This document shows positions 1-48,435 of a DNA stretch of 48,435 nucleotides, one piece after another; the first letter of the stretch is position 1; every line of letters starts with the position of its first letter. The position numbers and the translations under genes were made by a program. The stretch covers positions 1-48,435 of the forward strand of contig CAMCVV010000013.1 in NCBI GenBank assembly GCA_945881905.1, given 5' to 3'. The notes beneath the pieces are model-generated. The model had not been told where the DNA came from, made no database searches, and saw nothing but the letters and a program-made list of their open reading frames with translations. Source of the DNA: Paenibacillus alvei (GTDB taxonomy: Bacteria > Bacillota > Bacilli > Paenibacillales > NBRC-103111).

Positions 1-100
1 AAGTGCTAAATAAATCGAAAACATAGTTTACATAATTACAATAAATACTCTGTTAAGTTAAATTATAATCGATGATGAAGTAATTAAATACTATAATTAG

Positions 101-175
101 TTAATAATTAATAATTAATAATTAATAATTAATAATTAATAATTAATAATTAATAATTAATCATTAATCATTAAT
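101..175. repeat. AT-only 7-bp tandem repeat
   Basis: A partial unit is followed by ten 7-bp units: eight copies of AATTAAT and then two of CATTAAT. The array is almost pure A+T and ends about 17 bp before the TATAAT of the promoter feeding the ydeI-like gene. It may act as an UP-element-like or bent region, and its copy number could drift by slippage. No gene lies in positions 1-247. Confidence 0.9.
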
Positions 176-203
176 CAAGCACAATGTTTGCTATAATAGA
201 GCA
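165..203 (+). promoter_or_regulatory. Probable promoter of the ydeI-like gene
   Basis: A perfect TATAAT is at 192-197, about 50 bp before the start codon. No good TTGACA lies 16-18 bp upstream, because that position falls in the last CATTAAT units of the tandem repeat. The -35 function may therefore be weak or provided by the repeat itself. Confidence 0.5.
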
Positions 204-247
204 CAACACTAGATCGTACATGCAATAAGTGAATCAGGAGTATACAC

Positions 248-898
248 ATGAATAGAATGAATCCTAAAGTAGATGAATTTCTTCGTAAAGCCCATCAATG
301 GCAGATCGAATTTAGCAAACTAAGATCTATCGTACTTGACTGTCAGCTCATTGAAGAACTGAAGTGGGGTCAGCCTTGTTACACGTTGGAGCACAGTAAC
401 ATTGTGATGATAAGTGGATTTAAAGATAACTGTATACTTAGTTTTTTCAAAGGTGCTTTATTACAAGATGCGCATAGTATTCTAGAGCAACCTGGAGAGC
501 ATACGCAAGCAGGACGCGTGATTCGGTTCACCCATGTTCGGGAAATCGTGAACATGGAAGCCATCTTGATCGCTTATATTCAAGAAGCGATTGAAGTAGA
601 GAAAGCCGGCTTACAAGTGAATTACAAAAAGACAGATGAATTCACAATTCCTGATGAATTTCAAAATAAATTAAATGACAACCCTGACTTAAGAACCGCT
701 TTTCAAGCACTGACGCCAGGGCGGCAAAGAGCATACCTACTTCATTTCTCGTCAGCCAAACAATCCAAAACGCGAGAGGCAAGAGTGGACAAATACATCC
801 AGCCCATTCTCGAGGGAAAGGGATTCAATGACTGCACCTGTGGTCTATCGGCAAAGATGCCTTCTTGCGATGGTTCGCACAAATATAGTTCACGATAA
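248..898 (+). CDS. ydeI: YdeI/DUF1801 family protein with C-terminal CDGSH-type motif
   Basis: This 216-aa protein is intact. Residues 1 to about 125 match the YdeI/YdhG DUF1801 fold (NPKVDEFL near the start, LKWGQPCYT, FFKGALLQD). The middle and C-terminal part has the OmdA/YdeI segment TPGRQRAYLLHFS followed by KQSKTREARV. The tail contains CTCGLSAKMPSCDGSH, which fits the CDGSH consensus CxCxx(S/T)xxxPxCDG(S/T)H exactly, so it probably binds a 2Fe-2S cluster. As far as I recall, Bacillus YdeI has the same arrangement. The cellular role is unknown. The start is the first of two close ATGs, with AGGAG seven bases upstream. The gene stands alone, with a stem-loop overlapping its stop codon. 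Confidence 0.85.
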   Translation: MNRMNPKVDEFLRKAHQWQIEFSKLRSIVLDCQLIEELKWGQPCYTLEHSNIVMISGFKDNCILSFFKGALLQDAHSILEQPGEHTQAGRVIRFTHVREIVNMEAILIAYIQEAIEVEKAGLQVNYKKTDEFTIPDEFQNKLNDNPDLRTAFQALTPGRQRAYLLHFSSAKQSKTREARVDKYIQPILEGKGFNDCTCGLSAKMPSCDGSHKYSSR

Positions 899-936
899 CC
901 TTAATGAATGAATCGTGTGATGCATTCATTAAGGTT
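897..936. other. Perfect 14-bp stem-loop at the ydeI stop codon
   Basis: AACCTTAATGAATG (897-910) pairs with CATTCATTAAGGTT (923-936) across a 12-nt loop. No U-tract follows on either strand, so it is not a classic intrinsic terminator. It may be a processing or stability element. Confidence 0.6.
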
Positions 937-953
937 CGCTTCCATATGCCAAC

Positions 954-1304
954 TTGTCCAATCGAATCAATACGTTAAGACCACAAACGATCTACATATG
1001 TGTGGACATGTCTAATTGTGAAATCACGGGTTACAGTTCCGGTCTGCATCAGGATTATGGACTTGTCATTCGAGCCATCGCTTCGGTGACAAGCGATTTA
1101 AGGAAAACTGAATTCGCAAAAGGGACGAATGAAGAGAGCTATGAACAACTGGATTTGCAAATCTTCGATGTTGAGAGACAACCCCAAATTCAGAGCTCAT
1201 TTCGTATTAGCCAAATACTAGAAGTATTCGAGGTGCAGCCAGGAGACATGATGCAAGGCGCAGGGTTTCTTGTCGTGTACAACAAGATTCGAATCAATCG
1301 GTAA
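954..1304 (+). CDS. Hypothetical protein, possibly a fragment
   Basis: This is an open frame of about 116 codons with a TTG as its first usable start. The frame is open back to about 933, and an internal ATG lies at 1008. No convincing Shine-Dalgarno precedes either start. The protein has no signal peptide or membrane segment and no motif I recognise. Its amino-acid mix looks like a real soluble protein (for example FRISQILEVFEVQPGDM). It lies between a stem-loop and the next small gene. It may be the surviving part of a longer gene whose start was lost. Confidence 0.4.
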   Translation: MSNRINTLRPQTIYICVDMSNCEITGYSSGLHQDYGLVIRAIASVTSDLRKTEFAKGTNEESYEQLDLQIFDVERQPQIQSSFRISQILEVFEVQPGDMMQGAGFLVVYNKIRINR

Positions 1305-1365
1305 CTACTAGAATTTACTAGAGGGCATCGGTATAATCATGGTAATATGATTACTTAGAAGGGGG

Positions 1366-1647
1366 ATGAGTGAGACACTTATGCGTAAATTCACTATAAC
1401 CGAGCTACAGAACTTTATTGATGCAAAGCGACAATCGGTGGATAACGAGGTAAATCGTTTTCGTATTGAGTCCAAAGAAGAGGGTTGGTTGATGAAGAGA
1501 ACCCGTCCTAGAGATGAAGATGAAATCCGAGCACTAAATCTTGTCATGCGTCAATGTATAGAACGAGCTAAAGCAGAAGGTACATTCTCCTATGATCCTA
1601 AGAAGCGGGTGTTAACGATTGCCAGATTTTCAAAAAGCCAAAAATGA
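1366..1647 (+). CDS. Small charged protein upstream of a nucleotidyltransferase-like gene
   Basis: This 93-aa protein is preceded by a strong AAGGGGG site six bases before its ATG. It is highly charged and predicted helical, with no membrane segment. The C-terminal part (SYDPKKRVLTIARF) resembles a short beta hairpin. Its TGA stop is immediately followed by the ATG of the next gene at 1649, so the two are translationally coupled. Small-protein/nucleotidyltransferase pairs occur among toxin-antitoxin and abortive-infection modules, but I do not recognise this family and the link is inference. Confidence 0.6.
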   Translation: MSETLMRKFTITELQNFIDAKRQSVDNEVNRFRIESKEEGWLMKRTRPRDEDEIRALNLVMRQCIERAKAEGTFSYDPKKRVLTIARFSKSQK

Positions 1648-1648
1648 A

Positions 1649-2197
1649 ATGTTGCAATTACAAAATAAAGATAAATTCGAGAAAATGATTCATACGGCAG
1701 CTATTCTTACTGAAGTGCTGATGGAATACAACATCAAGCCGATTGTAGTTGGTGGTTTGTCTGTTGAGATTTATTCAATGAATGGTTACATGACCCATGA
1801 TTTAGGTTTTGTGCTAAATGGTTTGGAACAGACAAAAATGATTTTACAAGAACTTGAATTCGAAAAAGTGGGTAAGGATTGGATTCATCCGAAGCTTGGT
1901 ATTTCATTAGAAATTCCAAGTAATGAACTTACAGGTGATTATGGAAAAGTAACTGAACTTCTAATCGGTGAAAAGACGATATACGTGATTGGCTTAGAGG
2001 ACATCATACTAGATCGACTAAGATCAGCTATTCATTGGCAATCTGGCGTAGATCGCGAATGGGGTTATCGACTATTCATCATGTATTTTGAACAATTGGA
2101 TATCGCTTATATGAGATCCACAATCCACCACCCAAAAGAATTGAATGAATTACAACTATGGATTAAAAAAACCACGGAAGACAAAGGCCATGAATAG
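1649..2197 (+). CDS. Nucleotidyltransferase-fold protein (MNT/AbiEii-like, DUF6036-type)
   Basis: The protein begins MLQLQNKDKFEKM and is about 182 aa. The segment VVGGLSVEIYSMNGYMTHDLGFVL has the layout of minimal nucleotidyltransferases: a GG motif and then an acidic metal-binding strand. The family pattern at that strand is usually D-x-D. Here it reads HDLGF, so the second acidic residue is absent and catalysis may be impaired. IGLEDIILDRLRSA is the conserved following helix. A TTG at 1619 would add ten residues inside the upstream gene. I prefer the ATG at 1649, one base after the upstream stop. The fold assignment is fairly safe. The biological role (antitoxin, defence or orphan) is open. 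Confidence 0.6.
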   Translation: MLQLQNKDKFEKMIHTAAILTEVLMEYNIKPIVVGGLSVEIYSMNGYMTHDLGFVLNGLEQTKMILQELEFEKVGKDWIHPKLGISLEIPSNELTGDYGKVTELLIGEKTIYVIGLEDIILDRLRSAIHWQSGVDREWGYRLFIMYFEQLDIAYMRSTIHHPKELNELQLWIKKTTEDKGHE

Positions 2198-2259
2198 TTG
2201 CGAACTTTATTCATCATATACTTCTACAGGATGCAAATACTAATTGATATGATCAATAG

Positions 2260-2922
2260 AAATACGATGAAAATGTAATTCAATATAACACCAAATCTAG
2301 ACGGATTCACGAGGATGATGTATATAGCAATATGGGACTATTGGTGTCGGATCAATGCAAGCATTCAATTAAGTTTGTAATATTTCAAGGTACAGATAAA
2401 TTAATATTTAAAGTTAGAAAAGAATTTAGCGGTTCGATATTCAAACAGCTGAACGATTCATATCAGACGATTGACTTCTATAATGGCACAAAAGCGACTT
2501 TTCACAATTTGTTGCGCATAGACGAACGTGATTATCTCGATGAGGCGATACGTGAAGCATTATTGAACGCAATAGTCCATCGGGAGTATTCATTTAGGGG
2601 GAGTACTTTGATTAACCTTTATACGAATTGTTGAGAAATTATTTCTTTAGGTGGATTGGTTTCAGGACTGTCACTAGAAGCAGTGATGTTGGGGGCTTCA
2701 CAGCCAAGAAATGAGAAACTCGCAAATCTTTTTTATAGGATGAAGTTGATTGAAGCTTATGGAACAGGTATTAGCAAAATGATGAGTTGTTATAAAGGTT
2801 TCATGAAGAAATCCAAATTTGAAAATGTGGAAGGTGCATTCCGTGTTGTTCTACCCAATATCCACGCGCAATCGCAGCATGTGGAATCACGAATGAAGCC
2901 AAAGCACCGTCCTTTCGAATAA
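2260..2922 (+). pseudogene. Truncated ATP-binding (AlbA_2/HATPase_c_4) transcriptional regulator
   Basis: One frame reads HEDDVYSNMGLLVSDQC, then EAIREALLNAIVHREYSF, then a TGA at 2632-2634, then EIISLGGLVSGLSLEAVM and NEKLANLFYRMKLIEAYGTG. This is the typical order of the ATP-binding module of the RecG-like AlbA_2 regulator family. The TGA falls where an arginine codon (CGA) is expected, so one C-to-T change would explain it. The N-terminal DNA-binding AlbA_2 domain is missing; homology begins near 2290, just after a TAG at 2257. The gene is therefore both truncated and interrupted. It begins the eroded stretch that runs to about 4.9 kb. Confidence 0.75.
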
Positions 2923-3419
2923 ACAATATAAGCTATATACTACATATAATTACAACAGTTTCTAATCATACATAAAAGCACAGCTGATTACAACACCAGT
3001 CTACAGTAATCCGTAATATTCCTCGTGATTGGTGCGATATATGGTGAATGAAGGGTGATTCATGAAAAGTGTGACACGAGACATGAAATTGATTTGTTGA
3101 TAGGGAAAACACACTTGTGAGCTCCCATTCATATGTCTTGATAACGAGAATCGCTAGATGGATGGAGTAGGGAGGAGACATCATCATGAGGTGAATTCAG
3201 ATCGAGTGTATATGCATAGACGTCTAGAAGACGGATGCATGGAGGTTGAATCCGCGGTGTTGGAGTTGACATCGGAGTTAGATTTCAAGTGTCAATCTTT
3301 CTGATTTAGATGCTCGAATCTTTTGAATTTAAGTTAATCTTTTGCACATCAGACAGGCTAATTGTGACGGGTATGCGATAGTCCTGTGGGTAGATCAGCT
3401 GTGTGGACATCAGCTTGCG
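2923..3419. other. No recognisable gene
   Basis: About 500 bp lie between the broken regulator and the left inverted repeat of the IS remnant. I see stop-rich frames on both strands, no convincing ribosome-binding site, and no repeat or stem-loop that stands out. It is probably decayed coding sequence. Confidence 0.5.
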
Positions 3420-3854
3420 GGTTGTGGTGCAAAGTGCTGATCCATGATACCATGATTGAATTGAAGACATGGGATGGGGCTATTATTTTGGAAACGGAAG
3501 TAGACATGCGAATTCGTCCCTTCCTGAAACCGACTAACGATTCCTATCGAACGGATGAAACCTAGATCAAAGTCAAAGGACAATGGAAATATCTAAACAA
3601 TATAATTGAACAAGATCATCGATTCACAAAGAAAGTCATTAAACCAATGATGGGATTCAAGTCTTTCAGCACTGCAGAGAAAACAATTTCCGGAATCGAA
3701 GTTATGCATATGATAAAAAAAGGGCAGATCGAATGCAATGATTCGTCTGGCCTTTCTGAAGTATAATTAATCAATAAAATGTTTGGTTTGATAGCATAGT
3801 CAAATAACAATATGGCGACTATGTTTGATCTGTTTTAATTGTTGCACCAAAACC
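3420..3854 (+). mobile_element. Remnant of an IS6/IS240-type insertion sequence
   Basis: The left end GGTTGTGGTGCAAAG (3420-3434) and the right end, read inward as GGTTTTGGTGCAACA (3854-3840), form imperfect inverted repeats of the IS6 type. They enclose a decayed transposase. The element is about 435 bp against roughly 800 bp for an intact IS6 member. I do not see a matching 8-bp target duplication outside the ends, which fits an old or rearranged insertion. Confidence 0.75.
3503..3766 (+). pseudogene. IS6-family transposase, internally deleted
   Basis: One frame reads RIRPFLKPTNDSYRTDET, then TAG where the conserved tyrosine of DETYIKVKG should be, then IKVKGQWKY joined directly to LNNIIEQDHRFTKKV and ending GIEVMHMIKKGQ. 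In the IS6 family these two blocks flank most of the DDE catalytic core. A large in-frame internal deletion has thus removed the centre of the enzyme. The product cannot be an active transposase. Confidence 0.8.
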
Positions 3855-3961
3855 GGATTAGATATCATCTCAAAAAAAGGCAAAGGAACAACGCTAAAGA
3901 CGATATTCCCGATGAGTAAGCATTGTGCATCATATGAAAAAGAAGATGTTACGCAAACATA
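3855..3961 (+). pseudogene. Possible C-terminal scrap of a sensor histidine kinase
   Basis: Directly after the IS right end, one frame reads GLDIISKKGKGTTLKTIFPM. It resembles the last strand of a histidine-kinase ATPase domain (G-x-GTT followed by a hydrophobic strand and P). The fragment is only about 35 codons. It could mark a kinase gene interrupted by the IS, but no matching 5' part is seen on the other side. Confidence 0.3.
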
Positions 3962-4061
3962 GAAACGCTGTTCTGGCATGAATATCTATCTGCACGTAGA
4001 TACCAATCCCCCTGGATAAGTTGGATTTCATGAATTTTTTGTAATAGAACTTATTTTTGAA

Positions 4062-4918
4062 GTGGACAAGAAAATCAAAAAATTTTCTCATATAAATTTA
4101 CCTATGTTGCCACCGAATGCTGAACTGGAAACCAAAGCTGTGCTAAAGCAACTGGCAAGAGCCAATCGTGCATTGGGTGAACTGAAAGGTTATGCAGATA
4201 CGATTCCGAATAAACATATTTTGATAAATGCGGTCATGATTAATGAAGCTAAGGACAGCTCTGCAATTGAAAACATCATAACAACTCATGATGACCTATA
4301 TAAAGCGATAAGTGATGCCTCGAAAAATACATCAATGAAGACTACAATGATGTTGATCCATTGATCAAACTAGCTGTAATCCATTACCAATTCGCAAGTA
4401 TCCATCCTTTTTATGATGGCAATGGAAGGACAGGTAGAATCATAAATGTGCTTTACTTGATAATAAAGGAATTGCTTGATAGCCCTATCCTTTATTTGAG
4501 TAGCTATATCATCAGGAATAAATCAGCATATGATAGACTTCTTCAGGAAGTCCGAACCCATGAGAATTGGGAGGAATGGATTGTTTATATTCTTACAGGT
4601 ATCGAGGAAACCGCAGAAGAGACATTGAGGTTGGTAAAAAGAATCAATACTGAAGTTGAAACAATGAGTGCTGAGATAAAAGAAAAACTTCCTAAAATTT
4701 ATTCCAAGGAACTCATTGATTTGCTATTTTATGAGTTTTATACAAAAACCGTCTATATTGAAAATGGCTTATCGGTAACAAGAAAGACAGCGGTTAATTA
4801 TCTGTCTTCTCTTGAAAAAGAAGGTTTTCTTACTTCTGAGAAAATAGGTAAGGAACGGATTTATCAAAATAAAAGACTCTATGATTTAGTTAAATATGGG
4901 CAATATGGGTTGGGATAA
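4062..4918 (+). pseudogene. Fic-domain protein, internally deleted and frameshifted
   Basis: The 5' part (GTG start at 4062) holds the Fic N-terminal region with INEAKDSSAIENIITTHDD. This includes the inhibitory (S/T)xxxE(G/N) helix typical of class II Fic proteins. The 3' part has the catalytic loop HPFYDGNGRTGR and a C-terminal winged-helix-like segment (SVTRKTAVNYLSSLEKEG). Between them about 70 residues normal for the family are missing. The frame also shifts: INEDYNDVDPLIKLAV is readable only in the downstream frame, while the upstream frame ends at a stop around 4364. Intact relatives AMPylate protein targets. This copy cannot make the full enzyme, although the 3' part could still be translated from an ATG at 4361. 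Confidence 0.8.
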
Positions 4919-5219
4919 ATTAACATTATTCTGATATTGGTATTTTGTATAGATTAGATGACGCATGTGATATACATACATATATCAATCGCAACTAAGG
5001 TTAATTGAAACGAAAACCTTCAATGCGTATCCTAAAGAACGATAATTACCATGCCACCGTATTTTTACGTATGATTTGATGTAAAATCAATGTTCGTGTA
5101 GTTTTTAGAGACGAGACACAAGTCATCGCGATGAATGACCGTTGTAATCTAGCGATATATCGACGAACAGTTTCTATCTTATTGAAGATAATATCACTTT
5201 ATATTACAGTCATGTGAAC

Positions 5220-5430
5220 TCGGAGAGTATTATTATATAAACATCACAATCAGAAAGAGAGGTTTATCTTAAACTTTTGATTTTGGTGTATAGATAAGCC
5301 GGTACATTACAATTCGTAATGACCTGTCTTAAAAGGGCATTTCGCAGCTGTAAACCAGAGATCCTCAACAGCGATCAAGGTATCCTCTCTTTATGGAATC
5401 TCCATAATTCAGAGGATACTTTGCTTTTTC
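5220..5430 (+). ncRNA. Possible structured RNA ending in an intrinsic terminator
   Basis: In the 700-bp gap between the Fic remnant and the first glycosidase, several nested helices can be drawn: TTATCT with AGATAA, ATTAC with GTAAT in a short hairpin, and the terminator at 5380-5430. The arrangement resembles a small RNA or leader, but I match it to no known riboswitch class. A promoter lies after the terminator, so this RNA would not be the leader of the next gene. Confidence 0.3.
5380..5430 (+). terminator. Intrinsic terminator with branched stem
   Basis: GTATCCTCT (5380-5388) pairs with AGAGGATAC (5411-5419). Inside it TTATGGA (5391-5397) pairs with TCCATAA (5401-5407). The T-rich run TTTGCTTTTTC follows. 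It ends transcription entering from the left before the sugar cluster begins. Confidence 0.7.
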
Positions 5431-5502
5431 TTTGTACACCATCCATGGCACGTCTTCCTTGACAACTCATGATACTGGAACAAATCAATGATCAAATAGT
5501 TC

Positions 5503-5572
5503 TTGACAACTTAAATTTTGAAGGTAAAGTAATATATATAATTAAAATTTAGTTAACAGGAATCTGGTTAAC
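5503..5572 (+). promoter_or_regulatory. Promoter and GTTAAC operator of the first GH36 gene
   Basis: TTGACA is at 5503-5508, with an A+T-rich -10 candidate around 5525-5535. Two GTTAAC sites follow at 5552-5557 and 5567-5572, 15 bp apart, placed where they would cover the transcription start. The same half-site recurs at every promoter of the cluster. Confidence 0.65.
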
Positions 5573-5615
5573 CAAATTTTAAATCTTCTTATATCAAGTT
5601 TAAGGAAGGAAGAGA

Positions 5616-7775
5616 ATGAAAATGAATGATCAGAAAATCAAATTTTATAAGAGCAATGACAGAGACACAGTGAGATATGTATCTGATACAACCGTAATTG
5701 AAGAATGTCTGCAAAATGGTAGATTTATCCAATTATATCAATCTTCATCTGGTCAAGTGCAACGAGAGATCGTCGTCAGTAATATGCCAATGAAAGATAT
5801 GGTATATCATACCAAGCCTTACGACCCACTTGTGTTCCCTCTCAATACATTTAATTTAGTGATTGACGGGCAATCGTTACATAACGAATGGACATGGGCG
5901 GATAGCTTTCAACGAAAAGGGAGTCGAGAGGGAACAGAAGAAGCTGTTATCAAGCTCGTACATAATATTAGACCGATTACCGTGCAAGTGATTACGACGC
6001 TTGATGGCACATCGGTAATTACACGGCAACTAGATATAACCAATACAGGTGCTTCTCCTGCTGCTCTATCTGAGGTTTCAGTATTGTCAGGAATGCTTTG
6101 GCATAACCAATATTTTTTTAACATTCCTTACGATTATTCAAATAAACATACATATAGTTTAGGATATTTCCGTTCACAGATACAAGGTGAAGAAGGTAAT
6201 TTTGTATGGCAACCCCTGACAAGTGAAACCTATCGAATTGAAAAAAGTAGGGGGAATATGTTTTATAACCCTTATTTTATTATAAGAAATGAAGTAAATG
6301 GTGAATGTTACTTTATTGCATTAGCTTGGTCGGAAAATTATTTTGCAGAGTTCACCGTGGATCGAGTGAATCAATCTTTGTATTTTAATATTGGTCCAGA
6401 TGGTCCAAAGCCATTGCGTGTAATTGCAAGTGGTGAAACTGTAACTTCACCGAAAGTTCATATTTGTCCGATGCGAAGTAATATCGATGATGCAGTCGAA
6501 AAATGGTACGGCCATTTGCGCAAATCTGTCATTCCCCCTTATCCAGCTAAGAAGAAACATTTTACGATTGCAGGTCGTGTTATTGAAGAACCAGGTGACT
6601 GGATATTGCGTGAGATTGATATTGCAGCAGAGATGGGAATTGAAGCATTTATGGTAGATGCAGGTTGGTACGGTAGAGAGTTTGGTGCATGGTGGAAATT
6701 GCGTGGAGACTGGTTTGAAGGTAGTTTTTTGCCAAAAGGCGGAATACGATCGATTCGAGATTACGTTCATAAGAAAGGAATGTTATTCGGTATCTGGTTA
6801 GAACCAGAATGTTTAGTTGAAGAATCAGAAACGTATAAAGAACATCCAGAATGGAAATTAAAGTCTGAATATAGCGGAAATTCGGGTCATTATAAGATGA
6901 TTGATTTATCAAACACTGAAGCTGCAAAGCACGTAGAAGATACGATTTTACGTATCATTGGTGATTACAAACTCGACTTTTATAAAACAGATTACAACCA
7001 AAGAGTACCAGAAGGTGGTTTACATCTCCAAGACGGGTATCTAGAAAATGAAGCATGGCGTCACTATCAAGTGATTTACAATATATATGACCGTGTATTA
7101 AAAGAGTATCCAGACACATTGCTTGAAAGTTGTGCAGCTGGTGGAGGAAGACTTGATTTGGGGATGATGTCTCGATTTCATTACGGGTGCCAATCTGACT
7201 TCAGTTACTTTCCGCGTAGTATTCGATCGATTAATGCCCTAACATTGTTCTTACCACCTGAAGCGTTATGTTATTACCATAACCATTTTACATTTGCTCA
7301 TGAAATGACTGATTTGGATACCCATTTACGGATTACGCTATTTGCTAGACCGATATTTGTTGGATTTGGTGCTCAGAATACTGAACGTTCAGGAGTATAC
7401 TTCGATAAGACTCGAAAATATATTGAACTATCCATTGGGTTCTGTCGTTCGATCATGGATAACCAGCCAGCAGTATATCATCATACACCTTTTATAGGGG
7501 TTGATGTTCCAGCTGAATGGTGTGTATTGGAATATGCAGAGAAGAATAAAAGCAAAGGATACATAGGTCTTTTCCGACTAGGATCCGCTCTTCAGGAGTG
7601 TGAATATATTATGAAGCCCCGAGGAGTCGATCTGTCGAGAAACTACGAGGTCACATTAGATAATTACAGTCATTCGTTTATAAGCTCTGGATTTGATCTT
7701 GCCAATAAAGGCATCGTGATTAGACTTGAAAATGCAAATACTTCGGAATTGATTTTCTATTCAATATGTAACTAA
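5616..7775 (+). CDS. GH36-family glycosidase (alpha-galactosidase-like)
   Basis: This 719-aa protein matches the usual length of bacterial GH36 alpha-galactosidases. The N-terminal beta-sandwich spans about residues 1-310. The TIM barrel follows with FMVDAGWYG (about 345), FGIWLEPE (about 390), the nucleophile strand FYKTDYNQR (Asp near 459), ESCAAGGGRLDLG (about 505-517) and the acid/base region CQSDFSYFPRS (Asp near 528). In classical members the last motif reads SDNTDA, so substrate preference may differ. No signal peptide is present, so it acts in the cytoplasm on imported oligosaccharide. AAGGAAGGAAG precedes two close ATGs (5616, 5622). It forms its own unit between the operator-bearing promoter and the strong terminator at 7784. 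Confidence 0.85.
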   Translation: MKMNDQKIKFYKSNDRDTVRYVSDTTVIEECLQNGRFIQLYQSSSGQVQREIVVSNMPMKDMVYHTKPYDPLVFPLNTFNLVIDGQSLHNEWTWADSFQRKGSREGTEEAVIKLVHNIRPITVQVITTLDGTSVITRQLDITNTGASPAALSEVSVLSGMLWHNQYFFNIPYDYSNKHTYSLGYFRSQIQGEEGNFVWQPLTSETYRIEKSRGNMFYNPYFIIRNEVNGECYFIALAWSENYFAEFTVDRVNQSLYFNIGPDGPKPLRVIASGETVTSPKVHICPMRSNIDDAVEKWYGHLRKSVIPPYPAKKKHFTIAGRVIEEPGDWILREIDIAAEMGIEAFMVDAGWYGREFGAWWKLRGDWFEGSFLPKGGIRSIRDYVHKKGMLFGIWLEPECLVEESETYKEHPEWKLKSEYSGNSGHYKMIDLSNTEAAKHVEDTILRIIGDYKLDFYKTDYNQRVPEGGLHLQDGYLENEAWRHYQVIYNIYDRVLKEYPDTLLESCAAGGGRLDLGMMSRFHYGCQSDFSYFPRSIRSINALTLFLPPEALCYYHNHFTFAHEMTDLDTHLRITLFARPIFVGFGAQNTERSGVYFDKTRKYIELSIGFCRSIMDNQPAVYHHTPFIGVDVPAEWCVLEYAEKNKSKGYIGLFRLGSALQECEYIMKPRGVDLSRNYEVTLDNYSHSFISSGFDLANKGIVIRLENANTSELIFYSICN

Positions 7776-7783
7776 TATGTAGG

Positions 7784-7834
7784 CCTAAATAAGAAAAAAG
7801 GACAAATCAGAGATGTCCTTTTTTCTTATTTAGG
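7784..7834. terminator. Strong bidirectional terminator
   Basis: A perfect 21-bp stem (7784-7804 with 7814-7834) has a 9-nt loop. The arms carry A-runs and T-runs, so it can work on either strand. It separates the GH36 gene (+) from the converging mutarotase-like gene (-). Confidence 0.85.
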
Positions 7835-7840
7835 TTGAGC

Positions 7841-7970
7841 CACACATGGTGCTTAGCTAGCTGTTGAAAGTCCGCTAAGGGGAGAGTAGTTGTCAACCAT
7901 TAGCCAAGAGCAAGCGTGTACACCGTGAAGTGGAATCTGAAGGAAGCTAGATGCAGCGGGTTCATGGGAT
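7841..7970 (+). ncRNA. Group II intron RNA remnant (5' domain I part)
   Basis: The stretch contains text typical of bacterial group II intron 5' regions: GCTAGCTGTTGAAAGTCCG, GGGGAGAGTAGTTG, CCATTAGCC and GTGGAATCTGAAGGAAGC. No reverse-transcriptase ORF or domain V follows, so only a 5' scrap survives. A 25-bp block (7924-7948) is identical to one in the second remnant at 22027-22051. The remnant sits directly behind the bidirectional terminator. Confidence 0.65.
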
Positions 7971-7975
7971 GAAAG

Positions 7976-9028
7976 TTATGTGCCGAGCAGTATATGTCTG
8001 ATTTTGTTAATAACTTCAATATTGCCAAAATAACAAAAAGTTTCATGAGTATCTTCAAGGGAATATTGATCTTTACTAGTCATCATTAAGGGAGTATGGT
8101 ATTCCATTTCACCAAAATCCCCTAATTTTCCGTCATCGTTATAAGCTTGAACACAATGACCAGGGTCATCTAGGTTAGGCACGAACACATCACCGTATGC
8201 ATAGCCAGGTTTAGTATCGAAGTGACGGATTATCAAGGTTGCTTGTTTTTCATTCACTTGACGATAATAACCCATTCTACCAGTCACGTAATGTACTTTA
8301 ATTGAAATCTTAAATGACTCTTGGGCATCGATCTTTACATTGACGAAGTGGGGATCAACAGAAACTCTTGGTGAATCAGCGGATCCAAAAAAATGATGAA
8401 CTGCAGCTTTACCATATGTCGGGATGATTAGCTCTCCGCCGGCAGGTAACTGAGCCAGCTGCCATGTAGATAGAGGTAATGTTTTATGATTATCGGTCAA
8501 GGTGACAGAAGTGGTCAGATCAAAACCTACAAATGAGTAGTTGTTTAATTCCTTAGCAGACCAAATATACTTCATTGGATCGGAGTTGGCGCGAAAAACT
8601 TTTTTGATGAGCATGGGTATTTTGCGATTTGTCCGATGTGCTATAGGTGAAGTAACTTGCATGATACATATTGAATGTTCATTTGTATTGTGAATACGAT
8701 AATTACCAGGATCAAAGATAGGCTGCACGGCATAAGTAGACCAAAGATTGTCAAGATCACCAATATTAAAGTCGATTTCTGGACTTAGCCAAGTTCGGTC
8801 GCCACCGATGTTCCATTCCACACCATGTTCAAACTGTAATTGAGCGTTATGCAAGTCGATCAATACTGGCGATGTCCACAGCAGGTTGTCGCAACTTTCA
8901 TCTGGGAAAATACCAAGCATTCGTGCACCTCGTTCAATAGTAACTAACTTCCCCAAAGGTCTTGTTTCGATAACATGATACGCCATGTTTAATTGTTTTA
9001 GATGTTGGATTAATTGATGGAACTTCAT
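7976..9028 (-). CDS. Mutarotase-fold (aldose-1-epimerase-like) conserved protein
   Basis: The protein has about 350 residues. The motif NIGGDRTWLSPEIDF (near residue 90) resembles the GGxRxWxxPE strand of galactose-mutarotase-fold proteins (DUF4380/DUF6786 type). The rest is a predicted all-beta sandwich, and there is no signal peptide. I set the start at the ATG at 9028, which has GGGGTG eight bases upstream. A longer frame reaching 9211 would overlap the divergent enolase gene, and its extra 61 residues look like translated promoter. Sugar-ring epimerisation or carbohydrate binding is plausible in a glycosidase cluster. The exact function is unknown. It is divergent from the enolase/GH36/PhyH unit. 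Confidence 0.65.
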   Translation of the reverse strand: MKFHQLIQHLKQLNMAYHVIETRPLGKLVTIERGARMLGIFPDESCDNLLWTSPVLIDLHNAQLQFEHGVEWNIGGDRTWLSPEIDFNIGDLDNLWSTYAVQPIFDPGNYRIHNTNEHSICIMQVTSPIAHRTNRKIPMLIKKVFRANSDPMKYIWSAKELNNYSFVGFDLTTSVTLTDNHKTLPLSTWQLAQLPAGGELIIPTYGKAAVHHFFGSADSPRVSVDPHFVNVKIDAQESFKISIKVHYVTGRMGYYRQVNEKQATLIIRHFDTKPGYAYGDVFVPNLDDPGHCVQAYNDDGKLGDFGEMEYHTPLMMTSKDQYSLEDTHETFCYFGNIEVINKIRHILLGT

Positions 9029-9058
9029 TACTAGTTCACCCCGTAGAGACTTTGTGTA

Positions 9059-9071
9059 AGTAACAGTTACG
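9059..9071 (-). promoter_or_regulatory. Operator of the mutarotase-like gene
   Basis: AGTAACAGTTACG contains the perfect palindrome GTAAC-A-GTTAC (9060-9070), about 30 bp upstream of this minus-strand gene. It is a variant of the 13-bp site found across the cluster. Confidence 0.55.
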
Positions 9072-9095
9072 TTTAATGCATACTGAAAATATATA

Positions 9096-9145
9096 TTGAC
9101 AAGTATATTACAAATTTCTAATATAGTAAATAGGTAACAGTTAAC
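9096..9145 (+). promoter_or_regulatory. Promoter and operator of the enolase-1 unit
   Basis: TTGACA (9096-9101), 17 bp, then TAATAT (9119-9124). The operator GGTAAC-A-GTTAAC is at 9133-9145, covering the expected transcription start. This is a typical repressor roadblock layout. Confidence 0.75.
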
Positions 9146-9194
9146 CGGAATACAAGATTTAAATGTATATATCAGATAACAAAGGAGGATGATT

Positions 9195-10427
9195 ATGGAT
9201 TTTTCTAGCAAGAATTCAACTCAATTAGGAAAAGATAAGATCGTAAAAATCGAAACATACCGTTGGAAGTTGCAACCTAATATTATCTGGGTGGAAATTA
9301 CGACGGAACAAGGATTTGTTGGTTTAGGGGAAACATATTATGCCCCTGGAGCTGTGGAAGCGATCATTCATGAGATGGCTTCTCCACTGATTATGGGCAG
9401 GAATCCTTTTCAAATCGAAGATATTTGGAACACTTTGTTTGTATGTGCTAATTTTTTTGGATATGCCGGTGCCGAAATGAGAGCGTTTTCAGCTATAGAT
9501 ATTGCACTCTGGGATATTCTCGGACAATCCACAGGTTTACCAATTTATTCACTTTTAGGTGGTAAGACACGCGATAGTATTCCCATTTACAATACCTGCA
9601 TTAATTTTGGAAAGTATACAGATATGGATGACTCTTTACATAGACCTGGTGAGTTAGCCCAGGAATTGTTAGATCAAGGTATTAAAGCGATGAAGCTTTG
9701 GCCATGGGATCGCTTTGCTCCTCAATTAAAAGTGGAAGCCATAACGGGACCAGCGGGATGGGCTGCAGTGGGACCTGCGGGAAGTTATTTAAGTCTAGAG
9801 GATTTGAAAAAAGGGTTGTGGTGTGTAGAAGATATTCGCAAAAAAGTTGGCGATCGCATGGAAATCATGATTGAAGGTCATTCACGTTGGGATTTAAACT
9901 GTGCGATTAAAATTGGCAGGGCACTTGAGCCGTTAAATCCTTTTTGGATGGAAGATATCATGCAACCTGATAGTCCAGATGATTTAGCTAGACTTGCTGA
10001 TAGTGTGCGACTACCGCAATGTGTCAGTGAACGATTATTTACACGCTATGCATTTCGACAGATTTTAGAGAAAAAAGCAGCACATATTGTAATTTTGGAT
10101 CTTGTCTGGACAGGCGGAATAACTGAAGGTAGGAAAATCGCTATTTTGGCGGATACGTATCATCTTCCTGTTGCACCACATGATGGAACTGGACCCGTCA
10201 CAATTATATCAAGTATGCACCTATGTGCAAGCATCACCAATGCATTGATAATGGAAACAGAGCGTGCATTCTATGATGGGGGATATTACGCAGATGTGGT
10301 CACCAACAACATACCAGTTAGAGATGGGCATATATGGGTTTGGGATAAGCCAGGGTTAGGCACGGCATTATTACCTGAGTTTAAAATTCGTAAAGATGTT
10401 ACAACAAGAGTAACACTAAAATCTTAA
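9195..10427 (+). CDS. Enolase-superfamily sugar-acid dehydratase (mandelate racemase subgroup), copy 1
   Basis: About 410 aa. The N-terminal capping domain includes VGLGETYY and CANFFGYAGAEMRA. The barrel carries the lysine of IKAMKLWPWD (near 165), metal-ligand strands IEGHSRWD (near 226), WMEDIMQPD (near 252) and VSERLF (near 277), and the general-base histidine in VAPHDGTGP (near 327). The EGH motif is reminiscent of sugar-acid dehydratases of this superfamily (galactonate/mannonate type). The likely chemistry is dehydration of an aldonate to a 2-keto-3-deoxy acid. The substrate cannot be read from sequence. AAAGGAGG abuts an ATG at 9189, so I take the ATG at 9195 with six-base spacing. 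It is the first gene of a unit with a second GH36 and a PhyH oxygenase, and has a close paralogue at 15354-16598. Confidence 0.8.
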   Translation: MDFSSKNSTQLGKDKIVKIETYRWKLQPNIIWVEITTEQGFVGLGETYYAPGAVEAIIHEMASPLIMGRNPFQIEDIWNTLFVCANFFGYAGAEMRAFSAIDIALWDILGQSTGLPIYSLLGGKTRDSIPIYNTCINFGKYTDMDDSLHRPGELAQELLDQGIKAMKLWPWDRFAPQLKVEAITGPAGWAAVGPAGSYLSLEDLKKGLWCVEDIRKKVGDRMEIMIEGHSRWDLNCAIKIGRALEPLNPFWMEDIMQPDSPDDLARLADSVRLPQCVSERLFTRYAFRQILEKKAAHIVILDLVWTGGITEGRKIAILADTYHLPVAPHDGTGPVTIISSMHLCASITNALIMETERAFYDGGYYADVVTNNIPVRDGHIWVWDKPGLGTALLPEFKIRKDVTTRVTLKS

Positions 10428-10488
10428 AACGTGTTCTTCAACGATGGGTTCATGAAAGTGCAATTTTACTTATAAGGGGTGTATAAAA

Positions 10489-12537
10489 GTGAAAAACAAA
10501 ACGGAATTCATTTTGAAAAATGACATGATCGAACGAGTTATAGAAGTAGGCGCAGATGGGTTGCCTCAATTAAATGCTTTAATAAATACGCAGAGTGGAT
10601 ATAATTGGTGCCTAGTAGATAGCAAATGTGATTTTCGTGTAGAATTCGCTAACCAATCCATTGATTCAAGTAAAGATTGGCGAGTAAGTCACACAGAACG
10701 GAAAACGTTGTCCAATGGTGCGAACCAATTGGCAATTAAAATAGAACATACTTCTGGACTTACGGTTACTCAATTCACAACATGTTTCTCGGATAAAGCC
10801 GTTATTGAACATCAATGTAGAATTTCAAACGAGGGGTCTCAAATAATCAAAGGTTTGCAAAGATTTGATCCATTGGTTTTCTCAATTCAAGCACCAAGTT
10901 CTCTTCAATCATATACAATTCGCAGAGACAAATATGAACTATTTGCGGAACCTTTAAAAGAATCACTTACTATTAAAGGGGGTATGTGGAACGGACCTGA
11001 ACATGCAGGTTGGCTTGTATTGGAAAATAAAAAAGCAGAAGAACTTTTATATATTGGCATTGAATGGGAAAGGGAATGGGAAGTTAATATCAATAAAGTA
11101 ACAAAAGGCTATGAAATCACAGCAGGTCTTGTGCGATATAGCCGAGACTTAGCTCCGAATGAATCAGTAGAATCACCACGAATTTTTGTTGGGCTTACTC
11201 ACGGTGAGTTAGATGATGCTGTGCAACACATGCAAGAATATATGACTCAATATATTTTCCTTCCAGAACTCCCAAACTTTCCGTGGGTTTCTTACGATAT
11301 ATGGTCCACGGATAAAGAAAATGTGGAAGAAATAATTTTAAAAGAGTTAGATTTTGCTTTAGACATGGGTGTTGAACTATTTTATATCGATGCGAGTTGG
11401 TATTCCAGTTCTTCAATAATAGGAGAAGGATCATGGGGGTTAGGTTTAGGAAACTATGAAGAAGACCGTCGTAAGTTCCCTAGAGGAATTAAGCACTTAT
11501 CAGATCAAGTTCATCAAAAAGGACTAAAATTCGGTCTTTGGGTTGATCCGATAATCATCGATGAACAATGGTTGAAAAGTGGTTTATATCCAGAACATTG
11601 GTTAATTCAAGAAAACGGTGTAAATCGAAGTTTAAGTATTAAAGATGGTGATTGGCCAACAACTCTGCACTTGTGTACAGGATGTCCAGAAGTAGTCGAA
11701 TACATCTATGGGAAATTAGCTATGATCGTTGAAAAGTATAATCTAGAATGGTTGAAATGGGATGATTCTGCATTAAATAATCCTTATTGTAATCGAACAG
11801 ACCATGGACATCAAGCTGGAGATGGCAACTTTTCAGCATTGAAAGGGAAATACGAGATTTGTAGGAGACTCATTGAACAATTTCCTGATCTTGTCATTGA
11901 ACAGTGTGGGTATCCTGCACGCTTAGACTATGGGCTTTCGCGTTATGCACGTACGAATTGGTTAAGTGATGCAACGAGCAACTCTATCCATGTACGTTCG
12001 AATTTACAAGTGACTCGTCATGTATTTCCAGCATCTTATAACTCTTCATTTATCGTGTATGATAAAGAAATTCTTGAAGAAAATGATCCGAAAAAATTAG
12101 ATACACTCGTTCGTAGTCGACTGATGGGGATGATTGGACTTGCTACACTGCATGGTAAGTTATTTGAACGTGCATCCCTATGGCCAACAGCTATACATCA
12201 AGCTTTCAAAAGAAATGTCAAGGTGTATAAGACGTTTCGACATTTACTTTCACAACATTCATACCAAATAAGTCCTCCAAAAGATTCTGAAGGTTGGCAT
12301 CTCAACTTATTTGTCTCCAAAGACAAACATGAAGCGGTCATGTTTTGTTTTCCTGGCGATTCAAAATCAATGAATTGTCGAGTAATGTTTAAAGGATTAA
12401 TTCCTAACAAGTACTACAAAGTACAAGGAATCGATACCGGTGATTGTGGCATGATTCAAGGCAAAGAATTAATGGAACAAGGACTAGATGCAAAGATGTT
12501 TAATGGAAGATCTTCAGAAATTTATATTCTGAATTAA
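10489..12537 (+). CDS. Second GH36-like glycosidase
   Basis: 682 aa with a GTG start; AAGGGG lies about 10 bases upstream. The N-terminal beta domain spans about 1-270. The barrel has FYIDASWYSSSS (near 303), FGLWVDPI (near 345), the nucleophile strand WLKWDDSALNN (Asp near 425), EQCGYPARLDYGLSRYA and the acid/base strand NWLSDATSNS (near 493). This matches the SDNTDA-type motif of GH36 better than the first copy does. The two glycosidases are clearly diverged, not recent duplicates, so they probably cleave different linkages of one oligosaccharide. It has no signal peptide. It lies between enolase 1 and the first PhyH gene, and the PhyH start is only 15 bp past its stop. Confidence 0.8.
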   Translation: MKNKTEFILKNDMIERVIEVGADGLPQLNALINTQSGYNWCLVDSKCDFRVEFANQSIDSSKDWRVSHTERKTLSNGANQLAIKIEHTSGLTVTQFTTCFSDKAVIEHQCRISNEGSQIIKGLQRFDPLVFSIQAPSSLQSYTIRRDKYELFAEPLKESLTIKGGMWNGPEHAGWLVLENKKAEELLYIGIEWEREWEVNINKVTKGYEITAGLVRYSRDLAPNESVESPRIFVGLTHGELDDAVQHMQEYMTQYIFLPELPNFPWVSYDIWSTDKENVEEIILKELDFALDMGVELFYIDASWYSSSSIIGEGSWGLGLGNYEEDRRKFPRGIKHLSDQVHQKGLKFGLWVDPIIIDEQWLKSGLYPEHWLIQENGVNRSLSIKDGDWPTTLHLCTGCPEVVEYIYGKLAMIVEKYNLEWLKWDDSALNNPYCNRTDHGHQAGDGNFSALKGKYEICRRLIEQFPDLVIEQCGYPARLDYGLSRYARTNWLSDATSNSIHVRSNLQVTRHVFPASYNSSFIVYDKEILEENDPKKLDTLVRSRLMGMIGLATLHGKLFERASLWPTAIHQAFKRNVKVYKTFRHLLSQHSYQISPPKDSEGWHLNLFVSKDKHEAVMFCFPGDSKSMNCRVMFKGLIPNKYYKVQGIDTGDCGMIQGKELMEQGLDAKMFNGRSSEIYILN

Positions 12538-12552
12538 GGGAGTGGTTGTAAG

Positions 12553-13326
12553 TTGATTACAAAAGATCAAGTTAATTTTTTCCGAACATTTGGGTTTATC
12601 AAATTCCCGAAATTGTTTAAAAACGATATGCGTACAATAACAGAAGAATTTAATCGCGTATTTGAACAAGCAGGTGTGAAACATACGGAGACTCAACCAT
12701 CTAATGTAGATCCATTTATTGATAAGTCAAAAAAACTTGCCGGGTTATTATATGATGATCGCATTGATACAATTGCTTCGGCGCTATTGGGTGATGATTT
12801 CAATTACATGAATAGTGATGGCAAAATATTTGTAGCTGATACATTGTGGCATCGTGATGCGCTCATTCAAGACCAATATACGTTCATCAAAATTGTATTT
12901 TATTTGGAACCAGTTGACCATAATTCTGGAGCACTTCGTGTAATTCCAGGCAGTCATAAATTACAAGATCAATATTCTAAAGCATTAGGTTCAGGGACTT
13001 TCATGAATGATGTTAGAAGTTCAGCTGGACTTCAATGGGGAATGGAAGGTCATGAAGTACCTGCCTACTCGATTACAAGTGAACCTGGAGATATGCTCAT
13101 ATTTTCTCATACGCTTCTGCACTCATCGTGGGGTGGGGGGAAGCGCAGAAGTATGTTTGGTATTAGTCTTTGTGAAAGATTTAGAGATGAAGATAGGCAT
13201 TATATGAAGCAATATATGTCATTTTCACCAAGTGAATATGGTGAAATATTGGTTAGTTCTGCAGATCAAAGAGGAATGAAGCATTTAGAGCAAGGTTTAG
13301 CATACTTTCAGTCAACTCAAGTATAA
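12553..13326 (+). CDS. PhyH-type Fe(II)/2-oxoglutarate dioxygenase, copy 1
   Basis: 257 aa with a TTG start and AGGGAG ten bases upstream. It shows the PhyH family double-stranded beta-helix. The iron-binding HxD is in LWHRDAL (near 101), SGALRVIPGSHK follows, and the distal histidine with the 2-oxoglutarate arginine lie in LLHSSWGGGKRRSMF (near 190-200). It is expected to hydroxylate or oxidatively cleave a small molecule with 2-oxoglutarate and O2. The substrate is unknown. It is close to copy 3 at 27671 (shared DDFNYMNSDGK and TLWHRD) and more distant from copy 2. It is the last gene of the enolase 1 unit, followed by a long stem-loop. Confidence 0.82.
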   Translation: MITKDQVNFFRTFGFIKFPKLFKNDMRTITEEFNRVFEQAGVKHTETQPSNVDPFIDKSKKLAGLLYDDRIDTIASALLGDDFNYMNSDGKIFVADTLWHRDALIQDQYTFIKIVFYLEPVDHNSGALRVIPGSHKLQDQYSKALGSGTFMNDVRSSAGLQWGMEGHEVPAYSITSEPGDMLIFSHTLLHSSWGGGKRRSMFGISLCERFRDEDRHYMKQYMSFSPSEYGEILVSSADQRGMKHLEQGLAYFQSTQV

Positions 13327-13382
13327 TCCATTGAAGGAAATAGGAGCAATTATTCGCAGTAAGAGATCAGTTAGAAATAGAG

Positions 13383-13417
13383 ACGCCCAAGTTAACAAGA
13401 TTCATGTTAACTTGGGC
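13383..13417. terminator. Perfect 13-bp stem between convergent genes
   Basis: CGCCCAAGTTAAC (13383-13395) pairs with GTTAACTTGGGCG (13405-13417) over a 9-nt loop, between the converging PhyH 1 and GH127-like genes. The T-run is poor on both strands, so termination is probable but not certain. Both arms end in GTTAAC, the half-site of the cluster operator, which may be chance. Confidence 0.55.
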
Positions 13418-13456
13418 GATTTGTATGGTGAGGAGATGTAAGTGCAATTCAAATCC

Positions 13457-15304
13457 TTAAGTAACTGGAGAGTGTGGAAGATGCCGAGGAGCACCAGTGA
13501 ACAATGCTGTTTTGTGAGTAGGTGGATCAGCAGCAATTACCATATTTCCCAACCATTCGAACTTCATAACGAGATCTGGGCGTTTCGCATCTATGCCCCA
13601 TAATCCTCCTACTTCTTGAGTGAAAGATATAAGTGGATAGGTAATGGAGAGCTCATCTCCTACTTTAGCATCGAAATGAATATATTGTTTTGACCATGTT
13701 GGTGCAATCTCAACGCCATTCACAAAAGATTTCACTTCTGAAGCAAGTGCCCAATGAGGCACACGAATAAAGTAGTGATTCGTTTTTTTAGCAGAGATAG
13801 ATAGTTTTCCTTCGCGAGGGAAATGCGATACGACTTGAGCCCATTCAGTATCACATGAGAAACTTAAGTTAACATAAACACCAGAAGGATTGTAAAGACT
13901 TGAAATCGATTCTAGCCGTTGTGGTGAGTGGGCATGAGAGTCTGTGCGATATTCCAATGTATTTGTCCAACACGTATAGATTGCTCGCATACCTTCTGGT
14001 GCACAACAACCGAACATTTTAAAGCCACTTACGCCGCCGAGCAATTCATTTTCATAGTCGTTTAATCCCGAACCGCCAATTATACCACCTTGGAATTTGC
14101 GCAATTCATTCAAAGCATTTTGGATATTTTTTTCACCGGCATGCATGTTTAATTGTCTATAATATTCTTCAAATTCAGGGGTTACGATAAATTGTAAATT
14201 ATGGATATAATTCCGCATAAAACGTTCTGCATAATCATAGTATTCGGGATATCCACTTTTACCGATGAGACATGCAATAGAAATCATATCAGAGATGAGA
14301 CAAGTTTCATTGCAATTATCAGGCATAGCTGGAAACCAACCTGTACCTGTACTTCTTGAATTCATCCAGTCCCAAACCTTTTTGGAGAATTCAACATATC
14401 GCGTCTCCCCTAAAACTGAACCTAGATGTGCAACGCCCCATACTGCATGCATGGTTGCGTGACTGTGCGGATTTCCTGGGCCGTAGTCGACTGATCCATC
14501 TTTCATAAATTGAATACCACCGGGTTGTATGTTATGGATCATACCTTCCGTATACGCGATTGCAAATTCTAAACCTTCTTCATCACCCGTTGATAACCAA
14601 TAGGTGACCAGCGGCTCCACTATGGGTGCAGGATGTTTATTCCAGAAGTTCGGTACAATGGTTAAATCATGATTCAATGCGCCCATACCTCCTGGGAAAT
14701 AGCAACGACCTTGCTCATCCCAAGTTGTAAGTTTCTTTAACGCTTTCATCACTTTTCTAGCTAATTCTAATGTATCTTGATTTTTATTCCTTGCATAATC
14801 TTCAGATAAACTTTTTAAAATTTTTGTAGCACCCCATATATGTATCACATTATCTTGATCATTATAGACTGCTTCTGTCAAATTCTCATTATAACAACCA
14901 ATATGTGACCACACTTTTCCTTCACTATCTATATAATCTCGAATTCTGAGATGGAATGCTTCTTCTACTTCTCGGCCTCGATCTGATCCTGTAATGTCTC
15001 GCATATAGTACCATTCCCAATCCATACGAGCATCAGTATCACAAGCGACCACTACATCTTGACCTTCAGGGACTGGAGGATATTCCAGAGGGGAACATTG
15101 GAAAACAGGTTCATATCCCAAATGTTTTCGAGGAGTTTCAATTAAATAATGCAATGCCCATTCAGCCATTTGTTTTAAATCAATGTCATCGTACTTGGAA
15201 TTCATGCTTGATTGGGAATTTATAGTATCAAGATACGGTTTAACTGTATTCACTTGATAGACATTGCCTGTAAGACCTAAAATTTGATTTGACAAGTGTA
15301 ACAC
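13457..15304 (-). CDS. GH127/DUF1680-like (alpha/alpha)6-barrel glycoside hydrolase
   Basis: 615 aa. The N-terminal two thirds is a helical barrel with HATMHAVWGVAHLG and FGCCAPEGMRAIYTCW near residue 430. The latter resembles the CC-containing segment of GH127 beta-L-arabinofuranosidases, where a cysteine is the nucleophile. The C-terminal part is a beta sandwich with HYFIRVPHWA and GDELSITYPL, as in DUF1680 proteins. Similarity to characterised GH127 members is remote, so the sugar released is unknown. There is no signal peptide. GAGGGAG precedes the ATG. It is the second gene of the unit led by enolase 2, 49 bp downstream of that gene. Confidence 0.65.
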   Translation of the reverse strand: MLHLSNQILGLTGNVYQVNTVKPYLDTINSQSSMNSKYDDIDLKQMAEWALHYLIETPRKHLGYEPVFQCSPLEYPPVPEGQDVVVACDTDARMDWEWYYMRDITGSDRGREVEEAFHLRIRDYIDSEGKVWSHIGCYNENLTEAVYNDQDNVIHIWGATKILKSLSEDYARNKNQDTLELARKVMKALKKLTTWDEQGRCYFPGGMGALNHDLTIVPNFWNKHPAPIVEPLVTYWLSTGDEEGLEFAIAYTEGMIHNIQPGGIQFMKDGSVDYGPGNPHSHATMHAVWGVAHLGSVLGETRYVEFSKKVWDWMNSRSTGTGWFPAMPDNCNETCLISDMISIACLIGKSGYPEYYDYAERFMRNYIHNLQFIVTPEFEEYYRQLNMHAGEKNIQNALNELRKFQGGIIGGSGLNDYENELLGGVSGFKMFGCCAPEGMRAIYTCWTNTLEYRTDSHAHSPQRLESISSLYNPSGVYVNLSFSCDTEWAQVVSHFPREGKLSISAKKTNHYFIRVPHWALASEVKSFVNGVEIAPTWSKQYIHFDAKVGDELSITYPLISFTQEVGGLWGIDAKRPDLVMKFEWLGNMVIAADPPTHKTALFTGAPRHLPHSPVT

Positions 15305-15353
15305 TCCCTCTCGACTAAAAGTAAGTAAATCGTAGAAAGTTCTAATTTCCTAT

Positions 15354-16598
15354 TTATTTGTGTATTGAAGATTTTGAAAAAACATCTTTCCGAGACTTGA
15401 AATCTTCTCGAAGCGCAGTTCCTAAACCGGGTGTATGCGGGAACTCAACAAAACCATCTTGAACAACAATGTTATTTGTCACACACTCACTATAATATCC
15501 CCCGTCATAGAAAGCACGTTCTGTTTCCATGATCATTGCATTTGTAGCATTTGCACATAAATGTAAGCTTGCAAAGATCGTAACGGGTCCGGTTCCATCA
15601 TGTGGAGCAATGGATAAATGGTAGGTATCTGCTAAATTCGCTATTTTTTTTGATTCGGTTATTCCACCTGTCCATACTGTATCCAACATAATGATATGAG
15701 CAGCCTTTGCTTCAAGTATTTGACGAAATGAATAACGTGTGAACAAGCGCTCACTAACGGAAAGGGGAATTCGAACACTATCAGCAAGTCTAGCTAAATC
15801 ATCAGGACTGTCTGGTTGCATGATATCTTCTAACCAAAGAATATTATATGGCTCAAGTGCTCTGCCGATTTTAATTGCACAATGCAAGTCCCATCGGGAA
15901 TGACCTTCAATCATGATCTCGATACGATTGCCTACTTTTTTTCGTATTTCCTCAATGATCCAAAGACCTTTATTCAAATCATCATGGCTTATATAATTTC
16001 CTACTGGCCCCATAGCCATCCAACCTGCTGGTCCAGTCATGGCTTTGCTTTTGATTTGTGGAGCAAATGGATCAAATGGCCATACCTTCATAGCACGAAT
16101 ACCTTGATCAATCAAGCTTTGTGCTAATTCGCCTGGTCGTTCGAAAAAATCATCCATGTCTTGATATTTGGATGCGTTGATACATGTGTTATACGTCAAA
16201 ATTTTGTCTCTACACTTACCACCAAGTAAATTGTATATTGGCATACCTGTTGATTGTCCCAAAATATCCCAAAGGGCAATATCGATGGCAGATATTGCAC
16301 GCATCTCTGCACCAGCATAACCAAAGAAATTAGCACAACAAAACAGATTATTCCAGTGATTCTCAATGTCAAAAGCATTTTCGCCAAGCAACAAAGGTGC
16401 TGCAAAGTCATGTATGACACTTTCAACCGCACCGGGTATGTAATACGTTTCTCCTAATCCAACAATCCCATTTTCCGTCGTAATTTCTACCCATATGATA
16501 TTGCTTTGCTTTTCCCAACGAAATGTTTCAATTCTTACTATTCGATTGATAGGAAGTTGAACGAGTTTTGATGTCATATTTAAAGTGCCCCTAATCAA
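15354..16598 (-). CDS. Enolase-superfamily sugar-acid dehydratase, copy 2
   Basis: 414 aa and clearly paralogous to the enzyme at 9195, with long identical blocks such as CANFFGYAGAEMRA and ALWDILGQSTG. All active-site strands are kept: AMKVWPFD, IEGHSRWD, WLEDIMQPD, VSERLF and IAPHDGTGP. The two copies head opposite units beside different hydrolases (GH36 and GH127-like), which suggests epimeric or otherwise related acids as substrates. The ATG at 16598 is used here; an internal ATG six codons in is also possible. The upstream operator reads GTTAAC-C-GTCAAC. Confidence 0.8.
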   Translation of the reverse strand: MIRGTLNMTSKLVQLPINRIVRIETFRWEKQSNIIWVEITTENGIVGLGETYYIPGAVESVIHDFAAPLLLGENAFDIENHWNNLFCCANFFGYAGAEMRAISAIDIALWDILGQSTGMPIYNLLGGKCRDKILTYNTCINASKYQDMDDFFERPGELAQSLIDQGIRAMKVWPFDPFAPQIKSKAMTGPAGWMAMGPVGNYISHDDLNKGLWIIEEIRKKVGNRIEIMIEGHSRWDLHCAIKIGRALEPYNILWLEDIMQPDSPDDLARLADSVRIPLSVSERLFTRYSFRQILEAKAAHIIMLDTVWTGGITESKKIANLADTYHLSIAPHDGTGPVTIFASLHLCANATNAMIMETERAFYDGGYYSECVTNNIVVQDGFVEFPHTPGLGTALREDFKSRKDVFSKSSIHK

Positions 16599-16611
16599 AA
16601 AATATTAAATA

Positions 16612-16678
16612 GTTAACCGTCAACCGGACAACTAACATATTCAAGTCTTAGATTAAGTAATTTCGAAAGAATTGTCAA
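16612..16678 (-). promoter_or_regulatory. Promoter and operator of the enolase-2 unit
   Basis: On the minus strand TTGACA (16678-16673) is followed after 17 bp by a weak -10 (TAATCT). The operator, read on plus as GTTAAC-C-GTCAAC, is at 16612-16624, downstream of the start and before the gene. The rest of the 700-bp gap to 17309 is A+T-rich with no gene. Confidence 0.6.
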
Positions 16679-17087
16679 TAAAATATTTTATGATAATATA
16701 GGATGAATCAATGATGACATCATGATTTCAAGGCACTAGAAAAGTAAAGAACTCTCTAAATGTATTATTTCCAATAAATTAGCTCTAGAAATGAAGTTCT
16801 ATAAAAACGATTTTGATCTAATTTTACAATTGGGTATGTGTTCATTATTTTAGCTCAAAATGACGAAGAGAATACGTAAAAAATAATGTGATTTGATTAA
16901 AATCAATCCGAATCGATGAAATGCTAAGTATAAATTATATGAACGATAATTTTTTGTAATAAAAATAAATTCAATGATAAAACAAAACAGATAAAAAATT
17001 CTTTGGCAAAATCCACACCCAATTAGCAACTAAATCTCACATATAATAGAGAATAAAAGATAAAAAACAACAGATTTATTTTTTTTG

Positions 17088-17136
17088 TTGACAAAATATA
17101 AATACACGAATATGATAACATTAACTATCAGTTAAC
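17088..17136 (+). promoter_or_regulatory. Promoter and operator of the ABC-importer unit
   Basis: TTGACA (17088-17093), exactly 17 bp, then TATGAT (17111-17116). The GTTAAC half-site is at 17131-17136, with a less perfect TTAAC at 17121-17125. This is the strongest-looking promoter in the cluster. The leader to the start codon is about 185 nt. Confidence 0.8.
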
Positions 17137-17309
17137 AGATGACAAGTAAACAATCGTTCCATTTGATTGGATACTTGTAATCAATTCATCACAAACGTAA
17201 GGTGAAGGAAAAGTTTCTATTCATATTTAATTTAAAGAGAGCGCTTTCATTTACCTTAAATTTTAAAAAACTGGTAGGACAAAAAACTAATATTAAAGGG
17301 GCGATGTTT

Positions 17310-18962
17310 TTGAAGAAGTTTCTTGTGTTATTTACGTTAGTGATTTTTATCATTATGACAGCATGTTCATCAGCAGAAACGCCAACGCAAACCGATTCAC
17401 CTGCAGCAACTCCAGAACCTACTGTGAAAGAACCATTTGTTGAACTCACAGCATGGAGTGACAAAGAACCTCCACAAGGCCTCTTGACATCAAAATCTTC
17501 AGAAACGAAAGTTGGCTTGGCAATTGCCAATGCTTCAGGCGCATCATTTACAGTTAATTACACTCAAGGTGACAAAGAAACAAATTTCAATCTTCGTCTA
17601 GCATCTAAAGATTGGGAAGATATTATCGTATCCAGTAATATCAGTTTCGACTGGACTCAAAAATTAATTGATACAGATGCTATTATTCAGCTTGATAAAT
17701 ATTTCGAAGATCCAACAAATTATCCTAATCTTGCTAAGATTCCAAAAGAAGTGTTAGACAACTTCCGATATTCAGATGGACACATCTACCAATTCCCTTC
17801 ACAGTGGTATGAAGATCCTAACTCTGTATATGGATATTGGGCTGCATCTGGTTGGTACATAAATCCAGATATTTTAAAATCAGTGAATATGACTGCAGAT
17901 GATTTATCATCAATTAAAGGTATAGAGAGCTTCTTGAAGGCAGTTAAAGCAGCAAAACTAAAAGATGCCAATGGAAGTCCTATAATCCCTTTATCAGGAA
18001 GCCAGGATATTAATTTATGGAAAACTATTGCTTCAACTTATGGTGTAACTACAGCAGGAAATGGTTTTGAACTTCAAAGTGATGGAAAATTCTTAAATTA
18101 TCGTGATGACCCAAGGCTCGTAACTGCATTAAAATGGTTAAATGATATGAATCGTGCTGGAGTCGTTGATCTAGAACTGGTATCTCAGAAGAACGAACAA
18201 TTGCAACAAAAACTTACGAATAAACGAGTAGGATTAGTTCCTGACCAAGCTTGGGGATTCTGGGGATTAGTAACAGCTGGTCAAGGCCCTGTAACTGAGC
18301 TTCTCAAAGTGCCTTTCCCTAAGGTAGATGGCGTAAGTAGTCTAGGCGTGCAAGGTACCTACAATCCTAATGGAACTTCAGGAATATTCGTTACCAAGAA
18401 TAGTAAAAATCCTGATGCGATAGCGAAATATGCAGACTGGTCTTCAGAAAAAGGAGTTCAAAGAGGTTGGGAAATGGTCTATGGACCACGTGGACTTTTC
18501 TGGGATTGGGATCCTGAACATGGTGAACCCAATTATAAACTAACTGATCCTGAATTTATTGAAGCTCAAACTAAAGGTGATTACAAGAAAATGAATGAGC
18601 TTGGTTTTTCCTCAATCGTTAATTTATCACCATTCGATTTAGATTTGAACTACTTTAATAAAGCAGCTGAACCTCAACTTTTCTGGATTTTCGATATGCA
18701 TAAGTTTTATGCAAAACAAAATTACATTGTGAAGTTCAAAGACTATTACAACGTAAAAGTACCACCAGATGGTAAGTGGTTGAAAAATATTGGTACTTTG
18801 AACAAAGTTGACACTGAATACTTCACAAAATTAATTTTAGCAAAAAATGATGCTGATTTTAATAACATCTGGAAGGGTTATCAAACTCAGATAGAACAAC
18901 AAGGGGAGTGGGCAGCTGTTAAAGCAGAATGGAATGCAGCATACCAAGCAACAAAAAAATAA
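17310..18962 (+). CDS. LplA-type extracellular solute-binding lipoprotein
   Basis: 550 aa. I place the start at the TTG at 17310, giving MKKFLVLFTLVIFIIMTAC with the lipobox cysteine at residue 19 and AAAGGGG eight bases upstream. The longer open frame adds 36 residues that do not look like protein. A Thr/Pro-rich linker follows the cysteine, then a large type-1 sugar-binding fold rich in aromatic residues. Its size fits the LplA family that works with LplB/YtcP permeases to take up oligosaccharides in Paenibacillus and Bacillus. It is the first gene of the importer unit. A leaky terminator directly after it would make it more abundant than the permeases. Confidence 0.85.
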   Translation: MKKFLVLFTLVIFIIMTACSSAETPTQTDSPAATPEPTVKEPFVELTAWSDKEPPQGLLTSKSSETKVGLAIANASGASFTVNYTQGDKETNFNLRLASKDWEDIIVSSNISFDWTQKLIDTDAIIQLDKYFEDPTNYPNLAKIPKEVLDNFRYSDGHIYQFPSQWYEDPNSVYGYWAASGWYINPDILKSVNMTADDLSSIKGIESFLKAVKAAKLKDANGSPIIPLSGSQDINLWKTIASTYGVTTAGNGFELQSDGKFLNYRDDPRLVTALKWLNDMNRAGVVDLELVSQKNEQLQQKLTNKRVGLVPDQAWGFWGLVTAGQGPVTELLKVPFPKVDGVSSLGVQGTYNPNGTSGIFVTKNSKNPDAIAKYADWSSEKGVQRGWEMVYGPRGLFWDWDPEHGEPNYKLTDPEFIEAQTKGDYKKMNELGFSSIVNLSPFDLDLNYFNKAAEPQLFWIFDMHKFYAKQNYIVKFKDYYNVKVPPDGKWLKNIGTLNKVDTEYFTKLILAKNDADFNNIWKGYQTQIEQQGEWAAVKAEWNAAYQATKK

Positions 18963-18979
18963 TAAATGAAGATAAGTTG

Positions 18980-19030
18980 GTAGGCGGTAGATTTGCTGAG
19001 AAATTCGAAGCTATCGCCTACAGCTTTTTG
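18980..19030 (+). terminator. Intra-operon terminator/attenuator after the binding protein
   Basis: GTAGGCGGTAG (18980-18990) pairs with CTATCGCCTAC (19011-19021) with one G-U pair, then CTTTTTGTT. It is well formed but lies inside the operon. This arrangement commonly gives high binding-protein and lower permease expression. Confidence 0.7.
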
Positions 19031-19071
19031 TTATCTACATGTATCGAGGATAAAACAAGGAGCATAATGCA

Positions 19072-19980
19072 ATGAAAACATCACAATTAATTCGCTCATT
19101 GAAAATGTACAAATGGAATTATGCAATGATTCTGCCCGGAATAATCTTGTTATTTTTATTTGCATATATGCCGATGTACGGAATTCTCATTGCTTTTAAA
19201 AAGTACGAGATATATAAAGGTATTTCGGGTAGCCCTTGGCTTGGATTCCAAAATTTTTATTTCTTGAAAGACGGTTATTTCTGGGAAAGCTTCTTAAATA
19301 CAATATACATAACAATCTTACGCTTGGTGTTTGGATTTCCGGCACCTATTATTTTGGCATTATTGTTAAATGAAATTCGCAATCCCAAATTCAAGAAATC
19401 TATTCAGAGCATAACCTATTTACCCCACTTCATCTCCTGGATAGTTGTTGCCTACATGCTTCAAACCTTATTAGCATTAGATACAGGTATTATCAACAAT
19501 ATGCTCTCAGCAATGGGTAAAGACCAAATTAATTTTATGGGTGACCCATCATATTTCCGTCCGATTGTGATTATTAGTGCAATATGGAAAGACATAGGCT
19601 GGGATGCTATTATTTATTTAGCAGCGTTGGCGAGTATTAGCCAAGAACAATTAGAATCCGCTACTCTTGATGGTGCAGGAAGATTTCAGCGAATTTGGTA
19701 TATTAATATACCAGGGATTATGCCGACAATCTCCATCTTACTTATTCTTTATATGCCTAGATTGTTAAGTGCAGGATATGAACAGATTTATCCGTTGGTT
19801 AACCCTGCTAATCTTGCAATTTCTAATGTACTAGATGTATATATTATTCGTTTAGGGTTAGGTAATTCACAATTCAGCGTCGCTACGGCTATTGGATTTG
19901 CTTCTGCGAGCATTCAATTATTACTTGTACTTTTTGTGAATTATATCATTAAAAAAAGAGGGCAAGATGGTTTGTGGTAA
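19072..19980 (+). CDS. lplB: LplB-type ABC sugar permease
   Basis: 302 aa with six predicted membrane helices. Early residues GIILLFLFAYMPMYGILIAFK are typical of LplB-type inner-membrane permeases. The EAA loop region that docks the ATPase reads QEQLESATLDGAGRFQRIWYINIP near residue 205. GGAGC precedes the ATG. It pairs with the permease at 20014. No ATP-binding subunit is encoded in the window, so a shared MsmX-like ATPase elsewhere is expected. Confidence 0.9.
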   Translation: MKTSQLIRSLKMYKWNYAMILPGIILLFLFAYMPMYGILIAFKKYEIYKGISGSPWLGFQNFYFLKDGYFWESFLNTIYITILRLVFGFPAPIILALLLNEIRNPKFKKSIQSITYLPHFISWIVVAYMLQTLLALDTGIINNMLSAMGKDQINFMGDPSYFRPIVIISAIWKDIGWDAIIYLAALASISQEQLESATLDGAGRFQRIWYINIPGIMPTISILLILYMPRLLSAGYEQIYPLVNPANLAISNVLDVYIIRLGLGNSQFSVATAIGFASASIQLLLVLFVNYIIKKRGQDGLW

Positions 19981-20013
19981 GTTTGCAAATTACAAAAAAA
20001 GGGTTGATGTACG

Positions 20014-20922
20014 TTGGAATTGAAATTCAGAACTAGAAATGAACATCTATTCGATTTCTCAAACTATGCTATATTGCTTATTATTGGTCTTACTGCCATT
20101 TATCCTTTTTACTATATGCTTATTCTTTCATTCAACGAAGGGATGGATACAGTGAAAGGTGGAATTGTTTTTTTCCCTCGAGCATTTACACTAGCTAATT
20201 TTGCTAGTATTTTAACTGACAAATTGATCCTTGGCGCATATAAAATTACAATCTTAAAAACGATTATTGGCACTTTGTCGAGTGTACTGTTTACAGCGAT
20301 CGTAGCTTATGGTTTATCTGAGAAACGACTACTATTTCGAAGAGAAATCATGATTTATATGATGATTCCCATGCTTTTCGGTGGCGGATTAATTCCTGAT
20401 TACTTAAATTTAATTAATTTGGGATTAATTAATAGTTTCTGGGTGTACATCCTACCGACCATGTTTGTTATCTATAACTTTTTTGTATTTAAAGCGTTCT
20501 TTCAGCAAATTCCAGATGAGTTGAAGGAATCGATGCGAATAGATGGCGCTCATGAATTATATATCCTGGTCCGACTCATATTCCCGATATCTTTACCAGT
20601 GTTTGCTGCTATATCCTTATTTGTGGCAGTTTACCAATGGAATGACTGGTTTCGAGGAGCTTTTTATGTGAAAGATTTGAATTTGGTTCCTGTACAGACG
20701 TATTTGCAGGCGATGATGTCAAGGGATTTCACTAATTTTTTTGAAAAAAGTAAAGTATTAGAAATTACTGTAGGTGGTAGCGTATTCAATTATGCTGCTA
20801 CTACTTCATTATCATTAAAAATAGCAGCTGTCGTTACGTGCACGGTTCCAATCCTATTGGTTTATCCTTTTTTGCAAAAGCATTTCACAAAAGGTGTATT
20901 ATTAGGTTCAATTAAAGGTTAG
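20014..20922 (+). CDS. ytcP: YtcP-type ABC sugar permease
   Basis: 302 aa with six predicted membrane helices and a TTG start preceded by AAAGGG. The EAA loop reads PDELKESMRIDGAHELYILVRLIFP. C-terminal PFLQKHFTKGVLLGSIKG is the hallmark tail of the YtcP/LplC carbohydrate permease family. It forms the membrane channel with the preceding LplB-type subunit and is followed after 39 bp by a PhyH oxygenase in the same unit. Confidence 0.9.
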   Translation: MELKFRTRNEHLFDFSNYAILLIIGLTAIYPFYYMLILSFNEGMDTVKGGIVFFPRAFTLANFASILTDKLILGAYKITILKTIIGTLSSVLFTAIVAYGLSEKRLLFRREIMIYMMIPMLFGGGLIPDYLNLINLGLINSFWVYILPTMFVIYNFFVFKAFFQQIPDELKESMRIDGAHELYILVRLIFPISLPVFAAISLFVAVYQWNDWFRGAFYVKDLNLVPVQTYLQAMMSRDFTNFFEKSKVLEITVGGSVFNYAATTSLSLKIAAVVTCTVPILLVYPFLQKHFTKGVLLGSIKG

Positions 20923-20961
20923 TATTAATGATTTCGCTAATTTAGAATCGATAAGGGGTGG

Positions 20962-21780
20962 ATGATTATTTTAACAGAAAAACAAATGTCGTTTTTTGAA
21001 ACTTTTGGCTTTCTCAAATTTCCACAATTATTAAAAGATGATATTACTTGGATTACTCAAGAATTTGAACAAGTATTTCCTATGTTTCAGGAAACAACTA
21101 AACACGATGGCACGAAACGCACATTGGTGGTACCGTTTATAGATCAAAGACAGAAACTCAGTGCTTTACTCGATGATTCACGAATTGATGGGATATTGGT
21201 ATCATTGTTAGGAAAGCAATATAACTATATGGGTAGTGATGGGAATTACTATTCAGGAAATACAGATTGGCACCCGGATGGGGATCACAGTAAATACAAA
21301 CATCTGAAGATAGCTATATATCTAGATGAGTTAGATGAGAATACAGGAGCCCTCCAAGTCATTCCAGGTAGTCATAAAAAGGGACCTTTTCGAGATGAAC
21401 TTTTGGAAATGATTCGATTTCCAACAAAAAGCATGCACATTTGGGGAATACAAGGTAATGAGATTCCTGCAGTTGTGCTTGATACTAAACCAGGTGATGT
21501 TTTAGTATTTAATCATAATCTATTTCATTCTTCATGGAATGGGAGTAAAAAACGACGCATGTTTACGATCAATGTGGGTGAAAGATTTAAAGAGGAACAT
21601 CTTGCAGAACTGGTAGATAGCATTCGTAGCCATGCTACTTTCCATAGAGAACATTACTATGGTCCTGAGATGTTAAATAATATAAACCCACTGCGAATGA
21701 CTCACTTAGAACAAGTGATATCTGTATCAGACAATATGAGCGAATTATCTAACCATTTACCTAGTCTGTTTAGAGTGTAA
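20962..21780 (+). CDS. PhyH-type Fe(II)/2-oxoglutarate dioxygenase, copy 2
   Basis: 272 aa. The iron-binding HxD is in TDWHPDGDH (near 105), then TGALQVIPGSHK. The distal histidine and 2-oxoglutarate arginine lie in LFHSSWNGSKKRRMF. It keeps the NYMGSDG strand of the other two copies but has a different loop after HxD and an extended C-terminus, so it is the most diverged of the three. Sitting directly behind the importer permeases, it may act early on the imported substrate. GGGG is only three bases from the ATG, closer than usual. Confidence 0.8.
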   Translation: MIILTEKQMSFFETFGFLKFPQLLKDDITWITQEFEQVFPMFQETTKHDGTKRTLVVPFIDQRQKLSALLDDSRIDGILVSLLGKQYNYMGSDGNYYSGNTDWHPDGDHSKYKHLKIAIYLDELDENTGALQVIPGSHKKGPFRDELLEMIRFPTKSMHIWGIQGNEIPAVVLDTKPGDVLVFNHNLFHSSWNGSKKRRMFTINVGERFKEEHLAELVDSIRSHATFHREHYYGPEMLNNINPLRMTHLEQVISVSDNMSELSNHLPSLFRV

Positions 21781-22006
21781 TATTGAAATAAAGAGTTGAC
21801 GAATACTACCTTATTATCTATAGATTCGGATGTAATCATCATGAATATTCATTCAAATCCAATATCGATAGCTATACTACATGACACCATTGTAATTCCG
21901 TGAAATATACTTTTTTAGTAAAGGGATAGGATGCAATGGTAACTTGATCGTAAGGACTCGAATCAATAGGGCGCTCAGCGACATCTTCAATTGAATAAGA
22001 AATAAA

Positions 22007-22295
22007 AGAAAAGCAAGGGTGTCCAACGTGAAGTGGAATCTGAAGGAAGCTGGAAGCCAGAGCTTCGAGCTGAGGAACACGAATCAAGTCTATCTCAGAG
22101 CAATCAGAGATGCACTCAGCAAGCTGGTTCTGAATGGGAAAGACCCTCCAAATCGATTCTGGAGGTTAGGAAATTCTTGAGGACAACGGAACAATACGAA
22201 CGTATAGCAATACCAACAGCAGAAGACAGGTGTAAACTTAGGCACGGACGTGTACCGAACAGTGTGCACGATAATGTGGATTATCGGCTATTCAA
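22007..22295 (+). ncRNA. Second group II intron RNA remnant
   Basis: It starts AAGCAAGGGTGTCC and continues with GTGGAATCTGAAGGAAGC, TGAGGAACACGAATCAAG, and later ACAGGTGTAAACTTAGGC. This order is typical of domain I/II of bacterial group II introns. The block 22027-22051 is identical to 7924-7948. No reverse transcriptase is present. A 104-codon frame within it has no protein character. The unit occupies most of the 520-bp gap between PhyH 2 and the regulator gene. Confidence 0.65.
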
Positions 22296-22303
22296 TGAGG
22301 GAG

Positions 22304-22990
22304 TTACCTCCTATACGATTGTGAATTTGATTGATAGGTACCACTGAACCTCTCAGAAATTAATTTTAATGGAAATTGAAAATTCTCATCTATTTTTTTG
22401 AGGAGAAGAGCTAAATCTCTTTTTTCTATACACTCGACGTACAATTTATGGTTTGCTGCGACTAGATGGTAATCTTTGAATAAACTATTAGTAAATGTTA
22501 GCATATCGGATATGATAGGAGCTAAAGTTATCCAAGATTGAAGGAGAGCCCAATTATCAGTAAGTTTCATATACTCTAAGTGAAAGTTTAAATCTAAGTC
22601 ATGTAGTCTTTCGATGGAAGGTTCCATTTCCATAGCATTAGTAATGTTGTGCAATACGGAAGTGTCTAAATTATCTAGCTGCATAATTAAATGCGCAGCA
22701 AATTGCTCCATTTGTTGTCTAACGATAAACAAATCAATCGCATGTTTCTGGGAAAACCCGACAACTTCTGTACCTCCACTTGGTAATGAACGAACTAATC
22801 CTTGTTGTTCAAGAGCATGAAGTGCACTTCTTACCGGGCCTCGACTTACCACATATTCTTCAGCGATCTGACTTTCAACTAATCGGTGATTTGCTTTCAA
22901 TTCCCCAGATAAAATAGCTAGCCGAAGACTTTGCAAGATATCTCTTGCAAATAAACTTCGGGAAAATCGATCAGTATTTTTTTTGAACAT
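22304..22990 (-). CDS. GntR-family (FCD) transcriptional regulator
   Basis: 228 aa. The N-terminal winged helix has ILSGELKANHRLVESQIAEEYVVSRGPVRSALHALEQQGLV, the canonical GntR recognition region, at about residues 30-70. An all-helical FCD-type effector domain follows. AAGGAGA lies seven bases before the ATG. FCD regulators usually bind sugar acids or other carboxylates, in keeping with the enolase-superfamily enzymes around it. Its own upstream region carries a GTTAAC site, so it is the obvious candidate to bind the cluster-wide operator and regulate itself. That link is inference. Its 3' end touches the group II intron remnant. Confidence 0.85.
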   Translation of the reverse strand: MFKKNTDRFSRSLFARDILQSLRLAILSGELKANHRLVESQIAEEYVVSRGPVRSALHALEQQGLVRSLPSGGTEVVGFSQKHAIDLFIVRQQMEQFAAHLIMQLDNLDTSVLHNITNAMEMEPSIERLHDLDLNFHLEYMKLTDNWALLQSWITLAPIISDMLTFTNSLFKDYHLVAANHKLYVECIEKRDLALLLKKIDENFQFPLKLISERFSGTYQSNSQSYRR

Positions 22991-23058
22991 ATATTTCTCC
23001 TTAGGTATATTTGTTTACATATCTTTCATTATACAAATTAACTCTTACAGTGTATATA

Positions 23059-23071
23059 GTTTCCCGTTAAC
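23059..23071 (-). promoter_or_regulatory. GTTAAC site upstream of the regulator gene
   Basis: Read on plus it is GTTTCC-C-GTTAAC. One half-site is perfect and the other degenerate. It lies about 70 bp upstream of the GntR start, consistent with autoregulation. Confidence 0.45.
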
Positions 23072-23128
23072 AACATACAATAAATCTTCACATAAAACAC
23101 GTCATTTTATATCATTTTGATATAAAAT

Positions 23129-23911
23129 TCAATCTAACAATACATGTTTATCCCATAAGAAGAATCTTGCACTTGAACCCCCATCAACAGTGAAAGTTTG
23201 ACCCGTAATAAAATCAGCACGATCAGATGCTAGGAATGCGACAAGTGGTGCGACATCTTCAGGCACACCAACTCTGCCCCATGGAATCTTTTTTCCGTCA
23301 AATTCACGGTTGTACCATTCAATGTCATTATACTTTTCTACTTCAATCATACCAGGTGCAACAGCATTAACATTGATTTTATATTTTGCTAGATCAAGGG
23401 ATAGTTGTCTTGTTAGTGCATTCATTCCGCCTTTGCTTGATGCATAAGCAGCGTAATTATGCATAGTGGCATGCCCATGTACGGAGCTGATATTAATGAT
23501 TTTTCCTTTACCGATATTTCTTATTTCTCGTGCACAAGCTTGAGTACAGAAGAAAGTTCCTTTTAAATTCGTATCCATCACACGATCCCAGACGCTTTCC
23601 GTCATATCAAAAAAATCAACCGTAGGATCAATTGCTGAATTATTAACAAGAATATCTATTCTACCGAACGTTTCCTTTATTTTATTTACCATATTATCAA
23701 TTTGTATACAATCCGATACGTCAGCTTTTATTGTAATGGCTTTGCCTCCATGATCAATAATTGCTTGAGCAGTATCGTCAGCTCCTTGGGAACTACTATT
23801 ATAGTTAATTGAAACAATTGCACCGTGTCTAGCAAGTTCCAAAGCGATTTCTTTACCGATTCCTCTTCCTGAACCTGTAACCAAAGCGACTTTACCATCT
23901 AAGTTATACAT
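23129..23911 (-). CDS. Short-chain dehydrogenase/reductase 1
   Basis: 260 aa, a classical SDR. The nucleotide-binding TGSGRGIG is near residue 12, LVNNSA replaces the usual NNAG, the catalytic serine is in INISSVHG and the catalytic YASSK is near 157. The C-terminal [20 protein letters not shown] is typical. GGAGGGG precedes the ATG. It probably oxidises a sugar or sugar-acid hydroxyl with NAD(P). It stands alone on the minus strand, divergent from the SDR2-transketolase unit, and shares a promoter region holding three operator copies. Confidence 0.85.
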
Positions 23912-23981
23912 AATTTCCCCTCCGAAATTTAAGTGAAACGCTTCAAATTGATTATATCGTAAACGAGATTTTCGGTAAATA

Positions 23982-23994
23982 GTAAACGGTTAAC
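23982..23994 (-). promoter_or_regulatory. Operator GTAAAC-G-GTTAAC facing SDR 1
   Basis: A 13-bp site about 70 bp upstream of the minus-strand SDR gene, in the same layout as the other cluster operators. Confidence 0.6.
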
Positions 23995-24017
23995 AAAATA
24001 AATCACTAAAAAAAAGT

Positions 24018-24082
24018 TTGACAACTAAAGCAGTTATTTTTATTATTAAATATAGGTAACGGTTAACAAAGATACGGTTAAC
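24018..24082 (+). promoter_or_regulatory. Promoter with double operator of the SDR2-transketolase unit
   Basis: TTGACA (24018-24023), exactly 17 bp, then TATTAT (24041-24046). Operators follow at 24055-24067 (GGTAAC-G-GTTAAC, the best match in the window) and 24070-24082 (AGATAC-G-GTTAAC), covering the transcription start. They are spaced 15 bp apart, as are the two GTTAAC sites at 5552 and 5567. Confidence 0.8.
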
Positions 24083-24136
24083 AGGGTTTCTGTACCAAAA
24101 TTTATTTCAATCAAATATGCTCTGGGAGGAAGAAAA

Positions 24137-24871
24137 ATGATCTTTAAAGATAAGGTAGTAGTTATAACAGGTGCCGGTGGGGGTATGGGTAGAGCAGTAG
24201 CAAAAGCATTTGATCAAGAAGGTGCCAAACTTGCAATTACAGATGCTTCTGCAAAAGGGTTAGCAGAAACGGTTTCTGTATTACAAAACAAGAATGTTAT
24301 TTCTAGTGTTGTAGATATTCGAAGTGTCCAATCTATTTATGATTTCATGAATCAAGTCAAAAATAAAATAGGACATGTACGTGTGTTTGCTAACTGTGCT
24401 GGCGTGTGGCATGATAGTGCATTTGATGAAGTGACAGAAGAACAATGGAATTTTGTGCTTGATATTAATTTAAAGGGTAATTTCTTCTTTAATCAAGCAG
24501 CTATGATTCAAATGAAAGAAGCCGGTGGTGGCTCAATCGTTAATATTGCTTCAACTGCAGGTGAGTATGGAAGTATTCGTCATGCACCGCATTACGCAGC
24601 ATCCAAGGGTGGTGTGATTGCAATGAGTAAATCTTTAGCTCGAGAAGGGGCACCATCGATTCGTGTGAATGTTGTATCTCCTGGACCAACAGATACGCCT
24701 ATGCTTGCAGCAACTGAAGAAGAGAAACGAGAAGTAGCAAAGCGGCCTTTGGTAGGGCGATTGGGAACACCTGAGGATATGGCAGCAGCCATATTGTATC
24801 TTAGCGATCCTTCAAAAGCAGGATACATTACTGGTGAAGTTCTTCGAGTTAACGGTGGAAGCTTAATATAG
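24137..24871 (+). CDS. Short-chain dehydrogenase/reductase 2
   Basis: 244 aa, a classical SDR. TGAGGGMG binds the cofactor, FANCAGVW is the NNAG-like segment, the serine is in SIVNIASTAG and the catalytic tyrosine/lysine in HYAASKGG. GGGAGGA precedes the ATG. Sequence similarity to SDR 1 is only family-level, so the two probably act on different intermediates. It leads a six-gene unit: SDR, transketolase N and C halves, MBL-fold hydrolase, PhyH 3 and LysE. Confidence 0.85.
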   Translation: MIFKDKVVVITGAGGGMGRAVAKAFDQEGAKLAITDASAKGLAETVSVLQNKNVISSVVDIRSVQSIYDFMNQVKNKIGHVRVFANCAGVWHDSAFDEVTEEQWNFVLDINLKGNFFFNQAAMIQMKEAGGGSIVNIASTAGEYGSIRHAPHYAASKGGVIAMSKSLAREGAPSIRVNVVSPGPTDTPMLAATEEEKREVAKRPLVGRLGTPEDMAAAILYLSDPSKAGYITGEVLRVNGGSLI

Positions 24872-24934
24872 CTGTGACAGATTAATCATTGCGGACAAAA
24901 ACCCTATTAATCTTGAGATATCGGGAGGACAATT

Positions 24935-25801
24935 ATGTTAAAATATTCAGAAATTCGACCAGGCGGAATAGCTGCTGATCAGCCTCTAAATGAATTAGTT
25001 AAAGAACTGAAACGTTCTGTAGTCCGCATGACAGAAGTGGCCGGCGGAGGGTATATTTCACAAGGTTTGTGTTCCGCAGAAGTCATCGCTACTTTATTTT
25101 ATCGATTATTAAGATTAGATCCTCAACACCCAGAGTGGGTAAACCGAGACAGATTTCTATTGTCTGTTGGTCATTACGCTATAGGTGTATATGCTGCAAT
25201 GGGTAGATTAGGTTATTTTGACAAAGCCATGCTTGACACATATAGTGCGGATGGTAGTGAAATAGAAATGATTGGTAGCGAGATAACACCGGGATTTGAA
25301 ATTACAGGCGGATCTCTGGGTCAAGGATTATCTCAAGGTGTAGGTTTGGCTATAGGAGCTAAATTACGAAAACATTCATGGCGGACCTTCGTATATATGA
25401 GTGATGGTGAATTAGAAGAAGGCCAGATTTGGGAAGCAGCAATGGTAGCTAAGCATTATAAATTAGATAACTTATTATTAATCGTCGATGTCAATGGCAT
25501 ACAAGCTGATGGTTATATTGGTGATGTGACAGGTGTTCTTCCGATTGCTGAGAAATGGGAAGCATTTGGCTGGAATGTTTTTAACATTAATGGTAATGAT
25601 TTGGATACAGTAGAGCAAACAGTTGCAAAGTGTTTTCAACCAAATGGAAATCCAACAATAATTATTGCAAACACAATCATGGGAAATGGGGTTTCGTTGT
25701 TACATGGTCGATTAGATGTTCACTATGTAAAATGGAATGCTGAACTGTCTAAACAAGCATTACTTGAAATTGATAGTGGAGGAGTGAGCAAGCATGATTG
25801 A
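24935..25801 (+). CDS. Transketolase, N-terminal (thiamine-diphosphate-binding) subunit
   Basis: 288 aa. The ThDP/Mg motif reads SDGELEEGQIWEA followed by LIVDVNGIQADG. GGSLGQGLS and RDRFLLSVGHY (second conserved histidine, near residue 80) are present. Two normally invariant active-site histidines are not. The SGHPGGS segment reads GGGYISQG here (His to Tyr, near 40), and the GHP segment before the GSLGQG motif reads IGSEITPG. In known transketolases these residues contact the donor substrate, so an unusual ketose or keto-acid donor is likely (inference). GGGAGG precedes the ATG. Its 3' end overlaps the C-terminal subunit gene by eight bases, indicating tight coupling of the heterodimer. Confidence 0.85.
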   Translation: MLKYSEIRPGGIAADQPLNELVKELKRSVVRMTEVAGGGYISQGLCSAEVIATLFYRLLRLDPQHPEWVNRDRFLLSVGHYAIGVYAAMGRLGYFDKAMLDTYSADGSEIEMIGSEITPGFEITGGSLGQGLSQGVGLAIGAKLRKHSWRTFVYMSDGELEEGQIWEAAMVAKHYKLDNLLLIVDVNGIQADGYIGDVTGVLPIAEKWEAFGWNVFNINGNDLDTVEQTVAKCFQPNGNPTIIIANTIMGNGVSLLHGRLDVHYVKWNAELSKQALLEIDSGGVSKHD

Positions 25802-26849
25802 TTCAACAAAATCACTGATATATCAAGGTATAGGTATCGCAGAAACAAAATTAAAAGTTTTTGGTCAGCGCTTAGCTGAAGTTGGTAAAATAAATACAAA
25901 TGTTTTATGTTTGAGTGCAGATCTTACTTCACAAACGGAAGCAGACATTTTTCGTAGTGCTATACCAGATCGGTTTTTCAGTATGGGTATGGCTGAACAA
26001 AACATGATTGGGGTTGCAGCTGGGTTAGCTCGTGCAGGGGAGATTCCATTTGCCCATAGCTTTGCTTGCTTTATCTCAAGACGTTGTTTTGATCAAATCA
26101 CCATGTCAGTAGCATATCCAAAATTAAATGTAAAACTCGTTGCGATGATGCCTGGAATTTCAAGTCCGGGAGGTGCTTCACATCAAGCAATCGATGATTT
26201 AGCTATGTTACGTGCAACACCAAACATGACTATATTGGATTTAGGTGAAGCTACAGAAGTTGAACAAGCAGTCAAATTAGCAGTAGAAACGGATGGTCCT
26301 GTATATCTCAGATTACGACGTGGCTTATTACCACACATGTTTGATACATCGAAGTATAAACTTGAAATTAAACAAAGTTATTGGATTCGCAAAGGTACGG
26401 ATGTTGGTTTCATCACTTCAGGGTTAATGACTGAGCGAGCTATACAAGCAGCAGCGATTCTCGAAGCCAATGGAATCAGCACCAGTGTTTTACATATTCC
26501 AAGTATAAAACCTATAGATGAAGAAGGGATCATACATATTGCATCTACATGTAAAGTCCTCATATCACTAGATAATCATTCGATTATCGGAGGATTAGGA
26601 AGTGCAGTTGCAGAGGTCATTTCTGAAAATAGAATATCTGTGAATTTTAAGCGAATCGGATTAAGAGATGTATATGGGAAAGCAGCTTCGAATGCTTATT
26701 TGTATCGCTTTTTTGGTTTGGATCCTGATCAAATTGCTACGCAAGCATATCGTCAATTAGAAGGAAATATGGAAGTTACATTAACAAGTGGATGGGTAAG
26801 TGACAGTAATAAAGAATCAGGATGGGGAGAAGATTGGAAACAAAAATAA
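25794..26849 (+). CDS. Transketolase, C-terminal (pyrimidine-binding) subunit
   Basis: 351 aa. The catalytic glutamate is in SMGMAEQNM (near residue 66), followed by FAHSFACFISRRCFDQI and GASHQAIDDLAMLRATPNM, the conserved pyrimidine-domain motifs. VYLRLRRG and the C-terminal transketolase domain with ISLDNHSIIGGLGSAV complete it. Split two-gene transketolases are common in secondary catabolic and biosynthetic pathways and differ from the single-chain housekeeping enzyme. The subunit needs the preceding protein for ThDP diphosphate binding. GGAGG sits upstream within the previous gene. Confidence 0.88.
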   Translation: MIDSTKSLIYQGIGIAETKLKVFGQRLAEVGKINTNVLCLSADLTSQTEADIFRSAIPDRFFSMGMAEQNMIGVAAGLARAGEIPFAHSFACFISRRCFDQITMSVAYPKLNVKLVAMMPGISSPGGASHQAIDDLAMLRATPNMTILDLGEATEVEQAVKLAVETDGPVYLRLRRGLLPHMFDTSKYKLEIKQSYWIRKGTDVGFITSGLMTERAIQAAAILEANGISTSVLHIPSIKPIDEEGIIHIASTCKVLISLDNHSIIGGLGSAVAEVISENRISVNFKRIGLRDVYGKAASNAYLYRFFGLDPDQIATQAYRQLEGNMEVTLTSGWVSDSNKESGWGEDWKQK

Positions 26850-26868
26850 TTAAAGCGGGTGATATCAT

Positions 26869-27654
26869 TTGGAAACTCTTTATAATAAACTAAGACTCCA
26901 AAATTTACACAAGCATGAAACAATCATTTGTTTTTTGGGACAAGCAGGCGTATTAATCAAAACATATCCTGAACGCTATATCATTATCGATCCATACGTT
27001 TCAAACTTATGCGAAGAATTAATTGGAACAAAATTCAAACGATTGATCCCTTCATTTATCGATACTGATGAACTTGATGAACTGCGCTTAGAAGCTTATT
27101 TGCTGACACATCATCATGAAGATCACTTAGATACGATTGCAATTAAAGCGATGAAGAATCAATCATTTCCTTTTTTTGCTCCACCAGTCTCCATAGAAAA
27201 GCTGAGTGAACTCGGTATTGAAACAAGTAGGTGTGCATCACTTTTTGATGGAGCTATTCATGATTTGCATGGAATCAAGGTTTATGGTGTTTTTGCAGAT
27301 CATGGTGAATATGCGCCAGATGCTGTAGGAATCATCGTGGAAATCAACGGGAAGATCATATTCCATATGGGTGATACTTGCTTGGATAAGGCACAATTTC
27401 GTAAAATCAAAGATAAATTTAATATCGACCTACTTTTTATTCCGATTAATGGTCGGTATGGCAATATGGATGCGCAAGCTGCTGTAGAAGCAGTTTCTAT
27501 TTTAAAACCAAAGTCTGTTGTGCCATGTCATTTTTGGATGCTTCCTGGGAATTCAGGGGGGGATATTGAGTTGTTTATAGACGAGGTTACAGCGAAAGTA
27601 CCAGATTCTGAGGTTACATTATTAGCTGCTGGAGAAATCATATCATTTAATTGA
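26869..27654 (+). CDS. Metallo-beta-lactamase-fold hydrolase (UlaG-like)
   Basis: 261 aa with a TTG start. Metal-binding THHHEDHLD is near residues 80-88, FHMGDTCLD near 166 supplies the bridging aspartate and PCHFWM the last histidine. The layout (GQAGVLIKT at the start, IIIDPYVS) matches the UlaG/RomA branch of the superfamily, which includes ascorbate-6-phosphate lactonase. It is about 90 residues shorter than UlaG. A lactonase step opening a sugar lactone made by an SDR is a reasonable guess in this neighbourhood. Phosphodiester or other hydrolysis cannot be excluded. Confidence 0.75.
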   Translation: METLYNKLRLQNLHKHETIICFLGQAGVLIKTYPERYIIIDPYVSNLCEELIGTKFKRLIPSFIDTDELDELRLEAYLLTHHHEDHLDTIAIKAMKNQSFPFFAPPVSIEKLSELGIETSRCASLFDGAIHDLHGIKVYGVFADHGEYAPDAVGIIVEINGKIIFHMGDTCLDKAQFRKIKDKFNIDLLFIPINGRYGNMDAQAAVEAVSILKPKSVVPCHFWMLPGNSGGDIELFIDEVTAKVPDSEVTLLAAGEIISFN

Positions 27655-27670
27655 GTGGAGGTGGATTCCT

Positions 27671-28456
27671 ATGATTACAAAAGAACAAGTAGATTTTTTC
27701 CATACGTTTGGCTATATTAAATTTCCAGGATTATTTAAAGCAGAAATCAAGTGGATTTCAGAAGAGTTTGGCAAAATTTTCGAGCAAGCGAATATTTTGC
27801 ATGATGGAAAAGTGGTCTCGAATGTAGATCCATTTATCGATAAATCACCCAAGCTTGCAGCACTTCTAGATGATGAACGAATTGAGACGATTTCTTCTGC
27901 TTTGTTAGGCGATGATTTCAACTATATGAATAGTGATGGCAAATATTATGTGGGTAACACATTGTGGCATCGAGATGGTCTCTTACAAGATAAATATAAG
28001 TATATTAAAGTAGCATTTTATCTCGATCCCGTTGATTATGATTCAGGGGCATTGCGTGTTATTCCAGGTAGTCATAAGTTAGGCGATCGATATGCCAATG
28101 AAATAGGATCCGGTCATTATTTGAATCAAGTCAGGCAAGCAGACGGTAACCCTTATTGGGGACTTAAGGGTCAAGAGGTTCCATCGCAGGTTCTTAATAG
28201 TAATCCTGGGGATGTGGTCATTTTTTGTCATCCTTTATATCATTCGTCTTGGGGTGGAGGGGAACGTCGGAGAATGTTTACCATGAATTTGTGTCAACGT
28301 TATAAAGATGAAGATTTAGCTGAACTCAGAGGTTTTTTTGGAGATCATTATTCTGAATATAGTGATATCATGCTTAAAGCGGTTCAAGGAAAAGGCAAAA
28401 AACATTTGGAGCAAGGATTAGCATATTTTAAACAAAAGTCAAAAGGGGAAATATAA
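27671..28456 (+). CDS. PhyH-type Fe(II)/2-oxoglutarate dioxygenase, copy 3
   Basis: 261 aa with an ATG start preceded by GGAGGTGG. TLWHRDGLL carries the iron-binding HxD (near residue 101), SGALRVIPGSHK follows, and LYHSSWGGGERRRMF carries the distal histidine and the 2-oxoglutarate arginine. It shares DDFNYMNSDGK, GNTLWHRD-like and KGKKHLEQGLAYF-like segments with copy 1, so the two are recent paralogues. Finding one in each of the two main metabolic units suggests that both act on related intermediates. Confidence 0.82.
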   Translation: MITKEQVDFFHTFGYIKFPGLFKAEIKWISEEFGKIFEQANILHDGKVVSNVDPFIDKSPKLAALLDDERIETISSALLGDDFNYMNSDGKYYVGNTLWHRDGLLQDKYKYIKVAFYLDPVDYDSGALRVIPGSHKLGDRYANEIGSGHYLNQVRQADGNPYWGLKGQEVPSQVLNSNPGDVVIFCHPLYHSSWGGGERRRMFTMNLCQRYKDEDLAELRGFFGDHYSEYSDIMLKAVQGKGKKHLEQGLAYFKQKSKGEI

Positions 28457-28474
28457 AGCAATGGATTTAATCTT

Positions 28475-29140
28475 ATGGTGACATTTATACTCGGATTTTT
28501 CTTAAGTTTATCATTATGTGCAGATTTGGGGATTGTTAATATTGCCATAATTAGAGCTGGTTTGATGCATGGATTCAAACCAGCTTTATGGCTTGGTTTG
28601 GGTTCAACAATTGGCGATACGATATATTTATCCTTATCAGTTATAGGTATTTCTATGATTTTGGATTTCCTGGTATTTCACTGGATTTTATGGATCGGAA
28701 GTACAGGTTTACTGTTGTATATGTCAATTCATATGTTTAGAGAAGCGTGGAATGAACATAAAATTAAAGCAAAGATGGGAATAATGTTGCAAACAGAAAA
28801 TGTAAATAAAAAACAAAATGCAAAGCGATTTTTATCTCAAGGTTTAATATTAGCGCTGTCTTCGCCTAGTTCCATTCTTTGGTTTGTCGCTTCAGGAGGA
28901 AGTATCATAGATTCACATGTTTCTCGGAATTTTGATAGCCAAATCATTTATTTTTTTTGTGGATTTATAAGTGCAGGTTTACTTTGGTCAATTGTTTTGG
29001 CATATACGATCTGGCATAGTAAGAGGTTAATAAGTAACAATGTTATTCAGCTTCTATATTTACTTTCTGCGGTATTATTTTTATATTTTACCGTAAAGAC
29101 ATTTGTTTATGGATATCTGGAATTTGGTCAAATGAATTAA
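28475..29140 (+). CDS. LysE/RhtB-type exporter
   Basis: 221 aa with six predicted membrane helices. The N-terminus (GFFLSLSLCADLGIVNIAIIRAGLMHGFKPALWLGLGS) is typical of the LysE/RhtB amino-acid exporter family. It begins 18 bp after PhyH 3 with only a weak ribosome site, so coupling is likely. An exporter at the end of a catabolic unit is unexpected: it may remove a toxic or dead-end product. No T-rich terminator was seen right after it. Confidence 0.8.
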   Translation: MVTFILGFFLSLSLCADLGIVNIAIIRAGLMHGFKPALWLGLGSTIGDTIYLSLSVIGISMILDFLVFHWILWIGSTGLLLYMSIHMFREAWNEHKIKAKMGIMLQTENVNKKQNAKRFLSQGLILALSSPSSILWFVASGGSIIDSHVSRNFDSQIIYFFCGFISAGLLWSIVLAYTIWHSKRLISNNVIQLLYLLSAVLFLYFTVKTFVYGYLEFGQMN

Positions 29141-29277
29141 TTATTAAGAACAGTGGTTTCATTTGTGGATATCCTGGTAATGAGATTCTCAAATGACTAC
29201 ATTCATCTTTGGGAAATTTGTAATGATTTACAAAAGTTAAAGATTTATATGATGAGAAAACGAAAAGGAAATCAAAT

Positions 29278-29898
29278 ATGAAACGAATCTCTCGTCTAAT
29301 TTTCGATGAACATGATGAGCGCCATTTTGGAGCAGTATCACATCCGATTTATCAAAATAGTTTATTTACATGTAAAACCAGTGAAGAGTTAGAACATGCT
29401 TTGACTTTCCAGCAAGATCATTATTTATATATGCGAGGGAAAAACCAACCCGAACTTTTTTTGCAACACGGAGGAATGATGGCTCCGTCGACTGCTGCAT
29501 GAGTGACGCGAGGATTAAGAAATTTACCTTTACGCATGGAACAACACCAAATAAGTAGCTTAAGCATCGCTGGGTGGCTTGTCAATCAATCGTTTGTTGA
29601 AGAAGTCAATCACCCAGGTCTAATGTCTTACCCACAATATGAACTAGATAACAAACAAATGTTGGGAACTGCAGAGTTATTTTCGATTAAAGTAAATCAA
29701 CCTATGGAAGAAATGCGCAAATGGATAAATGAGTTAAACATTTTTCGTATCGGAATTAGTTGGGTGGCTATGAAAGTCTTATAGTTCTTCGACTTAGTGA
29801 AAACGAACAAGGGAATTACATGCGTCTCTCGATAGGTTTGGAAGAAACGAGTGATGTATTCGATGATTTAACGCAATCTTGTCCATGGCGATGTACTT
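29278..29898 (+). pseudogene. Cys/Met-metabolism PLP enzyme (cystathionine lyase/synthase type), decayed
   Basis: One frame reads HFGAVSHPIYQNSLFT and YLYMRGKNQP, matching the start of the family. Then comes a TGA (29500-29502), then VTRGLRNLPLRMEQHQ and NHPGLMSYPQYEL, matching the C-terminal third. The centre, including the PLP-binding lysine, is deleted. Near 29765 one base is lost, so the natural ending (GYESLIV, then MRLSIGLEETSDVFDDL) continues in another frame to about 29898. The gene is non-functional by three independent lesions. Confidence 0.8.
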
Positions 29899-30126
29899 AG
29901 TTTCACTTCACTTTAGCGTGGTGCACATTATACAAATCAGGCATGGTCATGTTCGGACAAGATTGATTTGCTTGGATAATTCTACATATCACATCTCGAA
30001 GGATTGGGTTGGCCGTTACGGGGATCTCCTTCGGTAATCTATCTATCAAACTTATTGCCAAAAAAGTTTCTAACAAAAGCCATCGCCGTGAACAACGAAT
30101 CCGTATGTACGTGATGAATGACAAAG

Positions 30127-30154
30127 AAAGCATCTGTAACCAACAGATGCTTTT
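30127..30154 (+). terminator. Intrinsic terminator
   Basis: AAAGCATCTGT (30127-30137) pairs with ACAGATGCTTT (30143-30153) over a 5-nt loop and ends in TTTT. It insulates the thioredoxin operon promoter from upstream transcription. The 230 bp before it hold no gene I can support. Confidence 0.75.
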
Positions 30155-30172
30155 CACTTGTTCTGGAAGCAC

Positions 30173-30215
30173 TTGACACATTTCTTTTAGTGTTACTATA
30201 TACCTATAGGGGTAT
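30173..30215 (+). promoter_or_regulatory. Promoter with CsoR/CstR-type operator
   Basis: TTGACA (30173-30178), 18 bp, then TATATA (30197-30202). Overlapping and following is ATACC-TATAGG-GGTAT (30200-30215), which has the half-sites and G/C centre of CsoR-family operators. It controls the thioredoxin, regulator and rhodanese genes, so the regulator probably represses its own operon. Confidence 0.7.
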
Positions 30216-30269
30216 ACGTATACAGCTAAACGAGGGATACCTCGAGATCATATCGCCTAGGAGGAAATC

Positions 30270-30590
30270 ATGATGAGAACCATTCAAGTCACAGATGCTT
30301 CATTGGAACAAGTAGTGAAGAATAACAAGGTGGTGTTAGTCGATTTCTGGGCACCATGGTGTGGGCCTTGTCGCATGATTGCTCCTGTACTCGAGCAGTT
30401 AGCAGCTGAAGTGAGTCAACAAGCCGTCATTGCTAAACTGAATGTTGATGAGAATCCAAGCTCATCAGTCAAGTATCAGATCCAAGGTATTCCGACAATG
30501 AAACTGTTTGTGAATGGGAGCGTCGTCGATACGATCGTTGGGTTACAACCTATCCAAAAGTTGAAATCAGCTATACTGCAATACGCTTAA
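30270..30590 (+). CDS. trxA: Thioredoxin
   Basis: 106 aa and full length. The active site WCGPCRM is near residue 31, with VDENPSSSVKYQIQGIPT (cis-proline) and the C-terminal helix. AGGAGG precedes the ATG. It is the first gene of an operon with a CsoR/CstR-like regulator and a rhodanese, so it probably serves reactive-sulfur or thiol stress rather than being the housekeeping thioredoxin. Confidence 0.92.
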   Translation: MMRTIQVTDASLEQVVKNNKVVLVDFWAPWCGPCRMIAPVLEQLAAEVSQQAVIAKLNVDENPSSSVKYQIQGIPTMKLFVNGSVVDTIVGLQPIQKLKSAILQYA

Positions 30591-30606
30591 TCCTGAGGGA
30601 GGTAAG

Positions 30607-30804
30607 TTGATGATGAATTATGATGAACATGTGATCAGAAGATTGCGCCGTATCGAAGGCCAAGTGCGCGGTGCTGTGGATAAAGCTATGGCTTATCTGG
30701 TAGCGACTAATTTAGAGAAATGCATTATAGATAAGCAAGCCAAAGGCGAGGATACGCGTAATGTCGTTCAAGAAGCTGTAGATTTACTCATTCGAAGCAG
30801 GTAG
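30607..30804 (+). CDS. CsoR/CstR-family regulator with internal deletion
   Basis: 65 aa against about 85-90 for the family. The ends are intact: RLRRIEGQVRG at the start and AYLVATNLEKCIIDKQAKGED and VDLLIRSR at the end. The segment between, with the first conserved cysteine and the SAVRSALD-type helix, is missing in frame: RGA runs straight into VDKAMAY. The remaining cysteine (EKCI) is the second thiol or metal ligand. It may have lost sensing, or the gene may be a pseudogene still translated in the operon. The start lies after GAGGGAGG. Confidence 0.75.
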   Translation: MMMNYDEHVIRRLRRIEGQVRGAVDKAMAYLVATNLEKCIIDKQAKGEDTRNVVQEAVDLLIRSR

Positions 30805-31242
30805 GTGATCGTGTTGGATTATATCGGTTATGGACTATTCGTGGTTATTCTTGTGTGGTTTGCTTATCGGATGTTTGCTCCTGTCAAAGGACTGAAGACG
30901 CTTCATGCTGAGCAATTCGCCAAAGCGATAAATCTCCCACTTAGTCAAATCAAGTCGAGACTGACTGAGATTCCGAAGCAAACACCTGAGTATCTGTATT
31001 GCAAAAGCGGCATGCGCAGCAAACAAGCCGCAGGGATTTTGGCCAAAAATGGGTATACAGAAATCATTCATTTATTAGATGAACTTGATCGCAGTAAAGA
31101 GATCTATGCGTATTGCCAAGTCGGTGTACGTGGTTATATCGCTTCACGAATTCTACAGCAACAAGGGTTCGATGTGAAGAATCTCACTGGCGGATATCGT
31201 ACGTACGATATCGCGCGATTCACTCCGGCTGTTGACTATTAG
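30805..31242 (+). CDS. Membrane-anchored rhodanese-like protein, apparent deletion chimera
   Basis: 145 aa with a GTG start directly after the previous stop; GTG 30811 and TTG 30814 are alternatives. One N-terminal membrane helix (IGYGLFVVILVWFAYRMF) is followed by a rhodanese piece: INLPLSQIKSRLTEIPK and YLYCKSGMRSKQAAGIL with the active-site cysteine. About 30 residues usually found before it (the DVRxxxEFxxGHI part) are absent. A second rhodanese tail follows, YAYCQVGVRGYIASRIL and VKNLTGGYRTY, which resembles the C-terminus of coenzyme A-disulfide reductase/rhodanese proteins. It looks like two former genes joined in frame. Sulfurtransferase activity is possible but unproven. Confidence 0.65.
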   Translation: MIVLDYIGYGLFVVILVWFAYRMFAPVKGLKTLHAEQFAKAINLPLSQIKSRLTEIPKQTPEYLYCKSGMRSKQAAGILAKNGYTEIIHLLDELDRSKEIYAYCQVGVRGYIASRILQQQGFDVKNLTGGYRTYDIARFTPAVDY

Positions 31243-31330
31243 GTAGGGTATCACGGATTTCCGTAATATTGGCAACCAATACGTCAGTCAGAGAACCGAC
31301 ACACATGAGATGGCCCATAGTGTGAACACG

Positions 31331-31385
31331 TGCAAGCAACCATTCGATTATATATCGAATGGTTGCTTGCATTCTGAATTTTTGC
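31331..31385 (+). terminator. Terminator of the thioredoxin operon
   Basis: An 18-bp perfect stem (31331-31348 with 31354-31371) over a 5-nt loop is followed by TTCTGAATTTTTG. The stem is strong and the U-tract moderate. Confidence 0.7.
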
Positions 31386-31475
31386 TAGAAGATGGTGAAT
31401 GGTTTCATCCGAAATTGTATTTTTGTGATATCATTATAGAACCTCGTCATGTCATGAAAATAGGAGGAAAATGTA

Positions 31476-32717
31476 TTGAAAAAGCGTCTGACACTGATCA
31501 TTTTATTTAGCTCTGCTTTGATGTATTGGATCGGATTCAGCATGGTTCGACCAATTGTCTCGTTATATTTCAATTCGCAAGGGTATTCCATTGCGGCTAT
31601 CGGATGGTTAATGGCGCTTTATGCTGTTGTACCCGTGTTGTTTGCAATGCCTGTAGGGAGTATTATTGATCGGATCGGTACAAGGCATGCGACTTGGATC
31701 GGTTCCTTGATTTTGATGGGGTCTGGCTTGCTTTATTGGCTTGGGGGAATGTGGGGGGTGTTGCTTCCGATTCTTATGGGTCAATTGCTTTGTGGCCTCG
31801 GCAGTCTCTTGAGTTGGGGAGCACTCCAGACAGCGGCGGCGCAATCTGCTCGTCGAATGGGTGAAGATATAAAGAAAGACCATATGCTAGCTAATTTTGC
31901 TTTTGTCAATTCACTTGTACAGTTTGCTGGACCTATAGCTGGGGGATACATATCTGATGTGGCAGGGTATGAAGCGGTTTTCCTGCTTTTTTCTGGACTT
32001 GCGGGCGTATCGGTATGTCTTGCTTTCTTATTGCCTAAAGTTTCACAAAAGGAAACTGAGGGGAAAAAGGAGTTCAACTTAAATATCCTAAAAAGTTATG
32101 CCAACGGATATCAACTCATGAGAGAAAATCGTCCTTTTGCGATGGCCATCTTGGTGAATGGGATACTCTTCATTTTGATCGATATGAAGGGGACCTTCTT
32201 TCCGTTATATTTAGCGGATATCGGGTTATCGAATACTCGGATTGGATTGATACTTTCAGTCGGAGCGATTGCTGCAGTAATCATACGTCCTCTGACCGGA
32301 TTTGTAATTCGCTGGCTTGGACATGAACAAATCGTCAAGTATACGCTAGTTATCGGAGCATGTTGTATGATTAGTCTTGTATTCGAGCCGTCCATTTGGG
32401 TTATCAGTATTATTATATTTATTTGGGGAATTTGTGCGGGTGTGAATCAACCTATGGCACTCATTATGGTGGCTAGGACTGTGGCGTCTAGCAAGCAAGG
32501 CATGGCTATGAGTTTACGAACGATGTCAAATCGAGTTGTACAAGTCGGAAATCCAATTATGTTTGGAGCATTATCGGGATTCCTCGGACTTACATTTGGA
32601 TTTGGTGCTATCGGAGTCATGTTACTTGGCGGGGCTATGGTTATCCATCGGATGTATCGGAATGAGGCGAATACACTAACACAGGCTGATAAGCAATCGC
32701 AAGGGGAAGTTGAGTGA
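31476..32717 (+). CDS. MFS transporter
   Basis: 413 aa with twelve predicted membrane helices. The start is a TTG with AGGAGGAAA upstream. The loop 2-3 motif reads MPVGSIIDRIGTRHATWIG, matching motif A of the major facilitator superfamily. A longer hydrophilic loop lies near residues 190-210, and the C-terminal half has LADIGLSNTRIGLIL. Probably a drug or metabolite efflux pump; the substrate cannot be read. It is monocistronic, with a stem-loop about 100 bp after the stop. Confidence 0.85.
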   Translation: MKKRLTLIILFSSALMYWIGFSMVRPIVSLYFNSQGYSIAAIGWLMALYAVVPVLFAMPVGSIIDRIGTRHATWIGSLILMGSGLLYWLGGMWGVLLPILMGQLLCGLGSLLSWGALQTAAAQSARRMGEDIKKDHMLANFAFVNSLVQFAGPIAGGYISDVAGYEAVFLLFSGLAGVSVCLAFLLPKVSQKETEGKKEFNLNILKSYANGYQLMRENRPFAMAILVNGILFILIDMKGTFFPLYLADIGLSNTRIGLILSVGAIAAVIIRPLTGFVIRWLGHEQIVKYTLVIGACCMISLVFEPSIWVISIIIFIWGICAGVNQPMALIMVARTVASSKQGMAMSLRTMSNRVVQVGNPIMFGALSGFLGLTFGFGAIGVMLLGGAMVIHRMYRNEANTLTQADKQSQGEVE

Positions 32718-32811
32718 TTCGTTGACATGCAGATCATCACGCACATGCGGCTAAACCGTATCACACATTAGATCATATGTCACAATCTCCGAAATTACCT
32801 TCTGGCTATGC

Positions 32812-32839
32812 AGGGATGGTTTTCATTGCTGCCATCCCT
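32812..32839 (+). terminator. Stem-loop after the MFS gene
   Basis: AGGGATGG (32812-32819) pairs with CCATCCCT (32832-32839), followed by CCGCTTTGGTTT. A moderate terminator candidate. The rest of the gap to 33094 shows no gene. Confidence 0.5.
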
Positions 32840-33094
32840 CCGCTTTGGTTTAAAATCATTCATCCCATCATAGATACTTACCGTGAGAAAGTTAAAATAT
32901 AAATAAATAGGGACACAGCACAATCCAACAGTATCACCCAAAATTCACGAAATAAGACGATCAAGAGGTACCCAGAGAATAAGCAGAAGCTTTCAGTCGA
33001 GTCGGTGCAGATGTCGAATGGCTTGCACAGGTTGATCATGGATGTACCTCCGTGGTTCACAGAACAATTGTCTTACATCCATAGGATGCAGGGC

Positions 33095-34072
33095 TCAAAA
33101 TTGTATCCGAATCGTATCGTACGTGCAACCACATTGATTCGGACTCGGTTTCAATCCAGTAGCATCGGTACCCAGATTTAATCTTTTGGCGGGGAATGAG
33201 ACCCATCTTTCCGAACTACTTCTTCGACCTATCACGAAGTAATCCGCATAAGATACATGACTAGGAAAATCATAATACCAGTAGGCGGTTCCGGATTTCA
33301 TCATATCGGCCACACTATAATAAGGCGATGCGGAGGTTTTGAAATATAGTTTTACTTGAGATAATTGATTTAATCCGTCACTGCTCGTATTGATTCCTTG
33401 AATCTGGAGTCGTCGTCTAGAAACAGTGCCTTGTTTGAAGACGGATAAGTCGTTCCATGTGTTATCAGATATACCAGAAGAACTAGGTGTGAGATGAGGG
33501 ATAGGGTTAACACTTACTCTTGAATTATAGTCTACTGCAAAATAAGGATATGACTTGTATTCCGTCACTGCTATGGAGTCAAGCAATTCAAAATGCAAGT
33601 GATAACATCCATTCACACAATTTAAACCTGAATTTCCTGTTTTGGCAGTAACATCTGAAGGATATACCACAGTATTATTCGATTTCACAAAAGCACTTAG
33701 ATGCATATAAGTGCTATAGTAGGTTTTTCCTGTGGAAACATTGTAATAGCGAATGGTTTGCGTATTCCCACCACCACTTATCGTTTCGTTAACCAAGACT
33801 CTCGCTGTTTCGTACATGGGTCCAACACTTGTTCCACCTCTAGCAGCTTGATCGATGCCTTTGTGTGTTTCGTTGGTTCTTGGTTCATTCCACGAACTAG
33901 ATATAGGCAAGTCGATGTTCGTTCCGAAAAAAGGTGATTGTACAGCTCCTATACCACTTGAATACTCATAAGCCCATCGTTCTTGATTCACTTGTGCATG
34001 TATAGGTTGTATAGGTACCCATGATAATGTGAAGCAGAAGAAAAAAATCGCGTGTTGTTTGACATATCTCAT
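33095..34072 (-). CDS. Secreted M23-family metallopeptidase (LytM-like)
   Basis: 325 aa with an N-terminal signal peptide ending near PIHA. The zinc-binding motifs of M23 peptidases are present: HKGIDQAA (HxxxD, near residue 70) and HLHFEL (HxH, near 158), separated by a beta-sheet core with a CVNGCYH pair of cysteines. A C-terminal beta-rich domain of about 130 residues has no assignment. It probably cleaves cell-wall cross-bridges or is a matrix protein. It follows the beta-propeller gene by 12 bp in one operon. Confidence 0.85.
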   Translation of the reverse strand: MRYVKQHAIFFFCFTLSWVPIQPIHAQVNQERWAYEYSSGIGAVQSPFFGTNIDLPISSSWNEPRTNETHKGIDQAARGGTSVGPMYETARVLVNETISGGGNTQTIRYYNVSTGKTYYSTYMHLSAFVKSNNTVVYPSDVTAKTGNSGLNCVNGCYHLHFELLDSIAVTEYKSYPYFAVDYNSRVSVNPIPHLTPSSSGISDNTWNDLSVFKQGTVSRRRLQIQGINTSSDGLNQLSQVKLYFKTSASPYYSVADMMKSGTAYWYYDFPSHVSYADYFVIGRRSSSERWVSFPAKRLNLGTDATGLKPSPNQCGCTYDTIRIQF

Positions 34073-34084
34073 AGTTGTCCACTC

Positions 34085-35329
34085 CTACTTCTTGTTTAAT
34101 GTAGCAATCCATGCTGAATCATCATCGAGGTAAATTAAAATATTCGATGAACCGATCCAAGATAAACTTGCAGAAGGGTAAATACTTGCAGCTTGATTGG
34201 GTTTGCCAAATGACGATATCGTCATGTCCGAAGTGTCGAGCACAACAAGTACATTATTGTCACGGTATAAGGGGTTCTTCTTATTGATTTGTTTCTCTCC
34301 ATTTGCAATAAAAGCAAATCGGCTCCCATCTTCAGACCATTCGCCTCCTGCATTATAGAAATGATCTTTAGGCATACCTGTGATTTTAAGTGTTGCTTGC
34401 TTCTCTATATCATAGACGTAGAGATCAGGCATGATGGTTACATCGATGACTTGACGGAACAATACGAATCTTCCAGAAGGAGATACGGATTCTGCCCATC
34501 CGTTTATCGGATAAACATTTATTTCTTGCGAAGAAGTACTAGAGACAACGATGTTGAACTTACTGGGGTTAAGGGAAACAATCGTATCATCTCCAACACC
34601 AACCACCTGCTGGTTACCGTATTTCGCTGCATCGACAAGCAATCGTTCATTCGTACCATCTTCGTTAATCGTATATAAGCTCATGTCTGCAGAACCTTGA
34701 AGAACTGAATTTTTGTTCGAAGCAAATGCGATTTGTTGACCTTTCTTAAGAATATGCGGTTCGGTAGCCCAGACCAAATGCAGTTTATTTTCACCACGAG
34801 TCTCATTCATTTTGTTCATTTTAAGTTTAATTTCTGCTACATTCGAGTCGTTAATCAGCGGTGTGATATTGGATTGCTTATCAACTCTCCACAGATTGGA
34901 GAAATGTTCATCATCTGTAATCATATTTTCATTTGCGGTTCGCAATGTTTTTTCACGGTTGCCCAAAAAGATCTTGTTATTGATGATCATCGTAGGGAAT
35001 TTGAATCGACCTCGTTGAACTGTATTTTCAACCATACGAGCCGGAATGATTTGTAGTTCATCTTTTGACAAATGAAGGATATACGCTTTCTTCGTTTTTA
35101 TGACAAATTCTTTTCCTGTGGAATTCTTACCTCTTTTAAAAAATGTCGCAGGTGAAGGATACAGTAAGTAATCTGTACCATAGGGTACAACACGTAGATG
35201 ACCTTCTCCGATTCTCTTCCAATCCGTATTCGCATTTGTAGTGGTTGCTAGCCGAAAAGAACAAGTAACCGTTATAGCTGCAATGAAAAGCATTGAAATG
35301 ATCATCCATTTACGTAGTTTCAAAAACAT
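34085..35329 (-). CDS. Secreted TolB-like beta-propeller protein
   Basis: 414 aa with an N-terminal membrane/signal segment (MFLKLRKWMIISMLFIAAITVTC), possibly lipid-modified at the cysteine. The mature part has repeated beta motifs such as GGEWSEDGSRFAFIANGEKQ, LYVYDIEKQATL, SVSPSGRFVLFRQ and LSWIGSSNILIYLDDD, typical of WD40/TolB-like propellers. No catalytic motif is seen. It is the upstream partner of the M23 peptidase and may position it or bind a wall polymer (inference). Confidence 0.7.
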   Translation of the reverse strand: MFLKLRKWMIISMLFIAAITVTCSFRLATTTNANTDWKRIGEGHLRVVPYGTDYLLYPSPATFFKRGKNSTGKEFVIKTKKAYILHLSKDELQIIPARMVENTVQRGRFKFPTMIINNKIFLGNREKTLRTANENMITDDEHFSNLWRVDKQSNITPLINDSNVAEIKLKMNKMNETRGENKLHLVWATEPHILKKGQQIAFASNKNSVLQGSADMSLYTINEDGTNERLLVDAAKYGNQQVVGVGDDTIVSLNPSKFNIVVSSTSSQEINVYPINGWAESVSPSGRFVLFRQVIDVTIMPDLYVYDIEKQATLKITGMPKDHFYNAGGEWSEDGSRFAFIANGEKQINKKNPLYRDNNVLVVLDTSDMTISSFGKPNQAASIYPSASLSWIGSSNILIYLDDDSAWIATLNKK

Positions 35330-35540
35330 GATGGTGTGTGCTCCTCTTGAAGTATTGGTGGCTGATGATGTACATGTTTGTCGAACAGAAGTAAGAGACT
35401 GCTGCGAAGTTACTCAGAAATAAATCTGGAAGTCGAGTAATCTACATTATTTTACAAATATTACTATAAGTTAATTTTATTACCATATCAAGAGGGTGAA
35501 TTAAGTTGTAAAATTCAGAATATTAGCTCACTTCAATATA

Positions 35541-35594
35541 TAATTATATAATTATTTACATATGTATTGAAACTTTGCTATGATAGTATATATT
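35541..35594 (+). promoter_or_regulatory. Promoter region of arsR-arsI
   Basis: TTGAAA (35567-35572), 16 bp, then TATATT (35589-35594). An A+T-rich dyad-like stretch (TAATTATATAATTATT, 35541-35556) just upstream could be the ArsR operator. The gap from 35330 holds no other gene. Confidence 0.5.
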
Positions 35595-35668
35595 CCAGTC
35601 ATAGGTATGAAGTTGTATTCGCTCAATGATTAGGAGAAAGGGTAGATGGTTGGAGAGGAGTTGTCCGG

Positions 35669-35983
35669 ATGGTAGAGTTAGATCAATTCGCAGATATATT
35701 TAAGTTGCTTGGCGACAAGAATAGATTGCATATTATGGCCCTATTGAAGGAAAGAGAACTGTGTGTGTGTGAGTTGGTTGATTTATTAGATACGAGTCAA
35801 CCTAATATCAGTCAGCATATACGCAAGTTGAAAGACGCACAACTGATCAAGGAAACACGAAGAGGGCAATGGATATATTATTCACTTTCTCTTGAAAATA
35901 AGCCTCATGTGCAATCGATTCTTGCACTATTACCTGGTCAAGAAGATAAGCTCAAATCATTTATACCTGTAGATTGTTGTTAG
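35669..35983 (+). CDS. arsR: ArsR/SmtB-family arsenical-responsive repressor
   Basis: 104 aa. A winged helix with LGDKNRLHIMALLKERELCVCELVDLL and TSQPNISQHIRKLKDAQLI (recognition helix). The ELCVCEL motif gives the paired cysteines of ArsR-type As(III) sensors, and a further CC ends the protein. The start is an ATG at 35669; AGGAG lies farther upstream, at about 14 bases. Its partner arsI follows after 15 bp, so the pair is a self-regulated organoarsenical-resistance operon. Confidence 0.85.
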   Translation: MVELDQFADIFKLLGDKNRLHIMALLKERELCVCELVDLLDTSQPNISQHIRKLKDAQLIKETRRGQWIYYSLSLENKPHVQSILALLPGQEDKLKSFIPVDCC

Positions 35984-35998
35984 AAGGAGGAGAAATAT

Positions 35999-36466
35999 AT
36001 GATACAACGTATGCACGTGGCACTGAATTGTACTAGTCTCGAACAGTCTTTGGAGTTTTATCGCGCTTTTTTTGGTGAGGAGCCTACCAAAGTGAAAGAC
36101 AATTACGCGAAGTTTGAGTTGGTTAACCCTGCACTGCATTTCTCGCTGAATGTTAGACCTTATGCACAGAAAGGTGTATTAAATCATCTTGGTTTTCAAG
36201 TGGGAGACTCGGCACACGTGTTAGCTATAGGGGAGCGTCTTCGTGCGTCTGGATTAGTCTATATCGATGAAATGAATACTACGTGTTGTTATGCAGTACA
36301 AGATAAAGTGTGGGTGCATGATCCAGATGGCAATGCGTGGGAGATCTTCTACACGAAAGCAGACTCGGAGTTTGAGTCAGCGGGACAACCACTGGATATT
36401 TCCTTGTGTTGTGTGCCACAGTCAACGGCAGTTCCGATCGAATGGATGAAGTCGTCCTCGAAATAA
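35999..36466 (+). CDS. arsI: ArsI/CadI-type glyoxalase (C-As lyase)
   Basis: 155 aa, a vicinal-oxygen-chelate fold. The metal ligands are expected at His in RMHVALN, His in LNHLGFQV and Glu in DGNAWEIF. The vicinal cysteine pair in NTTCCYA that binds trivalent organoarsenicals in ArsI is present, and SLCC lies near the C-terminus. It cleaves the carbon-arsenic bond of methylarsenite or aromatic arsenicals with O2 in characterised relatives. AAGGAGGAG precedes the ATG. The arsR neighbour supports the role. Confidence 0.88.
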   Translation: MIQRMHVALNCTSLEQSLEFYRAFFGEEPTKVKDNYAKFELVNPALHFSLNVRPYAQKGVLNHLGFQVGDSAHVLAIGERLRASGLVYIDEMNTTCCYAVQDKVWVHDPDGNAWEIFYTKADSEFESAGQPLDISLCCVPQSTAVPIEWMKSSSK

Positions 36467-36533
36467 GGTTTCTGAATTAATTATTTATTGCAGGCGCTTC
36501 ATGTTGAATTAGATCTCGATACCATATTGGGAA

Positions 36534-36582
36534 ATTCCTGTAATCGCACATATCATGAATGAATACGTGCGATTACAGGAAT
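36534..36582. other. Perfect 16-bp stem-loop after arsI
   Basis: ATTCCTGTAATCGCAC (36534-36549) pairs with GTGCGATTACAGGAAT (36567-36582) over a 17-nt loop. No T-run follows. It may still stop or stabilise the ars transcript. Confidence 0.55.
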
Positions 36583-36627
36583 GCAGGGATACGGGAATCA
36601 GAAGGATAAGCACAAATCGAACACAAG

Positions 36628-36779
36628 TTATCCACAAATAAACCCTAGGAAATCCTTAGACTCCACATACATTGTTCGCATATTATCCACAAACTATCCA
36701 CAATCAACTCATAGATTATCCACAGTTCATCCACAGTTCATGCACAGTTCATCCATAGCTTATCCACAGTTCATCCATA
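36628..36779 (+). promoter_or_regulatory. DnaA-box cluster with 11-bp phasing
   Basis: Four exact TTATCCACA boxes lie at 36628, 36683, 36716 and 36760. One-mismatch or weaker copies sit at 36694, 36727, 36738, 36749 and 36771. All are in one orientation and every start is separated by a multiple of 11 bp, one helical turn. TTATCCACA is the consensus DnaA box. No dnaA, dnaN or plasmid rep gene is in the window, so this is more likely a DnaA-binding regulatory or titration cluster than an origin. Confidence 0.75.
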
Positions 36780-36954
36780 CGCTGATGAGTTGTTACTCAC
36801 TCTCCATCACGCATCGAATGGAAATATTCGGCTTGAGAAAGCTTCTGTATATGATTTGTGGTAAAATACAAGATAATGTATGAAAATGCTATTCATGATT
36901 TTATACATTCAGATAGATTCATTAATGAGACAAGCAAACAAGGAGAGTCGACAT

Positions 36955-37581
36955 ATGCAAAAGCTTATAGACGGGATTGTTAATTTCAGAAGAGGAGACT
37001 TCGAAGCACATCAGGAACTTTTTCGAGATTTGAAAAACGGACAACAACCACATACACTATTCATTACTTGCTCAGATTCACGTGTAGACCCCAATATGAT
37101 CACGGGTACGCTTCCCGGAGAATTATTCATCATTCGCAATATTGCCAATATCGTACCGCCTTATCGGGAAACTTCAGAATATGTCGCTACAACTTCAGCA
37201 ATCGAATATGCAGTATTGATGCTTGGCGTGGAGAACATTATCGTCTGTGGGCATTCGAATTGCGGAGGATGTGCTGCGTGCTTGAATTCCTCCGTACAAT
37301 TGGACTTGATGCCTCATACGAAGAAATGGCTAGAACTTTCACATGCCGTGAGGGATCGCGTCATCTCTGAGATTCCAGATAACGAACCCGAAGCGAGAGC
37401 ATGGATGATGGAACAAGTGAACGTCGTCGAACAACTGAAGCACTTAATGACGTTCCCCTACATTCACCAGAAATTCATATCCGATCAATTGAAAATTAGT
37501 GGATGGCACTACATTATCGAAACCGGAGAAGTATACATATATAACTACGAACAAGGCGAGTTCTTGCTTGCGAATGGATGA
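36955..37581 (+). CDS. Beta-class carbonic anhydrase
   Basis: 208 aa from the ATG at 36955, which has AAGGAGAG upstream. An open frame extends back to 36880 but lacks a ribosome site. Zinc and active-site motifs are CSDSRVDP (CxDxR, near residue 40) and HSNCGGC (HxxC, near 100). It converts CO2 and bicarbonate in the cytoplasm. It has a short C-terminal extension (GEVYIYNYEQGEF) typical of the clade. It is monocistronic, just downstream of the DnaA-box array. Confidence 0.9.
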   Translation: MQKLIDGIVNFRRGDFEAHQELFRDLKNGQQPHTLFITCSDSRVDPNMITGTLPGELFIIRNIANIVPPYRETSEYVATTSAIEYAVLMLGVENIIVCGHSNCGGCAACLNSSVQLDLMPHTKKWLELSHAVRDRVISEIPDNEPEARAWMMEQVNVVEQLKHLMTFPYIHQKFISDQLKISGWHYIIETGEVYIYNYEQGEFLLANG

Positions 37582-37598
37582 ACCCTCTGCAATATCCG

Positions 37599-37895
37599 TC
37601 AACTTATCCAGACAAGAATACACCACCCTATGCAAAAGCTGCAATAATCAGAAAAGCAGGATGAATCTTCACACGATTCATGAAGAAGAAGGAAACACCA
37701 GCAATCCCAAGAAAGTGCCAAATCCCTATAGATGAGATGGAATCGACAGAACTTGTCCAAGTGAGTACAAGCCTCAGCAATCTGCATCAGGTATTGAGGT
37801 TGCACCTCTACGTTGAAGAAAGCAGATACGCGTATTCCTAATTTTTCTGGATTCAGTACACATGTGAACTTCTCGATCGGCAGCTGATGATTCAT
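37599..37895 (-). CDS. Possible small or truncated protein
   Basis: 98 codons with AAGGAGA about ten bases before the ATG. The first 56 residues ([20 protein letters not shown] and onward) look like real protein. The last 40 are Cys/Trp-rich and look like read-through into non-coding sequence. I recognise no family. It may be a truncated gene. The remainder of the gap to 38201 holds no other feature I can support. Confidence 0.3.
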
Positions 37896-38201
37896 CTGAA
37901 GATAGTCTCCTTCGTATTTAGAATCGAGTGCTTAGTGAAGTCAAAAAGAAATCAATATCAAGGATTCAATTACATTTTGTATTCTTATATATGTATTTTA
38001 TCTTATAATTAACAGTAAATTCAGTTAAATATCGATCAAAAAGTAAAAACCCTGCTACACAGTAGGAGCAATCAAATGATAAATAAATGATAAATGATCG
38101 TGAACACGACCGTCATCGAAGCTCGGTGAATAGGCGTAATATCGTCCGTAGAGAAATTGATTGGATAATGAAATGTTGTTTGGACAAAGGAGCACAAATA
38201 T

Positions 38202-39185
38202 ATGAAGTATCGAACACTCGGTAAAACAGGTTATTCAGTATCTGAGATTTCATTCGGTGCCTGGGCCATCGGTGGCACATGGGGAGAAGTTAATGACAAG
38301 ACAAGTCTAGAAGCACTCGAAACTGCTGTACAGCGTGGTGTGAACTTCATTGACACAGCAGATGTGTATGGAGATGGTCGAAGCGAGAAATTAATTGGCC
38401 AACTGATCAAGAAAGCTGACCATAAGATATATGTAGCAACCAAAGCAGGCCGGAGATTGAACCCCCACACGGCAGATGGATATAACCGCAAGAACCTCAC
38501 CGAGTTCATAGAAAGAAGTTTACATAATCTAAATGTGGAGTGTCTGGATTTACTGCAACTTCACTGTCCGCCTACAGATGTGTATCCTCGCGAAGACGTA
38601 TATGGCATTTTAGATGATTTGAAAAAAGAAGGTAAAATCGCTCATTATGGTGTAAGTGTTGAGAAAGTTGATGAAGCACTCGAAGCGATTCAACATGAAG
38701 GCGTCGCAACCGTGCAAATCATTTTCAATATGTTCCGGCATAAACCAGCTGAAGTATTTTTTCGGAAAGCCGTTGAACAAGATGTTGGCATCATTGCCCG
38801 AGTTCCTTTAGCTAGTGGATTACTGACAGGGAAGATGAGCGAACACTCTACTTTTGATCGGAACGACCATCGAGTATTCAATCGTAACGGAGAGGCTTTT
38901 GACAAAGGAGAGACATTCTCAGGAGTCGATTACCATGAAGCACTCGATGTCATAGAAGAGCTGAAAGCTACACTACCCAAAGGCATACCTCTATCGCAGA
39001 TCGCACTCAAGTGGATCTTGATGCATGATGCAGTGAGTTGTGCTATCCCAGGTGCAAAGACTCCGCAGCAAGTCGTGACGAATGTAAGTGCTTCAGACTA
39101 TCCTACATTAAGTCTCGGTTATATGCAGTTTGTTCAAGAACTTTATCGTGAGCATCTGAAAGCATCGGTACATCATTTGTGGTAG
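38202..39185 (+). CDS. Aldo/keto reductase
   Basis: 327 aa, TIM barrel. The catalytic tetrad is visible: Asp in FIDTADVYGDG with Tyr (near residue 55), Lys in VATKAGRR (near 83) and His in LQLHCPP (near 124). The cofactor-binding end has SCAIPGAKTPQQV. AAAGGAGC precedes the ATG. It is probably an NADPH-dependent reductase of aldehydes or ketones; the substrate is unknown. It is monocistronic, with a stem-loop at 39228-39260. Confidence 0.88.
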   Translation: MKYRTLGKTGYSVSEISFGAWAIGGTWGEVNDKTSLEALETAVQRGVNFIDTADVYGDGRSEKLIGQLIKKADHKIYVATKAGRRLNPHTADGYNRKNLTEFIERSLHNLNVECLDLLQLHCPPTDVYPREDVYGILDDLKKEGKIAHYGVSVEKVDEALEAIQHEGVATVQIIFNMFRHKPAEVFFRKAVEQDVGIIARVPLASGLLTGKMSEHSTFDRNDHRVFNRNGEAFDKGETFSGVDYHEALDVIEELKATLPKGIPLSQIALKWILMHDAVSCAIPGAKTPQQVVTNVSASDYPTLSLGYMQFVQELYREHLKASVHHLW

Positions 39186-39227
39186 GTTCCTCTTCAGCAC
39201 ATGAAGAAGGATATAGGGTATGAACAC

Positions 39228-39260
39228 AGAACGAGCCATTCCTGAGGGAAGGCTCGTTCT
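39228..39260. terminator. Stem-loop between convergent genes
   Basis: AGAACGAGCC (39228-39237) pairs with GGCTCGTTCT (39251-39260), with an inner TTCC/GGAA pairing. It lies between the aldo/keto reductase (+) and the DUF4282 gene (-), and the T-run is weak. Confidence 0.55.
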
Positions 39261-39287
39261 ACTTGGTTATTGGATCTATTGTTCACT

Positions 39288-39560
39288 TCATAAGCGTTCA
39301 GTCATTTTCTTATCTATGCTTTGCAGATGCTGTTGAATCTTGAAAGCAACTAAAATCAATTCGCAGTATACTCGGGAAACAAATGGACCAACCACGATAT
39401 ATAACAGTCCAATCAGAACACTCGAGCCAGATCCATAATCTGAAAAACTTGAAATAATTGTAATCAATCCATACAATAATGAATATAACACACCGATCCA
39501 AAATATGATCTTGATGAATATCGGGGTTAGAAACCTATCGAAATTCATTAACTCATTCAT
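39288..39560 (-). CDS. DUF4282 small membrane protein
   Basis: 90 aa from the ATG at 39560, which has AAAGGAG eight bases upstream; the GTG at 39569 overlaps that site and is unlikely. Two membrane helices (TPIFIKIIFWIGVLYSLLYG and VLIGLLYIVVGPFVSRVYCE) and the conserved GPFVSRVYCELILVAFKI stretch fit DUF4282. Function unknown. Confidence 0.8.
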   Translation of the reverse strand: MNELMNFDRFLTPIFIKIIFWIGVLYSLLYGLITIISSFSDYGSGSSVLIGLLYIVVGPFVSRVYCELILVAFKIQQHLQSIDKKMTERL

Positions 39561-39797
39561 TGTAAACACTCCTTTCTATCAAACCCAATTAATTATTCAT
39601 TCTACTGTGTGAACTCGACATCACAAAACAGATTATTACATATATTAATATAAATAGAAAAATTAAACAATACTAAAATGAAAATAACTTAAAATTTTAA
39701 AAATATGCGAAAAGTGACCATCGGATATCGGATTAAACGATAAGATAAATATACGCCTACGCATAGATGAAAAACTGGGATTGGTTCATGTTCATTG

Positions 39798-40015
39798 CGC
39801 TTGCAAGGTTACAAATTAGTATTAAGCCAGCATCAGATTGAATTCGATACAGATCTAGTGTCTGTTGTGAGTGGCAAAGAGGAATTGGAGATCATGGGAT
39901 ACAAAGCATTTCAAAGTCTTGCGGAGTTGGATAATCCACCGACAGCGAAATCAATATAATTACAGATCACTATGAAAGCGTATTCGTAATGGCGGATGAA
40001 ATGATCAATATTTAG
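39798..40015 (+). pseudogene. Fragment resembling a LacI/GalR effector-binding domain
   Basis: One frame reads RLQGYKLVLSQHQIEF and ELEIMGYKAFQSLAELDNPPTA. After a frameshift, IITDHYESVFVMADEMINI follows to a TAG. The order matches the sugar-binding domain of LacI-type regulators. The DNA-binding part is absent. It sits in the 600-bp gap before the helicase locus, which otherwise shows no gene. Confidence 0.4.
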
Positions 40016-40202
40016 ATCGCAGATAACTTATAGATATCGAAATAGCAGGCTATGGATAACTCCATAGTCTTGTTGTTTCTGTAAAAGATGTATCTCGTAC
40101 AATTCATGGATAGGATAGAGAATCTATATGATATAATCTCTTAGATCATGCGGAATTCTACCTGAGCTCTACATCCGATCCCAGGAAGAGTATCGACTCT
40201 AC

Positions 40203-40400
40203 ATGGAAATCCATACACAATTCAGTTCGAGTGACCAGCCTATCGTTCGCTTCGAAGTCGTCGGGGGGTTCATTGAGATCGAAGATCGTGTGATACGCAT
40301 GGAGATGAACGGTGAGACAGATGAAGTAAGCCTAGCTATGTTCTTACACAAGGCTCGCTCGGTGATGGTGTTGCTAAGGAAATATTTGCGAAGAAATTAA
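40203..40400 (+). CDS. Small protein upstream of the PLD-helicase gene
   Basis: 65 aa with GGAAGAG about 12 bases before the ATG. It is charged and predicted soluble, with a beta-rich first half (IVRFEVVGGFIEIEDRVIRM) and a C-terminal helix. No family is recognised. It lies 98 bp before the helicase start on the same strand and may be co-transcribed with it. Confidence 0.5.
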   Translation: MEIHTQFSSSDQPIVRFEVVGGFIEIEDRVIRMEMNGETDEVSLAMFLHKARSVMVLLRKYLRRN

Positions 40401-40498
40401 ATGATAGCGAAGAACAGGAATTATCAGAATGTATGAGCATTGAAAGGTTTGATGAACACGTAAGATCTTCAACCCTTATCTATAACGAGGAGGTTCCC

Positions 40499-43400
40499 AT
40501 GCTTAAATCAGGAATATACGAGCAAGTGGTAGATCTAGCGTTACGTAAGAGGATCGAATTAGCTACAGATCAGATTGCGCAATTCGAGCCGATCGATCGC
40601 GAAGAGGCGCCTCACCTCCTCGCTACCTACTTAGCTCGTGTGATCGAACACGAGCTCAAACAGATGAAGGACGACGAAGAAGAGGATCACCTTCAGAGCC
40701 AGATCGCCTGGGTCAATCGCATTATGGATATGATCGGTAGCGTAGGTATGTCGGTGGACCATCGTGCAGAGATGCTTGTTGCGCTCATCAGCAAGCGCAA
40801 CAGCATCCAAGCTGTGAATGATAAGATCGAAGTGATTCGTCCGACGACATCGATCGCGCATTCATCGCTATTCACCGGAGCTATACATGAGCCTTCGATG
40901 TATACGGAACTGAAGAAAGAAATTATGTCAAGCGATCGCATCGACATGCTGGTGTCGTTCATCAAGTGGAGCGGACTTCGTCTCATTATGGATGAACTGC
41001 AGACATTTACCCAACGAGGCGGACATCTGCGTGTCATTACCACTTCCTATATGGGTGCGACCGATGTGAAAGCGATTGAGGAATTGTACCTGTTGGCCCA
41101 CACCGAGATCAAGATCAGTTACGATACGTTACGCACACGACTCCATGCCAAGACGTATGTGTTTCACCGCGACACCGGGTTTACGACAGCTTATGTAGGT
41201 TCGTCTAACCTCTCGAATGCTGCGATCACGAGCGGACTGGAGTGGAATGTCAAGGTTACAGCTCAAGATCTACCGGAGACGCTCTCGAAGATCGATGCGA
41301 CATTCGAGAGCTATTGGCATTCTAGCGAATTCTCTCCTTATACGGAGCAGGAGAAGACGCGACTCATGCAGGCTTTGCGAGCAGAGAACTCAGGAAATGC
41401 AAGCGAAGGACTGAACTTTGCTTTTGATATCTTGCCGTATCCCTACCAACAAGAAATATTGGATCAGCTCGATGCAGAACGCGTCATCAGAGGACACTAT
41501 CGAAATCTCATTGTCGCGGCAACGGGTACAGGAAAGACCGTCATCTCAGCATTGGATTACTTGAGATTCAGTCGACAACATAAGGGTTTGTCCAACAGAC
41601 TGCTGTTCATCGCGCATCGAGAGGAAATCTTACGCCAAAGCATGGCGTGTTTCAGAGGAGTGATGAAAGACGCGAATTTTGGGGAGCTCTATGTCGGGGG
41701 ATATCGTCCCGAGCGCATCGACCATCTCTTCATGTCAATCCAAACGTTTCATTCACAAGAATTCTATACTAAGACCACAGCCGATTATTACGACTATATC
41801 GTCATCGATGAATTCCATCATGCCGCGGCACCTAGCTATCAGAAGCTGCTGACGCATTATACACCGAAGATCATGTTAGGCTTGACCGCTACTCCCGAGC
41901 GGATGGACGGGCGAAGTGTCATGGAGTTTTTCGGGAACCGTATCGCAGCTGAGATTCGTCTACCCGAAGCCATCGATCGCAAGTTGCTTTGTCCATTTCA
42001 ATATTTTGGTGTGACCGACACAGTCGATCTGCAGGACCTCAAGTGGACGCGTGGAGGCTATGAGAAGTCGCTTCTGTCCAATGTATATACGGGTAATGAT
42101 CTACGTGTCAGTCTGATCATCAAATCACTGCGCAAGTACGTAACCGATCTTGACGAAGTCAAAGGCCTCGGGTTTTGTGTGTCCAAAGAGCATGCGGCAT
42201 ATATGTCAGCGATGTTCAATAAGAGCGGGATCTCATCCATGTGCTTGACATCAGATTCTCCCGATGTAGAGAGGCATTCCGCGAAGAAACGATTAGTCGA
42301 TGGCGGTATTCGCTTCATCTTTGTCGTGGATATATATAATGAAGGTGTAGATATTCCAGAGCTGAATACCGTCTTGTTCTTGCGACCTACCGAGAGTTTG
42401 ACTGTGTTTTTACAACAATTGGGTCGAGGACTTCGTCTGGCTCCAGATAAGGAATGCCTCACGGTGCTTGATTTCATCGGTCAAGCGAATAAGAAGTACA
42501 ATTTCCAAGACAAAATCCAGGCATTGCTGGCACATACCACTAGAAGTGTACAGCGAGAAGTTGAAGAAGGATTCCTCTCCCTGCCCAAAGGATGCTATAT
42601 CCAATTGGAGAAGAAAGCCAAAGCGTATATCTTGGACAATATTCGCACAGCCATTAGCCACAAGTCCGGGTTACTTACCCGCATCGCGAGTTTCACTGAA
42701 GATACAGGAGAAACCCTGACGCTTGCGAATTTCCTCAATCATCATCATCTTGCAGCGCGCACGATGTATAGCAAGAAGACATGCTTCTCACGCTTATGCG
42801 TCTTATCAGGGGCTAGTGAAGACTACCATGAGGAGCTCGAAGACGTTCTCACAAAAGCGTTGGTCAAAATCAGTGCAATCGATAGTCGCAGATGGATTCG
42901 TTATTTACTTGAGGCTTTGCCGAACATCGAAGACATCTCGCCAGACGAGGAACAAGTCAAGATGCTACATATGCTGCATTATACGATATTCCAAGAGGCG
43001 ATTGCATCGCACCAGGTGGATACACTTAAGCTTAGTCTCGCAAGACTGAAGCACAATCCTACATTATTCGCAGAAATCCTAGACCTACTGACGTACAATT
43101 ACAATCGCATCGACTTCATCGATGAACCTCTCGGGCTCGGATTCGCTTGCCCCCTCGACGTGCATTGTACCTACACACGTGATCAGATCTTGATTGCGAT
43201 GGATTATGATCGCCCCAACATCGTGCGCGAAGGAGTCAAGTACTTACCTATGAAGCAAGCAGACCTCTTATTCGTTACGCTGAATAAATCAGATAAGGAT
43301 TACTCCCCAACGACGATGTACCACGATTATTCGATCAATGAACGGTTATTCCATTGGCAAAGCCAAAGCACCACATCCGCTGAATCCGTTACGGGACAGA

Positions 43401-43612
43401 GGTATAGGCATCACCAAGCAAGAAGCAGTCAAGTGTTACTCTTCGTGCGCGAATTCAAGAATGACCCTGCTGGAGCCATGGCTTACACATTCCTAGGTCT
43501 GTGTGATTTCGTCACATCTGAAGGCAGTAAGCCGATGAATATCACGTGGAGACTACATAAGGAAATCCCTGCGAAGTACTTGAAGAAGACGAATAAGTTA
43601 GTAGTAGGGTGA
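40499..43612 (+). CDS. PLD-nuclease/DEAD-box helicase/DUF3427 protein
   Basis: 1037 aa from the ATG at 40499, which has GAGGAGG five bases upstream; an ATG at 40433 lacks such a site. The N-terminal region has a phospholipase-D-type motif, LHAKTYVFHRD followed by AYVGSSNLSN (near residues 215-245). The helicase core has ATGTGKTVISAL (Walker A, near 345), DEFHHAAAP (motif II), LTATPERMDG (motif III), and FVVDIYNEGVDIPELN and QQLGRGLRLAPDK (motifs V and VI). The C-terminal 350 residues match DUF3427. Helicase-nuclease proteins of this build are often found in variable, defence-rich loci; a role in DNA restriction or repair is inference. The region looks less A+T-rich than the sugar cluster. Confidence 0.88.
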   Translation: MLKSGIYEQVVDLALRKRIELATDQIAQFEPIDREEAPHLLATYLARVIEHELKQMKDDEEEDHLQSQIAWVNRIMDMIGSVGMSVDHRAEMLVALISKRNSIQAVNDKIEVIRPTTSIAHSSLFTGAIHEPSMYTELKKEIMSSDRIDMLVSFIKWSGLRLIMDELQTFTQRGGHLRVITTSYMGATDVKAIEELYLLAHTEIKISYDTLRTRLHAKTYVFHRDTGFTTAYVGSSNLSNAAITSGLEWNVKVTAQDLPETLSKIDATFESYWHSSEFSPYTEQEKTRLMQALRAENSGNASEGLNFAFDILPYPYQQEILDQLDAERVIRGHYRNLIVAATGTGKTVISALDYLRFSRQHKGLSNRLLFIAHREEILRQSMACFRGVMKDANFGELYVGGYRPERIDHLFMSIQTFHSQEFYTKTTADYYDYIVIDEFHHAAAPSYQKLLTHYTPKIMLGLTATPERMDGRSVMEFFGNRIAAEIRLPEAIDRKLLCPFQYFGVTDTVDLQDLKWTRGGYEKSLLSNVYTGNDLRVSLIIKSLRKYVTDLDEVKGLGFCVSKEHAAYMSAMFNKSGISSMCLTSDSPDVERHSAKKRLVDGGIRFIFVVDIYNEGVDIPELNTVLFLRPTESLTVFLQQLGRGLRLAPDKECLTVLDFIGQANKKYNFQDKIQALLAHTTRSVQREVEEGFLSLPKGCYIQLEKKAKAYILDNIRTAISHKSGLLTRIASFTEDTGETLTLANFLNHHHLAARTMYSKKTCFSRLCVLSGASEDYHEELEDVLTKALVKISAIDSRRWIRYLLEALPNIEDISPDEEQVKMLHMLHYTIFQEAIASHQVDTLKLSLARLKHNPTLFAEILDLLTYNYNRIDFIDEPLGLGFACPLDVHCTYTRDQILIAMDYDRPNIVREGVKYLPMKQADLLFVTLNKSDKDYSPTTMYHDYSINERLFHWQSQSTTSAESVTGQRYRHHQARSSQVLLFVREFKNDPAGAMAYTFLGLCDFVTSEGSKPMNITWRLHKEIPAKYLKKTNKLVVG

Positions 43613-44097
43613 GGGATTAGCGAATCGTGCGAAAGAAAGCTTGGAATACCTATGCATAAGCTCAACATACCCATCTATCTATAGGGGTATCCCTCTGTGT
43701 TAGGCTAATTCTCATAGATCGCTAGAATGAATAGATGAACTCGGACAATGATGCAAGAAATACGCTGTTGATTTATGATACATATTTTATTGTCTATTTA
43801 ACTTCGTATAACCGATTCTATCGATTTCTACTTCATTCATCTAGCGAATGTACACATCCAGATATGTTAAGGCAGCTCACACATATATCCCCTCATCGAC
43901 AAGTTATTGTGGTGTCTACTGTCATCTCAGGGATCACCCTTTATGCACCATATCACGCATAACATTGCAGAATGTTGTGGATTTGGTATTATAATATTTA
44001 TAAATCATATGTATTTTTTTAAAAAGTTGTAATTATATGTTATAATAAATAAATAGTCAATAACCTTGTAATGATAAGGTTTTTTAGCGAATAAAAT
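43613..44097. other. Intergenic stretch, nothing firm
   Basis: About 480 bp between the helicase and the prophage scar. A 75-codon frame at 43735 has no ribosome site or recognisable motif. CTATAGGGGTAT at 43679-43690 repeats the core of the CsoR-type operator at 30204, but no fitting gene follows. Confidence 0.4.
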
Positions 44098-44129
44098 TGA
44101 TTTTCTCACGGAATTTCTCGCGAAAATAA

Positions 44130-44305
44130 TTACAATAAATTTAAGTCCAATTGTTCTAGCATTTTTACTACTTTCTGCTGCTCTGTTATATCCGAGTGAG
44201 TATAGATATTTATCGTGGTCGATGTATTGGCATGGCCCAGCATTTCACTGATGACATTTGCATTAATTTTTTATTAAACAAGTAAGTGGCAAAAGAATGT
44301 CTAGA
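44130..44305 (-). pseudogene. Tyrosine-recombinase (phage integrase) C-terminal remnant
   Basis: On the minus strand RHSFATYLFN is followed, after a one-base frameshift, by INANVISEMLGHANTSTTINIYTHS and ends MLEQLDLNLL. These are the HxxR and catalytic-Tyr blocks of tyrosine recombinases. The N-terminal part and the first catalytic arginine are gone. It ends 17 bp from the left candidate att repeat. Confidence 0.75.
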
Positions 44306-44404
44306 TTTTTATTAAAAAAAACTAAATTGTGCGAAGTAGGTGGTTGAGCCATTTTATATTTCTTTAATCTATAAATAATCTGTGGAGGCTTGCCAAAATC
44401 TGAA

Positions 44405-44635
44405 ATGCAGAGTGTAGCACTGCACAACGTCGAAATTGATGATAAGCGCGTGCGGATCAACAATGAAATCGACGAGTTAGAATACACTATTAAATGAATT
44501 GAAAATTCACTTAGGTATCTCAACGATTATGAATCAGAAATCATCAGGCAATTATATTTCGCAAAAAAGCTGCAGGACTTGTTAATAACTGATCAAATTG
44601 TTTTAAATAAGTGTATTCCACTGTATAACGAGTAA
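44405..44635 (+). pseudogene. Phage transcriptional-regulator (ArpU/sigma-like) remnant
   Basis: One frame runs from an ATG through KRVRINNEIDELEYTIK, a TGA, then IENSLRYLNDYESEIIRQLYFAKKLQD, to TAA. This resembles small phage late regulators with a C-terminal sigma-70 region-4-like part. The helix-turn-helix end is replaced by unrelated residues. The frame is single, broken only by the TGA. Confidence 0.55.
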
Positions 44636-44677
44636 AAATAAAGAGAGCAGGCTAATGCCTACTCTTTTTATTTTTAC
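44632..44677. terminator. Bidirectional terminator
   Basis: GTAAAAATAAAGAG (44632-44645) pairs with CTCTTTTTATTTTTAC (44662-44677) around an inner AGGC/GCCT hairpin. It has T-runs on both strands, so it can serve the regulator remnant and the converging secreted-protein gene. Confidence 0.7.
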
Positions 44678-44867
44678 ACTACTCTATCCATTCAATGAAA
44701 TAGCAGATCACTTGAGTCACTCCCATCGTGATAACACCAATTCAAAACACTAGTATAGTGTGGTCATCGTTATGACCATACAGATTCGATATACCCCAAA
44801 CGGTTGTGAATATTAATCCAACATGAGATATTTTATCAAGTGTCTTTTTAATCATGGCTGATCTCTT

Positions 44868-45302
44868 TTAATCAAAAAAGTATTCGCATATCTGCGGTTC
44901 TGTTACTGATAAACCAAAATTAGTAATCTTTACAGGTGGAGTTACAGTGACATATCCGATCACACAAGGAATAACTGTCTCGAACCAATTGAATATTTTT
45001 AATTCTGTCTGTTTTGTTAACATAAATAGAATAACATAAGGTTTAATGTCCGATTGTTGATCTTCTATAAAATCCTCTTCCAGCAACTCATCTTCACTCG
45101 CCATTTCCTTTGGTACAAAAACTTTAGTTTTTTTTCTCAATAAAAGAATCTCTTCCAGAAACTCCTCTTCAGTTGCCATTTCCTTTGGTACAAAAACTTT
45201 AGTTTGTTCTACCTCATTTTCCATTCCCATAACCACGTAACTTGGCAAGAATACCGCAATCAGTAGTGCCAATACTAAAACCTTACTTACATGCTTAAAC
45301 AT
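44868..45302 (-). CDS. Secreted protein with internal duplicated segment
   Basis: 144 aa with GGAGGAG upstream of the ATG. A signal peptide spans about residues 1-27. Two near-identical segments follow: TKVFVPKEMATEEEFLEE and TKVFVPKEMASEDELLEE, about 25 residues apart and also nearly identical in DNA, pointing to recent tandem duplication. The C-terminal half is hydrophobic and beta-like. No family is recognised. It lies inside the prophage scar; it could be a cargo gene or a later insertion. Confidence 0.65.
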   Translation of the reverse strand: MFKHVSKVLVLALLIAVFLPSYVVMGMENEVEQTKVFVPKEMATEEEFLEEILLLRKKTKVFVPKEMASEDELLEEDFIEDQQSDIKPYVILFMLTKQTELKIFNWFETVIPCVIGYVTVTPPVKITNFGLSVTEPQICEYFFD

Positions 45303-45590
45303 AAAAAACTCCTCCTGTTAATCTATGATGTTTAATGGATTTATGTTCCATTTATCCTAAATAATAACAAAAAATAAGTTATTATAGCAAGCTTAATCCT
45401 TCGACAGCGAATGCTATCGTATTTTAATGCACGCGTCCACTTGCTCCTTCATCCATTTTGCGGTATCGTCCATTGCAGCGGGAAGAGGGAAAAATATATC
45501 GTTTCGGCCAAATCGTTGAGACTCAAAAGCAGCAAGTGCACGTTTTTTATAATTGCTAATGACTTGCATTCGGACCCCTACTAGTTTAGC

Positions 45591-46038
45591 AAAGTGGTGT
45601 TCAACGGAATGACAAAAGCTAGCACGGGTCTAGGCGGATACGGAAATGCGGTGTGAGTCTTGGATAAGAACGGATATCTTCATTTGTATGGGCATTTGGA
45701 TTCGTGTGGTAAAATTGAATGCTGAGGTAAAACGTGGACAGGTCATTGATAAGCAAGGTAACTCGGGGCAATCGGCTAGCAGTCACTTGCACTATGAGAT
45801 TCGCAAAGAGGCTTCGCCGTCGTTTGGCTGGAGGACGAATGTGAATCCAGGGGAATACTTGGATCAGTTTTATGGAAGTGCAGCGAATGCTAAAATGCGA
45901 GCGCCTTTGGAAGTGGAGGCTTGGAAAGTAGCGGGCCTAAAGTTCTTGCAGGACAATTATAGAATGTCGACGGTCTGGAAGGCGACGGATAAGGTGGACT
46001 TGGGTACGCTCGGGACGATCTTGAGTAGGATAAAATAG
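45591..46038 (+). pseudogene. M23-peptidase / phage-lysin-like remnant
   Basis: One frame reads VFNGMTKASTGLGGYGNAV, then TGA, then VLDKNGYLHLYGHLDS. After a frameshift it continues KLNAEVKRGQVIDKQGNSGQSASSHLHYEIRKEASPSFGW and ends LKFLQDNYRMSTVWKATDKVDLGTLGTIL. HLHYEI is the HxH motif of LytM peptidases. The upstream HxxxD half is missing. The C-terminal tail is of the kind seen in phage endolysins. Confidence 0.75.
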
Positions 46039-46113
46039 AGTAAAAAAAGGGCCCTGTATGTGATGTGAAGGGCTTAATTTTTGATGTTTTTCCCTACTGA
46101 TTTTCTCACGGAA

Positions 46114-46665
46114 ACGATGTGTTATATGTTTTAAACATAAAAAAACGGACGTATTGTATCGCTATTGCGCTAAAAAATGGACAATAAGTGATGGAAAAAA
46201 TCTATGGAAGGCATTGATATTATATGTATATTATTCATTAATTTCTATGGATGATTATATTCCTCGATACTCTTTGGGTGTAATATCATGTACCCCTAGA
46301 GTTGGATACGAAATAATAAAAATAAGATCATAACTCGATGAGTTAACAGCGAACGACATCACCCCCGAAGAGTAGGCCAGAATTGCTTTGAGGTGCTTAG
46401 AGTAGATAGCGCGTTAGATGAGAAGGATATATATACGCGTGCATGCGAAAGAACTGTATATCATGGGAGCCCTTCAGTGTAAATGCTAAGGGTCTATGTG
46501 TATTCGTGTCACCGTACCATGATATTGATCAGATGATTCGCGGAGGCCAGTCGGCTAAGCAACCAATCATCGTTACTTAATGGATATATAATACATAATA
46601 GTAAATGATATATACTAATTCTAATGAATAGTTCATAGTTATATACACATCCACAATAGCACATT
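46114..46665. other. Intergenic stretch, nothing recognised
   Basis: About 550 bp between the right candidate att repeat and the DUF418 gene. Frames are short on both strands. I see no RNA gene, repeat or clear promoter other than generally A+T-rich sequence upstream of the next gene. Confidence 0.4.
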
Positions 46666-46707
46666 ATGTTCTGGCGAATTGAATCAACAAGTTGGATGAA
46701 TTTCTAC

Positions 46708-47889
46708 ATGGAGGTGTTACCCATTCACATCATCGAGCCTAGTGACGTAGAAGAGCGTATAGATACCGTCGATATGATACGGGGATTTGCTTTGATTGGT
46801 ATATTTTTCGTAAATATTCCAGATATGTGGGGCAAAGGCTACGCATTTGTAAGCGGATATGTAGGTACAGATTCGATCGTACGTCTGATCTATGACATGT
46901 TGATTCAAACCAAATTTTATACATTGTTTTCTTTTCTGTTTGGATTGAGCTTTTATTTATTCATGCAACGTGCAGAGAAAAAGGGCTTGCGTCCAAAAAA
47001 AGTGATGATGAGAAGGCTAGTGTTCCTGTTGATTTTTGGAGCTATCCATTTCTATTTCATTTGGTTTGGGGATATTCTGATGACGTATGCGATCAATGGA
47101 TTTCTCTTATTATTATTTTATGGTAGACACGCGAGGACAATTCTCATTTCGAGTTTATGTTTATTTGGCATATCGTTATATCAGACTCCTTATCTAACGT
47201 GGATCCAAATGAAAACAATTTCAGAAATGATCATAAATTCAGGAATGATATTCGGAAGTATATTTGACAGTGTACCGCGATTTCAAGAACGTGTGGATTT
47301 CTTCATCGATATTCAACCTATGAGTACCTTGAAAGGTGTTCCTGAAATACTCAGTTTATTTTTGTTGGGGCTGTACGCTGGAATGAAAGGATGGTTCACC
47401 AAAGATGGATTAAGTGAGCGTCTATTAGTTACTACGCAGCGTATCTCTTTACTAGTCAGCATACTCTTTTTTGTGCCCATGATAATGAACTATCTATCAT
47501 CAGACGTGTATACACCCGATCTCGTCTATCATTACACGTATTTATCAGGTAAAACTTTAGCGATATGCTATCTCGTGACGTTGGTACGTATTGCCCGTTC
47601 GATTCAGCCTTCACATTTCAGAGGTCTGGTTGCATTAGGTCGAATGGCTTTTACCAACTATCTGACGCAATCCATCATTACGATGTTATTGTTCCATCTA
47701 TTCTGGAGTCCTCATGCAGGCACTTGGCCTCTATGGACGTATACGATATATGCAGTAGGGGTGCTTGCTGTCCAAATGGCATGGAGTAGGTGGTGGTTGA
47801 AGCGTTATCGCATGGGACCGCTAGAATGGATCTGGCGAGCAGGGACATACGGTAAACAACCTATGCTACGTAAGAACAAACTTAGCTAA
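46708..47889 (+). CDS. DUF418-family (YeiB-like) membrane protein
   Basis: About 393 aa with eight to ten predicted membrane helices. ERIDTVDMIRGFALIGIFFVN at the start and LVALGRMAFTNYLTQSIITMLLF near the end are the defining DUF418 segments. Function unknown. Start choice is difficult: in-frame ATGs at 46666, 46696 and 46708 lack ribosome sites. A good GGAGG at 46710-46714 points to an ATT at 46723, just before the conserved part. An unusual start codon is possible. A terminator follows at 48003. Confidence 0.82.
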   Translation: MEVLPIHIIEPSDVEERIDTVDMIRGFALIGIFFVNIPDMWGKGYAFVSGYVGTDSIVRLIYDMLIQTKFYTLFSFLFGLSFYLFMQRAEKKGLRPKKVMMRRLVFLLIFGAIHFYFIWFGDILMTYAINGFLLLLFYGRHARTILISSLCLFGISLYQTPYLTWIQMKTISEMIINSGMIFGSIFDSVPRFQERVDFFIDIQPMSTLKGVPEILSLFLLGLYAGMKGWFTKDGLSERLLVTTQRISLLVSILFFVPMIMNYLSSDVYTPDLVYHYTYLSGKTLAICYLVTLVRIARSIQPSHFRGLVALGRMAFTNYLTQSIITMLLFHLFWSPHAGTWPLWTYTIYAVGVLAVQMAWSRWWLKRYRMGPLEWIWRAGTYGKQPMLRKNKLS

Positions 47890-48002
47890 AGTTATCGACT
47901 AAGTAATGAAATTCGCTAGCTGACTGAACCAATAAGTGAGGGAGTAAGAATCTACAAGCGGTATTGAATAGATAACGAACTAATCATGAGTCGTAGAGCT
48001 GT

Positions 48003-48030
48003 GGGCAGGAACTTTCCTGCTCTATTTTTA
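48003..48030 (+). terminator. Terminator of the DUF418 gene
   Basis: GCAGGA (48005-48010) pairs with TCCTGC (48015-48020), extended by a wobble pair, then CTATTTTTATG. The gap from here to 48344 contains only two diverged copies of a TCATGTYGAATCATT element at about 48217 and 48248. Confidence 0.6.
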
Positions 48031-48344
48031 TGCAATCTCGTGTGTAACGGTAGAACAAATCGATGTCTACAATCGGACAACCTCAGCTTAGAAGCGCACA
48101 CCTTTCTTGAACATATATCAGCGAATGACCGACTGGATTTCTTCTAACTTCATCAAGTGCGGTGTATGTTCAGAATTTATTCAGTCACTAATGTAATGAT
48201 TAAAAATAATGTCATATCATGTTGAATCATTGAAATCCATGCTATTTCATGTCGAATCATTATTTCCTTATGTTTAATTCAGCGCACACAGTATTCCATA
48301 CACATGAGGGAATTATATTACAAATATCAGGAGGCTAATCAAGA

Positions 48345-48435
48345 ATGAAAGGTTCACGGTTCTTTCCAAGATCATCATTTCGAACAATCGCAGTAGGAGT
48401 GATCAGTGTACTTGTATCACAGATGTTGTTCAATG
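48345..48435 (+). CDS. Start of a secreted protein, cut by the window end
   Basis: AGGAGG lies nine bases before an ATG that opens MKGSRFFPRSSFRTIAVG. It continues as a hydrophobic signal-peptide core to the last base. Only 30 codons are visible, so the product cannot be named. Confidence 0.65.
   Translation, partial: MKGSRFFPRSSFRTIAVGVISVLVSQMLFN

Follow-up and report, generated by a model that had tools for sequence, protein, structure and literature searches.

This locus of Paenibacillus alvei raises the question of why an intergenic stretch in front of a carbonic anhydrase gene should carry a long and regular run of DnaA boxes. A role in setting when the chromosome is copied is attributed to clusters of DnaA boxes that lie away from the origin, and to our knowledge few of them have been mapped outside model species. 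The window, i.e., the whole stretch of DNA that was analysed, comprises 48,435 bases of contig C13, and the array is located in a 488-bp intergenic stretch (36467–36954) between an ArsI/CadI-type gene and the carbonic anhydrase gene, all on the + strand. The features of the locus are as follows:

35669–35983: gene of an ArsR-type regulator, which precedes the ArsI/CadI-type gene
35999–36466, + strand: upstream gene, ArsI/CadI-type VOC metalloenzyme (ORF list, Pfam)
36534–36582: inverted repeat with 20-nt arms (95% complementary) and a 9-nt loop, between the upstream gene and the array
36628–36636, + strand: perfect DnaA box TTATCCACA standing by itself, in phase with the array that begins 55 bp further on
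36683–36781, + strand: head-to-tail array of nine 11-bp units (motif match, sequence and Tandem Repeats Finder)
36859–36867, + strand: putative extended -10 element (TG, one base, TAAAAT) that may serve the carbonic anhydrase gene, found by eye
36955–37581, + strand: downstream gene, carbonic anhydrase (Pro_CA), with its ATG 174 bp past the end of the array

The position of the array upstream of the carbonic anhydrase gene, as given in the first-pass annotation of this DNA, is thus correct. The ATG of this gene is preceded by a ribosome-binding-like AAGGAGAG, and plasmid homologues align from residue 1 of the start at 36955. No T-run follows the inverted repeat, exact copies of the 13-base core of its arm occur nowhere else in the genome, and its membership of the array element is uncertain; no Rfam family was found at the array.

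The array units each consist of nine bases followed by two linker bases, and from 36683 onward they read TTATCCACA, CTATCCACA, CAACTCATA, TTATCCACA, TCATCCACA, TCATGCACA, TCATCCATA, TTATCCACA and TCATCCATA. Eight of the nine have at most 2 mismatches to TTATCCACA, three of these eight being perfect, while the unit at 36705 (CAACTCATA, 5 mismatches) is decayed and is no box. The first-pass annotation had counted four perfect boxes and at least five near copies in a shared orientation, and the same numbers were obtained here: perfect copies are found at 36628, 36683, 36716 and 36760, and near copies at 36694 (CTATCCACA, 1 mismatch), 36727 (TCATCCACA, 1 mismatch), 36738 (TCATGCACA, 2 mismatches to TTATCCACA and 1 to TTATNCACA) and both 36749 and 36771 (TCATCCATA, 2 mismatches each), all on the + strand. 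An 11-bp grid had also been proposed to start at 36628. The isolated box is indeed in phase with the array (55 = 5 × 11), which a single isolated box would reach by chance 1 time in 11, but the four grid units between 36628 and 36683 show 4, 4, 5 and 3 mismatches and are not boxes, so the continuous array is restricted to 36683–36781. The helical turn of DNA is about 10.5 bp, and an 11-bp step therefore drifts by about 17 degrees per box; the further proposal that one-turn spacing places all DnaA protomers on one face of the helix consequently holds only locally.

How far the array departs from chance was assessed by both word counts and arrangement. Within the window, 18 box matches with at most 1 mismatch were found against 17.8 expected, i.e., no enrichment, and the 40 perfect boxes of the whole genome do not clearly exceed the 32 copies of the reversed word. 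Since the counts are near expectation, it is the arrangement and not the number of words that is unusual, and only the clustering is non-random. A run score was defined as the number of boxes with at most 2 mismatches in 10 grid units, and it was computed for periods of 9 to 23 bp on both strands. The best run in the window reached 8 of 10 units at period 11; period 22, the double of the same array, gave a best run of 5 at the same place; and all remaining periods of this range, as well as the other strand, gave at most 2. When the letters of the 9-mer were permuted 200 times at period 11, 189 permutations scored at most 3, ten scored 4–7 and one scored 8, and this one was TTATCCACA itself. 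It can be seen that boxes matching TTATNCACA are clustered beyond chance at 36683–36781.

Meanwhile, the genome was scanned for two boxes 11 bp apart with at most 3 mismatches, which gave 17 matches (14 forward and 3 reverse) compared with 3 for the reversed control. The matches include runs at three places, namely the window array and two further arrays:

C4:8370–8400: three grid units, together with an inverted perfect box at 8407–8415, about 70 bp before sda
C50:5600–5652: five ATATCCACA units at 11-bp steps, followed by a molybdopterin oxidoreductase gene of formate-dehydrogenase-like type

The gene after the first of these was identified as sda (PF08970, E 5.3e-12), and all three arrays point the same way as the gene directly downstream. 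The box and the 11-bp step are common to the three, while the linker bases are different; this argues against copies of one repeat, and an origin from one mobile repeat was rejected on these grounds. Another group of perfect boxes, three in number and in both orientations, is present at C38:2155–2348, ahead of a gene with the Pfam family FAD_binding_4 that was named murB-like by eye, and is possibly a further cluster.

A tandem repeat without a function of its own, expanded from one or two DnaA boxes through slipped replication, would also produce a regular run. Tandem Repeats Finder fits the array stretch with period 22 as well as period 11, and such an over-period in the units, like the decayed unit inside the run, is what slippage could leave behind. 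Conservation of the locus gives no help against this explanation: a search for the downstream carbonic anhydrase covered 103 genomes of the family and 392 of the order, the host among them, and matches were found in 9 of the 392, the host again included, those in the other genomes being 26–40% identical, so that no orthologous locus is available to show selection. However, core and step are maintained in three arrays whose linkers differ, and the box columns are better conserved than their surroundings in two families of related arrays (described below). Slippage without function is accordingly regarded as unlikely.

The two related families came from the relatives of the host. Of the 103 family genomes, 99 carry sda, frequently in more than one copy, and 30 loci from the best-scoring genomes, which are part of all copies, were surveyed upstream. 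Within 400 bp upstream of these best 30 loci, at least four boxes (4–8) occur in 7, one or two in 7 and none in 16, compared with a mean of 0.14 boxes in 29 control windows downstream. The same-direction pairs within 40 bp at the sda loci (n = 14) are spaced 11 bp (4), 22 bp (6), 33 bp (1), 24 bp (2) and 9 bp (1); the 11/22/33-bp class thus makes up 11 of the 14 pairs and comes from six of the seven box-bearing loci, with direct 11-bp steps at two loci, both of one genus. The C4 array of the host can be aligned with these seven loci, and in this set of eight sequences, the conservation of box columns is 0.88 compared with 0.67 for other columns with few or no gaps. The host genome itself is 2.4 Mb at 99.59% completeness, while the other sampled genomes of the family have 4.1–10.3 Mb; the host is seemingly a reduced lineage that retains sda.

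At the level of the order, 47 of 392 genomes hold a triple of boxes on the 11-bp grid with at most 3 mismatches in all, and none does so for the reversed control. These genomes are not independent: a single array on the argC side accounts for 13 of the 47, and a weak-box triple that recurs accounts for 13 others. The orientation of the argC-side arrays is opposite to that of argC and of the gene next to it (the flanking genes were named by eye), and in their 13 sequences, the box columns reach 0.94 compared with 0.73 for the remaining columns in which at least 12 of the 13 sequences have a letter. Both the sda set and the argC-side set were selected for holding boxes, so that the conservation contrasts are inflated and represent upper bounds. 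The recurring weak-box triple is a nearly identical 31 bp in 13 of the 392 order genomes, in one case beside an antitoxin-like gene (by eye), and it is perhaps the cargo of a mobile element.

A preference of the family for an 11-bp spacing does not show in perfect pairs. Perfect same-direction pairs are present in 92 of 103 family genomes and in none for the reversed control, and among the 150 matches listed, they are commoner at 12 bp (65) or 9 bp (25) than at 21 bp (12), 22 bp (9) or 11 bp (7); recurring loci, for instance, one upstream of a tadA-like gene (named by eye), inflate the 12-bp class.

Whether the array could be an origin depends first on where the origin genes lie. On contig C80, the 3' end of dnaA (95 codons, the gene being truncated by the edge of the contig) is followed by dnaN, recF and gyrB (those three named by eye). 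The dnaA–dnaN gap on C80 contains ATATCCACATA, a short stretch and then CTACTACTATTACTA. Judged by eye, this CTACTACTATTACTA tract after ATATCCACATA resembles the DnaA-trio of the B. subtilis-type unwinding system. The encoded DnaA end has an intact C-terminal DNA-binding domain (PF08299, 107.5 bits; GGRDHTTVIHAHDKI). The window array, located on C13, is therefore outside the dnaA–dnaN region, and inspection by eye revealed no DnaA-trio-like tract after it; adjacent dnaA and dnaN with a DnaA-trio, the arrangement of a BUS-type oriC, is thus absent at the array. The claim that the array is far from any origin genes holds for the window, in which neither dnaA nor dnaN occurs; the array and the origin genes lie on separate contigs of an assembly of 2,400,421 bases in 87 contigs.

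The reading as the chromosomal origin itself, or as a second origin, has some appeal from other phyla. A whole-collection scan for 11-bp grid triples gave at least 120 stretches, a sample, and three perfect ATCCACA units are present in 61 of 120 among the matches listed; 16 of these 61 loci, also among the matches listed and in phyla other than that of the host, share a record with a dnaA, rpmH or mnmG motif. Given the origin genes on C80 with their ATATCCACATA and CTACTACTATTACTA and the lack of such a tract at the window array, this reading is rejected as extremely improbable.

The first-pass annotation had also suggested a remnant of a plasmid origin, and the same may be asked for phages, the repeats being either DnaA boxes or iterons. 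Plasmid-borne arrays do exist, for instance, on a Pantoea endosymbiont plasmid with two runs of seven TTATCCACAGG units. However, the intergenic stretch gave no nucleotide match against 72,556 plasmid records, and the phage search returned only two weak matches over the repeat alone, with 73.6 and 85.4% identity and E 3e-3. The annotation was right that no rep gene is near: in a Pfam scan of 40 window ORFs (the 38 with a length of 110 aa or more, plus two that are shorter; nine of the 40 had no Pfam family at all), no replication-initiator or partition family was found. With neither a nearby replication or partition gene nor plasmid similarity, and with no DnaA-trio-like tract, the suggestion of a plasmid or phage remnant was abandoned as very improbable.

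The geometry of the array has counterparts in several known systems. It has been reported that in T. maritima, the two-box DnaA complex reaches its greatest strength when the boxes share a direction and are separated by 2 bp (PMC10316083), that the weak sites of E. coli oriC form two clusters of four with 2-bp gaps (PMC6070618), and that most DnaA targets found by ChIP-seq in E. coli consist of two boxes with a gap of 2 or 3 bp, where a base added to the 3-bp gap cuts DnaA binding and a base removed does not (PMC11317965). Similarly, a 2-bp gap is described for H. pylori as best or typical for cooperative DnaA binding. The 11-bp step of the window array is this published cooperative geometry, and the suggestion of the first-pass annotation that the array could be a titration or replication-control cluster is a fair reading.

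As for the effect of such clusters on replication, the deletion of six clusters outside oriC in B. subtilis led to early initiation, which was partly relieved by one cluster; the same review also holds a view contrary to a sink effect of these clusters (PMC5295017). For E. coli, direct support for chromosomal DnaA titration has been described (PMC12371093). The B. subtilis clusters resemble the window array in that several DnaA boxes lie in a short stretch away from oriC (PMC5295017), and several DnaA-bound regions of B. subtilis are at regulated genes (PMC4447404); here, the window boxes are all in one direction, on a grid with 2-bp gaps and within about 100 bp. The sda promoter array of Bacillales shares with it head-to-tail boxes 11 bp apart before a co-directional gene, while compared with this genome's own sda array of three grid boxes and an inverted box, the window array is longer, farther from its gene and without the inverted box. 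The low-affinity arrays of E. coli oriC and double DnaA boxes likewise have sites 2 (or 3) bp apart (PMC6070618, PMC11317965), but the oriC arrays help to open DNA, whereas the window array has no visible unwinding element. The datA locus of E. coli lies outside oriC, contains several DnaA boxes and reduces the level of DnaA-ATP, and the window array is likewise a multi-box locus outside oriC; datA depends on IHF, and with regard to this comparison, no tRNA gene is present in the window. In the open-access literature on Paenibacillus DnaA boxes or oriC, on carbonic anhydrase together with a DnaA box, and on sda with 11-bp boxes, no such array was found to be reported.

Taken together, the array is probably an extra-oriC DnaA-box cluster that loads DnaA cooperatively and serves as a DnaA sink, possibly tuning the downstream gene as well. 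An extra-oriC DnaA-box cluster is a known kind of site, to which the window array adds an unusually long and regular case. DnaA binding at the array is likely by analogy with these systems. In the proposed mechanism, DnaA would first occupy the perfect boxes, and DnaA–DnaA contacts would then carry the protein to the weaker same-direction boxes across the 2-bp gaps, so that as many as about eight boxes may be covered by a short DnaA(-ATP) assembly of the head-to-tail type; the ATP form would most likely be the one loaded cooperatively. Such an assembly would hold DnaA away from oriC in a copy-number-dependent manner, as proposed for the B. subtilis clusters. This sink effect would be the likeliest consequence of the array, again by analogy, but it is a contested one. 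The period-11 run that is unique in the window, the intact DNA-binding domain of the encoded DnaA, the two further arrays of the genome and the spacings at sda loci of relatives speak for the overall reading; the unremarkable number of perfect boxes in the genome, the commoner 12- and 9-bp pairs of the family, the dependence among the order genomes and the sda loci lacking boxes speak against it. In addition, the carbonic anhydrase gene may respond to DnaA, because the array is upstream of it and co-directional with it, as is the sda array.

The last point leads to a serious rival, in which the array is a DnaA-dependent promoter element: the bound array would activate or repress the carbonic anhydrase gene, and titration would be a mere side effect. 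The arrangement of the three genome arrays, each co-directional with the next gene, argues for it, as does the nature of one of these genes, since sda is directly activated by DnaA in B. subtilis (PMC4447404), and the position of the array 174 bp before the carbonic anhydrase ATG. On the other hand, a consensus promoter scan of the intergenic region found 3 promoters compared with 2.7 expected, which is the level of chance, and none of them is between the array and the gene. The same direction in three of three arrays may be chance, the argC-side arrays of relatives have the opposite orientation to their neighbouring genes, and a search of the open-access literature found no paper that links a carbonic anhydrase promoter to a DnaA box. 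Gene control as the main role is therefore considered possible rather than probable, and the reading as a cooperative DnaA-box cluster with a sink effect is preferred.

The carbonic anhydrase gene itself hints at a foreign origin. No close homologue was found in the sampled order genomes, and the best plasmid match, a rhizobial one with 46.4% identity over 98%, is closer than the order relatives; the sampled family consists of 104 genomes and includes no other species of the host's genus. A bolder and rather doubtful idea is that DnaA controls this foreign-type gene through a long cooperative array, so that the bicarbonate supply would follow the replication state, and that this array and those at sda and the molybdopterin oxidoreductase gene would form a DnaA regulon written in one 11-bp code in a small-genome lineage. 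Bicarbonate is needed for nucleotide and fatty acid synthesis, and if the idea were true, its supply would be tied to the replication state. Since three arrays of the same geometry are present in one genome, one of them at a known DnaA target, the dependence of DnaA loading and gene response on array length and 2-bp spacing is directly testable. Moreover, runs of DnaA boxes at 11 bp can be searched for as a design, as shown by the 47 of 392 sampled order genomes that carry them, 26 of these at the two recurring loci.

The length of the window array and its one-direction layout with 2-bp gaps are unusual in the sampled order, but runs as long or longer occur elsewhere, namely the two seven-unit runs on the Pantoea plasmid and at least ten TTATGCACAGG units in a Holosporales record.

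Several other observations were made in the window and in the collection. A 7-bp TTAATAA repeat with 10.7 copies is present at 101–175 of the window, a fragment of a Fic-family protein at 4361–4918 comprises the last part of the Fic domain and a SoFic-type C-terminal domain, and a match to a group II intron domain (RF02001, 35 bits) lies at 22022–22150. In the whole-collection scan, three ATGCACA units on the 11-bp grid were found in 48 of 120 stretches among the matches listed. By record title, 37 of these 48 loci belong to Rhodobacteraceae-type genera, with several places per genome, and the fourth unit is often ATGCAT (14), ATGCAC (12) or ATGCGC (6). At the fifth base, this word departs from the DnaA box, and it looks like an unexplained regulon site.
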